DNA of 64,000 nucleotides from contig NC_135254.1 in assembly GCF_964204865.1 (NCBI RefSeq), positions 17,799,001 to 17,863,000 on the forward strand, in the 5' to 3' direction. The number at the start of each line of letters is the position of its first letter. Position 1 is the stretch's first letter. Below, piece after piece: positions 1 through 64,000 of the stretch. Source of the DNA: Styela clava (taxonomy: Eukaryota; Chordata; Ascidiacea; Stolidobranchia; Styelidae). A program made the translations under genes and the position numbers. A model generated the notes under the pieces. That model was not told the origin of the DNA. It did not search any database and saw nothing but the letters and a program-made list of their open reading frames with translations.

Positions 1-338
1 CTCTCCATCGAACATTGTCCAATTTAGGATAGTAGATTATTTAGTTTGGCCATCCCTGCTCTTATATAATGTAAGCTTCAAAATCTATGGGAAATTTGGT
101 ATAGGCTTACAAATATTCAATGTATCATTGCATAACGGGTAATTTATATTCACTTTATACTTTATTCACTGTATTATGTAATTTCAAGCATATTTGAAAT
201 ATTTATTAAATGCAAAATATCAACTTTATTTATATCCGAGATGAAAAATAGTTTGGTATTCAAGATTTTGCCAAATATAGATGCTCGATTCAACCCTTAA
301 TAACATTAAAATTTTGCTTCCTTTTGATTTAGACAAAC

Positions 339-1116
339 ATGGAGATTGCAGAAAACAATATTCAATCATATGCATTAGTGTTATCAACAAATTGTGATGA
401 CAGAAAATATTATTTACGAAATACAGTTACTGAGTACTTAACACAGGTATGAGAAATTAGATATTCTACTTTGAGAGTTGGTGTATCATACTGAAACTTC
501 TGATCAAGACAGACATAAGTCAGTAAATATTCTGTAAAGGTTACAGGTTCAACGCCAATTGGTCAGGATAGGTGCACCTGGGACTTTTACCCAATACCGT
601 CTTATACCCAATCTATACTAGTTTCAGGACTTTTACCAAATACCGCCTATCAAGATACTTGTCATATTATTTATTATCGACATCTCTCTCCTCTATTGTG
701 TCTATATGCTACACAGGAAAGACAAAGAAGGGACAACATTTTACAAGAAATGATGGAAAAAGAACTGAGGACACTACATCGAGAGTTGGCACAGCTTAAA
801 AAAAGTATGGGATATAGCCCAGCAAGAAGGTGTTGTGCAAGTATGTGTACTATTTTGTGACCAACGACACAATAAGATAGTTTAAGGATGCAGCCGATCT
901 TCGAATATGGTAGAAGAGGCCTTTATCACTACGCTATCTTTACAAAGAGTTTGGTGGAATATTGGCAATATTGTCCTTGGGAATGATAAGACTTCTGAAA
1001 CTGCCATTAGACCTTTTGATGACAATGCAGTAATTGATTTAAAAGTGAAGATTTTCGGAAATACAAGAACAATTAATGGAATGCTATTGTATATCTCCAA
1101 ATTTCACTTCTGCTAG
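339..1116 (+). CDS. Small multi-exon gene, unidentified
   Basis: Two exons join in frame: 339-446 (36 codons, beginning MEIAENN, ending in phase 0 at a GTATGA donor) and 717-840 (after a CTACACAG acceptor, ending in phase 1 at a GTATGT donor). The second exon encodes a charged, probably helical stretch (RQRRDNILQEM, then LHRELAQLKKSM) that could form a short coiled coil. A third exon at 887-1116 would continue the frame across a 46-bp intron and stop at 1116, but its acceptor is weak. An in-frame TAG lies just before the first ATG, next to a possible acceptor at 332, so exon 1 may be either initial or internal. I do not recognise the protein. Exons 1 and 2 are fairly likely to be real; exon 3 is uncertain. 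Confidence 0.4.
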
Positions 1117-1500
1117 TCAGTTGAACTCAATCTTTAAAAATTGAGTCACAGTTCATCGAAAACATTTATCATTTTTTTCATGAAATTTTATCATTTATAA
1201 TAATCTATGAGAAAATTTGCATATCACAAGGGATCAATTGAAAATGTTCATAAAGCTACAATATTTGATTTGGACTCTCCAATTTATATTTGCTTAACAA
1301 AGTTACTACTTTCTTTATCGAAAATTTATGGATCACTTCCTTATTACATTTCTTTGAAGGTAATGAAAGCATTTTCTGTTATGTAAAAGTTTGGCAATTT
1401 GTAAATAGAAGAGTACAAGTTATAAATTTCCATACATTAACTAGGTGTTCACAACCAGATAATTTAGTGTTTTTAAACATTCTGGGATGAAACTTTTCTA

Positions 1501-1700
1501 ATGCAGAACAAGAGAGCAATGCTCAAATACATGGGCACAAAAGCCAAAACGAAGTGGTACAGACATTTAAACTCAAAGATTGCAAACATGAGACTGCCAT
1601 AAGGTGCTCAATTTTTTGTTTCGATGACGTCACCAAACACATAAAACGAAATATAGAATAAAAATAATAGCCTTCTAGCGACAACAACAATTTTCAACCC
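1501..1700 (-). repeat. Dispersed CRE-bearing repeat, fragment
   Basis: Read on the minus strand this shares, in order, the TTGTTGTTGTCGCTAGAAGG block, a GACGTCA core and the end block TATTTGAGCATTGCTCTCTTG-like sequence with the copies at about 16955-17200 and 45786-46300. Only the distal half of the element is present. Confidence 0.5.
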
Positions 1701-2159
1701 AAGAAAATGTCAAAGCAATTTGTTGTTCATTACAAAATTGCTCTCAAAAACAAATTTGAAATGCAATTGAGAATAAATACGATACTTCAATTTGGACTTT
1801 ATCGTGTAACAAACAATAAAATGAACACATGCTAGAAATTCAAATCCAACATAGCAGAAGTTCAGAATCACCACACAGTTAAAATTAAAACAAAAACGGC
1901 AAACGATATACAACATGTATCGTGCAATGAATGTGAAAATAATGACATGCCGTGAAAAGCAAACTCACACACCGACTTACCCAGCCTGAAATCCTGAATC
2001 TTGAAGCTGATGCTGTTCAATTAATATTGTATCACATAAAAATATTCACTATTACAGTTTAAAAGTTAACGTTCAATTAAATAACTGAAATTTTATAGTA
2101 AATAATAGATAAATAGGTAATTGGTAAACAGAGATGGCTGTTCATATTCAAGTTCATGC

Positions 2160-2310
2160 ATTATAAACCAATAACTAGTTAACTAATACCATACCTGACA
2201 TAGACTGGTAAACAAATTAGAAGCCATAGTAGGTCATAGGATTGAGTCCATCTAATTGGCTTTCCTTTACCCAGGAATGAGTATTTAAAAAATACCATCC
2301 CCAATTCTCA
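2160..2310 (+). repeat. SINE tail fragment
   Basis: The sequence has a GTTAACTAATACCATAC block, then GACTGGTAAAC, then a CTTTCCTTTACCCAGGA block. This is the order seen in the fuller SINE at 13195-13550, so it is probably a 5'-truncated, decayed copy of that family. Confidence 0.45.
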
Positions 2311-3940
2311 TTCAATGGTTCTCTATCAAAAGTTCTCATTTAATTGCCTATTTATAATGAAAACAAATTGAATTTTCGTTTTTTTTTTGTCATGGCAGTC
2401 TGGATTTTGCCATCTTATACTCCCAGTGCTTTTGCCCAAAATGGAAGATATTACCATATATTAAACTGCAAGGCTCTGGGAGTCAAAGTATCTGACAATT
2501 TGTTTACCTCAAGTAATACGAAGATAATTTCTCAGTAGTGGATTTTGATATGAAGGTCAAATACTAATAGTTGCATTGGCCTTTAGCTTTAACATGTATA
2601 CAACAACCACCAGCTAGGAAAAAGTTATATATAAAGTGGTATACTGCGGACTGTCAATATATTAAATATCAGAGCAATTTTCGAGCAAAACTTCACAACC
2701 TCAAAATGCAACATTGAAAGTGTAAATTTTAATAAATATTAGGAATTTAGATTTATATACTTATGTTATTGATATACATAAACTATACCAACCTGCGCTG
2801 AAATTCAACAAATCCAGGCAAAAGCAATCTATTTACTGAAAACTACAACGTTCTGCTATATATCTGTCAACACTAGAACACTTACGAATTTATTGAATAT
2901 TTACTCAGATGTGATTTTAGACAAGCGTCCAAATACTCCTGTGTGCAGTCGAGCGTATCCTTTGTTTTACGGATGTGACAATATAGGAAATATCGCACAT
3001 AATCTAGTTATAGTGTCTCAGTAAGGAACAATGCAGACAATAGCACAAAAGAAACATTGATTTGAAGATTACGACATTGAATTGAATGACGATTTTACTT
3101 TGAAATCCTACCCAACTCAAGCTTTTGATATTTTTGAATTGCTAAAGTATATTGATTCAGCCAGTTTTTGTTGGAGAAAAAAACATTCGCCATTCATATT
3201 TATCAAACTATACATTTGGTATTGGCAATGGATTAAATCAGGGCTGGGAAGCTGGTTCGAAATCACAATAGCTCTCACTCCAGCTACAGATCAATTCATT
3301 TTTTTACCCCGAGCTGGGCCTCGTCTCCATTGCCATTGGAGTTATTTGGTATGGCCGCTACTATGAAACATCAGCCAAAATGTAGTTTTGTGGAAGTGAG
3401 ACTCAACTATGATGAGAGTTTCGAATTGCAAATTCAAGCTGAAACTTTTACATTGTTGATAATAGAAATTTAAATAAAAATTCTCAGCGGAAAAAAATAG
3501 ATTTCATTATTTTCATGAAGTTTCAGAAAATTAAAAATTTAAAAAAGGGTGCTGTTTAATTTTGCGTTCAATCATTCATAGAAAATATTTGATAAAATAC
3601 TCTATGGCGCCACATAGTGATGGTTGTAGGATTCATTCATTTTTAGAAGACTTGATTTATCAAAACAAATACGATGACAAACTAAAGACGTTTTACATAT
3701 AGGCTATGGTTAGGATGATCCTCTTGATTTTATGTTGAAAGTGATTTTTTCACAAAAAATATGACGTAGAACCAGTAGAAGTAATTATTTGACTCAAAAG
3801 GGAGTATTAAATTTGGTGAACGCAATGCGAAGAGGAAAAATTCCTGCTGGTACAGATCTATGTACGAAGTGAAATGTGTATAAAACACCATGTAAAAACT
3901 ACCATTTATATTTGAAAGTGAACAAAAAAAAAGAGCTCAC

Positions 3941-6900
3941 TTGTCTATTACTTGGATGATTTGAATCTTCAAGTTCTGGTGATGATGGAACACTCAAATG
4001 AAATGTACCTTCGGTTGTTAAGGTGTCAGGACTCCATATATCAGGAATTTCTTGTGGAGTCCACTGAGTCGTTCGATCAACAGACCTTACTTTTTCTGTA
4101 AGACATGTAAACCAGAATATAGGCACATCAATTCACAAATTCATTATTTATGTATTGAGAAGGGTTATTAAACAGTGGCTATATTGTATATTATATATAT
4201 TAGGGATGGCAAACCTTTTTCAATGAATGGGTCAAAAATTATATTTTTATCATGAAATAGAAGTGAGTGGGTCACAGATATTTAATCAATGTTTGTATCT
4301 ATAAGAAACTTCTGAAATCTTATGTTGGTGTAGTTTTGTGCTTTATTTATGCAGCACTTCTATCAGGGACTTGTTATGGCACTCGATTTCATGAAATTAG
4401 AGAACAAAATCACGCATATGAATCACCAAAAAAGTTTAGGATGATGCGCAAATTATTTTTTGAAGTTTGGAGTTTGGAGGGAATTCCACTCTTTCTGTTT
4501 TTTCTGTCTGTTTTGCAAGGAGTTTGGAGAAAATTCCACTCTGATAGAGTTTAATTTTTCGATCAGCTTTCAACCACATTGAGGCACTCTCACACTGCGT
4601 CATTGCTATTTCAGATCTCTATGTTTTTATTTCAAGTCTGAAAGATTTTGTTTTCTTAACGGCATTGTAAGTGAGAAACTAATAAAATGCAAAGTAGCAT
4701 CTAGTTCTCGTATAACCCCTAAAACAGTCTGCAGAGATTTCCGAAAGAGACAAGACGTTGCGAAAAATGAACAGATAAATTGCATTATTATGACATAAAC
4801 GATGTCAGAGCCAATAGCTGAATAATGAACGATACACAGCGGTGCAGACATGCGTCCAACATTAGCATTATAATAGTTTAGTTATTGTTAGATTAATTTA
4901 AGGCCGGTTTTATCAATTTTCATCACTGATATGTTAGTATTTTATTTTATCCGTGCCTAAACGGGTCACAGATAAAGCGCGGTGAGTCACAAATTGTGAC
5001 CCGCGGGTAAGTGGTTCGCCATCCCTGGTATATATATATGCTATATATACTAGCTCAATTAAGAAATTCTTAAAGATTCATGCTCAGAACAGTAAAAGCT
5101 TTTCAAAATCACATGAAATATCTGTGACTGAATACGTGACATAAATAACTGTGTGATGATTATCGCTTTCTCAATGCGATATTATAGAAGCAATCAGATA
5201 GAAGGGTTCACATAGAAGACATACAGTTTTATGTCTTCATTTACTTAAAAACAAGCACTGTAAGTTGAATAAGAGAGTATTATCCAAATATAAAATGGTT
5301 AGAAATATTTTGGTTAATCTGATGAGTGATGATCGAATACTCAGGATCATCGGCATCTTCCTAGTTCTCTTGAAATTGATAACAGATTGTTGGATGCTAC
5401 ATATATTGCAATATAACATTCTCTTTGATAGGTTATTATTATGATTAGGGATTATTTTTTAGTAGACCTCAGTCTTTCAAAAACCACCAGGCTCCTCTCA
5501 AGTCTTTCTTGAATTTTCTATGAGAATAAATGTAATTTTTTAACAGTTTGTACTTCTATTATAAAAATTAAGTAGTTTTATTCTAATAATCAAATGATAG
5601 TTTTCTCACAAGACAATTAAACTGTTGTTCGTCTAGCCTTTGGAATCTTACATTGGGGTTCGGCTCCAAAAAGGGTTGAAAACCACTGTTCTAGACCAGG
5701 GATGTTTAACACCCTGATTGTGATCGACAGGTCCATCGCATGATTCACATCTCTCTTTGTGTTAACTTAACAGTGTGCCTAAAAGAATATTGTGCAGAGC
5801 CAATATTCAAACATTAACATTAACCAACAAGTTCTTATGGCAATACTGCTGAATTTCATTCCACGAAACTCATCCTATCAAATGGGGAAGATGAACTGGT
5901 AGTGTCAAAAAGTTTAAATATGTCAATGCAAAAAATATAGAATTTCCTCAGAAAATTTTAGCTTATGCTTTGTCATTACCCACATTTTTTTTTCCAGTCA
6001 ATTTTAAATATCCATTTTCACAACCTAGAATCAAGGTTGAAAAACAGGTTTCTACTCAAAGACAGGGAATCATTAGCATGGTAATATAACCATCGGTCAG
6101 TAGCTCTAGTTTCTGATGATTTGGCGACTTGAACGCGTTTATGATGTTCAATTCAAAATTTTATACTCATCCATTTTTGTATGTGACAATATTATCGAAT
6201 AGTCGATATTACAAAAAATTTAGTCTATCTCAGCCAAAGACAAATTGGCACCCCTGCTCTCGACCATGATATTCTGTCAACAGGCAGTGGTATGTATGTT
6301 TTTCCTGCGTGAGATGACTTTCATCAAATGTTCCATTAAGGTATATTAGAAATCGTACAGCAAAAACAAATTATGAAACCTTACCAAGTCTACTGAATCT
6401 TTCAGTGGATCGAGGAGATACAGTAGATGTTTGAGGTTGTTTATTTGTTTGTCGTAACACGTTTGCTTTTCTACTTGCTTCTTTTGGGGAAGGCTCTGAT
6501 ACTGAAAAATGAGAATTAATTTGAGAATGCAGACATTGGAATACAAAAAATTCAATCTGAAGTTTCCAGGGTACTCCTGAAGTATGTGAACCAAGATGTC
6601 GGATGCCGGAACGTAGTATGTGTACCAGGTTAGGGTTAGTTAGGCCATAATTTTATTCCAAATTACCTTATTTTAGTTCTATTGCGAGTTCAGGGACTAG
6701 CCAAATGACTCTTGTAGTATTTGTACCTGGCCTAACCCTAACCTGGTCCACGTACTACATTCTGGTGTCCGCTTTATTGGTTCACATACTTCGGGAGTAC
6801 TGTTTTTAGTATCTCAATGATCTTGTCTGTATATTGTTTAAAATTTAATAAGTCCAGAATAATAGCACTAGCTCACTTTCTTATGCAGAATGTAATTACC

Positions 6901-9900
6901 GTAAGTTAGGATGTCAAACCGGGAAGACAGTGTCTTACGCTAAATACACAAGTATACAGACGTTTCAACCCACCAGTCTCAAGTATGGATATTTGTTTGC
7001 AAGACGGAATAGGACAAGAGGGTAGACGATAAAATATAAAAATATGATCACAATATTACTTGGGTTGAATACACTCAAAAAATAGATTTTATGGCAGTAA
7101 AAAATAGTATGTTTCAAAAGACTTGGACACAGCGTCCAATGTGTTAGCTAGATTTTTTTACCCCCCATAATATGTGCAGTTAAAAATCGAGGATCGAATT
7201 GTTTTGTTCGTGTTGGAACTTTCAGCTTCACCTCAACTTTCGCTAATTGTAATAGTGAGATATTACCCTTTTATTAACATAATTTACAATCACGATGATT
7301 GAGCCACGTCTTCTATACCAGGGCTACTCAACTGGCGGACCGCAGTCCGAATCCGGACCTTTTGAGTGTTAAATTCGGATCGCAGCCGAGTTTGTCTTTG
7401 AATGCATCATTTGGTTTATATTTCATAATCACGGTGTAATTCATTTTCGCTAAACCAGAGAAAAAAATGTCTGAGCACCAAATCGCAATATTGAGCCTTG
7501 CTTTTGTATTTTGTTAAACGATGCATTCGAATTTTAGTTTGCATAGTTGAAATATATTTCTGACCAGACCCCGGTAATTTTAAAATTTTGTGTACGGACC
7601 TTTGGTGAAAATAGTTGAGTAGCCCTGTTCTATACCATCGCGCATCGTTGATAAACATATCTCCGCGCTCGCCCCTACTTGGGGCGAAACGTCTATAAAT
7701 CAATACATGACTGTCTTACTAGTACAAGAGTGGGTTTCAGTTGCTGAATGCTTCTTAATATAACCTATTTAATAGTCCAGGTGTGAAGTATATATAAATT
7801 GACAGAGTTTTATCTCTAACACTTCAATTAATATTTGTAATAACTCACTGCAAACCTCACTTAATCGGTCACAATAGCGAAAAGAGCAAATGTGGGAACT
7901 GAAGTTAATTTTAATATCAGGCCCTATTTTTTCCCCATATATCCGCGGGTTCAATCTATATGCGGGTGCTAAAATTCATGGGTTAGGGTTAGTATGGGTT
8001 AAAATATCCGTAGGTGCAAATTTCCATAGGTGCAATAGTATGCAGGTGCAATTGTCGTGGGTTCAAATTACGGGTTCAAATGTACGTGGGTTCAAATGTA
8101 ATGGAACCAAGAAAAACATAACAACCAAATAACCTTTTATTGTTGGAGCCTGTTGTATAGTTGAAGGTGGTTGCGATATTGTTGTTGATGGTGGGACAGG
8201 TGTCGGCTCCTCCTGCACAGGTGAAAGCTGAACAAAACAACAATGTTTATAAATTCAATTACACAGATATCTCACAGTTGGGAAGTCAATTACCAGTGTA
8301 ATCAATACATAGATCTTATTAATAAACTGATCATTGATCAATTAAACTGTGTGTCAAGTTCTGGACTGCAAAATTTCATAGCCTAGTTAAAATGTTTACA
8401 CTCAAGAACTTGGCTAACTAACTGTGTAGCCTACATATTACAATATAGTAAAGAAACTCCATAAAACCATTTAAAAAAAACAAGCTTTTTTTTTATCATT
8501 TTTGGAAAAAAAACCATACAAAATCCGAAGCAGAGATGTGGATCTGATTACTTATTATTACGTATTTCGCAAGGTGAGGGGTTCGAATTTTGGATTAAAT
8601 CTTCAAAGTGTATGCACAGTGGTCCTTATGAATGTAAATATTTTTCAAAACTATTAGATCATTAATTTGTATAACACATTGAAAAATAACACTGATTATG
8701 CAAGTCAAATATTCTATTGCCGTGTGTCATTCATTGCGAATCTGTTGAAAAATAAATAGTGTGTGTGTGATAGTGATATAGACTTAGTTTGCTAGTTACA
8801 AATGTATGTGCTGCTGTATGTATGATAAACTTTCCTTATGGACCACAAAAATATGATTTTGTAGATGTTTATTGGAAACAAAAATACACTCATTGCTTCC
8901 CACTAATAACTATCAAAACACATATTGTTGAAAATATCTTACCGTCGTCTCTTCATCATCGGACGGTTGATAAACAAACCCCGGTTCTCTGTATTCATGG
9001 AATGCCACAATGTATGAAAGTCTTCCACAGTGCATAGATATTGAGGCTCGAGTCAATGGTCGAAGAAGAGTCAATACACCAGAGTATTTGTAGTAATCTT
9101 CACCCTTGCTAATGAAAATATAAGATAAGTTGACACAACGAAAATGATTGAAAAAATCCAGCACATCAAAAAGACCTGTTCCTAAATATAATTCATCATT
9201 ATTTGTAGGTTTAGTGGTGTTGATGCCTACCCATTGGTAGTAGTCGCTCTCCAGTAAAAGAAACTGAGCATATCCTCAAGAATTGAGCATGTCCCAAGTG
9301 TAAGGTTTGATACATGTGACAAAATAATTATGGGGGTTTGCTGGACTACTCCCTGAGTGATTTGCAAAGCCCAGACACTAGTCGCTTATGTCTTACTCCA
9401 CCATACGATTCAGAGTCCATGTATTTGAAACCATAAGTACACTATTTGCACTATACAACATAGGCTACATCAGTTGGTTTCAACTTTTTTGCTCGAACAG
9501 AACCCCAATGAAACATTCCAGAGGCTCGAGAAACCCCATGTGATTAATTAAACGTACATTTGTTATCAGAAAATATGCCAATTAGAAATGGGAAACAACA
9601 ATATGGTGCAGAACATCTGATGGTCTATAATGAAACATTAGTGAAACACACTTATCATAAGACTATATTATATTTGATTTGATTATATATAAACAATACA
9701 CATATGATAATATAGACCCTTGGAATTGAATGAAAACTTGTGTAATCCCCGGTCTGTACTGGCGGAACCACATGTGTTACTATTGTATCAAATATGCCTT
9801 CTTTCCTTTATTTTATATAACACAAAAGAGATCAAATCGAACTTTTGCTGACTATTAGTACTTACCGGTACATTGTTTTACGTATTTGTTTTTAGGAAAA

Positions 9901-12900
9901 CAAAAAATAAAATTAAAACAGGCAGTTATCAACTATAATTTCATTGGTCCCACTTTTCAAATATGATGAGAGTATAATGAAGAAAATCAAATGAACAATG
10001 AGGGTTTTAAACTTATAGATACAAACAGATACACAATGGACTTTCACAGTTCATGATAATGTAAACATCTTATCCAAATAAAGTCTATTATAAGTAACAC
10101 AAACCACCCTAGCAACGAAAGATACCCACTGATTGTATCATTATGAATATAGAGAATAGCAAAAGTGAAAATTGTTTGAATTTAATTCAAGGAGGCTACT
10201 AAACATATTGGATCATATATTATATACAGTATCTACTAAATTAATACTCAGTTTGTGAACATATACCTATCTATACATCACTCCTATCTTTTGTGGTAGG
10301 TCGGTAATATTGATTCGATTCAAATCAATTTAGACTAACCTCACAAACAAATTGGCTCTGGGTATCTCAGTTCTTGGATAGATTGCAAACTTTGCTTCAC
10401 CCATTCTTTCTGGTAGTTGAGATTTTCTTCCATCAGTAGGATATCGAAATACTTCAATAAATAAGTAGACATCATATTTGCCATCATTTTTGCAGAAGCC
10501 TGTAAAATAAAGTAAGATTATCGAATGAATATATCAAAGATTTGAGCCTAAATGGTTCAAAAAATATATCAATAGAAACCTTTTAGAGACATGGATTGGT
10601 AAGCAAACGAGAGGGCATGATTCGCAATATAATTAAGCCGTCTTATTCGCTTTTCTTTCCCCGGGATAAATATGTAAATTCCACACAAAACACTTTATTA
10701 GATGTTAGATTAGAATATTATCTATTAGAATATTGTAGGCTATATTAGACTTCGTCTTAGACAGTAGGTCCTTTCTCTTGTCTACTTCCTACTTCGGATT
10801 CGTATGTGACCATTGCCATAAGGATACTTACTGTAAGTGATACGATAAATAAGAATAACATGATCTCCTTCCACAAAATAGAAATACAGGATATATTCAC
10901 TTAATTGAGATATTGGGAATTATTTATTTAAGTTTTCTCTATAAGCGCCGAAGATTCAGAACCATTTGAAAATATTGTGAACATCTCAATATAACAAATC
11001 ACAATAAAATATGATTACCGGTATATCAAAATTCTGACATCATTTTGAAAAAAAGGAATAAAACCTTATGCCAAAAAATAATACTATGTGCTACATTGAA
11101 TATTGTAGAATATTGTAGGCTATATTAGACTTCGTCTTAGACAGTAGGTCCTTTCTCTTGTCTACTTCCTACTTCGGATTCGTATGTGACCATTGCCATA
11201 AGGATACTTACTGTAAGTGATACGATAAATAAGAATAACATGATCTCCTTCCACAAAATAGAAATACAGGATATATTCACTTAATTGAGATATTGGGAAT
11301 TATTTATTGAAGTTTTCTCTATAAGCGCCGAAGATTCAGAACCATTTGAAAATATTGTGAACATCTCAATATAACAAATCACAATAAAATATGATTACCG
11401 GTATATCAAATTTCTGACATCATTTTGAAAAAAAGGAATAAAACCTTATGCCAAAAAATAATACTATGTGCTACAAACAAGGCCCCATACAAGCAACATA
11501 ATGCGACAAATGTAGATTTCAATGAAAGATAATATACAGGCCTATGTATGAATTTTGCAGCATTTACACAAGCACCTTTTGGCAAATTGTATTTAAATTT
11601 GCTTTTCTCATATTTAACTGCATTGGAATCTTCAGACCATAAAACTGTATCAGTTGTTATTTGAGATCCAAGTTGCTGTACACCAGAATCATTTATATCC
11701 ACTGTCACCTGCAAAAAATTCAATATCAAATTATATTGTATAATGAAAAAAATTTTGCTATAATATAATAGTGTCATGATCTATCAAAACTTCACCTTGG
11801 GAAAGCAAAGAGTTCATCAGTAATCTTTCACAAGATTCGGATACTGGGCAGCGCGATGGTCTAGTGCTGTGGTTCCCAACTTTTCATAGCTTGTGGGCTG
11901 TGGCGCCCTTCCGGAGGATTTTAGCACCCCATGCATCCCCACCCCCTGGTTTATCATTCCAGTTGTATTTAAAGTGTTATTTTGATTGATAGATTCTAAA
12001 TCCCAAATAATGTTTAAATAATTCATGCTCAACACAGAGAAAATAATCTATTTTTAGCTTAGCATTGTGGTCCCACTTGGGGGCCACAGGACTCGGTTGG
12101 GAACAGCTGGCCCAGTGGTTGAGGCTCTAGACAACTTTGTTGGCATCATGACCCGATATGTTCAAGAATCATTAGGATGTAATAAATTAGGTAGCCAGGG
12201 CCGAACCAGAAATATACCAGGCCTTCCAAATAAAAGTAATTCATTACATATTGTGAAATATCAACAACTGATTGTATAGGGCCTTGCTCGGAGCTAACGA
12301 CGCGAATAAGCGTCACACCGACAAAAATTGGTCCAATTACATAGCCTGTAGTATTATAAGGCAATTATTTTTAATTGGGTGAAATGATAGCAGGTTTAAT
12401 TAAAGGCAAAATAGAGCTGTAGTCAGTCAAAATCAATCGTTTATTTGCGTCACAAAAAACAAATGCACATTGATTGGTACAGAAAAAAAATAAACTAATA
12501 ATGGTGATTGTGCGACAGGAGTCGCGAGGGACCTGGTTGGGTCTTTGAAGCAGCAACACCTACAGTGTTTTTACTGGTTTAGTGTAAAAAATAATAGATC
12601 GGGAAGCAGTTAGTGACACTATAAAGCTACAGGGGAGGTGACTCCTCTAGGCCCATGGGCCGGGGCCACCGCCTATCTAATTGGGCCACATTTTGTGGAA
12701 ATTGAGATTTTGGTAAGATAATTGAATTTTTCCTAATGGGGCCGTGGACCATCAAGCTATGGGCTACGCTAAGCCATTAAGAAATATTCAATTATTTTAC
12801 CAAAGTTCTCAATTTTTACAAAATTGTCAATATTCGAACCAAAAAAAAATCGCGGGATGCCACCAAATTTTTTTACGATAAGCCTTTATATAAAAATAAA

Positions 12901-14139
12901 GCAAAATACCAAGCTACAGAAAAGGATACTCCTGTTCCTGTAGTATGTGTACCAGGTCAGGGTTAGGACAAAATTTTGTTCAGGTTTTTCACATTATAGT
13001 TCTATTATGAGTTCGGGGACTGTCTGTGTTAGCCAAGTGAATAGTTTCTTTACACAACTTGATGGACCACGTCCCATAGCCTGATGAGCCGAAGCCCAAT
13101 TCGATGGGCCGTAGCCCCGGCCCATGGGCCATAGGGGAGTCACCACTTCCACTCCTATAAAGAGCTGGTGTGGATAATTCTGAGTACAATCTTGATTCCG
13201 TCTTTCTGCCACATGTGGCGGAGGGGGAACCATACGCTCGCCAAGGCATCATGCAGGGTCGAATCCTTACGGGATAACTATGTGCAAGAGGTTTGCTGGA
13301 CTCCTCGTCGCAGTGTGGTGGGTCACGTAACCCCTGGTCGGCTACTGCTTTTTCCGTCAACAAGGCCATGCATCCGAAACAAATGACTGGCTAACTAATC
13401 CAATACCCAACATGGACTGGTAACCGAACGCGAGGGTGTGGTTCAACGTAGGATTCTGTGATTAAAGAATTAGGCAGTTTTATTTGTCTTTCCTCTTCCC
13501 CGGGATAGCCTAAATACAGAAATATGTAAATTCTATTCTATCCACTATCCTTGTTTTATTGCCATATTACATCGAGTCCAGGAGTCTGGGCAATTTAATA
13601 TGGCTGTATGATTGTCTGGTTATGGTGTTGGGATTTTGCTACTCGCTGACGAGAGAGATTATTTAAAGTCAGAAAGTTGTATCTGGAAGACATGTCAGAA
13701 CGATAACTTGCTCCAGTCAGCAGGTCTGCCAGTCGCCTTGAAGTCATGCTGAAGTCCTGCTGTTTATTGCACTTTCTTATCTGAGGCGAAACCGATGCCA
13801 AATCACTGTACCATACATTACAGCTTTCAAGTTGACTCAGACCTGCAGACCCATGACGCCATGTAAATAAATCTGTAAATCCTGAAATCAATAATATTAT
13901 CTGAATACAGGAATATAGGCTAACTTATAGACTGATGAATACAATCGTACAAATACGGTAAATAAACAATTTCCAACAATGCAACCTACCTTCTGCATGA
14001 GATCAGTTCTATGTGCGTTTTGAACAGAGAGTTTAAGGAAAAATTTTCCATTTTTATTGAATTGAACTTTGAGAATTTCGAACTCAAATTCAAGAACTTT
14101 GTCTTCCAGTTTTACAGAAGTCCGCCCGCTACGTGCCAT
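3941..14139 (-). CDS. C2-domain ciliary-type protein, CCDC33-like (N-terminal exons)
   Basis: Seven exons join without phase conflict, each with consensus splice sites: 14139-13990 (ATG), 11708-11576, 10499-10340, 9108-8943, 8227-8134, 6501-6385 and 4095-3941. Together they encode about 325 residues. Residues 1 to about 200 look like a C2-type beta-sandwich (LEFEFEILKVQFNKNGKFF near residue 16, then KYNLPKGFCKNDGKYDVYLF across the exon 2-3 joint and YPRTEIPRANLF). A conserved-looking block follows (YYKYSGVLTLLRPLTR, then HCGRLSYIVAFHEYREP). Exons 5-7 are Pro/Ser/Thr-rich and probably disordered. From memory of the family, the order and spacing of these blocks resemble CCDC33, a testis and cilia associated C2 protein; this was not confirmed by a search. 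The 3' end was not found and may lie below 3.9 kb or outside the window. Introns are rich in transposons. Confidence 0.7.
4201..5027. mobile_element. Non-autonomous hAT-like element, 827 bp
   Basis: The termini are inverted repeats: the left end reads TAGGGATGGCAAACC and the right end, reverse complemented, CAGGGATGGCGAACC. The flanking octamers are ATATATAT and GTATATAT, a 7 of 8 match expected of a hAT target duplication. It lies in the intron upstream of exon 7 of the C2-domain gene. The internal open frames look incidental. Confidence 0.75.
5470..5688 (-). mobile_element. Decayed hAT-like MITE
   Basis: Reading the minus strand from 5688, the end is CAGTGGTTTTCAACC followed by GAGCCGAACCCC. 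The opposite end reads CAGTCTTTCAAAAACC. A related end occurs at 9471-9560. No target duplication is recognisable, so the left border is tentative. Confidence 0.5.
5697..6256. mobile_element. hAT-like MITE, 560 bp
   Basis: It begins CAGGGATGTTTAACACC and ends, reverse complemented, CAGGGGTGCCAATTTG. The flanking octamers TTCTAGAC and CTCTCGAC match at 6 of 8 positions. It directly abuts the preceding element. Confidence 0.55.
6571..6800. mobile_element. Palindromic MITE with long terminal inverted repeats
   Basis: The left arm contains GTACTCCTGAAGTATGTG and then GTAGTATGTGTACCAGG. The right arm carries the reverse complement of both in reverse order, ending CACATACTTCGGGAGTAC. The arms span roughly 70 bp each, around a short unique centre. 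Related copies occur near 12.93-13.07 kb and in a cluster at 33.07-33.63 kb. Confidence 0.75.
7319..7627. mobile_element. hAT MITE, 309 bp, exact 8-bp TSD
   Basis: The ends are CAGGGCTACTCAACT and its inverted counterpart. The octamer TTCTATAC occurs immediately outside both ends (7311-7318 and 7628-7635), a perfect target-site duplication of hAT length. It lies in an intron of the C2-domain gene. Confidence 0.9.
7935..8105 (+). repeat. Degenerate short tandem repeat
   Basis: Variants of a 12-20 base unit (GGGTTCAAAT, AGGTGCAAAT, GGTGCAATTG and similar) recur about ten times with a drifting period. This looks like a decayed minisatellite. No coding signal is seen. Confidence 0.5.
9471..9560 (+). 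mobile_element. hAT-like element end
   Basis: CAGTTGGTTTCAAC followed by a GAACAGAACCCCAATG block matches the terminus of the element at 5470-5688. The other end was not located. Confidence 0.4.
10588..10695 (+). repeat. SINE tail fragment
   Basis: It shares the GATTGGTAAGCAAACGAGAGG block and the CTTTCCCCGGGATAAATATG tail with the SINE at 13195-13550. The tRNA-like head is absent. Confidence 0.5.
10727..11474. repeat. Recent 380-bp tandem duplication in an intron
   Basis: Unit 1 begins at 10727 and unit 2 at 11107, each with AGAATATTGTAGGC. About 368 bp are repeated with only a few differences (for example ATTTATTTAAG versus ATTTATTGAAG). The array lies between exons 2 and 3 of the C2-domain gene and ends about 100 bp from exon 2. 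Confidence 0.95.
11867..12109. mobile_element. Small hAT-like MITE inside a SINE-like sequence
   Basis: The left end carries GTGGTTCCCAAC and the right end, reverse complemented, CAGCTGTTCCCAACC. Flanks GTCTAGTG and GCCCAGTG are similar, so this may be an imperfect target duplication. The right flank has a tRNA-like A box, TGGCCCAGTGG, and about 50 bases on a weak B box, GTTCAAGAATC. The element may therefore have landed in a tRNA-derived SINE. Confidence 0.5.
12400..12575 (+). repeat. Dispersed repeat, copy 1
   Basis: The block GTGCGACAGGAGTCGCGAGG is followed by ACCT, a TCTTTGAAGCAGC-like stretch and CACCT. It recurs in inverse orientation near 17650-17720, where the minus strand reads GTGTGACAGGAGTCGCGAGG. 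Probably a retroelement fragment; its class is unknown. Confidence 0.45.
12637..13144. mobile_element. Inverted-repeat element, about 508 bp, with a nested MITE
   Basis: The arms begin GGTGACTCCTCTAGGCCCAT and, from the right on the minus strand, GGTGACTCCCCTATGGCCCAT, each followed by GGGCCGGGGC. Between them, at about 12931-13070, lies a fragment of the GTAGTATGTGTACCAGG palindromic MITE, so that insertion is younger. Confidence 0.7.
13195..13550 (+). repeat. tRNA-derived SINE
   Basis: The head has an A-box-like TGGCGGAGGGGG and, about 40 bases on, a B box GGGTCGAATCC. The body continues with GACTGGCTAACTAATCC, a TGGACTGGTAACCGAACG block and the tail CTTTCCTCTTCCCCGGGATA. The same order is found on the minus strand at 45480-45760, and tails occur at 2.2, 10.6 and possibly 60.5 kb. 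Confidence 0.7.
13595..13881 (-). CDS. Orphan terminal exon
   Basis: A minus-strand frame is open from an acceptor at 13882 (TTGATTTCAG) to TAA at 13595-13597, encoding about 95 residues. It contains a basic, Ser/Arg-rich stretch (MTSRRLADLLTGASYRSD, then RYNFLTLNNLSRQR). A canonical AATAAA lies about 35 bases downstream (13560-13555 on the minus strand), as expected of a last exon. It sits in intron 1 of the C2-domain gene but in the wrong phase to follow its exon 1: joined there, translation stops after 14 codons. It may be an alternative 3' exon, the end of an overlapping gene whose upstream exons I could not find, or a remnant. The protein is not recognised. Confidence 0.35.
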
Positions 14140-14721
14140 CCTGCTACAATATATCGTGCATTACAGATTACAACATACTGCAATTTATCACTTGTATTTC
14201 ATTTATGCATATTTTAGTATTCAAACCTCAAAATTAAACTAAAGCACCAGCTGTCAGGCTTGTCGCAAATGGGACAACAATATATGCAAGGGCTCTAAGA
14301 TTAGGCTATGGATCTATATTCAACTTCCTTGTTTACATCCTATTACTTGGCCAATCACCGATAAGTTCATACTGACGATTAAGTCATCAAAGTCAGCCAA
14401 TCACATTTCGTGGCGGCCCAAACAACGAGGCACAAATAATTATAATTTTGCTGATTATGATCATACTAATTATATACTATTTCTAATCAATATTGCTTCG
14501 TATTTTTCATTTCTAAGAAATTTAAATTGATATCACCAATTGCGGATATTAGGCATAAAACATTGGCCACAAATAATCTTTTATAATCATTATTTATATC
14601 TAGCATGACAGAATCTAATGGGTAGCATAATATGGCGATTCGCAAAATTTACGGTGAAACATAGCAGTTAACGTTACCGCACCTGCGAATATTAAGCAGT
14701 TAGAAATCCCATGGCCACAAC

Positions 14722-16633
14722 TAGGGTTGGATTATCCGGATAGCGGTTAACCGGATAACCGAGAGGTATTTTGCTATCTGATATCCGGATATTATTGTGA
14801 CTGTTAACCGGATAATAGAGCAGTATAAATAATGCATATGCTCATTAGTACTTTTTATATTTTTCTACTGACATCTCCCAGAGCATATAATAACAACTTC
14901 TATCCACACTACTCTGCCTATACTTTAGCCATTCATGGGATACTGGAGTGAACGTTACTATTACATCACAAAACACGCAGACCAAATGTGATTATTGCGT
15001 ATCTGCGTTATAGAAGAGCTCGACTTAGGTTAAAATAAAAGCACTTCTATTCTAGATATGAAAATACGTGGTGAGCTGCACGAAAAAATCCAATCCTAAT
15101 TTTGCGATCTTGCGAATTTATCAAATTTGAGCTATTATTGCAATTCCAATGAGTATAATTTATTTAGTACAATAAATGCATATATTAATTAGCTTATATA
15201 TCAACATATTCGGGAGAAAAGTCGGGTGCGGTCTCGTCGGTATATAACGCCATTAATTGTTTTATTTCTCCCGGAACTGAAATCGCCGTAGTATGTTATC
15301 CATCGTCGTATCTATCTATCATTAAAATAGTAAATCTGAAACACACATTTTTGACTGAAAATGAAGAAGTAAGTGCTAACGAAAATACCACGACCCTTGA
15401 TTTATGAGCAAGTGATAGATAAAACAAAACGCTATTCTAGGCGCTTTGAATCGCCAAAATGTCGTAATAATCGTATTTACTGAATTTGAGTAACAAGAGT
15501 AACTTTGCACGGGATGTAACTTCTTATTAAATTAAAACTGGCATGATGCGGATGTTAATTCCCCAAATAATCACGCGACGCGGAAGAAAACGATCGGCGA
15601 TTATAACAAAATTAGTGACGTTTTCGAACATTTTAAAAAGAGGAGGGGGAAGGGCTGTTATTACATTTATGGTTTTCATGGAACTTTCCCAAAAGATTTT
15701 GTTTGCGAGATGGTCTATAATATTTCAGCAAAGTTTAATTTGACAGACTCTGTCATTTACTCACCTAGGGTGAAAAGTGAAGTTGTTCAAAAACAGGTAC
15801 AGCATTGTTTTGGCTCTGTTAATTTAGTTTAAAAGTTATTCGAATGAAAATCGATTTTAAGTAGTGGACTAATTAGTACAAACGTGAGAATATTTACAGT
15901 GACATATCAAATAAGTGAAGTTTTCAAATTAGAAGAAATTTCTGACTAGTTCGGTTTTTCAAAATCATCATTTTCCTTTGTTATTAAAAATTTTGTTCAA
16001 ATTACTAATATTCCATATACACTTTCACGGACTTTTCCCCCCTATGTATTCTATTTTTTGATTTTTTGATACTTCTCTCACCGAAATAAAATATTCGAAA
16101 TGCATGATTTTGCAGGATCAGAAATTGTCATCGTGAATCTGCGACACTAAAATTTAGTACGAGTCAAAATTTAAAGAAAAGAGGCTCTAGTCTAGGCACA
16201 AAAAGAAACTTTTTAACTTTTTAAAAAAATTTAACTATAAAGTAAGAAAAAATATAAATCTTTACATATGATTTGAATAGGAGAAAATAACTTAGCAGTC
16301 GGGGAAAGACAATTAGGACACAGTATTTTTTGAAAATGTTTCATTTTATTATTCCGCTGTAAATCGGTACGATTACACGGCCGAAATTTTTATTTATTGA
16401 CACATGCAACATCAAAATGCACAATCATTCTTATTTAAGAAAAATAATACATATGTGCGTATTTAGAATAGAACTGTGTGGTGGTTTTTGGTCAATTCAC
16501 TGTAAAAATCTTGTGGAATAGATTCACTAAAATGAACAGTAACTATCCGGTTAACCGGATATTTAAAATACGGAATACCCGGATATATCCGTTATCCGGA
16601 TAGTGAAAATTATAGGTATCCGAACTAACCCTA
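14722..16633. mobile_element. hAT-like element, 1912 bp, exact 8-bp TSD
   Basis: The termini are TAGGGTTGGATTATCCGGAT and the inverted TAGGGTTAGTTCGGATACC. GCCACAAC flanks both sides (14714-14721 and 16634-16641). Both ends carry repeated ATCCGGAT and GGTTAACCGGAT motifs, probably subterminal transposase sites. No transposase frame survives. Confidence 0.9.
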
Positions 16634-16954
16634 GCCACAACCTCAGCCAGTGTGTAATAAATTGGAGGCAATACCGAACTGGTAAGGTTTCCGTCCCTGA
16701 CCTGGCGGAGGCTACTTGTGTAAAGCCGTGTTCGCAACGAAAGGCGCATCAATTTGCCGTATGATACAAATATGTTGAATGGCAGTTTAATTAAAATTTC
16801 ACGAAAAATGATATATCCAGCAACTTATCAGAATCAGATGTGCGTGGAGTCGTAATTTTTGCAAACCAAATTTTGGTTAAAGACCTCGCATACATCATGT
16901 CAGGAAAGGGGTTACTGAAAGATTCCGTCTGAAGGGAATAATGGTTTATCATTA

Positions 16955-17200
16955 TTGGACACGTTTAGTGGACATAACGATCGTTTCAAAATTTTGTTGT
17001 TATTGTCATTTGTCTCCATCATTTTTAAAAAATTGCTTTTCTCTTCGAATACTGGACCAATTGCTTTCAAATTTTTAGTGCTTAAAGATAAAATTTTCTC
17101 CAGGAGGCTATTACTTTTTTTTTCGCTATGACGTCATCAAAATTATTGCCACTGGGTGGCGCTACGTGTCCATATATTTGAGCATAGCTCTCTTGTATTT
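16955..17200 (+). repeat. Dispersed CRE-bearing repeat
   Basis: It contains the family blocks GGACACGTTTAGTGGA, ACTGGACCAATTGCTTTCAA and CTCCAGGAGGCTATTAC, then CTATGACGTCATC, which holds a perfect TGACGTCA palindrome, and ends CATAGCTCTCTTG. It abuts a downstream sequence with a GTAATCAGTAATCAGTAATT stretch that looks like a retroelement tail read in reverse. Confidence 0.65.
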
Positions 17201-17460
17201 CAGTAATCAGTAATCAGTAATTTATTTTTTCACCATTCCAAAGCACACAATGTGAATACACAATACAAGAAATAGGAAATATGGTACTTTAGGGTAAAGG
17301 GAGGCGCGAGACACCGAGACTGGTGATCGAGCAGCGACACCCATGACAAGTCTAACAGTATTAGATAAATAACAGTAATATATAAATCAAACAAACAATA
17401 AATATTAGAACAGGTTTACGTTAAAGTAAGTCGAGGCGACCTGGATATTTTATTTATTTC
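17201..17460 (-). repeat. Possible LINE 3' end
   Basis: On the minus strand a GC-richer segment (GTGTCTCGCGCCTCCC) runs into short tandem ATTACTG units. Such terminal microsatellites are typical of L2/CR1-type LINE 3' ends. No reverse-transcriptase frame is present, so the class is a guess. Confidence 0.35.
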
Positions 17461-17797
17461 ACATCAATATATAACATATTTTATGTCTTTTCATGCAATC
17501 GTTTAATTCATACAGTGCATTTCCTCTTTTATAAATTTGGTCACTGATATAAATAAATAAAAAATGCTCATAAGCAGGATTTTATGTTCTTTTAAATACT
17601 TATGATGGATATTTGGTATTTTTTGTTTCCTGAAAATGTTTTGAATCAACGAGCGTTACAGGTGCGCTGCCTGAAGACCTCTTGAGGTACCTCGCGACTC
17701 CTGTCACACAAGTTAAGGTGGTTTTCACTTTTTCATATACCGTAATATGTCCAAATTGTGTTGACAAATAAATGATGATTGGTAGATTGAATGATAC

Positions 17798-18653
17798 CGT
17801 GTTTCCCCGAAAATAAGACTGGGTTTCATTTCAATTTTCTTCCGAAAAATAACACTAGGGCTTTGTTTCGGGGTTGTCCTATATTTTTATTTATCACAAA
17901 CAATATTACAAAGTGTAGAATTACAAGGTTTTCAAATATATTTTACCTAAATACAAAATAGTAAAGCCGATATCCCTTCACTTATTTTTATTTAAAATAA
18001 CTGCAAAACATAGATTTATCAATCATTTAAAACGTGTAGGACAGACTCCTTGCTATCGACTAAATCAGGGGTCGGCAACCTTTTGTCGCTCGCGGGCCAA
18101 AATTCAGAGTTGCAAGTCATTGGCGGGCCGCACATATTTTTAGAAAGTTGAAAACCGAACGGATAATACTTTTTATAATAAAAATCAAGCAGTGATACAT
18201 CTCTCGAATAGAATATAGATTTATTTTCTCATTGCATTGCATCTCAAATATTTCCATTTGAATATTTTCGGCGCCATTGAACCCTTTGCACCCAGCATCA
18301 ACTTTTCTGAGTTTTGTTACCATTTGTCTAATTATATTTGAATTATAGGCTCATTAAACGAGTAATTGTGAATTCTATACTTATTAGGTAATAATATAAT
18401 TTAGTCTACACGTGTCTCACAATAGATTCTGTTACGTAAAGAATATAATCGTCAAAACAGTAGTTTTGTTACCCTAATTCAGTGGAGCGTCAGGGTCCGG
18501 ATTATATTACTCCGCGGGCCGACACCTGGACTAAATAAAAAAAATGCATCATTGAGTATGTCTTTTTTTAAGTGGAGGGCTCATATTAAAATCATTTTTA
18601 AAATTCAGGCTAGGTCTTATTTTGGGGTTAGGACTTATTTTCGGGGAAACACG
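17798..18653. mobile_element. Inverted-repeat DNA element, interrupted
   Basis: Both ends read inward CGTGTTTCCCCGAAAATAAG, a perfect 20-bp terminal inverted repeat. Internal blocks such as TAGGTCTTATTTTGGGG repeat the theme. A hAT MITE is nested inside it at 18066-18528 and is therefore younger. Superfamily not assigned. Confidence 0.85.
18066..18528. mobile_element. hAT MITE, 463 bp, exact 8-bp TSD, nested
   Basis: The ends are CAGGGGTCGGCAACC and, inverted, CCAGGTGTCGGCCCGCGG. GACTAAAT flanks both sides (18058-18065 and 18529-18536). Confidence 0.9.
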
Positions 18654-19420
18654 TTAGTAAGAAATCAAAAATTCCAAAAAAAATCGATTTTATTTTATTG
18701 ATCCATAATTTGGTATGCGCAAATGTTATCTGCAAGTTATCGAGGAGAATTTTATGCGACTACTGCAGTCAGCTGTGATGAACATGGCAGATATCCACCG
18801 TGAGAATTTTTTTATTAGTCAGTGTGAGGCAATGGTTTTGTGTAAAGAAGGTCATCCATTTGAATTAAATCACAATGGTTTTCGATATTCTAGACAATTT
18901 CACGCGGTAATGTAAACAGTGGTGCTTGTATAAATTCAAGAGAGTTTCATTGATTGTATATATTCCACAATATATTCTACTTTGCGGGGAATTCCAAAAA
19001 ATATTGGTTGGCAGTTTGTAAAGTTGTTTCGACAAAAGCTCAAACATGGTCAATAAAAATACAAATTCTAGTAATATTGATATCTTTAAATAAACAACCT
19101 CCTCAAGTATAAAATAACAAAACAATTAATCTCGATGATTTGCAAAAGTTGCAAAGCAAATGTGATAAACTGTGATATCCAGCAATTTGTTTTAAAGAAA
19201 AAAACATTATGAGAAAAATACGTTGTCACCACACTGTATCATTTGAAAATTTTTACCTTTTGGCAATTGGTAAAGTTCTTCGAGGTAGGTAGTATTGCTG
19301 AATTAGTATTTTATTGAAGTGGTTCTGTATGAATATAAATTACTTGAATACTCCTGAAAATCCAGTTCTTTTAGGAGTAGGCTACTACTAAAAGTCCGCA
19401 CTCGATACATTAAATTCAGG

Positions 19421-19475
19421 TCAATTGGCAGATTAAGGTTCTCTATTATCCTGTTTGCAGTTTGATTTATCCCGT
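19421..19475 (+). promoter_or_regulatory. Conserved upstream footprint, copy A
   Basis: The core TTATTATCCTGTTTGCAG-like block followed by TTGATTTATCC lies about 300 bp before the ATG and recurs at the same place in copies B, C, D and E. TTATCC is a GATA-factor core read in reverse, present twice. The role is inferred from conservation only. Confidence 0.55.
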
Positions 19476-19744
19476 GCGAGGTGCCATCATTTACGTGTAA
19501 GCAAGCGCTGGTTGAGTACCTAACAAAAAATTAACAAACTTTTCAGTATCTGTTAAATGTTGGCCCGTTGCGTTGGAAAATCCCAACTTAACCTTTTTCT
19601 CTTTTTGTCATGCTGCAGCACAAACGGAAGCTAAGTCAGCCATTTTATAACTGAATTGAGTGTAGCGTCCTGGCATAACGATTCAAATTTCTGGTGAAGT
19701 TGATTATTACTGATAGAGCTGTATACGTTGCATATTGTGCTAAA

Positions 19745-21362
19745 ATGTGGCAAAGATTAATTTTCTTGAGCTTGCTATTTAGCGTGTTTTGTGAAACATG
19801 CCATGGTGAAAGGTCCGAAGACTCTCTTATATGTAAACGAGTAGACAACGATGCTGCCAATGTTTTAATCACGGGCCCTCAAGGTCCTCCCGGTTTTCCT
19901 GGCTTACCTGGACTGGATGGAATACCAGGACTTGATGGTCAACCTGGATTACGAGGAATGGACGTAGACCACAACAGATTGGTAATTTTGGTTGAGCAAA
20001 CTGTCGCGGAAGGTAAATTATGTGTTTGTTTAACGCTTATTAAGAATGTTTAGTAAACTACGAACTGTCTATTTATTGCGTTTTTAACAAGAGTCCATAA
20101 TCAATATATATGTACTAATTTATCCTTTGCTATTTCAATCGATCGTAGTTGAGTCACTTCAAAAAGACTACTTCAAAGTTCTTTTGACCGAACTTTCAAA
20201 ATAATAATATAAAATTACTACCAAAATGTGCTAAATATAGCCCGTGGCATCATAATATCGTTTAAGCATAATACCGAAATTACGCCCGAAAATGATTTTC
20301 GCCAAGAACGCTGTAGAGTAGGAGCTTGATTGATTTTTTCCATTTTGTAATAGAGTAAAAAGTATAGCCTACATCATAAGATATTGATACTTTGGTTTAG
20401 TTCATTTTCCCAAACTGCCACTGTAGGTGCAGAAAAACGTTCCTCCGATTAGTATTCTTGTTCGTTTTGATGGCCGTATGTTATAAAACTTTTTTATTTC
20501 GGTGAATAGATATTACTGAATTTTACTATAATGCTATCCGTCGCTTTATTATGTTTTTATGAATAAAAATTTTCCATTTCAGCTGTTCATGCGATGAAGA
20601 ATGTAAACCCACAGCCAGACTTCCGATGCGAGAATCTCAAAAACAAAGTCGTAGTCGATGGCAAATGTTTTTTCACTGTTTTGCCGGAGAATGAGGTCAA
20701 ATTTCTTGCAGCTGAGCAGCTGTGCACCGATAGAGGAGCAACACCAGCAAATATTTACGATCGCCATCAATTTGGCAAGATAATGAATTATCTTCATGAG
20801 ATAAGACAAACATTTTATCACGTATATCTTGGAATGGAATTTGATCCTGAGGTTAGTAGACATTTATGAAATCAACATATATATTGCCGATAATTCACCC
20901 ACATCATGTCATTTTCCTTCCAAAAATTGTTTCAAATTAACTAAAAAAGGGTATTGTTTGAGGTAACATTTAGCATATATATTTACAACTGTATTTCAGA
21001 TGAAAACCGCTATACATGTCATAATTGCAAACAACTTTCAATTAATATTAAAAATATGGAAAAACCTTCACTCAAATGGTTTGAGGGTTTCATATAATCT
21101 TTTAACATGCATTGTTTTACCTATGCATTGTAATATTTGACAGAATGACGACCTCACCTTCTATGACGGAAGTCCAGCTCAATACACAAGTTGGCGCTCC
21201 GGAGATCCCGTTAGACGTGTGGCGGATCCGGTGAAAATGACACGAGTGGCCATAAACGTTATGAGTGATAGCAACAACTCCGGTAATGGAATGTTGACCA
21301 CGGCTATGATTTGGCCTAAAACGGGAGTACTTTGCGAATCTGCAGTAGAAAGAGAGCCTTAA
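19745..21362 (+). CDS. Lectin-like copy A: secreted collagen-stalk C-type-lectin-like protein
   Basis: Exons are 19745-20012, 20583-20851 and 21144-21362 (phases 1 and 0), giving 251 residues. Residues 1-21 form a signal peptide ([15 protein letters not shown]). Cys30 lies just before the collagen part and could link chains. Residues 44-73 are ten uninterrupted Gly-X-Y triplets, 74-89 a short hydrophobic neck, and about 105-246 a C-type-lectin-like domain ([41 protein letters not shown]). This is the layout of collectins, which are soluble trimeric pattern-recognition proteins. However, the collagen part is very short, and the calcium-site motifs EPN/QPD and WND are absent, so sugar binding by the usual mechanism is doubtful. 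The ATG used is the first in the frame; a GTG 51 bp upstream was ignored. Role in defence is inference. Confidence 0.85.
20437..20500 (+). pseudogene. Fossil signal-peptide exon in intron 1 of copy A
   Basis: The sequence translates as FLRLVFLFVLMAV then a YKT motif, which aligns with the signal peptide of copy E. The original ATG is now ACG and the collagen-coding part is gone. Copies C and D carry the same fossil at the equivalent position. Confidence 0.65.
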
Positions 21363-21686
21363 ACTGGCATAAACAAGACTACACTCATCTCGTGTCGTAT
21401 ATATCAACTTGTCATTCTATATCTAACGACTATCACGGTCCAGAATTTGTCGTCTGAAAGCAAATGTATTTTAATGTTAGTTTTATATTACTACACATCT
21501 TCACTATCTAGAAGTTTTATGAATTGTCGGAGTAAAATTTGATATCGCTTATTTGTATACCTCAGTAATGTGAAAACATTGACAGCAATGAAATACTGAA
21601 ACATATTATAAAGACAAATTTGCCTGTAACTCTATAGGTTGAATACTAATTGTTCTTCAGCAGTTGATGTCAAACCGTTGCTATGT

Positions 21687-21692
21687 AATAAA
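21687..21692 (+). terminator. Poly(A) signal, copy A
   Basis: AATAAA about 325 bases after the stop. The surrounding GCTATGTAATAAATATT is conserved after copies B, C and D. Confidence 0.7.
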
Positions 21693-22727
21693 TATTGGAA
21701 CGAGAAGTTTATATGTATTAATTGGGATGTGGATCGTAGGCCTATTTATCTCCTGGAACAGAAATCAGGACAAGAACGCTTAGGTAATCGCAAGGCAAGA
21801 TAGGATAGCCAATAATTTGTACGACAATGACATTTCAGTTTCCTATTGGGGATTTCTTTCAGATTTAGTGTTGTTATCTGTATTCCTTCTGATATAAGTA
21901 AAGTTCCGAGCCTCTTAATAACAGGAATGATCGCTTCCAACTGAAAAGCATGTCCCGAGAATTGAGAAATAAGTCAAATAATATTGTTTCGTAATTTGAA
22001 TTTCTAAAGACTGAATATTTGAATTGATATCATCAATTGCAGATATCGACATAAAACATTGGCAATAAATATTCTGCTATAAACAGAATTTCATCTAGCT
22101 TGGCAGAATATAACGTGATAGCTTAGGATAGCTTATGACGAGTCGCAAAATCGACGGTCCTTCCGGAAACATAACAGTTACCCGCGAGTTACTAGAAGTT
22201 GAAATTCCCAAGCCCACCACCTCAGCCAGTGTGCAATAAATTGGAAGCAATATCGAGATGTATTTCCGTCCCTGACCCACCAGGGACCGCTCGTGTAGAG
22301 CTTTGTTCGGAGCGTACAAATTCGACCTATGAAATAAATATGTTGAATGGCAGTTTTATTGAAATTACACAAAATTAATATTATCAACTAGTGATATATC
22401 AAAAATTATCAAATAATTTAATTTTATTTCATTTGTTAATAATTCGGTATTTGCAAATGCCATCTGCAAGTTGAAGAGGGGATTTTATGCGACTACAGTC
22501 AGCTTTGACCAACTCGGGCAATTGGTATAGTGAGAATTTTTCCATTAGCCAGTGTGGGCCGATAACTTTTGAAAGACATTCACCTATACATTAAATCACG
22601 ATCTCACTAGAAATCAATATAACTGCTCGTATAAAATCTTGTTTATAGCAATTCAAACCATAAAAAAGAATATATACTATAAGACTATAAAGAACGTATG
22701 GTTTTCGATATTCTACTCCATGTAAAC

Positions 22728-23955
22728 CAGTGGTTCTCAGCCGCTGGTCCGCGGACATGGTACCGGTCCGCGAAATTTTTTTGCCGGTCCGCAAAAAATT
22801 TCGATTCGTTTTTTTTTTCAGCCGTCTCAATCCCTTTACCAAAGACGAACTTACGTTGGTTAATTACGTAATTTTTGTTCCGCCGCTATATTGCTGTTAT
22901 AAATGGTCCGGCGATGTCTTGGCGCCGAGTAATCGCACTTTTTGCTTTTTCGGTTCCGATTCATCGCGAAAGAGCTCTTTCAAATCTTGCAAGATTCAGA
23001 AACCTAAAAATCGGCACGCGCGTGCTTTTTCTGTCCTTCATGCACTTCCTGATTGATATGACCATCCAAATAAAAGGTTATGCATATTTTCATATTTAAA
23101 CCAGAAAACAGTCAAGAACAGTATAATATTCCAGGGCTTTGCCTTGATATCCAGTATGATACTAAATTGTTGCGACCCTGCACGCGGTCACGAGACGCGC
23201 AACAAAAGCATGGGCCGCTGGGATCTTTACCACGTTATGCAAAGCAGGATTTTGAGACTGGTGCCAAATTAAATTAATATGGTGGACCCGATGAAGAAGA
23301 AAAAGCTTGATTAAAGTCGTGATTCTACTTCACAGTCCAGATTTAAATAAGAATCACTGTCACAAATCTGGATATCTTTTGTTAACGAATACACATCGCT
23401 AAATAATCGAGCAATCAAGCAGTTGTCCGTATTTTCAGCCAGTTACTTATGCGAATAAACTTTTCCATCGCTAGCTTTAATATTAAAACGAAGCAAAGAA
23501 ATCGATTGGAAGCCGCTGCTGAGCAACGTGTTGCAGAAGCTTCTTTTAAGCCTCATTTGAATCCTATATTGAAAACGAAACAGTAGCAAAATTCTCACTT
23601 TATAGGTCTAATTCTGTTTGTATATGATTTGGGTTGTAGGATACGTGTTTGGATGGGATAAGATTTGAGTGTGCCCATTTTACGCATAATGCGTAACCAG
23701 CACTGCATTTTATTACGCAAATAAATGATATAATTTTATGTTCCACCCATTTCCAATTTGACCGACACATTATTTGATAGTTTTTCTTAATGTGAAATGT
23801 TTTCAACTAGAAGCATAATATTGAGTCCCCGACATCGCATCAATTACGCAAATATATGTTATTATTTTTTGTTCCAGTCATTTAAATTTTTGCCGGTCCT
23901 CAAGTACGTTTTATTTAATTTTACCGGTCCGCCAGGGTAGAAAAATTTCACACTG
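22728..23955. mobile_element. hAT-like element, 1228 bp
   Basis: The ends are CAGTGGTTCTCAGCCG and, inverted, CAGTGTGAAATTTTTC, each followed by GGTCCGC or GGACCGG motifs. The internal frames are broken. Comparison with the empty site in copy A (18905-18965) shows that about 39 bp of target are missing and there is no 8-bp duplication. Confidence 0.75.
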
Positions 23956-24390
23956 TATATATAGTTATATACAATAATGTATTCTATTTTGAAGGGAGTT
24001 CAAAAAAAATTATTTTGAAGAGTAACGGAACGTGTGTTGACATATGCTCAAACATACATCAGTCAGCAGATGCGCATGATTCACTTTTCAATTGAAATGT
24101 TTGTTATTTTGATATCGTTAAATTAACAATTTCCTCGAGTATATAATAAAAACCTTATTAATTATGATGATTTGCAAATGTCGCAATGCAAACGTGATGA
24201 ATTCCAGCAGTTTGCCATATCGTATTCAAACAATTGAATATTTAATCATAATTTAAAAGGTGTGTAGCATTGCTGAATTAGTATTTTTCTGAAGTGGCCC
24301 TGTATGAAAATACAATTATTTATAAACTTTTCAACCCAGTTCTGTAAATAGTGCTACTATAAATTCCCCTTCGATACATCAAGTTTACAT

Positions 24391-24453
24391 CAGTTGGCAG
24401 ATTGATGTTCTTTATTATCCTGTTTGCAGTTTGATTCATCCTGATCGAGGCGT
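24391..24453 (+). promoter_or_regulatory. Conserved upstream footprint, copy B
   Basis: It contains CTTTATTATCCTGTTTGCAG, then TTGATTCATCC; here the second TTATCC-type core is altered to TCATCC. It lies about 260-310 bp before the ATG. Confidence 0.5.
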
Positions 24454-24702
24454 CATCATTTACGTGAAAGCAAGCGCTTATCTAACAAAAACTTAACAAA
24501 CTTTTCATTATCTTTTAAGATTTTGACTCGTTGCGTTCGAAAATTCCAATTTATTTTTTTCTCATTTTGTTATGTTGCACCACAAACGGAAGCTAATTCG
24601 GCCTTTTTAAACTGAGTTGAGTGTAGGGTACCAGCATAACGATTTGAATCTCTGTTGAAGTTGATAATTTATGATAGAGCTGGATACATTGCAGGTGCTG
24701 AA

Positions 24703-26211
24703 ATGTGGCAACGATTAATTATTTTGAGCTTGCTATTCAGCGTGTTTTATAAAACATGCCATGGGGAGAGATCCGAAGACTCTCTTATATGCAAACGAGT
24801 AGACAACGATGCTGCCAATGTTTTGATCACGGGACCGCAAGGTCCTCCTGGTCCACCTGGTTTAATTGGAATGGTTGGAATCCCGGGATTTGATGGCCTA
24901 CCTGGACCACCAGGAATGGGCGTAGACTACAACAGATTGGAAATTATGATTGAACAAATAGTCGCAGAAAGTGAGTTATGTGTTTTCAAAATTAAAATCA
25001 TTATGTGAAAATATATTCTATGCTATTTGGTTTTGCGAATTAATTGCTCAGGTATTTTAATCATCTCAAAAAGAATTTTCAAAATAATATTTTTATGCAC
25101 TTGCAATTTTTCCATAGCCTACTCATACCATCGTGATATTGTTTTTAGCATGGTACCGAAATTCTGCCCGAAAATGTTTTGATTCATCGGTTAAATGTGA
25201 AGACCAATGTATGTATAAACGCTATCGAAGTTTATATAGGGCCTAATATACATACAAATTTGAAGCAACTTTATAATTTTGCATATAACTTTACTATTGT
25301 TTTCGATTATACCTTAAACTCAAGTCGTTGCTATACTCTGAACATTTCGCCTCCTCATTATTTCGGTGAATATATATGACCAAATTCCACTAAAATTGTA
25401 TTGGTTATTTTAATATAATTTGATAAATAGAAATTTTTAATTTCAGCTATTCATTCTAAGGAAAATGTAAAATCACAGACTTCAAACTTTCGATGCGAGA
25501 ATCTAAATAACAAAGTCGAAGTTGATGGAAAATGTTTTTTCGATGTCGTGCCGGAGAATGAAGTCAAATTTCTTGCAGCTGCGCAGTTGTGCATAGATAG
25601 AGGAGCAACACCGGCAAATATTTACGATCGCCATCAATTCGGCAAGATAATGAATTATCTTCATGAGTTAAGACAATCATTTTATCACGTATATCTTGGA
25701 ATGGAGTTCAATCCTGAGGTTAGTATACATTGCTATGCTGCCCATAATTTAACGACGTCACATGTTGCTAATTTTTGTCTTGGGAATTGTGTCAATTGAA
25801 TGAAAAAAAAATCGTGGGAAGGAACATTTAGAATATTTTTAAATTTAATCCTTATCGGAATACAAATTTGCTTGAACATTATGAACATAAGAAAATTGTT
25901 ACTCAAAATAAAGAGTATTTATGTTTTTTTTCTAAATATATAAACACTGACTCGGCGTAGAAATTTTTACTCTGCAATGTAATATTTGACAGAATGATGA
26001 ACTCACTTTCTATGATGGAAGTCCAGCTCAATACACAAGTTGGCGCTTTGGAGATCCCGTTAGACGTGTGGCGGATCCGGTGAAAATGACGCGAGTAGCC
26101 ATAAACGTTCTGAGTGACAGCAACAACTCCGGTAATGGAATGTTGACCACGGCTATGATTTGGCCAAAAACAGGAGTACTTTGCGAATCTGCAATAGATA
26201 GAGAGCATTGA
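24703..26211 (+). CDS. Lectin-like copy B
   Basis: Exons are 24703-24970, 25447-25718 and 25993-26211, encoding 252 residues with the same domain order as copy A. The exon 1 donor is GTGAGT, so the joint codon is ACT (Thr) where the other plus-strand copies have Ala. The ten triplets differ most from copy A after the third (GLI, GMV, GIP, GFD), while the flanking [13 protein letters not shown] block is identical. In exon 2 it has FDVVPENEV, and the third exon carries WRFGDP and INVLSD, features shared with copy D. It appears intact and probably encodes a functional secreted protein. Its intron 1 is about 476 bp and shows no clear fossil exon. A MITE lies in the 3' flank before the poly(A) signal at 26822-26827. 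Confidence 0.85.
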
Positions 26212-26235
26212 ATTGGCATAAACATGGCTTCATAA

Positions 26236-26515
26236 CAGACATGGGCAAACTACGGCCCGTTGGGCAGTTTAATCTGGCCCGCCTGATCTAAACTAAAACC
26301 AAATTTTGATGTTTTTGCTAAAAAATAGCTCAAGAAATTCGTTGAAATTGGGATTAAATTTAGTTTTGGCACGAGGCTCATTGTTTTCCACTTTTTCTTT
26401 TGTAACAGTGTAAATATTGTTCATAAAATGTAACTTCTACGTCGCAGTTACATGACCCGCCAGTCTTAGTAGGCAATATTGTTGGACCTTGGTCCAGAAA
26501 CCTTGCACACCCCTG
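26236..26515. mobile_element. hAT-like MITE in the 3' flank of copy B
   Basis: The ends are CAGACATGGGCAAACTACGG and, inverted, CAGGGGTGTGCAAGG. The insertion falls 25 bp after the stop codon and before the conserved AATAAA, so it is probably transcribed in the 3' UTR. No target duplication is visible. Confidence 0.7.
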
Positions 26516-26821
26516 ATATATAGTCTATTATAATCATCTCATATCGTGTATATCGACTTTTCATTTTGATTATAAAGACTGTTACGATCCAGAACTTCTT
26601 AGAGTTTGTCTACTGAAAGCAAATGAATGCTAATATTTGTTTTAACTATCTAGCAGTTTCATGAAGTTGTCGGAGTAACATTTTATACCACGTATTTGTA
26701 TACCTGTCAGTAATGTGATTCTTGACAGCAATGAAATATATTATGAAGTCTTATTTGCATGTTTCTCTATAGGGTAAATACTATCTTTTCATCCGCAATT
26801 GATGTTAAACCGTTGCTATGT

Positions 26822-26827
26822 AATAAA
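26822..26827 (+). terminator. Poly(A) signal, copy B
   Basis: AATAAA in the conserved context GCTATGTAATAAATATT. Confidence 0.65.
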
Positions 26828-27150
26828 TATTAAAACGAGCAGTTTATATGTATTAATTGAGATGTGGATCATACTTATCTTCTGGAACAGAAATGATGAC
26901 AAGCACGCCTAATTAATCGTAAGGCAATATAGGATAGCCATTAGTGTGTACGACAATGGTATTTCGATTTCTTATTAGGAGTTTTATTTAGATTTATTGT
27001 TGTTATCAGTATTACTTGTGATATAAGTAAAGTTCTGAACTCATTAATAAATAGGATGATCGCTTCCAACGGGAATGCATGTCTTGAGAATTGAGAAATA
27101 AGTCAATCAATATCGTACTGGAGAGATTTCCGTTGGTTTACCCAGTAGGG

Positions 27151-27940
27151 CAGTGGTTCTCAACCTTTTACTGCCCGCGTACCATGTTACTGTTTTCACT
27201 CTGGCCGCGTGCAGCGAAAAAGACCTTTTTGGTGTGAGGAACAATGGCACAAAGCACGCTATGGGAGTGTTTTATAATGTGGCACTACATCCTTCGTGAC
27301 TCAATTTGCAAGACGGACGAAAACATGCCCATATCGATTTGTGGAAAATAGCAGGCGAGGGCGATCTGTAAAGATTGGACTGGTCCATAGGACATTTCTC
27401 CGACCTCTGACCCCAGAAAAAATCTTCCTATACTGTACTATTGCAAAAAAATATACCTACTTTGAGAGTGTTTTGTTGTGCTGGCGCTTATAAGCTGGAT
27501 TACGTTTTTGAAACCCTCATTTTTTATTAAAATTAATCAACCATGTGCCGCTTACAGGCACTGATAGTTTAGACTAGTCTATCGCTGCATTTGCGAGACT
27601 CATTTTTGATTACACCACTTAATTAATGCACCTTTGAAGACATAATGACAATTAAGATATTTCATTCACAACTATTTTTTTGAAACACAACTGAAAACTG
27701 ACAAATAACAGCCAAAACTACAAAAACGAGGCAATGTTTACTGATTATTGCTGGATACGGAAATAAACAAGGAAATTGATGCCCGGGGAAACATTCATAA
27801 AGGCCGTTCAGCGAATACATACAGTATGGAAGATAAAGCGCTGTCAGCATATTTTGGCCAACTCAAAAGTTGTTGCAATAATTCAAGGCTGCTCGCGTAC
27901 CACTTGACCATCTTCGCGTACCACAGGTTGAGTACCACTG
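27151..27940. mobile_element. hAT element, 790 bp, exact 8-bp TSD
   Basis: The ends are CAGTGGTTCTCAACC and, inverted, CAGTGGTACTCAACC. CAGTAGGG flanks both sides (27143-27150 and 27941-27948). It splits the shared flanking repeat between copies B and C. No intact transposase. Confidence 0.92.
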
Positions 27941-28532
27941 CAGTAGGGGCTTCGAGTGTAAGAGCATTGTTTGGAAGATCAATAAATTTGTATTCGTAAA
28001 TGCCTTGAGTTACTTAAAGCTCTCCATCTGTTAAGTTAACGAGAAGGATTTTATGTGGCTACAGTAGGCTTTGGCAAATACGGGAGTTTTCATATTGAGA
28101 ATTTTTCCATTAGCCAGTGTGAGGCGATAATATTTTGTAAAGACGGTCATTCTTCCCAATTAAATCACGATGTCGCTATGAATGAATATAACCTATCGTA
28201 TAAAATCTTGTTCATAGCAATTTAAATCTCACTATAAAGAATGTATGGTTTTCTATATTCTCCTCAATTCCACGCAGTAATGTAAACAGTTGTACTAACT
28301 TCAAGATAGTTTAATCGGCTGTATATATACCCCAATGTATTCAACTCTGAAAGAAATTTCAAAAAATATGCGTTGGCAATTTGCAAACTTCTTTGAGGTC
28401 GGTATGTAGTATTGCTGAATTAGTATTTTATTGGAGTCGTCTTGTAAGATACTACGATTACTTAAATACTTTTGTACCCAATTCTTTTAGGAGTACTACT
28501 AAAAGACCCTAATCGACACCTAAAAATTCGGG

Positions 28533-28590
28533 GCAATTGGCAGATTAAGGTTCTCTATTATCCTGTTTGCAGTTTGATTTATCCAATGCG
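28533..28590 (+). promoter_or_regulatory. Conserved upstream footprint, copy C
   Basis: The block CTCTATTATCCTGTTTGCAG, followed by TTGATTTATCC, is retained even though the gene downstream is broken. Confidence 0.5.
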
Positions 28591-28855
28591 AGGCGTAATC
28601 AATTACGTGTAAGCAAGCGCTAAATGAGTACCTAACAAAACATTAACAAACTTTTCATTACCTATTTAAATGTTGGCTCGTTGCGTTGGAAAATCCCAAT
28701 TAACTTTTTCCTCTTTTTGTCATGCCCAGCACAAACGGAAGCTAAGTCCGCCATTTTATAACTGAGTTGAGTGTAGCGTCCTGGCATAAAGATTTAAATT
28801 TCAGGTGAAGTTGATTATTGCTGACAGAGCTGGATACGTTGCATATTGTGCTAAA

Positions 28856-30407
28856 ATGTGGCAAAGATTAATTTTCTTGAGCTTGCTATTTAGCGTATTT
28901 TGTAAAACATGCCATGGTGAAGGATCCGAAGACTCTCTTATATGTAAACGAGTAGACAACGATGCTGCCAATGTTTTGATCACGGGTCCTCAAGGTCCTC
29001 CTGGTTTACCTAGCTTACCTGGACTGGATGGAATACCAGGACTTGATGGCCAACCTGGACTACCAGGAATGGACGTAGACCACAACAGATTGGTAATTTT
29101 GGTTGAGCAAACTGTCTCAGAAGGTAAATTTTGTGTTCATTTAACGCGTATTCAGAATGTTTAGTAAACTACGGATTGTCTATTTATTGCGTTTTTATAA
29201 GAGTTCATAATCTGTATGTACTAATTTATTTATTGCTATTTTAATCGATCAAGTAGTTCAGAAACTTCCAAAAGACTACTTCAAAGTTCTTTTGACCGAA
29301 CTTTCATAATAATATTATAAAATTATTACCAAAATGTGCTAGATATAGCCCGTGGCATCATAATATCGTTTTAGCATAATACCGAAATTACGCCCGAAAA
29401 TGATTTTCGTCAAGAACGCTGTAGAGTTAATAGGGGCTTGAATGATACAACATATGATATATATTGATACTTTGGTTTAGTTCATTTTCCCGAACTGCCA
29501 CTGTAGGTGCAGAAAAATGTTCCTCCCATTAGTGGTCTTGTTTGTTTTGATGGCCGTATATAAAACTTCCTTATTTCGGTGAATATATATTACTGAATTC
29601 TACTAAAATTCTATCCGTCACTTTATTATGTTTTTATAAATAAAAATTTTCCATTTCAGCTGCTCATGCGATGAAGAATGTAAACCCACAGCCAGAATCT
29701 CAAAAACAAAGTCGAAGTCGATGGAAAATGTTTTTTCGCTGTCTTGCCGGAGAATGAGGTCAAATTTCTTGCAGCTGAGCAGCTTTGCACCGATAGAGGA
29801 GCAATACCAGCAAATATTTACGATCGCCATCAATTTGGCAAGATAATGAATTATCTTCATGAGTTAAGACAAACATTTTATCACGTATATCTTGGAATGG
29901 AATTTGATCCTGAGGTTAGTAGACATTTAGGAAATCAATATATTGCCGATAATTTACCCACATCATGTCATTTTCCTTCCAAAAATTGTTTCAAATTAAC
30001 TAAAAAAGGGTATTAGTTAAGGTAACATTTAGAATATTTACAACTGCATTTCAGATAAAAATCGCTATACATGTCATAATTGCAAACAACTTTCAATTAA
30101 TATTGAAAACATAGAAAAACCTTCACTCAAATGGTTTGATGATCTTATATAATCTTTTAAATTTGAATTTTTATTCATGCAATGTAATATTTGACAGAAT
30201 GACGACCTCACTTTCTATGACGGAAGTCCAGCTCAATACACAAGTTGGCGCTCCGGAGATCCCGTTAGACGTGTGGCGGATCCGGTGAAAATGACACGAG
30301 TGGCCATAAACGTTATGAGTGATAACAACAACTCCGGCAATGGAATGTTGACCACGGCTATGATTTGGCCTAAAACGGGAGTACTTTGCGAATCTGCAAT
30401 AGAATGA
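28856..30407 (+). pseudogene. Lectin-like copy C, broken by a 14-bp deletion
   Basis: Exon positions correspond to 28856-29123, 29660-29914 and 30198-30407. Exon 2 is 255 bp instead of 269: compared with copy A, 14 bp are missing between CCACAGCCAG and AATCTCAAAA. This removes the conserved Cys of the RCEN motif and shifts the frame, with a stop about 20 codons later. The rest of exon 2 and exon 3 remain open in the old frame, so the break looks recent. A second change in exon 3 creates an early TGA, shortening the tail by three residues. One collagen Gly is also replaced (GLP SLP). Splice sites, promoter footprint and poly(A) signal are intact, so it may still be transcribed. A sequencing or assembly error is possible, but the independent exon 3 stop argues for real decay. 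Confidence 0.85.
29517..29580 (+). pseudogene. Fossil signal-peptide exon in intron 1 of copy C
   Basis: It reads MFLPLVVLFVLMAV then YKT, with the ATG retained. This is the same relic as in copies A and D, without the collagen part. Confidence 0.65.
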
Positions 30408-30743
30408 GAACCTTAAATTGGCATAAACAAGACTACACTCATCTCGTGTCGTATATATCAACTTATCATTCTATTTCTAACGACTATCACGATCCAAAAT
30501 TTGTCGTCTGAAAGCAAATGTATTTCAATGTTTGTTTCTGTTACCACACATCTTCACTATCTAGAAGTTTTATGAATTTGTCGGAGTAAAATTTGATATT
30601 GCTGATTTTTATACATGTCAGTAATGCGATCCAAACCTTGACAGAAATATAATACTGAAATATATTATGAAGACAAATTGGACTGTTACTGTATAGGGTG
30701 AATACTAATTTTTTACCTGCAATTGATGTTAACATTGCCATGT

Positions 30744-30749
30744 AATAAA
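30744..30749 (+). terminator. Poly(A) signal, copy C
   Basis: AATAAA in the conserved context CATGTAATAAATAT. Confidence 0.6.
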
Positions 30750-30799
30750 TATAAAAACGAGCAGATTATTCAGATTTAGTGTTGTTATCAGTATTACGC

Positions 30800-31385
30800 G
30801 GAATATAAGTGAAGTTCTGGGCCTATTAACTTTTTAAACCCTAAAAGCGGTCCGGCTTTCCCGAGAACGCCTTCTGACCCTGAAAGCCTGTTTTCCGCCT
30901 TTGGCATCCCGTACGAATTATGCAACTTTGAAACCTCACATCTCGCGAACATTATAGTATATTTAGAAAGTTTTATACTGTTTGAAAGACAATCTTGGAG
31001 ACTAATTAAATTTATGAAATGGAGATAAAATGTCGCGATTATCCTACAAAAATTAAAAAGTGCTAAAAAACATTTTTAAATAAAATAAAATGTTTGATTT
31101 GTTCTTGTTTTATCCTAATACAGTATCGACACATTTTTGGAGGGTATAGATAGCTTTCGGATGATACCATTAGATTGAATATAGGATGCACCAGTAAATT
31201 TCAATTTCAGCAATTTCATTCAATGTACTCCAATTCATCCCATGTCCGCTGCGCCAACTTGACGTGAACAACGACGTTCCCTAATTACTGCGTCACGCAG
31301 CGACGTTACGCAAGTACGTCGCCACGTAGCAGCTCTGCATTCATTATGAAAAACACATATCGCTTTCCCTCGCAAGTGTGTAACG
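30800..31385. other. Unassigned intergenic sequence
   Basis: A short GC-richer segment (GCGGTCCGGCTTTCCCGAG) and another around 31235-31380 (GACGTTACGCAAGTACGTCG) break the AT-rich background. No gene or known element was recognised. Confidence 0.3.
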
Positions 31386-32343
31386 CAGGGTGGTCCAAAG
31401 TTGTCAGCTTCGGGGGCCACAAATTTATTTTTGCATTGTTCGTGGGCCACAATAGTGCCAAGAATAGGTAAACAGTGCAATGTAAAAAAAAAACACATTG
31501 ATCATTATTTGTCATTTATCAAGCTAAAACATGCAAAAAACCCCAAAAAACTCACTAAAACGTGCAAAACGTTTTTTTTCGATATCTACATTTAGTTTAA
31601 GATTTGAAACTGTTCAGAACAGAAAGGGTGCTTCCGCAAATGTATGTGCTTTCGAACAATGATAAAATTCTCAGATCAAAATCCCTTTAATTTGGGAAAT
31701 GCTCATTGCTTACGAGATTCCATAAAATACCGTTCTGAATTATATTTTTTGTCACCGACACAACTTGCCGACATATCGAGAAGGCATTGTAGTATTGTAT
31801 TTTCCCTCCCTTATCCAGCTAAAAATCTGTTTGAATTGGTAAGCTTCCTTTTCTAACTCATGTGTACAAATTAACTTACAAATAACTGCAGATTGAGTTA
31901 TTGCCAAATTTGAGAGTAATTACTAAATTTTCTGACATATAGGCATTAAACAGTTTTAATACTGAGTAAGCTGGCTGGAAAAAAAAATCAACCGGCATGA
32001 TTGTTACGCCATAACATTAGTATTTGCATAAGCCATGCATAAGCCAACCCAGGCTAATCGATTTCATATTCGATTTTAGTTTTCCATGATGTCTATATTG
32101 TTAATATATATTCCCGACCAAAATGATAGAAACTCAGGTAACGATTTATACCAGCCACCCACATCATTCGACTTCGCCAGTCATAAAACACTAATCAATT
32201 CAGTGACATTAGCGATGTTACAATATGTCAAGAATTTTTCTTGTTATTTTTATGAATGGAAAACACCAAATGCGATTTTAAAATACCCTCCAGCAGATGC
32301 GACGCGGGCCACAGATAACGGGGCATGGGTGTGGACCACCCTG
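31386..32343. mobile_element. hAT element, 958 bp, exact 8-bp TSD
   Basis: The ends are CAGGGTGGTCCAAAG and, inverted, CAGGGTGGTCCACACC. GTGTAACG flanks both sides (31378-31385 and 32344-32351). The open frames inside are short and look incidental. Confidence 0.92.
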
Positions 32344-33069
32344 GTGTAACGTCATTAAGGTATTATTGGAACTGGTATTATGATGTTCACACCATGTCGA
32401 ACGTTTAAATCCAGCGTTTAACATTATTCATTCCAGGGGATAATGAAATTCCTCGAATTTAAATGGGAAAAATTTGCTTGCTCCAACGAGGGGTTCCAAC
32501 AGTTGCTCCAAAATTTATAGGATGTAAACGGTCTCGTGGATAGCACACTGTGCGACCTTATGAATTTCATCAAAGCGTACAAATTTTACGTTATAAAGTA
32601 CAAAATTTAAAGACCAGTCGCCGCGACTGGTGTTACAACTCTTATCAAGAGAATATTTCGATTCTATTGGGTCGGGAAATTTAAAATATTTACCAGGTGA
32701 TCTAGCGACTGCATCATGTCTCCCACGTTCTCGTTGATAAAACTTGGTTGTATATATTATTAAATATTATTATTATATGATGCAGTATGATTATTTTATG
32801 AAACCTTTCATAAATAATTTGCTATAAACATAATTTATTTCAAGCCCGGAAAAATGGAATGTATCGGGTAGCTTATGACGAGTCACAAATTTACGGTTTA
32901 CCTGAACCATAACAGCTATCTGTGAGTTTTGGCGGTTTCAAATCTCATGGCCACTACCTCAGCTAGTGCGTCATAAATTGGAGGCAATAACGAACAGGAA
33001 AGATTTCCGTCTCTGACCCAGTAAGGATTCTAGTTTTTGGGCCTTGTTTGGAAGATCAATAAATGTCGC

Positions 33070-33630
33070 TACAGAAGTGTGTGTACCAATATGATAGTAA
33101 CCAATTTTTGTTCGCCCACTTTACATCAAGTTGTGTAAAGGGAGACCTATGGGCAGGAGGAATGTTCTCTTGACTAACACAGACAGTCCCTTAACAGGAA
33201 ATTCGGGCGCTGCCGAAGTATGTGTACCAAGATGGTGCACAACCTGAACTCTAACCAGGTACACATACTATGTTCAGGTTGTGCGCCATCTTGGTGCACA
33301 TACTTCTGGAGGTCCGAAAATCGGTATAACATTCTAGCCTAACCCTAACCTGGTACACACACTACGGGGTACTCCCGTAGTATGTGCAACAAGATGGCTG
33401 ATACCGGAACGTAGTATGTGTATCAGGTTAGGATTAGGCCCTAATTTCAGGTACAAATACTACGGGAGTCACTTGGCTAGTCCCCGAACTCGTAACAGAA
33501 CTAAAATAAGGAAAATTGAAATAACATTATGGGCTAACCCTAACCTGGTACACTTACAATGTTAAGGTGTCCGCCATCTTGTTGCACATACTACGGGAGC
33601 GCCCACTAAGGGACTACCCGATAAATGGGT
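33070..33630. mobile_element. Cluster of palindromic MITEs
   Basis: At least five arms of the GTAGTATGTGTACCAGG family alternate in orientation, including a near-perfect hairpin around 33219-33303 (GTATGTGTACCAAGATGG and its inverse). CTAACCCTAACCTGG blocks recur. The cluster interrupts the duplicated flank between CAATAAATG and GTATTCG relative to copy C, so it inserted after the duplication. Confidence 0.75.
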
Positions 33631-34500
33631 ATTCGCAAATGCCTAGAATTACCTAAATCCCTTCATCTGTTCAGTTAACGTGAGGGATTTTATGTGGTTA
33701 CAGTAAGCTTCGACCTACAGTAACATTAACCGACAGATTTCCATAGTGAGAATTTTTCCATTAGCCAGTGTGACGCGATAGTTTTTTGTAAAAACAGTCC
33801 TTCATCTAAATCTCACTAGAAATTAATAATACATATCGTATGAAATCTATTTCATAGCAATTCAAACCGCACTATGGTTTTCAATATTCTACTCCATTTT
33901 ATACATTTCTACTCTTTTCTACACGGTAATGTAATGGTGGTGATTGTATAATTTCAAGAGAGTTTCATCGACAATATATATACCACAATGTATTCTATCT
34001 TAGGAAATCTCAAAAAATATTTTGATGAGTATTGAAACGTGAGTCGAGCAAAGCTCGAACAAGCATCAGTCACATGCGCATGATTTATTTTTCAAACTAA
34101 ATGCTTGTCATTTTGATATCGGTAGATGAACAACTTCATCTAGTATAATAACAACATTATTAATCTTGATAATTTGCAAATGTTGCAATGCAAATGTGAT
34201 GAATTGTGAATTCCAGCAATTTGCGAAATCGTATTCAACCAATTTAATATTTAATCATAATTCAAAAGTTTGAAACAAAAAAAGATAAATACGTTGCCGC
34301 CATACTGTATCACCCCATTTCATCTCGAAATACTTTTCATTTTTGAGCAATTGGTAAAGTGATTCAAAATCGGTGTGGGGTATTGCTAAATTATTATTTA
34401 ATAAAGTGGGTTTTGTATGAAAGTACATTTACTTACATACTTTTAAACTCAGTTCTGTTACGAGTACTACTAAAAGTCCCCAATCGATACACCAAATTCA

Positions 34501-34560
34501 GGTCAATTGGCAGATTGCGGTTCTCTATTATCCTATTTGCAGTTTAATTTATTTTGTGCA
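34501..34560 (+). promoter_or_regulatory. Conserved upstream footprint, copy D
   Basis: It contains CTCTATTATCCTATTTGCAG followed by TTAATTTATTTTG. The first TTATCC core is kept and the second is lost. Confidence 0.5.
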
Positions 34561-34802
34561 GACGTCAGCATTTACGTGTAAGCAAAGGCTCAATGAGTAC
34601 CTGACAAAAACCTAAAAAACCTTTCAATATCTTTTAAATTTTTGACTCGTTGAGTTGAAAAATTTCCATTTAACCTTTTTCTTTTTTGTTATGCTTCAAA
34701 CAGAGCACAAACAGAGTTGAAAGAATGGTACTTTTATAACGTTTTGAATCTCTGGTGAAGTTGATTATTGCTGATAGAGCTGGATACATTGCAGGTGCTG
34801 AA

Positions 34803-36990
34803 ATGTGGCAACGATTAATTTTCTTGAGCTTGCTTTTTAGTGTGTTTTGTAAAACATGCCATGGTGAGCGATCCGAAGACTCTCTTATATGCAAACGAGT
34901 GGACAACGATGCTGCCAATGTTTTGATCACGGGACCGCAAGGTCCTCCTGGGTTACCTGGTTTACCTGGACTGGCTGGAATGCCCGGATATGATGGCCTA
35001 CCTGGACCACCAGGAATGGACGTAGACCCCAACAGATTGGTGATTTTGGTTGAGCAAATTGTCGCAGAAGGTAAATATGTGTTTATTTTACGCGTATTCA
35101 GAATTTTTTAGTAAACTATGGACTGAATATTTATCGCGTTTTTCAAAACACAAAAGTCCATAATCAGTATGTATTATTTCATTCTTTGCTATTTTAGCTT
35201 TGTGACTTAATCGCTAAGAAAGTTTAGTCATCTCAAAAAACTACTTCAAAATATACTTGACCGAAATAATGTTCTCATGTATAATTGTGCTACGCATGGG
35301 ATCTATATATTGATTTTGACTTTACAATTTGAATATAATTTTAGTATTATTTTTATTTATCCATAAAACTCAAGTCGTTGCTTATATATATGGTAAATAG
35401 ATGACTCGTACCAATGTTTATTGTTCATCACTGACTAATTAAGAGTGGAACTGTAAATGAAAATTTCAGATTGAATTTTGTTGCAATTTGTTCGTATAAA
35501 GAAAGTATAATAGAAAATCAGTTCAATTAGCAAATTTAGATTCACATCGAACTGATCCATTCGGTGCAAAACAAACAAAAAAACTTTTTTTCACCAAGAA
35601 CGCTGATGAGTTGATTGATTGAAACTTGATTGATTTTTTTTCTTTTTGCAATAGAGTAAAATATATATAGTACTGTTTATATAACATAAGATATTGCTGC
35701 TTTGCATTAGTATTTAATTCATTTTCACAAATTGCCGCTGTAATTACAGAAAAATGTTCTCTCGAATAATGGTCTTATTCGTTTTGATAGACGTATATTA
35801 CAAAACCTGCTAGTGTGTGAGATAGTCCGACTCTCTTGTGTGCAAACGAGTCGAAACGATGATTCGAATGTTTTGATCTTCTGCCCACCACGGCAGACCA
35901 GGACGAGATGAACTAGTGGGTTTTCCGAAGATGCGTTACCCTGCTATAAAGGTTCACCTGGCATTGGGGGTAGATTACATGAGACTGGGGATAATGACAG
36001 AGCATAATTTGGCAAAAAGTATTTTGAAATATACCCATAATATGTAAAACCCCGCATGTTTTATATTTATAATTAAAAAACGATTTCCGAGTTTTTTATT
36101 TTTCGTTTCTAAACATTTTGCCCTCGACTTGATTCCTTATTTCGGTGAATATATATTACCAAATTCATCTAAAATTCTATTCATTATTTTATCTTTGTTT
36201 AAATAGAAATTTTCCCATTTCAGCTATTCATGCGATGAAGGATGTAAAACCCCAGACTTCCGACTTTCGATGCGAAAATTTAAATAACAAAGTCGAAGTC
36301 GATGGAAAATGTTTTTTCGCTGTCTTACCGGAAAATGAAGTCAAATTTCTCGCAGCTAAGCAGTTGTGCATCGATAGAGGAGCAACGCCGGCAAATATTT
36401 ACGATCGCCATCAATTCCACAAGATTATGAATTATCTTCATGAGTTAAGACAAACATTTTATCACGTATATCTTGGAATGGAGTTTGATCCTGAGGTTAG
36501 TAGTCATTAATATACTGTCAATAATTAATTATGTCACATGTTGCTAATTTTTGTCATAAAATTTGTTTCAATTCAATGAATAAAAAAGGGTATCGTGACA
36601 GGGAACATTTAGGATATTTTCAAATTTAATTTGTATTGGAATACAAATTTAGATTGGTATTAAGAACATAGGAAAACTATTACTCAAAAGAAAGAGTATA
36701 TATTTATTTTTTTAATATATAAACACTGACTTAGCGTAGAAATTTTTACTCTGCAATGTATATTTTGACAGAATGATGAACTTGCCTTCTATGACGGAAG
36801 CCCAGCTCAATACACAAGTTGGCGTTTCGGAGATCCCGTTAGACGTGTGGCGGATCCTGTGAAAATGACGCGAATAGCCATAAACGTTCTGAGTGACAGC
36901 AACAACTCCGGTAATGGAATGTTGACTACGGCTATGATTTGGCCTAAAACAGGAGTACTTTGCGAATCTGCCATAGAGAGAGAGTCTTGA
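34803..36990 (+). CDS. Lectin-like copy D
   Basis: Exons are 34803-35070, 36224-36495 and 36772-36990, encoding 252 residues: signal peptide, Cys30, ten Gly-X-Y triplets (ending [12 protein letters not shown]), neck, and C-type-lectin-like domain. In the domain a His replaces Gly in [11 protein letters not shown], and the third exon has NDELAFYDG and WRFGDP. The protein frame is intact. Intron 1 is about 1.15 kb, twice as long as in the other plus-strand copies, because it contains a full-length fossil exon 1. The exon 2 donor GAG|GTTAGT is the same as in copies A-C. It is closest to copy B in exon 3 and in intron 2. Function as a secreted recognition protein is inferred from domain order; ligand unknown. 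Confidence 0.85.
35754..36018 (+). pseudogene. Full-length fossil exon 1 inside intron 1 of copy D
   Basis: At 265 bp it is close to the family's 268-bp exon 1. It starts with ATG and reads [19 protein letters not shown], then an in-frame TAG. The VYYKTC part matches VYYETC of copy E better than the VFCKTC of its own host gene. The following DNA still matches the DSLICKRV region, the collagen start and the neck, with frameshifts, and it ends at a GT where the old donor was. It is a dead exon from an E-like gene. Confidence 0.85.
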
Positions 36991-37314
36991 ATTGGAATAA
37001 GCATGACTCTATTGTCTATACTCATCTCGTATCGTGTATATCAACTTATTATTCTAATTCTAAAGACTATAACGATCCAGAATTTCCTAGAGTTTGTTGA
37101 CTGAAAGCAAATGTATGCTAATATTTGTTTTTACTATCCAGCAGTTTTATGAATTTGTCGGAGTAATATTTGATATCACTAATTTGTATGCCCGTCAGTA
37201 GTGTGATCAGTACCATGACAGCAATGAAATATAATATGAAGTCAAATATGCATGTTACTTTTTAGGGTGAATATCAAAATTTCATTGGTAATTAATGATA
37301 AACCGTTACTGTGT

Positions 37315-37320
37315 AATAAA
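37315..37320 (+). terminator. Poly(A) signal, copy D
   Basis: AATAAA in the conserved context ACTGTGTAATAAATAC. Confidence 0.6.
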
Positions 37321-37888
37321 TACTATAACGAGTAGTTTATATGTGTTAATGTGATATGGATCGATCGGATTTGTTTCTGGGAACAGAAAGTTATGAATAT
37401 TCCTCTCACATTTAGTGTTATGGGCCTGTTAATGAAGGGGATAAGCGCTGCCAACGGGATTGCATATCCTGAGAATTATGTAATACCCTAAGTCAATCTT
37501 TTTAATGGTTATAAGAATTCATTGATAAACGCTTCGATAGTGGAGTTCTGTACATAATGCAAAATGACACAGAAAAGTGCAATAAGTTGATGCTCTTATG
37601 CAGGGTGTGGTTACTTAATTCCAAATCCATAATCTTAGGGTACTTTGTGACTCAATGTAGTAACATTTTCTGGTACTAAGACTTATAATTAGAGCCGTGA
37701 TTTTCTTTATGCAAAACATCGGTGATGAACGTACGAAATGAAGTGAACTGTTGGAAAAATTCAACCACATTAGTCCAACACAAAACACAGTCAGTTTGTC
37801 ATGAAAAATCGCAATTTATTGTACAGGCGGTATTCTCACGTGGTGCAACACCCGAGTTATCTTTTTGCCGCTCTCGATTAGGAGATTG

Positions 37889-38278
37889 TTAGTGGGGATC
37901 GTGAAGTTCCCTCCGAAGAGACAGCCCAGCATAGACCGATACGGCGACCCATAGGGCGCAGTTGGCCCCACAGATTATCATACGGGCCGACGCGCCATCC
38001 ATCTGGCTTAGAGGAGTTATCACGATTGAGAAAGTCGATAACAGGGCCTGCGTCGCTTCCTGGACTCGATAAAACCTCGCCACAACCTTGCCCATTCGAG
38101 CACGAGCAACCGAACGGACCATAGAGTCGGAAGAATTCAAAGTTTTGAACGCCTGGGTAACCCGGAAAATGTCCGTTTCGTGGGCAATATTCGGGACGCC
38201 CAGACCCCCGACCGCAGTTGTAGAACAAACAAAAAAACAGCTGACAGGTCCGGGCTGGTAACCAAAAACGGTTCTCAT
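37889..38278 (-). mobile_element. LINE fragment, reverse-transcriptase C-terminal region
   Basis: The minus-strand frame encodes a GGLGVPNI motif followed by ETDIFRVTQAFKTLNSSD and then MVRSVARARM. A GGLG-P motif followed by a QAFK-type helix and an S-D-VR motif occurs after the RT domain in site-specific (R2/NeSL/HERO-like) non-LTR retrotransposons. The GC content is well above the neighbourhood. Both ends are truncated; the clade assignment is from memory and tentative. Confidence 0.55.
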
Positions 38279-39237
38279 CAGACAACGGCAAAGATTCAGT
38301 GGAAGTTTAATTTATTAGACTGAAAACTAAGGAATTTTCACCGAGACGCCTTGTAAAATTAATCAGTGCAAATCGTCCGTGGTAGTAAATTCTTTCTTTT
38401 TTCAATAAACCATCCTGGATTATCTGTCATTTTGTTTTAAACGAAAGGAATATAGCTATGAATGGCGTCATACTATATCGTCGCATTTTTGAAATTATTG
38501 AATGCATTCGTAACGAGATTCTGGGTACATAATGAATAGAGAAAACATTGACGTAACTAGAGCAGTTATGTTCAAGGAACAAAGATATGGTACCCCTTTA
38601 TGAGCAGCCATTTTTTTCATAAATTTTTATAGCCAACAAGTATTTTAACTTGAAAAAACTAAAATTAGATGTTGACCAAATCGAATTTTTTGTTCACTTT
38701 GGGCCTTGTTGAGCAAGTTTTTGATATACTTGCTTTTATCTAAAATTTTGCAGTTAAAAAAAAATAGTAATATTTTCGTCATATTAATACAGATATTGAA
38801 TTTAAAACTTCATTATAGCGTCATAATATAGTTTAGTAAAATCCAATAGTATTATCTTTCTAATTTTCAGATTTTGAAATTTTTCCCAATGAGATCTTGC
38901 GTATGCAGCTGTGTGCATTACCGTAGTTCAATTACAGCATAATTTCTTGACCCTTTGCTGCCGCGGCACGGTTTAATGATCACAGCAGACTGTTTCCTAC
39001 ACTAGCTATGTAGTTCCTACAGTTCGATTTAGTTACAAAGTTCAAGCCTCTTGCTCCTGTTGGAATAGTATGCTATTCCTCAACTTCTCACCCCAACTAC
39101 AATCAGAATAAACACTAAAAACACATGAAATGATGATTCACTAATGTATATATAGTTAGCAACAGAAAAAAAAACGATATTGAAATCTTTCATCATGCTT
39201 TGGCCTTTAAGTAAAATAGGAACATGTTGATGCATTT

Positions 39238-40825
39238 TCAGATCTCTCTCTCTATTTCAGCTTCACACAGTACTCCTGTTTTGGGCCAAATCATAGCTGT
39301 TGTCAACATGCCATTGCGAGGGTTATCTCGGTCGCTCAGAACATCTATGGCAACACGTGTCATTTTCACAGGATCTGCCACATTTGGAACTGGATCTCGA
39401 CCCCGCCAACTCGCGTATTGAGTTGGAGTTCCATCATAAAGAAAGAGGTGATAATCCTGTCAAAAGATTTAGCAATTGCACTTCAGAGTTTTTGCCTAAT
39501 CATTTTTGTACATTTTTTACCGTATCAGAGATATCATATATACACCTAATGGGGTTTCAAGATAATAATTAAATTACACTCATGCCTCGAAATTAAATCT
39601 GAATTTCAACGACCAACAATAGTGTCGTGTACATGGAGGGCAGTGACATTTTATACACATCAAATGCTGCTAATTAAAGTGTATAAGAAGGCTCTGTGTG
39701 CTTTATAATTATAAAGCATTATGTCATTAATTAATGATATATATATATGCCTGTTTCAAGAAAAAGGTAGTTTGGGGTACGGTGCGACTGGGCTGGCGCT
39801 CTATAAAAGGAGCAATAATCATGATTGGTTGGCTTTGTTTTTCAAAATCTTGCAAAATGATTAAGTGTGTTTATATTTACTTTGTGTCAATATGTTACAA
39901 TGCAATCTAAGTTTATCTCCCCCCCCCCTCCCCCCGTTTCAAACTGTTTTGCCAACATTACTGATAGTTTCGCAAATTTCGTGCAACTGTCTCTTGATTA
40001 AAAATTTACAATTAGCTCTGTATGTGTCAGCGATTGTTTGTGACCATCAGTAATGTGATTGTTTTTGCGTAAGAAAAAGAATGCAACTCTATGAAAAAAA
40101 AATATTAACAATCTGTTTACAAACCGAAGGATTGAATTCCATGCCAAGATATACATGATAAAATGTTTGTCTCAAGTCGTGAAGATAATTCATTATCTTG
40201 TTGAATTGATGGCGATCGTAAATATTTGCTGGTGTTGCTCCTCTGTCGATGCACAACTGCTCCGCTGCAAGAAATTTGACTTCATACTCAGGCAAGACAG
40301 CGAAAAAACATTTACCATCCACTTCAACTTTGCTCTTTAGATTCTCACACCGAAAGTTTGGCTGTGGGTTTCTATTTTTCGATGAATGAATAGCTGAAAC
40401 GGAAAATGAGTGATATTTAATAAAAAGTCGTCAGAAACAAGAATAAAAATGAAAAAGCTGAAACCACGCACGTCTATATGTATGTTTTGTGGTCTTAAAA
40501 TACTGATTTACTTATAGCAAAAAGCACCGATTCTACAATAAACACTTATCATTGTACCTTCTGCAACTTGTTGCTCAATTGAAATCTCCAATCTGCTGTA
40601 GTCTAACCTGGGACCTGGAGCACCTGGCAATCCAGTTCGACCTCTACTTCCTTTAAGACCAGCAACTCCAGGAAAGCCTGGAGGGCCTTGCGGGCCCGTG
40701 ATCAAAACATTGGCAGCATCGTTTTCTACTCGTTTGCAAATAAGAGAGTCTTCTGATCTCTCGCACAAACAAGTTTCATAATACACGCCGATAAAAAAGC
40801 ACAAGATAATTACTCGCTGCAACAT
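39238..40825 (-). CDS. Lectin-like copy E, diverged and inverted
   Basis: Exons on the minus strand are 40825-40558, 40393-40125 and 39456-39238, with the same lengths and phases (268, 269 and 219 bp) as copy A, giving 251 residues. The signal peptide (MLQRVIILCFFIGVYY) and the ten triplets (GVA GLK GSR GRT GLP GAP GPR) are diverged, and the collagen part is basic rather than acidic. The lectin-like domain keeps [21 protein letters not shown] and [11 protein letters not shown], but exon 3 has YASWRGRDP and SDRDNPRN. Intron 1 is only 164 bp and intron 2 about 670 bp. An in-frame ATG exists 90 bp upstream (40915), but exon-length conservation favours 40825. It converges with copy D. It may be closest to the ancestral gene form. 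Confidence 0.85.
39917..39935 (+). repeat. Poly(C) tract in intron 2 of copy E
   Basis: A nearly pure run of C with one T, striking in an AT-rich region. Such tracts are prone to length errors. Confidence 0.8.
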
Positions 40826-41125
40826 TTTCTTCGCCCAAAGTATATCCAGCAGTGTTTGCGATTCGAACTCACTAGCAATATTACCGCATGTTATATATCC
40901 ACTCAAAGTTGGCAAACATTGCTTGCTTTTTTTCAGTCACTGTGCGGACCATGTTACCAAAAAAACATCCGTACGAAAAAGTTACATTATATATAGTAAT
41001 TTATATAATTATACCACTTGATGATTATAAATATAAACCCATTCATCGCCACAAATCATGTTATATATTTTAAAACCACATATGGAAAGGTCACATCTAA
41101 GAATACAATATCACGAGGCCTTGAA

Positions 41126-41180
41126 CAGGATAAATCAAGCCGTAAACAGGATAATAAAGAACCTCAATTCGTCAATTGAC
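41126..41180 (-). promoter_or_regulatory. Conserved upstream footprint, copy E
   Basis: On the minus strand it reads CTTTATTATCCTGTTTACGG and then TTGATTTATCCTG, about 330 bp before the ATG. Little else in the 5' flank of E can be aligned with copies A-D, so selective retention is plausible. Confidence 0.6.
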
Positions 41181-42860
41181 GTAAATTCAATGTATCAGTT
41201 TGGGACTTTTGGTGAAATTGCAATAAAGTACTTTTCTTTGAAGTGGCCCTGAATTGCCAACAATTTCTTTTAATCGAGTGATGCAATATTCCGAGTTTTG
41301 ATGACAACGTCCTATTCTTTTTATTTTCATTAAAAATTTTGAATCATATTTTAATATTCATTCATGTGACAACGATTGCGCGAATTGTAAGAAATTTCAA
41401 TACGATACGCCCGCCATTGTACATCAAAAAATTGTTATTGTGATATTATTGTACAATAAAAAATGTTCATATTACAAATGCGTATACAATAGGTGTTTCT
41501 TACAAGTGAAGCATGTGTATGTGATTGCCTGTGCTTTGCTTTACTCATAAGCTATACGCGGTGAATCAAAAATAGATAGTATACTAAAGTATACTAAAAC
41601 ATACTGGAAACTCGTTCAACAGAACGTTTTTTACCGTTTACAAGAACCAGGGAATTCAGAAACTAGATGTGATACTGTTTACGATATATTTTTACATGTC
41701 GACTTTTTTGTTCCAAACAAGAATAGATTTAAAAAGCCATACTTAGACTTCATTGATATTTAATTGACATTGATATTAAATTCTCAGAGTTGGAATTTTG
41801 TACATTAAATGCTTTTAATTTTGAATATGACAGTCCTGTTCTGACATTGGTGCTCAGTTTATTCACTTTTGGCCTTTGACTTTTTTGTCAACTATTTTTT
41901 ATTATAACATACTATTTCAGCGCGGTGTAACTAAGCAATCATCTGCCTCTTCTGTATATGTAAATAAAAATACAGTAGCTCATCTATATAAGCCATTTAA
42001 GCAGTCATTCACTAGACTTTGTTCGGAGCAGAAGTGTGAAAAAGTGCAACGCTTGAGATATTTTTTATTACCAAGATGCTCATAATATGAATTAGGCCAA
42101 ATGGGTTATTTCATGACGAACTAACGCCATCATACTGTCTATTTGCTCGCAATAAAAGCAGACTGTCAGCGAGAGCAAATTGTGATATCACAAAAACTAT
42201 CTCCCAAATACACACGTCGAGTCGGAATCCTATCACTATGGATCCTAATTTATTCATATTTTAAAGGTTCAACAAAAGAAATGGTTTCAGCAAAATGTAC
42301 GAATTGTAGGAAACTGCCTGGTTTTCATCTTTCGATAGAAAGAACAGCAATATGAATGATGAAATTATTCCGTCAAAGCTCGACAAAATCTTAACCATCG
42401 GCCACTTCGGGTTTTCTGAAAAGAAGTATTACAATTAGACACAATTAAAAAAACATAAGCAATAGCTCGATTTAACGTCATTCGCATTCTATATCCTGAC
42501 GCAATCGATATAGCCACGGGTGTAGCATGGTCATATCGTCGAAACGTAGTCGATAGCTCATCGCAGAAATTTATGGTGATTATGGTACTAGTACTTGTAT
42601 GCATTATCAATAAATAATTTTCTTGGCAATAATAAATGCTTCTTTCTAAAACATGGAATAAAAGCAATTTTTATAATAGTGGGGCCAATGTTCTGATTCA
42701 TCAAATGTCATAATCGAATAAAAGCAAGCTTGAGATTGGAAGCAGCCTTATGTCTTCTGTTATGTTACAACTGATAGGTATGCGAATTGCCAATCAGATA
42801 TTTAACAAAGATTCTCGGGCATGAGCATGCATATTCTAATAGGTTTATATTAATAGTATT
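41181..42860. other. AT-rich interval, no supported gene
   Basis: Several frames of 60-100 codons are open (for example 42365-42667 on the minus strand and 42470-42612 on the plus strand, the latter with a protein-like RILYPDAIDIATG), but none has convincing splice or start context. Confidence 0.3.
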
Positions 42861-43279
42861 TTAAAACAGATAAATAGTACTGACATCTTCATGTTTGTAT
42901 CCGCAATATTGACTGGTTCTTTCCTTGCGCCAACCATTGATATCTCGGACGATTGTTTCGTCGTGACAGCAAGCATTGTATCCTGGTTCGCACTCTGTAC
43001 GGTAGCAGTACAATCCGGTTTGTCTGAACAAAACATCAAAATTGAAATTGAAAAATGAATAACGAGTCTATTGATAAATATATATAGTAATAATGATATT
43101 CACATCAAAAATATACATATGGAATGGTGTATTAATAAAACGTATAACTGACATTAGGAAAAAAACATCCTCTCACAGATTTGGAACCATATATAGCTTA
43201 GGCAATTAAAAGCATTGTAGTCTACTTACACAGAAGTACTCACGACAATACAAACGATAAACATCAGTAACACCTTCAT
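42861..43279 (-). CDS. Small secreted cysteine-rich peptide
   Basis: There are two exons. Exon 1 (43279-43230) encodes MKVLLMFIVCIVVSTSV, a typical signal peptide, and ends in phase 2 at a perfect GTAAGT donor. Exon 2 (43023-42861) follows a TTTTGTTCAG acceptor, completes the codon in frame and encodes 53 residues to TAA. The mature part has five cysteines in the pattern C-x4-C-x6-C-C-x18-C, with GYNACC and QYCGY motifs and mixed charge. The total is about 70 residues. I do not recognise the family. The odd cysteine number suggests a dimer, a free thiol or one missed exon. It lies about 2 kb upstream of lectin-like copy E on the same strand. Secretion is well supported by the exon 1 sequence; antimicrobial or signalling roles would be guesses. 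Confidence 0.65.
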
Positions 43280-45479
43280 TTTTCTTCAACCTAACAATTT
43301 TTTCAAAATCAAATTAGTATGTAGCTGCGATAATTTAATAATAAGATCAGTAAAATCTTCTAAGAATAAGTCTGTATTTAAACGAGGATAATTATTGTCA
43401 TGATCAGTTTTGCTTTAACCGGAATATTCCACGTTCACACGGAATCACGCTCGATAAAAGCAATAAATGATATGATTGGGATGATCCTTCAGGAAAAGCT
43501 GGAAAATTCACATTTCGCCATAGGCTTCTCAATTTAGCTTCATCTAGTTGAAGTAATAGGTTTGTAACCGATATTAATGCTGAGACTGCTTTTGCTTAAT
43601 TGAATTATTTTATTTGACAATATTAAATTTACCAAGTTTAACATTTGTATAGCATCTGAATATAGGGTGGTACTATTTATGAGTCAAAATTTAGAAAAAA
43701 TGCAGTAAAATGCATTCAATAATTAGAATTATATATCCATTCAATCGCGCAATAAAAGTGACAATGCAGTCATGTATGCAAAAAAAAAAGAAGATCAGAA
43801 ATGATAGAAAATGTCACCACAAAGTAAGCTCCGTGAAATTACTTTTATTTTACTGTTGTTGAATAATAGTTATGCCATTAACGTAAGGGCATCAGTATGT
43901 CCGCAGGTTTAAGCAAATAACATAAAAAAGTGAGAGCAAGTTTACTACTGTTCTTTAAGTACAAATGATTAAGAGTAATTACAAACGATCGTTTTTTAAG
44001 GCATTTCTGGTTTTATTGTTGGATGTCAGGAGCTCAAATTGATAATATTCCAATGACACGTTCCCAAATTATTCCTGAAACCAAGAATTTAAAATATCGA
44101 ATATAATAAGTTTCAAATCGAACTAAACATATTCGTTCTGAATACATGCGCTTACCACACTTCGAACGACAATGCAATAATAATCAACAGAAAAACCTAA
44201 CATGAAAAAACGCTTACATCGAATAAACAATTGTGAATAATATTGCAAAACTAAATTTCCGTCGTGTAAAAATATTTGTTTACTTGAAAACTTTATACAT
44301 TTATTATAGCCAACCAAGCACTAACAAATCTGTTCTTTCTATGGCAATTTTGAAACTACACTTTTATTTCGTTATTGCGTTTCATTGCTATATTGAATTC
44401 TAAAGTATTATATAAAGCTGTTCTTTCAAGTGTTGACAAATGGCATGTTATCTATATGAATTAGAATTGTCTATAGATTCATCAGTACCTATTGCGTGAT
44501 CTAAATATGCAACAACTATTTTTCATATATTTTGCATATATGGATGCTATTTTGAATATAAAAGCTATAGAAAAGAAATGACGTAGATCGTCAACGACAA
44601 ATGTAGTAATTCTCGCGTGAGCCCAAAATTGAGACTAAAACTAAGCTGAGCAATTTAAAATGAAATGACGTTTTAAATATGTCGTGGTTTAACGATAATC
44701 TCGATATATTCTTTTTTTGTTCCCAATAACACTTCTTTTAAGGTTATTTCGATTTAAAGCACTCTACGAGCCTTATTATTGCCTATACTCAGAACAATTA
44801 CATACAGCCATCGGCCAAGATATATTCAACGTGTATCGGGATATTAATTTTGTTGTCACGACTGAAATTTACAGGAGATTTTATCCTGTTCTGATTTTTT
44901 ACGGATACGAATACGATTCATTTAGAACATAACCTTGACTAGTCATAATGTGATGAATAACATAATACAAACATACCGATGTATGATGATATGCGATATA
45001 ATTTTCAAAATATGAGTAGGTAATTTTAAAACTCTGACATTCATCATTATAGACATAAAAGAATATCAATTATGTCTATAAGTTTAGAAATAATTTCGAT
45101 TTTTTGTACGTATATATATTATGATTTAAACAAATCACTGACGACGACTCGGCGAAAAAATTTGAAGGCAATAAAAGATGGTAAGGATTTTGGGTAAATA
45201 AAATGTAGTTTTCTACAGCAGTGTTTAATTGAAGATCATCACCGATCTCGTTCGTTTACTTTCTTTTGTACACCTTTTAATGAGATTTTTTTGATATTAC
45301 TACTTTTTTGTCACATCGATATGCTGTATTAAAATAGAAAACACATTCCCTTCTTGACTGAAAAATACTGAGAGAAGAGTTGTAGGTAACAGTTGGCGTT
45401 CTTAACGATACATGTTAGTTCATCCTAGCAACAGGGATGCTTGTACATAGCGGTTGATCGAGACAATAGGATAAGATTT
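43280..45479. other. AT-rich interval, one weak exon candidate
   Basis: Mostly featureless. The only candidate is a plus-strand frame from an acceptor at 44742 to TAA at 44932. It encodes about 63 residues rich in Tyr and Phe (YEPYYCLYSEQLH, FYGYEYDSF). It could be a terminal exon, but no upstream exon was found. Confidence 0.25.
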
Positions 45480-45760
45480 ACATATTCATCCCGGGAGAGA
45501 GTAAAGCCGACATAACGGTCTCGTCTGGTCACCGATTTATGTCGGGTATGAGATTAGTTAGCCAGTGTTTTTTCAGACACATGAACTTGGAGGTGGAGAA
45601 AACCGTAACCGAACAGGGGGTACATGAACTACCCTACACGGCGGCGAGGAGATCCCCCAAGGAATTCGAACCTGCGAACCCACATAGAGTAATCAGGTGA
45701 GGTGGCATGCCTATTCTTGGCAGTTAGCACGAAGCACTGCACCACCACGCAATTCAACCA
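45480..45760 (-). repeat. tRNA-derived SINE
   Basis: On the minus strand there is a tRNA-like head (A-box region GTGGTGCAGTGCTTCG, B box GGTTCGAATTCC), then a body with CACTGGCTAACTAATCTC and the tail TCTCTCCCGGGATGAATATG. The family is the same as at 13195-13550 and this copy has the better B box. Confidence 0.75.
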
Positions 45761-45785
45761 AATACCACAGATTTAACAAGGTCCA

Positions 45786-46317
45786 TTTTTGGACACCTAG
45801 TGGAAATAACGATCGTTTCAATATTATGTTGGTCTTGTTGTTGTTCTTTGACACTTTTTGGACGTCTAGTGGAAAATCTAAAAAACCGCTTTTCTTTTTC
45901 ATTACTGGACCGATTGCTTCGAAATATTTACTGGTTGAAGATGAAATTTTTCTCCAGAAGGCTATTACTTTTATTTATTTCAAATATTTCTGTTAGCTCT
46001 GTGAGATTTGTTTTTGTTTGCTATGACGTCACCGAACGTTCTGCGGACGCATAGCCGACACTCCTCTTCTTTTTGATCACGTGCCATCGAACGTCGATGG
46101 TTCGTAACGAAGTCCTTACGGTACAGTATTGCAATAATGTTGGTTTTCTTTTCTGCGGGGACGTTCAGCGAAAGTTGGAAGTTCTACTGTACTGCTTCGC
46201 TTGGTGTGAATATATTTGTAGACTGTGATCTGACGGTACGGTAAACCGTACTGTACTGCGAACAGACGTGTCCATATATTTGGGCGTAGCTCTCTTGTTG
46301 TATATATGTTTGATCCG
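45786..46317 (+). repeat. Dispersed CRE-bearing repeat, long copy
   Basis: It carries all blocks of the 16955-17200 copy, including ACTGGACCGATTGCTTCGAA, CTCCAGAAGGCTATTAC, CTATGACGTCACC and GCGTAGCTCTCTTG, with an extra segment around 46050-46250 that includes GGTACGGTAAACCGTAC. Confidence 0.65.
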
Positions 46318-46583
46318 CAGTGGCGTATCTAGGGTGTGGCAGCCATGGCTCGTGCCACGGGCGCCGTATGAACAGGGGCGCAAAAAGAGCGAAAAGTTTT
46401 AATCGTAAATTATAATAAAATAATTTTAAATCGAAAATATTTGGAACTCGTATTCTTGCTAACATATTAACGTACAAGTATCTCAATTAAACAGCAGCCG
46501 TTGAAAATTGCCAGTCAACGATCAATGGGGCGCATTTATTTCAAATTTTGCCATGGGCGCCATTTTACGTAGATATGCCACTG
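46318..46583. mobile_element. MITE, 266 bp, exact 8-bp TSD
   Basis: The ends are CAGTGGCGTATCTAGGG and, inverted, CAGTGGCATATCTACG. TTGATCCG flanks both sides (46310-46317 and 46584-46591). It is inserted between two copies of the CRE-bearing repeat. The TSD length suggests hAT. Confidence 0.9.
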
Positions 46584-46591
46584 TTGATCCG

Positions 46592-46930
46592 ACCGTCAAA
46601 ATGGACGTTGATTTTGCGACCATGGGGAAAAATTCGAATAACTGCGAAACGTTACCTACGACATCAAATCATAAGATTGCAGTTAATTGGACACGAAATG
46701 GACCTATCAATTGTTTTGTCATTATGTTGTTGTTGTGGGTATTTTAGTTATTTCTCTCCTCATTGTTGTTACTGTTGTTGCAAAAATAATCGCTTCTCTT
46801 TTTAACTACCGAACCAATTAATTTGAAATTTCCAGTAGGTAAAGATTGTTGTTGTCGCTAAAGGGTTCTTACTCTTCTTATTTTTGTGGGATTTATGTGA
46901 TTCGTTTTGGATCACAATTAGAAATTGCGC
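46592..46930 (+). repeat. Dispersed CRE-bearing repeat, second adjacent copy
   Basis: It contains GGACACGAAATGGACC, TGTTGTTGTGGG, an ACCGAACCAATTAATTTGAA block and GATTGTTGTTGTCGCTAAAGG, in family order. The GACGTCA core is degraded. Confidence 0.55.
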
Positions 46931-46969
46931 ACCTTGTGTCTCTGCGATATAGCGGTCAGTCGGAAATTA

Positions 46970-47291
46970 GCGGTCTGCAAACTGCGACCCGCAAACAAAT
47001 TTTTGTGGCCCTCGAACGACTTCACTTTTAATGCACGAAACAAAAGTTGCTTATACATTCATCACTATCTGCGCACGAATATACTGCATAACAATTAACA
47101 AACGGTAGTAGTAATTGTCCGAACGTGCCTACCATTAGTTGTAATTAATGCAGAAATGGAAATCGCAATGTCCGGCATATTTTGAATTTTAATGTATCAA
47201 TAGTTTACAAGCGGCATTTAATGTGATTCGCACGCTACGGAATGTGTAGGTATATTTGGCCCAATATTACATAAAGTTCGCTGACCACTGA
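46970..47291. mobile_element. Probable hAT-like MITE
   Basis: The left end reads GCGGTCTGCAAACTGCGACC and the right end, inverted, CAGTGGTCAGCGAAC. The termini resemble each other, but no target duplication is found. Confidence 0.45.
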
Positions 47292-47299
47292 TTCAAATG

Positions 47300-50200
47300 T
47301 CGTGAACATTTCGAATAATATATTGGCGTTTATGAAAAATCATCGAAACATTACAATATTTCGCTGAACGAATATTTTTATTTTGAAATTGCAACATTTG
47401 CATTGTTTACATTAAGCGTATATCTAGAACTTAAAAAATGGACAAGTTGTAATTATAAAACACGAAGAAGACTGTTGAATCAATTTACTAAATTGGTGTT
47501 TAATGTTCAGCAAACCGATTCCAAAATTAGAGATAAAAGCTTTTCCCCAAAGGCTATTAGCTTTAAATGATTTCAATCAAAAGAAACATAAACTAATATA
47601 TACCAGTTAAGATCTGAGCCATGTCCACGAAATAACAAAGTTCAATAAACGTTATTGCTGGCCGATCTAAAACAACACTCAGCACGCCATCTAGCGAGGA
47701 TAGAACATCGGAATAAAATTATACTACGAGACACAGGATTTGCCACACACCGGGAAAACGCGACCCCAAATTCAAACCAAAATGTTAATTAATCTATCAA
47801 CGATAATTTATGAAATTATAAAAATGACAGGTCGTGAAGAAAGTATTTCACATTTGTGTGAATAAAATATCAATACACACCTACGTTTCAGTAAAGATAT
47901 AGAAACCAGGTACTATATCTAAACTCAAGTAACTATTTGGTGACCTTCCCTAGTTCTGCTTTTTATCATATTTTCAGACAATAAGAGTAACTCCGTTCTG
48001 GAAAACACAGTGTTACTAAACTTCTGAATAATATATGTATATTATTATTCTAGATGCGGTCAAGTAATAATAATTGATTTTTTAAATTTCAGTTTTTTGT
48101 ATCACCAAGTTAAAACTAGTGGTACACTTGGATAGAAAAAAAAAGATAGATAAACGCTATAAAAGCATTAAAAACAAAATATAAATATATAGAAAATTAT
48201 AAGAACAATAAAATTTTTTATCGTACGTTACATTCGTTATGATTAATGATTTTTTCAGTTTAATATTTGCTTGAAGGATCAAATATTTGCATTTTCAGTC
48301 ACACGACGATCTATAATAATAATAATTATTTAAATTATAATAATATAATTTTTGAATGTCAATCAAATGCTCAATAAAAATGCCACATCATGATTTGCTG
48401 AATCAATATGTGAATACAAAAAAGGTTTAAAGTTTGTTCTATGTCTTTTCTATCATGAAAAATATTACAAATAAATTCAAAGTCCGTTGAGTTCAATGTA
48501 ACACGAAGTTTTCTTTTGTATAGGGTGATATTTGTTGTAATACGGTTAACTTTTATCGTTCCGTAAGAAATGTACTAAAATTCGTCTTGAATTCTAAAAA
48601 TTTATACCCAGATGCATAATCAAGAAATGAATTATTGTTGATTACACAATTATTATATTAGAGTAATTAATTTTATTTTTTATTTTTATTTTGTATTTTT
48701 TTGGAAATAAAATATTCCATTGCCAGATAAAACTAAATACTATAAAGGTGGGAAATTGTATTGCAAATTTTCCATTTCTTCATTATCAAATCACATAATT
48801 CTTGATATTCATAAACAGGTAAATCTTATCCATCAATAAATCTTTCATATATTTGGCAAAAACCCAGTTTTTTAGATTTTTTCCGACCAAACAAATTGAA
48901 AGAAGAAAGTATTCTCGCTTATACAATAATATAAACGGAAAAAAGGAGCAGAATTCTAGAAAATATTTGCCAATACTGTAAGAATCTTAGCTATTGTAGT
49001 TGGATGAAATCTGAAGTCGTTAGAAAACATTGGAATTAATATGATCTTTGGTAAATATTATCGAATAGTAAATAGACTAAATATTATTTGTCATTATAAA
49101 ACAACGTTTATTTACTACTATTTGTTCACGTGTTTTTAGCACTGTTGTGATAACCACTTGCAGAGTTTCCCAGCATTTACAGTTCTTCGTAGCCCAATGA
49201 CCCCATATGCTTACTTGAAACAGAAAAGCACAAAAGAAAACTGTTTATAGGAAACAATTTAATATTGTATTGAAAAGCATCTTTCGTCTACACGGTTTGA
49301 ATATTGTGACCAAATAATAAATTTTTTTTAATTGTTTTTATAATTATATCATTGATTTGATTTTCAAATATAAAAAAAATTTGAAAATTTGTTATGTTGA
49401 CGTTGCAACTCAGCGTAGTTTAAATGCTGAAATGGTTCGCTGTTACGTAATTTAACAAAAACAATTTGTTAAAACTAAACTAAAATTGCTTGTGATTTTG
49501 ATATTTAATTTACTAATAGATGGTAATCAATCATTCTTAAAAACGAGTAGCGCAGTACGCAATCAATACGTGAATCAAAGTAAAGTCATGGAAATACTTG
49601 ATTTAATAAAAATATTGGTCTATCATTCGTTCACGAGAGTAGGAGATATTTAATCTGTTAACTTTTCGAATCGTATTTGGAAAATAATTTGCATTACTGT
49701 TGTGTGACATATATCATTATAAGCATGTACTATTTTATGCGACGTGATAGTTAGTCATGGCCCGAAATAACGTCCAAACAGAAAAATATATATATATACA
49801 GTATATACAAATCAGCTGCGTATGCTTTTGAAAGAGTAAATTTACAACGTTTCAAATATTTTACAAATGCTTTCTATATATAGAATGATTTATTAGAACG
49901 AATTGCAAGATGTAAATGCAAATACATGGACATGATTAAGTCAGAGTTTTATCCTTTTTAATCTTTTGTAGATATTACAAATAGAACCCTAACACTCAGA
50001 CAAATTTCCACAAAATATCGTTAATATGAAATAGCAAGGTCTTCAAGTATTTAACAATTATTGATACATTGGGGTTGGGCTGTAAACAAAATAGATACCG
50101 TAGAGTAAAACTTCTTCTAGCATGAAACTAGCTCTTGATAAAAAATATATTTTTGACCATCCACAAATTGTGATTTAAATTTTCAATCATAAGATACTAC

Positions 50201-51650
50201 GACCCATTTTGGAATCGCTCTGAACATTATTTGAAATCATATGTGAAAAACTGAGCACATTTATTTTAAAAGTTTATTTATTATATGAATAGTGTGTCTG
50301 TCTTTCGATGGTTCAATTGAATATGCTTTATGGAATATGGCAATCGAAACTAAATAACAAATAGATAGGCTTGGGGGAGGCATCATATATAAGTGATGAA
50401 TTAAAGCTTTTGCAATAAAAATGCCACTCCAAAAGCAAATGCTAACTAAAGCCAACAAACAGTAGGTACACATCCATATTTCTAAAAACCACATTAAGCA
50501 TCGTTTGAACAAAACTTAAATAGAAACTTCTTTGCAAATATAATTGGTGTTTAAAAAAAAATAATTTGTTAATAGGAAAACAATGAAAACTCCGGCATCT
50601 TTGAAGTCTGAACAAATTAAATTTAATCATGCTAAGACATGTTTTTTAACGATAGGGGTAACTACTATACGCGCTATGGAGGGTATTGAGTGGTACCTTT
50701 AATATATTGAAATTGCCACCAAAACTCGATTGGGAGTTGGGGATAAATTTTGACGAGCTGAAATGATAATTGTAGATTCTTTATCAAAATTTGTCAGTGC
50801 TTGCTTCTACTGCATTGTTGTATAGGCCACTCCAGTGAATAGCAGATGTTTGCCCAATTAATTGGGAATATCATGGGTTAAATATTGGGTGGGTCAAGTG
50901 TAGGGAAGACTGTGACCTATTAACATATATATATATAATCTGACGACGATACAATCACGTTGGACTATCATCCAGCAGAGGATATATTTGTTAACTTTCT
51001 ATAATCGTAGTGCTATTTTGCATCGTTTAGAAATTATTTCATAGAGATTACAAAAACAAATTTATAAAAATTTCCATTGAATTGTTATTTGTACCATGAA
51101 ATCTGAATATAAGACATGGGAAATCTGATAGTCACTGAGGAAAATGGTACTTTAGTTTCCACAACGCAAACATCTCTGCATGTTTACTTTTTGGTAAGAA
51201 GTCAACGACCCCTGTAGACGCCTGGATTCACGAAACGAATTCAACTTTTCGGAATTAGGCAAAAAGTGAAGTCGTTTGAAAGACGCCCGACGACATGAAA
51301 GTTTTGTGATCGTCGGTAAATATTTTGGAAACTGAACAAACATAATAATTTCGTATAATAAACGAAGATTTATTTAGTAATAATTGTTCTCGTGCTTTCA
51401 GCACTGTTAAGAAAACTAATTGCAGACTTTTTGTCAATGCCGTATTTGTACATGTTTCATAGGAAGAATTATCAAACAATATTGCATTTCTTTGATATAC
51501 TTGTATATTTATGTAGTTTCATTATATAAATTGTTTGCATTCTCACAAACTTAGGAATATTTATGCAACCATGTAGAATGGCACGTCAGCGCTAATTTCA
51601 TATGCCATTCTTCAATTTACTACAATATCATTTTGCAGCAAATGGCCTAG
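47300..51650. other. Gene-poor AT-rich interval
   Basis: No gene could be supported. Two related segments, about 49100-49205 and 51335-51445, share roughly 70 percent identity (for example CACTGTT then TTGCAGA-like blocks). In one minus-strand frame both encode LQ-V, TVLK-REQ and NK motifs, so they may be old duplicated exons or a repeat. Confidence 0.35.
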
Positions 51651-53129
51651 TACACTGTTAAAAAAAATTTCCCAAATTTACTAAAAAAAAATGGCAGCAA
51701 AAGTACTGGCCCCATGTAAAAAAAATTACGAGCCCTATCAGTAGTATTATGAACAGTATTTTCAGTAAATTTACAGAGATTGATGGTAGCAAAAATTACT
51801 ATAAAACTGTAAAAAATACTACTTTTTTGACGGCAGTAAACCTACCCACCAGTAGTAATATTTTTTACCTTAAAATAGTAAATAAAATTACTATCTCGAT
51901 GGCAGCTACCTTACCCGACAGTAGTACCATACAATACTAGCATGATGGTAATTTCTCACTCGCGATGACCGAACCACTACGAGAGTAGCAAAGCTATTTA
52001 CTAGCACGACACAACAGTAAACACACATATTACAGTTAAAATAAAAAAAACGAGATTCTGGAAACGAAAATCATTTTATTACAATTGATATTTTTATAAA
52101 ACCATAAATACACACTGAACGCCTTTAAGGCTTGTAAAACAGTTTCGAAAGAAATTTCAGAAAATATATGGTCTACAGTCAAATTTAAACACCTATTAGG
52201 AGACGTTGAAGGCTATCCATGCAATAAAATGAGGGCACAAGTTCTTGTAGGACATAGGAATTCTGTATGTAATGGATCAAAATCGAGTTTCTATTGGCAC
52301 TTGTTAGAAATCTGGTCTATACATTTCGAGGTCTATTTATTTATCTCAATAGATCCAAATAAAGTCAAACAAGAAAACGTTTTAGGACTGGGTTGTTTAG
52401 TTGACAAACTTATTTTGAAATCAAATTTCTGGATACCAGGCTATGAGACGCTGGCAAACGTGACATAATAACGAGACTATTGTAAGAATTTCACGATTTT
52501 TTGCACTTTACTCTAATTATAATGTTTCAAAATGAAAATTTTGGGAAATATCATGCAACCTATTTTGTAGCTATGGCAAGAGTTTCAAAGATGACAAATT
52601 CTAAAGTTAATTATGCAAGATAATTTTCAAGATAAGATTTCAAGGGGCGTGAAGTCGAAGAGCGGGAGTTTGAGGATTTTGGTAGGAGCATGAGTGGGAG
52701 TTCTAAATTTTGAAGCTTGCGGAGTCTATAGAGTTAATCATAGTCGGAGTTTATCCACACTTATGAATAGAGTTTGACTGGACATTTTTAAAGCTCATTA
52801 GCTAGGAGCAGAGTTTGCAGAAGTTGCAAATTCAAAAATGTTAAAATTGATAAAACTGGACAAAAAGTTACACTAAAGCAGCTAGCATAGCAGCAGTCAA
52901 ATCTTATAAGATCAGGGAGTCAAGAGTTTTAATTCATATTTTGAAAGAGTCTTGAGCAGAAGACGGAGTCATATATTTGCAAATGTGGGAGTTGATAGTC
53001 ATGAGTGGAAGCCAGAAATTTTGTGGTTGAAGAAGATTACGGAGCAGAGTTTGTTTAAAATTATCCAGACTTCACACCCAACACACAGCTAAATCATTTT
53101 TTATCAAATTAATCGATCAGCCAAAAGCA

Positions 53130-53262
53130 GGGCTGCGAACTCGAACTTCGAAAAACTCTATCAAATACATGAACTCAAACCCCTGACCAGGGTAATGAAC
53201 TCGAACTTGAGAAACTCAATCAAAGGCATGTGAAAATTTGATCGAGTTTTCACCCCTGGTCA
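53130..53262. mobile_element. Short MITE-like inverted repeat
   Basis: The left end is CAGGGCTGCGAACTCGAAC and the right end, inverted, CAGGGGTGAAAACTCGATC. The middle repeats GAACTCGAACTT. Size about 130 bp. Confidence 0.4.
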
Positions 53263-55366
53263 AAAGTGATGTAAGCTGCAGTAACACCACCAAAGTTTAC
53301 TTAAACATCAATTTCTAACAACGGCACATATAACGCCTGTGATAGATTCACTCTTCTTGCAAGGCCGATTACTTTTGCATGAACGTCTTTGCCTTTACTT
53401 TTTTTCGACTTAGTGCCTCTGGGGTTTATGTCACCGAAGAACCTGAAAAAAGACCGAACTTAAATGGCGAATAGGTTTCACATATGAAATTTGGAAAACG
53501 TCCTGTCATCTCACCACCAAAATAGTAAAAACACAAACACTGGACAAAAATAGTAAAAATGTCAGGTATTTATAATGTATCGTGCCTTGCCAAGGGATAA
53601 ACAAAAAACTGCCAGTGGGCCAGGAATGCAATTGCTAAACCAAGAAGCACCAGATCCTCCTAGCCTCCAGTTGTCGCAAATCGCAATAGGCTCATCCGCT
53701 CGTTGACATTCGATTGCAAATGCAGCAATTGAAAAATATTGTATTAATTTCTGTCATTAGTAATGATTTTTTGCAAATATATCAAAAATTTCCTGCTACA
53801 AAATGGAGAGCACAGTGACATCGTTTGAAATTGAAGTTCACTAAAATAGGATTGTTGTGAGTTCATTTTTCACATATGGATGTAAAACATATTAGATTAG
53901 GAGGAAACATGTGTGGTACCGCCAGTCAGTCTATTATTAACCACCTAAAACTGTTTAACTAATTAAATTATTCTCAGCCCCACTTATGGCCCAGTCCCCA
54001 GGATATGGACACCATGAGTTTGTGCAAGTCCAGTCACATATTTCCTTTTCACAACCCATTTTTTGTATTGTATGTCATCAAATAACACTACATGACAGAA
54101 GAAACAGGTAATTCGTCAACAACGTGTACATTGTGCCAACAGCAAGAATTATATCAGCACTGTAGACTAGCACATTTTTTCTTACCTCTGAATAAAATCA
54201 AACGTCAGCAAGGCCTTCTTTGGATATTCTATGTTGAAAACATAGAACGAAGCAAACTGAAAAGCTACCGCTTCAAAAAACGATCCACAGGAACACACCA
54301 CTTCTCGTTCAGCGATGACGTAAAAAGTCTCAGCAGTCGCTACCGTGTTACCTGAAACACAAGATTGTAAACTTTAGCTTCGAATCTATAGGCTTATGAA
54401 TAAAGTGAAAGTCACTCGACAGGTTGATTAATCTTATTATCTCAACTTCTAAAGCCAACTAATAACAAATACACTTACTAGAGGTGGATGATTAGTGATT
54501 TTTTTGATAATATGCAATTACACAATTATTAATTGTATAATAGTACGATCATCTCCAAATTGGCTTTGGCTATATATCTAACATAGCAGACATGGATTTG
54601 TTCTTATTTTCACTCACCGTTGATAGAAAGCGCAACACTGATAAAACGAAGGGAGAACTTATTACATTGATGAGGCTTATGATGCGCATTACGTTCTTTC
54701 AGAAATAATATATTTCATATTTCAAGCAATGCATACTGTGACGCAACAGTTAAAGCAGGTTGCATGACAGAAGCTGGTGATATTATTTTATAATAATCAC
54801 AACTGAGAAGTATATGGCGACACAAAATGGCCTTTGAAAAAGTTGCGCAGAATTAATCACAGGAAAACAGCTATCATATCATTTTTCGAAATTGTTCCCG
54901 ATATTCACAATTACATCGCTCACCTCTAACACTTACCTATGCAAGCAATAAATGGAGATTTTGGAATATCTTTTAATATCTGGGAAAAAGTGGTTTCTTT
55001 CTGAAAATAGGCAAAGTAGTGAATGTATATGCAAAAAAATTCCGTTAACCACTATCATGCAGTTAGTTTCCAATTAATTTGCAGTCGGCTCACAAAACTT
55101 TATACGAACAGTGTTGTGCAGAAGTTACATTACTCTTGATGCAAAAACTTTCAAAAAAAAGTACTTTACACAAAAAAAGCATAGAACATACCTGGAAACA
55201 CTTAAATATTTGGTTTAGGTTTTCTCCGAAATAATAGGCGATCAACGTGACCACCCCAGTCGATTTTGGTAATTCAGTTTTCAGACTCTTTGATTCCCAT
55301 TTTGAAGAACTTATAAATTCAGAAATTTTCTTATTGGTTGAATATTTCAATGTTCTAAATAATAAT

Positions 55367-55748
55367 GCCTGCTAAAACGCTTAAAAACAGTGAAAAACCG
55401 TCAAAAAACACCCAGAACCCTGCTAAACGCTTAAAAACAGTGACCAACCGTCAAAAAACACCAAGAACCCTGCTAAAACGCTTAAAAACAGTGAAAAACC
55501 GTCAAAAAACACCAAGAACCCTGCTAAAACGCCTAAAAACAGTGAAAATCCGTCAAAAAACACCAAGAATCCTGCTAAAACGCTTAAAAACAGTGAACAA
55601 CCGTAAAAAAACACCAAGAACCCTGCTATAACCCTTAAAAACAGTGAAAAACCGTCAAAAAACACCAAGAACCCTGCTAAAACGCTTAAAAACAGTGAAA
55701 GCCCGTCAAAAAACACCAAGAACCCTGCTAAAACGCTTAAAAACAGTC
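55367..55748 (+). repeat. 51-bp minisatellite, about 7.5 copies
   Basis: The unit contains AAACGCTTAAAAACAGTG, then AACCGTCAAAAAACACC and AAGAACCCTGC. Copies differ by a few bases, and some units are shortened by 1-2 bp. Because 51 is a multiple of three, long frames are open on both strands, but they are a by-product of the repeat. Confidence 0.95.
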
Positions 55749-55839
55749 AAATAATACAGTGTAAATTGTGAAATCGCCAAATACGTTCCGAACAAGATGG
55801 CCGCCTTGTAGACTTTGTAGGTATAGTTGAATTCATCTG

Positions 55840-56395
55840 TCTGTTACCGGTACCGTACCTATTGTTGCCACTGACGTGTAACGTTTGAACGTATCCTATC
55901 ACCATAGGCTACCGGTAAGTTACATCTATTCCGAAACAAATACTGAAATAGCCAATTCAGATTTTTACTCTTGGTCGTCGATATATACCGGTACCGGTAA
56001 GACGGCGAAACTAACGCAGTGTGTAAGCATGTCGCTGTATACAGGTAGGCTACGGTACCGGTACCATTAGATGCTGATGTACACGGTATTTAAAGAATAT
56101 TTTGGTCTACCAACTACAAGTCTGCTACTGTAACACAAACATGCTCAATTAACGCATGAAAAGCTACAAAAACCAACCGCCTAAAATAAACATCCACTAA
56201 CGACAAAGAGCCTCGCTTACCGAGTCCTAATTCCTGAACCAGAAAAAGCGCGGGCTACAGGCACGTGACATTTGAGTGATGTCATAATTGGCACATTACC
56301 GGTACTAAATGACCTATGACCGGAAAGAGAAGGATTAAAATATAGGACACTTTGACCTCTGCAAAAAGTACCAGTACCGGTACCTCAATATTCAG
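55840..56395. other. Cluster of ACCGGT palindromes
   Basis: TACCGGTA or overlapping GGTACCGGTACC occurs at least six times (near 55846, 55910, 55987, 56053, 56297 and 56367) in a GC-richer stretch. Elsewhere in the window the motif is rare (9.86 kb and the 11.0/11.4 kb duplication). Purpose unknown. Confidence 0.6.
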
Positions 56396-56910
56396 ACCAC
56401 TACCCGTGGTAAATTCGCAGCTACCGTACAGACCGTTGCTAACACAATCATCAAACTCAGACTCACGCTATTGCATACTTAACATACGTACCGCATTCAG
56501 TTTACATACGCACGCAACCGATGCTGAGCTCCCAAACAGCTTAGCGTCCCAGCCGAGATGCGCGGCACAAGGAAACTCGAAATCAAAAATGCTGCGCACG
56601 CAACCTGCCCCGTGGAGTTTTTGCGGATGAATATTTGGACAAATAGGTCCGCTTACTTCCGGAAAAATAAGATATAAAACAATATCTTATCTTGTCTAAT
56701 GCAATAGCAAAACAATCAGAATTTTTGGGTGATGAACCAAAATAATTCTAGAATAAAATTAATTCAAATTAATTTGATACCCAGAGCAAAATTTAGATGA
56801 AATTTTAAAGTATTTAAATTTGCTTCGTGACTATATCGCATGCGTAGGTAGATAAATTCGTTCATTGGAAAGAATAGTTACTCGTAAATTAGAGGAACTT
56901 AGATTTTTTT

Positions 56911-57056
56911 TACTTTTTCCAAGTATACAAATCTTTTTACTATTTTTCTGTTATATTAATTACTAACTGATCAGTGAAATTACTACTTTTTCCAAGTATA
57001 CAAATCTTTTTACTATTTTTCTGTTATATTAATTACTAACTGATCAGTGAAATTAC
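56911..57056 (+). repeat. 73-bp tandem duplication
   Basis: Two identical consecutive units start with TACTTTTTCCAAGTATAC at 56911 and 56984. Confidence 0.9.
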
Positions 57057-57196
57057 TATTCATTAGTAAACTATTAACAAACAAGCACCCTGATTGGCTT
57101 AGCTAAGCAAGTCACGTGATTTCAATAAAATACTCGAAAAATTAGTAAAAATTTACTAGAAAAATTAGTATATTTACTAATTTTTTTAACAGTGTA

Positions 57197-58900
57197 CCTA
57201 AAAACAAAATTCTCGTTAGTTATTTTAATATTAATATGTTTTTTCATCATCATTTATCACTAATTGAAGTTTTCCACCCATTTTTCACAAACTAGTTTGC
57301 CCTAAACTTACTGTTTTAGTGTGATCATTTTTATGGGAATATATGCTTGAAGCAAAACCACACTCACCTTTCGAGAAGTAAGGAAACTCTACCAAAAGTT
57401 ATACAACAAGCAACTTTTGAAGATATCATAATAGTTAACACGAGACCTAAAAGCAGATTATGTCAATATGGTAAAAAAACGCATAAGGGGTAGAAAGTTT
57501 CACATAAATTAAGTTCTTGTGAATTTGCCATAAAAATCCCGGTCTTTAAGATACATGGAAAACTTACGATAAACTTTCTGAATAAATCGGATGGCAGTAC
57601 TCGCGCCAAGATATAAATTTAAACAGAACACGGATAAGGGATTCATTCATGAAAAATTGAAAATACCTTTTCTATTTGTCGCTATTCTTTTATGATTTTT
57701 TGGTCTGCTATGAATATGGAATTTATTGACAGTCTGGTGAACAATAACTATTCCTCATAAACAATAACGACGTTTTGTTCCCTTACCAAGTATGTCGTAT
57801 TGTCCTCTCTATCTAGGAAACGATATTACTGTAACTACTATGTTACATAATTCAACTTAATCATTGTTTAGTAAACAATAAGAATTATAGTGGAAGGTAA
57901 TTTAAATATTTATATAAAGTTAGAAAAGAATGATTTATATATTTCTGAAAAATCAGGTAAGAAGTCAGAAGGTGATAAAACGCAATGCAAACAATAAAAA
58001 TAATTATAAAAATCGTGGTAAAATGTTTTAAATGTATTTAAAAATATCAAGAATCCGCGCAATGGTATTACTGCGTTTCCAGAGCCTCATTCAGAACTTA
58101 TGCCAAATGAAACAGGCATCTTTAATTGCATCGAATCATGATTAATTAGCGGCATTATTGCCTGGTCCAATAGATGCAATAATTTTTGATAATGTTTCAC
58201 TATAAAAATGTCTGATATTATTGGTTTAAGGCAACTAAGTTTATGATATTAATATACATACGTCTGTTCGAAATCAAACATGATATAAAATATATTGCAG
58301 ACTCACTTTACTCAGAAACTATGATGCACATAACTATTTTAATATTCAGTTGATTTTTGAGAATTGTAAATTTCTCACTTTGACAGGATTTTCACTATAG
58401 GGAATAAAATATAAGTTTTACAAGCAGTCTTTCTTATAAACTAGTGGTGGAAGATTCCCCTAGTTACCTGGTACATACATATAGTGTACTATTTCTCATA
58501 CGTTGGTGTGAAGATATACTTATTTAGGTACGATACTAAAATTTCGTAGTAATGAGTAGAATAAGTCAATCTTTTAATTGTGGATGATACTGAAGAATTT
58601 TCTGAGAACTTTATAAGTAAAACCATCAACTGCATTTACAATAATATTCATGTCTCAACGAGCCTTTTTCTGATTAGTATACTTTGTATTAGGAGCAGTC
58701 TTGTAAAAGTTGATAGAAATCAAGCCAAGGAAAACGACTCTGACAAAATGAGCATGGACCACAGAAAATGTTAGCATGGGAAGTCATTTATGCATAAATC
58801 ATGTTAGTCGATGACATTACAACAACGAAAACCCGTTTTGTTTACTTAATTCGAGAGTGGTGATTATAACATCATGTCGAAAGAAGAGCAAATAAGAGAG
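57197..58900. other. AT-rich intergenic sequence
   Basis: No gene supported. A short frame near 58580 starts only with GTG and lacks support. It ends at the promoter of the next gene. Confidence 0.35.
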
Positions 58901-58916
58901 TTGTCTTTTCAAATCT

Positions 58917-58923
58917 TATAAAA
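58917..58923 (+). promoter_or_regulatory. TATA box
   Basis: TATAAAA 79 bp before the end of the 5' leader of the gene starting at 59002. This fits a transcription start near 58945-58950 and a short leader. Confidence 0.6.
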
Positions 58924-59001
58924 GGGTCTGGTACTGTTCAAACTAGACAGTTTTTGTAGATTCAAGTTGCATCAAGACGGAGATATTACTATACCGAATA
59001 A

Positions 59002-59688
59002 ATGCCTGATTTACTAGCTAGTATTGATTCCTCAAGCAAAATGCTTTCCCATCAAACATCGTTGCCAAGCGTTGTGTCAAGAACGGAAAAACGACAGGCA
59101 ACGCCAGGCTTTTCAAAGTTTCAACAGACAGACAGACAAAAGAATCAAGACAGGAAATTTTCTAATTTAACAGTTTCTCTCCACTCGAAAGAAAATATGC
59201 CTGAGATAAATTCAAGTCGATTCCCTTCAACATCAAGAAGCGCTTCGGTTAGTCAACAGTCTAACTGTTTGAAGGCATCACCTCCTAACCATTCATTCGG
59301 AAACAATAGAATCAACAAAAATGCGAATCAGAATTGCATTGGACGACCGGCGACACCAATGGAGTATGTACGACGAATTCCACATCGAACAAAACTCACC
59401 CCACTTCGAGAATTTGAGGAAATTACGGAAACTGAATTTTTATCGCAAAACTTTTGCAAAAATAAAAGAATATCCAATAAATGTTTACTACCTATTTTGT
59501 CGACAATGCCATGCAGGCGCCCGCCAACACCTATACCAACTGGCAGTCATAGAAGAAACCGTTTACTAAAACTTCCATCTTTAACTGAAAGCGAAGACGA
59601 GTTGTCTGAAACTCAGTTCGATATCAATAATAAATCAAGATTTTCAAATGCTGGAGTTTCATTAATTCCCATGGTATTATGCAGATGA
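59002..59688 (+). CDS. Intronless gene for a disordered, S/T-P-rich protein with a KEN motif
   Basis: A single 228-residue frame, much longer than any other frame in the window, preceded by a TATA box and followed by an AATAAA at 59981-59986. The protein is rich in Ser, Asn, Arg and Pro with no predicted domain or membrane segment. A KEN tripeptide (HSKENMPEI, about residue 64) and several proline-directed sites (RQATPGF, RPATPMEY, KLTPLREF, RPPTPIP) are present, along with an acidic Ser/Thr patch (SLTESEDELSETQFD) near the C-terminus. KEN plus S/T-P sites is typical of proteins phosphorylated by CDKs and degraded by the APC/C, but no specific family is recognised. The lack of introns could also reflect a retrocopy. 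Cell-cycle or germline function is inference. Confidence 0.65.
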   Translation: MPDLLASIDSSSKMLSHQTSLPSVVSRTEKRQATPGFSKFQQTDRQKNQDRKFSNLTVSLHSKENMPEINSSRFPSTSRSASVSQQSNCLKASPPNHSFGNNRINKNANQNCIGRPATPMEYVRRIPHRTKLTPLREFEEITETEFLSQNFCKNKRISNKCLLPILSTMPCRRPPTPIPTGSHRRNRLLKLPSLTESEDELSETQFDINNKSRFSNAGVSLIPMVLCR

Positions 59689-59980
59689 AAATTTCATGAA
59701 ACATTTTTTTAAATTTATTGAGCGTATAAATGTTATTTATTTGATGATATGGTTGTCTTAAAATTTAAATGTAGTTGCGTAGTAACTTAGAACGTAGCCA
59801 GCTTTCAAGTGCGTTGAAATATATAAATTTCATTGTTTTGTTATTTCAAAATTTAAAATTTTTATTTTTCATCTTTTGTTACTTGCGTAGCTGACGACGA
59901 CAGTTATTGCCTACAACTAGAAAAATATAATTATTTATATATTTTTTTACAACTTTTATTTTTTTCTGTTTTAAAAATTA

Positions 59981-59986
59981 AATAAA
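59981..59986 (+). terminator. Poly(A) signal of the intronless gene
   Basis: AATAAA about 290 bases after the stop codon. No closer canonical hexamer is seen. Confidence 0.4.
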
Positions 59987-59989
59987 AGA

Positions 59990-62900
59990 ACATGAAAAAC
60001 AGAGAATGTCTTCATGTAAATTTTTTGAGTAGATAATATCAGAAATCCAAAATGCTTTAAGTGAAACATTAAGGAATCGCCGATTTGTTTACTGAACACA
60101 ATGCAAATGCTTATACAAGTATGATAAACACAATCTAAAAATTCCTTCATGGGAAAGAACATAGATATCTCTTCTTGGTAAATATCTCAAATTCGGGTTA
60201 TTCTAAGTAGCCGTTTATGAAAGGAAAAGGTACTTTTACTGATAGACGCATTGCTTAGCGTCGTGGCTATAGGCAATGATAATTCAGAATATCACAACTC
60301 AATGAATAGTATTCAAACACTGTTTCATGATTGATCAGGATAAAAATTAAAAATAGGCTATCTCATGTTTGAGATTTCAGCTATGTCTTTCAAAACAGTG
60401 CAATCCTGACCTTTATACGGATTACAGGACTTTCCACCGTCGCTGGTGGTTCGTGCTGGTCGGTTACTGCTTCCTCTACCATAAAATAACGGTCACCTTT
60501 TCCCACACATTAGGCTTACATTGATTAGTAACCATTGTTTAGCAAATGAATAAGCCGTCGTATCGGATATTTCCTCCTTGATTATGAATATGAATCTGTA
60601 TATCTATTTCACGTAAATTCAGGGGATTTTTTCGACGTAAATTTACAGTTTATTTTCAATTTGATTTCGGTAATTCTGACTGTAGGATAGAATCTGTAGA
60701 ATGATGCGAAAAAATTTCACCAATTTTGTAATAAAGACGGATTCAATAACAAATCCAGATTCATACATTTAAGAATACATGCCCTGAAATTTCAATACTG
60801 AGTCAAGTTATAAAAAATTGTCGAATTAATATGCCCACGGCCCTGTCCACTGGTCATTTTTAGACTTTGCGATCGGCCAATTATAGCGATTATAAGCCAA
60901 TTATAGCGATTGACCCCATGATGATGAACAAACTTTGTCTCAAAAAAGTCTCTATTAGATAAAGTTCAAATATTTGTTTTTAAAACAGACAATCCTTTTA
61001 TAGAGAGACAAGTGTGTGAGCAAGTTGACCGTCCCATTATAGCCAGTCATCGTTATCTTTGAAAAGTAGATTTTTGTACTCGTCCGCTAATCACACGAAA
61101 CCGCTGGACGCTGGCTTTCTCATACCGACCGTCAAATGCTGTCAAATACCTCTTAATTAAATATGTTAAAAGAAAATTCTGCATGTTATATTGGCTAAAC
61201 CGAAACAATATGAAATAATATGACTTTTCCATGTCACCAGTCTCAAATCGTATCAAAACAAATCGAATTTATTTTTTTTAAATTGCAATATCTTTCACTG
61301 AACGCTAATTATCCTATTTTTTGAATAAAACTTCAGGGTCATTGACATAATTATGTCGAATAAGCGGAGTCTTTTTTGAATAAATGCACAGAAGAAATAA
61401 CCGGGAATTACAATGATGATCGCTTTGGAAATGTATTTAGTAAGAAGACCACTACGTCTTTAGCATTTTTTTGTAATAATAAATTTACAAAAAATGCTAA
61501 AGGCGTTGTCGTCTGTCAACCTTCAAAGTTGGGCAATAATGGGTACAAAGAACATATTTTAATCACTCACAAAATTCAACATGTGATTTTTACTGGAAGG
61601 TCTTTTCATGTCTAACCCTTTAAAACAAGGTTAAACAAAATGATCAAATTTACTTTCTGGTTGTAGTGAAATATTTGCTTAGCTGAAACTTATGTTTTAT
61701 CAGCAAATAGCTGATCTTAACGAACAAGGAGGTTCCAGTAATCTGTTCCCATTATTACGTCAAACGAACACGTTGTTACCAACAAATACAAAGCTTTAAA
61801 AAATTGTAATTAAGTTTACTTGAATTAATATGTGTTTGAACAATAGGTAGTTTTTTCAAATCGTTTGCTAAATTGGATCACGCATTGCAAACAGGCACAA
61901 TTCGAAATCATGAATAATATAAAATTTCTGATTCTTCACCACAACCAGATTTTCAACTAACTTGTTCTCAAAATTCACATAACTTTTACTGACAATTTTG
62001 AAAAGTGTATTTACATTCTACTAAAAATTAGGCATTTAACTGACAATAGAGCAGATAATAAAATAAATGAAATTAAACATTTTCATGTTCGCGCCCTTAT
62101 ATGCTCCCACACATAGTAAAAATTTATTTAGGAAATATCACAAATTCGTTGAATTTGAATCATTTTAAATTAAATTTCCATTTGAGTGTATTCGAGTGAG
62201 TGTGAACGTTTTTGTGGCACGGGGTTTAGATTGAGTTATTTTAACAATAATAGAATACGGAATCCACTGCTAGGATCCGAATATACCACAAAATAACAGA
62301 ATGTTTTTTGACTTTTTAACAGTGTATCTGTAACTGTCAAACAGGGTTCTCTTTTGTGGGCATTCAAAAATGAAAGTCATGATTTACACCCATCTTAAAC
62401 AGGTTAATTTTGTTTAGGCCCGACACTGATCTTCTCCATGACCGACCAAGCCCATCGCAGGCGATAGTTATGGTTCGTATCTTCCCTCTGTATTATTTTG
62501 TCCAGATGCTTCTGAGATTTTTTGTGTGTAATTGTATGTGTATTAGCAATTGAAAAAAATTATATTACAATTTTTGAGTGGACTTTTACAGCTGACACTA
62601 CAGTTACTGAGTATTTAATAATTGACTGATGTTACATAGTTATAATAGTTGTAAATATATTATTCCACAATGCTTATTTACAAATTGATATTTCCAGTAA
62701 GTCAGTGCATTGCACACATTGCACGATTGGCACTAAGTTTGTATGGATAGGGCTAAGTAATTACAGTAAATTAAACAGAATAACTTGTGAGGTGTTGCAA
62801 TATTTAATTAGCAGACCAATGATAAACTTTCTTTATTTGATTGACGTCAAAGAATGCTCTATTTAAATAACACTTCTGCAATCTTCAAAGAATGGTTCAC

Positions 62901-63030
62901 TGATAGTGCGTCATTGAGTTTAAAGAATTTATGAGACTAACAAAGTAATGGGACAGACGATGATGTATACTATCCTATAATACAAGCGACACTACCCATT
63001 CACACCTTAGAAAATTTAAAAAGTTCTATT
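59990..63030. other. Gene-poor interval with repeat remnants
   Basis: It contains a possible SINE remnant (about 60425-60600), a short direct repeat of CCAATTATAGCGATT near 60890, a hairpin at 61455-61505 and a lone TTTTTAACAGTGTA end near 62320. No gene was supported. Confidence 0.35.
61455..61505. repeat. Perfect-type hairpin
   Basis: Arms CTTTAGCATTTTTTTGTAA and TTACAAAAAATGCTAAAG, differing by one base in the A/T run, flank a loop of about eight bases. It lies in an otherwise open frame. Confidence 0.75.
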
Positions 63031-63033
63031 TAC

Positions 63034-63298
63034 CCCACGACAGTCCAAATACCAGCGCGGTTGATAACCCCTGAGCTATGCTTATACGTATATTATTATA
63101 ATGCAATAATTCTACTTCATCTTTTAATGTCCCTACTATTCTATAGTAATATGTATTCTTGCTATAGCATTCTTGCATAATACTATATGGATCTACCAAC
63201 GCAAAAGTATAAAGCAGAAGTTGACTGTAGAAATTAAATTTTTGGTAAGAATAAACTTCGCATAATATATACATTTCTGTTAGTTTTGAGCATAACTC
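63034..63298 (-). CDS. Internal exon of an unidentified gene
   Basis: A 265-bp segment opens at a TTTGTTTCAG acceptor and closes at a GTAAAT donor in phase 1, encoding 88 residues without stops. The sequence is rich in Tyr and Leu (FNFYSQLLLYTFALVDPYS, then YYYRIVGTLKDEVELLHYNN, and GLSTALVFGLSWG) and looks like helical repeat or membrane-associated protein. I do not recognise it. Upstream exons should lie to the right, probably beyond the window; the next exon downstream was not found. The repeat at 63340-63715 would be in its upstream intron. Confidence 0.5.
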
Positions 63299-63339
63299 CT
63301 GAAACAAATACAATCATCAGTTTACAACAATTATAAGAT

Positions 63340-63715
63340 TACGGAGGCCAAAACAAAGTAGCATTGGTGCAATCTCGGTACGGAATCGTAGTCTTCTCGA
63401 CTTCGACTGACATGGTGTAGCAACGAGCGCGAACGCGAACGCAGAACCGTCATAATTTGCACAATTTTATTTTTGAGGACGTCATCACACAAACACAACG
63501 AAAGGAATCCCGTATGGCCCACAGACATTTCAGAAATATATAAATGTAATAGATTTCTGTGACAACAACAATCTTTGATCCCTGAAAATTCCAAAGCAAT
63601 TGATCCAGTAATTAAGGAGAAAAACGATTTTTTTAACAAAAAGAAAAATAATTCTAACAACAACAACATCATAATACGAAAACAATCTATGAGTCCACTT
63701 CGTGTCCAATTATAG
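63340..63715 (-). repeat. Dispersed CRE-bearing repeat
   Basis: On the minus strand: ATTGGACACGAAGTGGAC, TGTTGTTGTTGTTAG, ACTGGATCAATTGCTTTGGA, AGATTGTTGTTGTCACAG and GTGATGACGTC, in the order seen in the other copies. Confidence 0.65.
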
Positions 63716-64000
63716 CCAATAATTACGCCGCGATTTAATTATACATTGAAAATATACTTGTGTTGTCAATTCCAATATTGAGAAAAAAAATATTCAAGAT
63801 AATTTGCTATGCAAATCCATAATTTTTGCGGTCTTTCTTTTTTTGCTAAACTTAATTCTATCTCACATTTTGTTGACTGTCATTCATTGGTTGATTTTCA
63901 CTGGCAATTAGGTACTATCCAGTTTGTATTGTCAATCACGACTTACAAAATGCCAAAAACTTGAATCCAAGCCCGCTACTGCACCAGTTTAACTCCAGAG

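Follow-up and report, generated by a model that had tools for sequence, protein, structure and literature searches.

A dead first exon in intron 1 of lectin-like genes of Styela clava, probably left by tandem duplication of exon 1

Vertebrate collectins consist of a signal peptide, a short collagen stretch, a neck and a C-terminal lectin-like domain, in that order. The lectin-like genes of the ascidian Styela clava considered here have the same order of parts, but unlike collectins they are made of three coding exons, and their domain is only remotely like solved ones. At the Drosophila Gr39a locus, exons that carry a start codon have been tandemly duplicated and feed shared 3' exons, and in two species the first of these exons (exon A) contains frameshifts or has degenerated (PMC2204066). 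The 5' cassettes of sDscam in Chelicerata and the clustered protocadherins are described as tandem first exons or cassettes with their own promoters in front of common exons (PMC4835542). Several Gr39a exons are still used and losses occur between species, and the sDscam and protocadherin arrays are kept for isoform diversity, whereas in the lectin-like family there are two copies of the first exon, one of which is dead or gone in six paralogues of a single genome.

The window that we analysed, 64,000 nucleotides of S. clava DNA, lies at C5:17799001-17863000 in an assembly of 376.6 Mb, and gene models were cut for five genes within it (A to E) and for two others (F and G) in a second cluster. 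Genes A, B, C and D are on the forward strand and E is inverted; all five have three coding exons in common, with exon 1 encoding the signal peptide, a short linker, a collagen stretch and a neck, and exons 2 and 3 the lectin-like domain (Table 1). The reading frame is unbroken in A, B, D and E. Gene C (28856-30430) carries a frameshifting deletion of 14 nt in exon 2 and is probably a pseudogene, barring an assembly error at that deletion. Searched against Pfam, the family's proteins reached no match to lectin families, and only collagen was found, below threshold, for D and E (Collagen, 22.9 bits against a cut-off of 27.2); comparison of D with the PDB gave a remote likeness to a PLA2-receptor chain across the lectin-like part (E=5.7e-7). 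Protein searches with exon 2 or exon 1 located distant relatives in more arrays, at C17:15296786-15341626 and C18:15446286-16080954. The assembly yielded no hit to a COX1 family search and 0 matches to a 20-base ascidian spliced-leader pattern, the latter being uninformative about a tunicate origin. Tandem Repeats Finder returned 0 arrays in 34000-41500, and among open papers in PubMed Central we found none on this lectin-like family.

Table 1. Coordinates of the exons, fossil remains and upstream blocks discussed in the text (window positions unless prefixed with C5).
Feature	Position	Strand	Basis or remark
Live exon 1 of gene A	19745..20012	+	gene model
Fossil stub, intron 1 of gene A, ~55 bp, start codon now ACG	20437..20491	+	flank-plus-fossil profile
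Live exon 1 of gene B	24703..24970	+	gene model
Intron 1 of gene B, fossil deleted	24971..25446	+	alignment with fossil-bearing G
Live-type exon 1 of gene C	28856..29123	+	gene model
Fossil stub, intron 1 of gene C, ~52 bp, ATG kept	29517..29568	+	flank-plus-fossil profile
Conserved upstream (putative promoter) block of gene D	34437..34585	+	profile of all 7 genes, E=1.4e-44
Live exon 1 of gene D	34803..35070	+	open frame, donor GTAAAT
Possible decayed promoter piece, 211-238 bp 5' of D fossil ATG	35516..35543	+	1.9 bits, E=6.8 in 81 kb
Fossil first exon, intron 1 of gene D	35754..36018	+	live-exon profile, E=4.2e-17
Exon 2 of gene D, first part of lectin-like domain	36224..36495	+	gene model
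Exon 1 of inverted gene E	40558..40825	-	gene model
Putative promoter block of gene E, homologue of the A-D block	41115..41213	-	E=3.2e-19
Live exon 1 of gene F	within C5:24222776-24223203	-	second cluster
Live exon 1 of gene G	within C5:24226786-24227146		second cluster

Within intron 1 of gene D, 5' of the shared 3' exons, there is a fossil of the first exon in which signal peptide, linker, collagen and neck still follow one another, with the GT of the old donor at 36019-36020. The fossil starts with an ATG at 35754, has an in-frame TAG at codons 20 and 24 and, relative to the frame of E, shows three deletions (1, 8 and 4 bp) and two insertions (9 and 1). When the live first exons of the six genes A-D, F and G were made into a profile, without E and without any fossil, an 81-kb scan recovered the D fossil at E=4.2e-17, the F fossil at 4.9e-24 and the G fossil at 1e-26, and the homology of the fossil to the live first exon runs from start to donor. 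The first-pass annotation had claimed a dead first-exon copy at this place and had proposed aligning it to exon 1; this significant match, together with the stops, the deletions and the old donor, bears the claim out, and the fossil is a former first exon, now dead, which the genes carrying it inherited in common and which lies 3' of the live one.

A genome-wide DNA search with the D fossil finds three places, namely D itself and, 6.4 Mb off on that contig, two fossils in intron 1 of genes F (C5:24222114-24222389, 81% identical) and G (C5:24225840-24226113, 73%). Both host genes are broken: exon 2 of F is out of frame and 7 nt short, while the frame of G is broken in exons 1 and 2 and most of its exon 3 is gone, and F and G now look like pseudogenes. 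One of the two clusters was probably copied as a block from the other. The second cluster spans C5:24217000-24234000, and in it G is like B, and F is like D in its upstream region and fossil. When the fossil profile is extended to include 60 bp of upstream flank, it matches 20381-20491 in gene A (E=2.9e-23) and 29461-29573 in gene C (E=1.5e-21). Signal-peptide remnants had been proposed in these introns at 20437-20500 and 29517-29580; their homology holds, though the ranges do not, for the exon part is shorter and the rest of each range, read from the alignment, is later intron. The two stubs apparently have one deletion in common. Among the six genes with this layout, the fossil is full in 3/6 (D, F and G), a stub in 2/6 (A and C) and absent from 1/6 (B); the 164-bp intron 1 of E gave no match to the fossil profile. 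Just 5' of the ATG, a splice-acceptor-like GCAG or ACAG is seen at the live exons of B, D and F (34790-34803 in D) and at the fossils of D, F and G (35740-35754 in D), and the live exons of A, C and G lack it.

In the DNA tree of exon 1, the live exons (6 rows) and the fossils (3 rows) are each set off by a branch with support of 100/99, and because the fossils form one clade, the copy is older than the separation of the A-D/F/G genes. Fossil G stands apart from fossils D and F (91/87), matching the grouping of the host genes, in which B and G (86/88) are set against A, C, D and F. D is paired with F in the upstream tree (100/99) and the exon 2 tree (63/50) but, unlike the fossils, not in the trees of live exon 1 and of exon 3, the last of which left out G. 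Between D and F the fossil has diverged by 0.159, and the intron by 0.149 upstream and 0.148 downstream of it. For the D-G and F-G comparisons the fossil values are 0.238 and 0.199, against 0.320 and 0.304 for the upstream and 0.218 and 0.185 for the downstream intron; some early constraint is therefore possible, since the fossil is less diverged relative to G than the upstream intron. Differences between fossils by codon position are.16/.13/.21 for D-F,.28/.22/.27 for D-G and.21/.22/.21 for F-G, and between E and live B.27/.16/.42.

By these sequence comparisons, the fossils have evolved nearly neutrally, with little or no constraint since the family separated, again with the exception that they are less diverged relative to G than the upstream intron. 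It follows that a used coding exon is unlikely, since the drift of the fossils resembles that of the intron and differs little between codon positions. The wider proposal, in which the fossil would still serve as an alternative or regulatory exon such as a poison exon, could draw on the survival of an AG shortly 5' of the ATG and of the donor GT in D, F and G; we consider it very improbable in view of that intron-like drift and of the loss of the exon in B and its truncation in A and C.

The lesions themselves are largely specific to lineages. D and F have a 1-bp deletion and a 1-bp insertion in common, no frame-breaking change is common to G and the D/F fossils, and an in-frame 9-nt insertion is common to all three. 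As G is without the frame-breaking lesions of D and F, the exon may have kept an open frame at the root of the family, to be lost later in parallel. Compared with E, the fossil consensus differs by.24/.22/.47 over the three codon positions, and this third-position excess points to coding constraint on a path that includes E's own branch; the fossil stem taken alone has a slight excess (9/85, 11/81 and 16/79). The fossil was probably already dying when the tandem family radiated and was then eroded separately in its members.

A more specific history had been put forward in the first-pass annotation, in which an E-like ancestor lost its own first exon when a new promoter and first exon were placed upstream, so that A-D would carry a new promoter and E the old one. 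The promoter part of this proposal fails: a profile built from A-D, F and G, without E, matches the same upstream block in E (E=3.2e-19), at a similar distance from the ATG as in A-D. We take this block to be the promoter, as its place and conservation suggest. The remainder of the history can be recast as gene fusion or exon replacement, whereby an A-type gene lay 5' of an E-type gene and a deletion of the A-type exons 2-3 and the spacer stranded the E-type exon 1 in an intron, leaving the A-type exon 1 spliced to the E-type exons 2-3. We regard this as rather unlikely, and the promoter that the live exons have in common with E counts against it. Also against it is a profile of the DNA lying between live donor and fossil, which matches only family introns, in the two clusters, below E=0.1.

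A remnant of a second promoter 5' of the fossil would count in favour of replacement, and also of a tandem duplication of exon 1 that took in the promoter, and a possible one exists. The promoter profile scores 5.9 bits 5' of the F fossil (E=0.41 in the 81-kb scan), close to a chance match of 5.6 bits, and further chance matches in that scan fall between the F match and the D match (E=6.8). The consensus of D, F and G scores 5.1 bits, above 1000/1000 shuffles (best 3.1), and F alone scores 5.9 bits, again above 1000/1000 (best 5.5), each tested after the match had already been seen. No promoter-profile match was obtained 5' of the fossil for G alone, a longer E-free promoter profile found none at E<=1 5' of the fossils, and a five-row consensus that included the A and C introns gave no promoter signal (338/2000 shuffles as high). 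Among pairwise promoter comparisons, 5/35 reached <=4 of 200 shuffles, these being D, F and G with live A, and F with live D and live F. Such results are suggestive only of a former promoter copy of its own 5' of the fossil.

The likeness of the fossil to E, on which the replacement history leans, is uneven along the exon. Counted across the full exon, the D fossil shares 158/255 sites with E (62%), 153/255 with live D (60%) and 159/255 with live B. In the signal peptide all three fossils are nearer E than their host (D 43/63 vs 35/63; F 42/63 vs 28/63; G 37/61 vs 32/61, with live B as host), which favours replacement. Beyond it the D fossil is about equally near both, which does not: host and E reach 54/71 and 52/71 in the linker, 29/66 and 32/66 in the collagen and 32/55 and 34/55 in the neck. 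In a relaxed count restricted to sites where live and fossil exons differ, E matches the fossil at 12 and the live exon at 8 of 23 sites in nt 1-60, at 1 and 9 of 11 in nt 61-135, at 5 and 11 of 26 in nt 136-215, and at 5 and 6 of 13 in nt 216-268. On this evidence the E-like character of the fossil is confined to the signal peptide. The signature VYYKTC, read earlier as that of E rather than of the host gene, does set the fossil apart from the live exon of D (VFCKTC); however, the live exons of B and G read VFYKTC, so that the signature reduces to a few residues.

Synonymous divergence (dS) of E from A, B and D bears on both sides of the replacement history. Exon 2 (0.38-0.81) is below exon 1 (0.81-1.08), as replacement would have it, but exon 3 (0.72-1.12) is as high as exon 1, and the similarity of these two speaks against an origin of the live exon 1 in an older paralogue. 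For exon 2 of E (40125-40393) the single values are 0.57 to A, 0.38 to B and 0.81 to D, the first two lying below those of exons 1 and 3 (0.72-1.12). Gene conversion is possible as the source of the low exon 2 values of E against A and B.

Rooted exon 1 trees, which had 89 columns and distant outgroups, speak to the same choice. Ten loci were examined as outgroups: L062, L064 and L068 (og62, og64 and og68) were used, L066, L067, L071 and L072 were dropped as near-copies of L064, and L065, L069 and L070 were dropped because no such exon was readable in that frame. L073 and L074 (og73 and og74) were added, and L075 (partial) and L076 left out. With og62, og64 and og68 together, the live and fossil exons are sisters (94/94; AU p=0.039 against E plus fossil), which counts against replacement; singly, each gives the same grouping at 85-87%, with p of 0.08-0.17 against E plus fossil. 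The live-fossil pair is also recovered in subsets without the signal peptide or with collagen and neck only, and is lost when the collagen columns are removed. With og73, og74 or both, E groups with the fossils at 84-94%, in favour of replacement, and with all five outgroups the live-fossil pair stands at 55% and E plus fossil is not rejected (p=0.41). The sister pair among live, fossil and E exons thus changes with the choice of outgroup, and what stands of the earlier history is the dead former first exon with a live one upstream of it.

An RNA-mediated (retro) copy of exon 1 would be another source for the fossil, and BLAST homology to E's exon does start at about the ATG. This origin is scarcely credible, because the donor GT past the exon end persists in the D, F and G fossils, exon 2 is not joined on, and profile matches extend ~10-30 bases 5' of the ATG in B, D, F and E.

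We consider it probable that exon 1 was duplicated in tandem, likely together with its promoter, near the split of E from A-D, the upstream copy remaining live and the downstream one becoming the fossil. Around the separation of the E line from the A-D/F/G line, the ancestor of the latter would have gained two candidate first exons in front of common exons 2-3, by a duplicated unit that probably took in the promoter. The downstream exon would once have been in use, with its donor joined to exon 2; whether the exon duplication preceded or followed the E split is likewise something that we can only infer from sequence. The job would have stayed with the upstream copy: a transcript from the upstream promoter would splice the live donor to exon 2 and skip the downstream copy as part of intron 1. 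Freed of constraint at about the time when the family began to radiate, the downstream copy would then have been eroded gene by gene, by different stops and frameshifts in D and F and in G, by one apparent shared deletion in A and C, and by full deletion in B.

Set beside the systems described at the outset, the fossil is essentially an ordinary relic of an old exon duplication, a kind of event already known. The basics of exon evolution are unchanged by it, because dead alternative first exons are documented elsewhere, as at Gr39a, and the idea of E as the bearer of an older promoter is corrected. Tentatively, and with considerable doubt, the ancestor may have run two competing promoter and first-exon units, each with a secretion signal and a collagen stalk, before one lectin domain; fixation of the upstream unit would have preceded the radiation, six paralogues would have lost that same exon along different routes, and E, with its single first exon and the same promoter, would serve as a near proxy of the state before duplication. 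What the family offers is a replicated record of a duplicated first exon dying within a living gene, in six sister introns and at three stages of decay.
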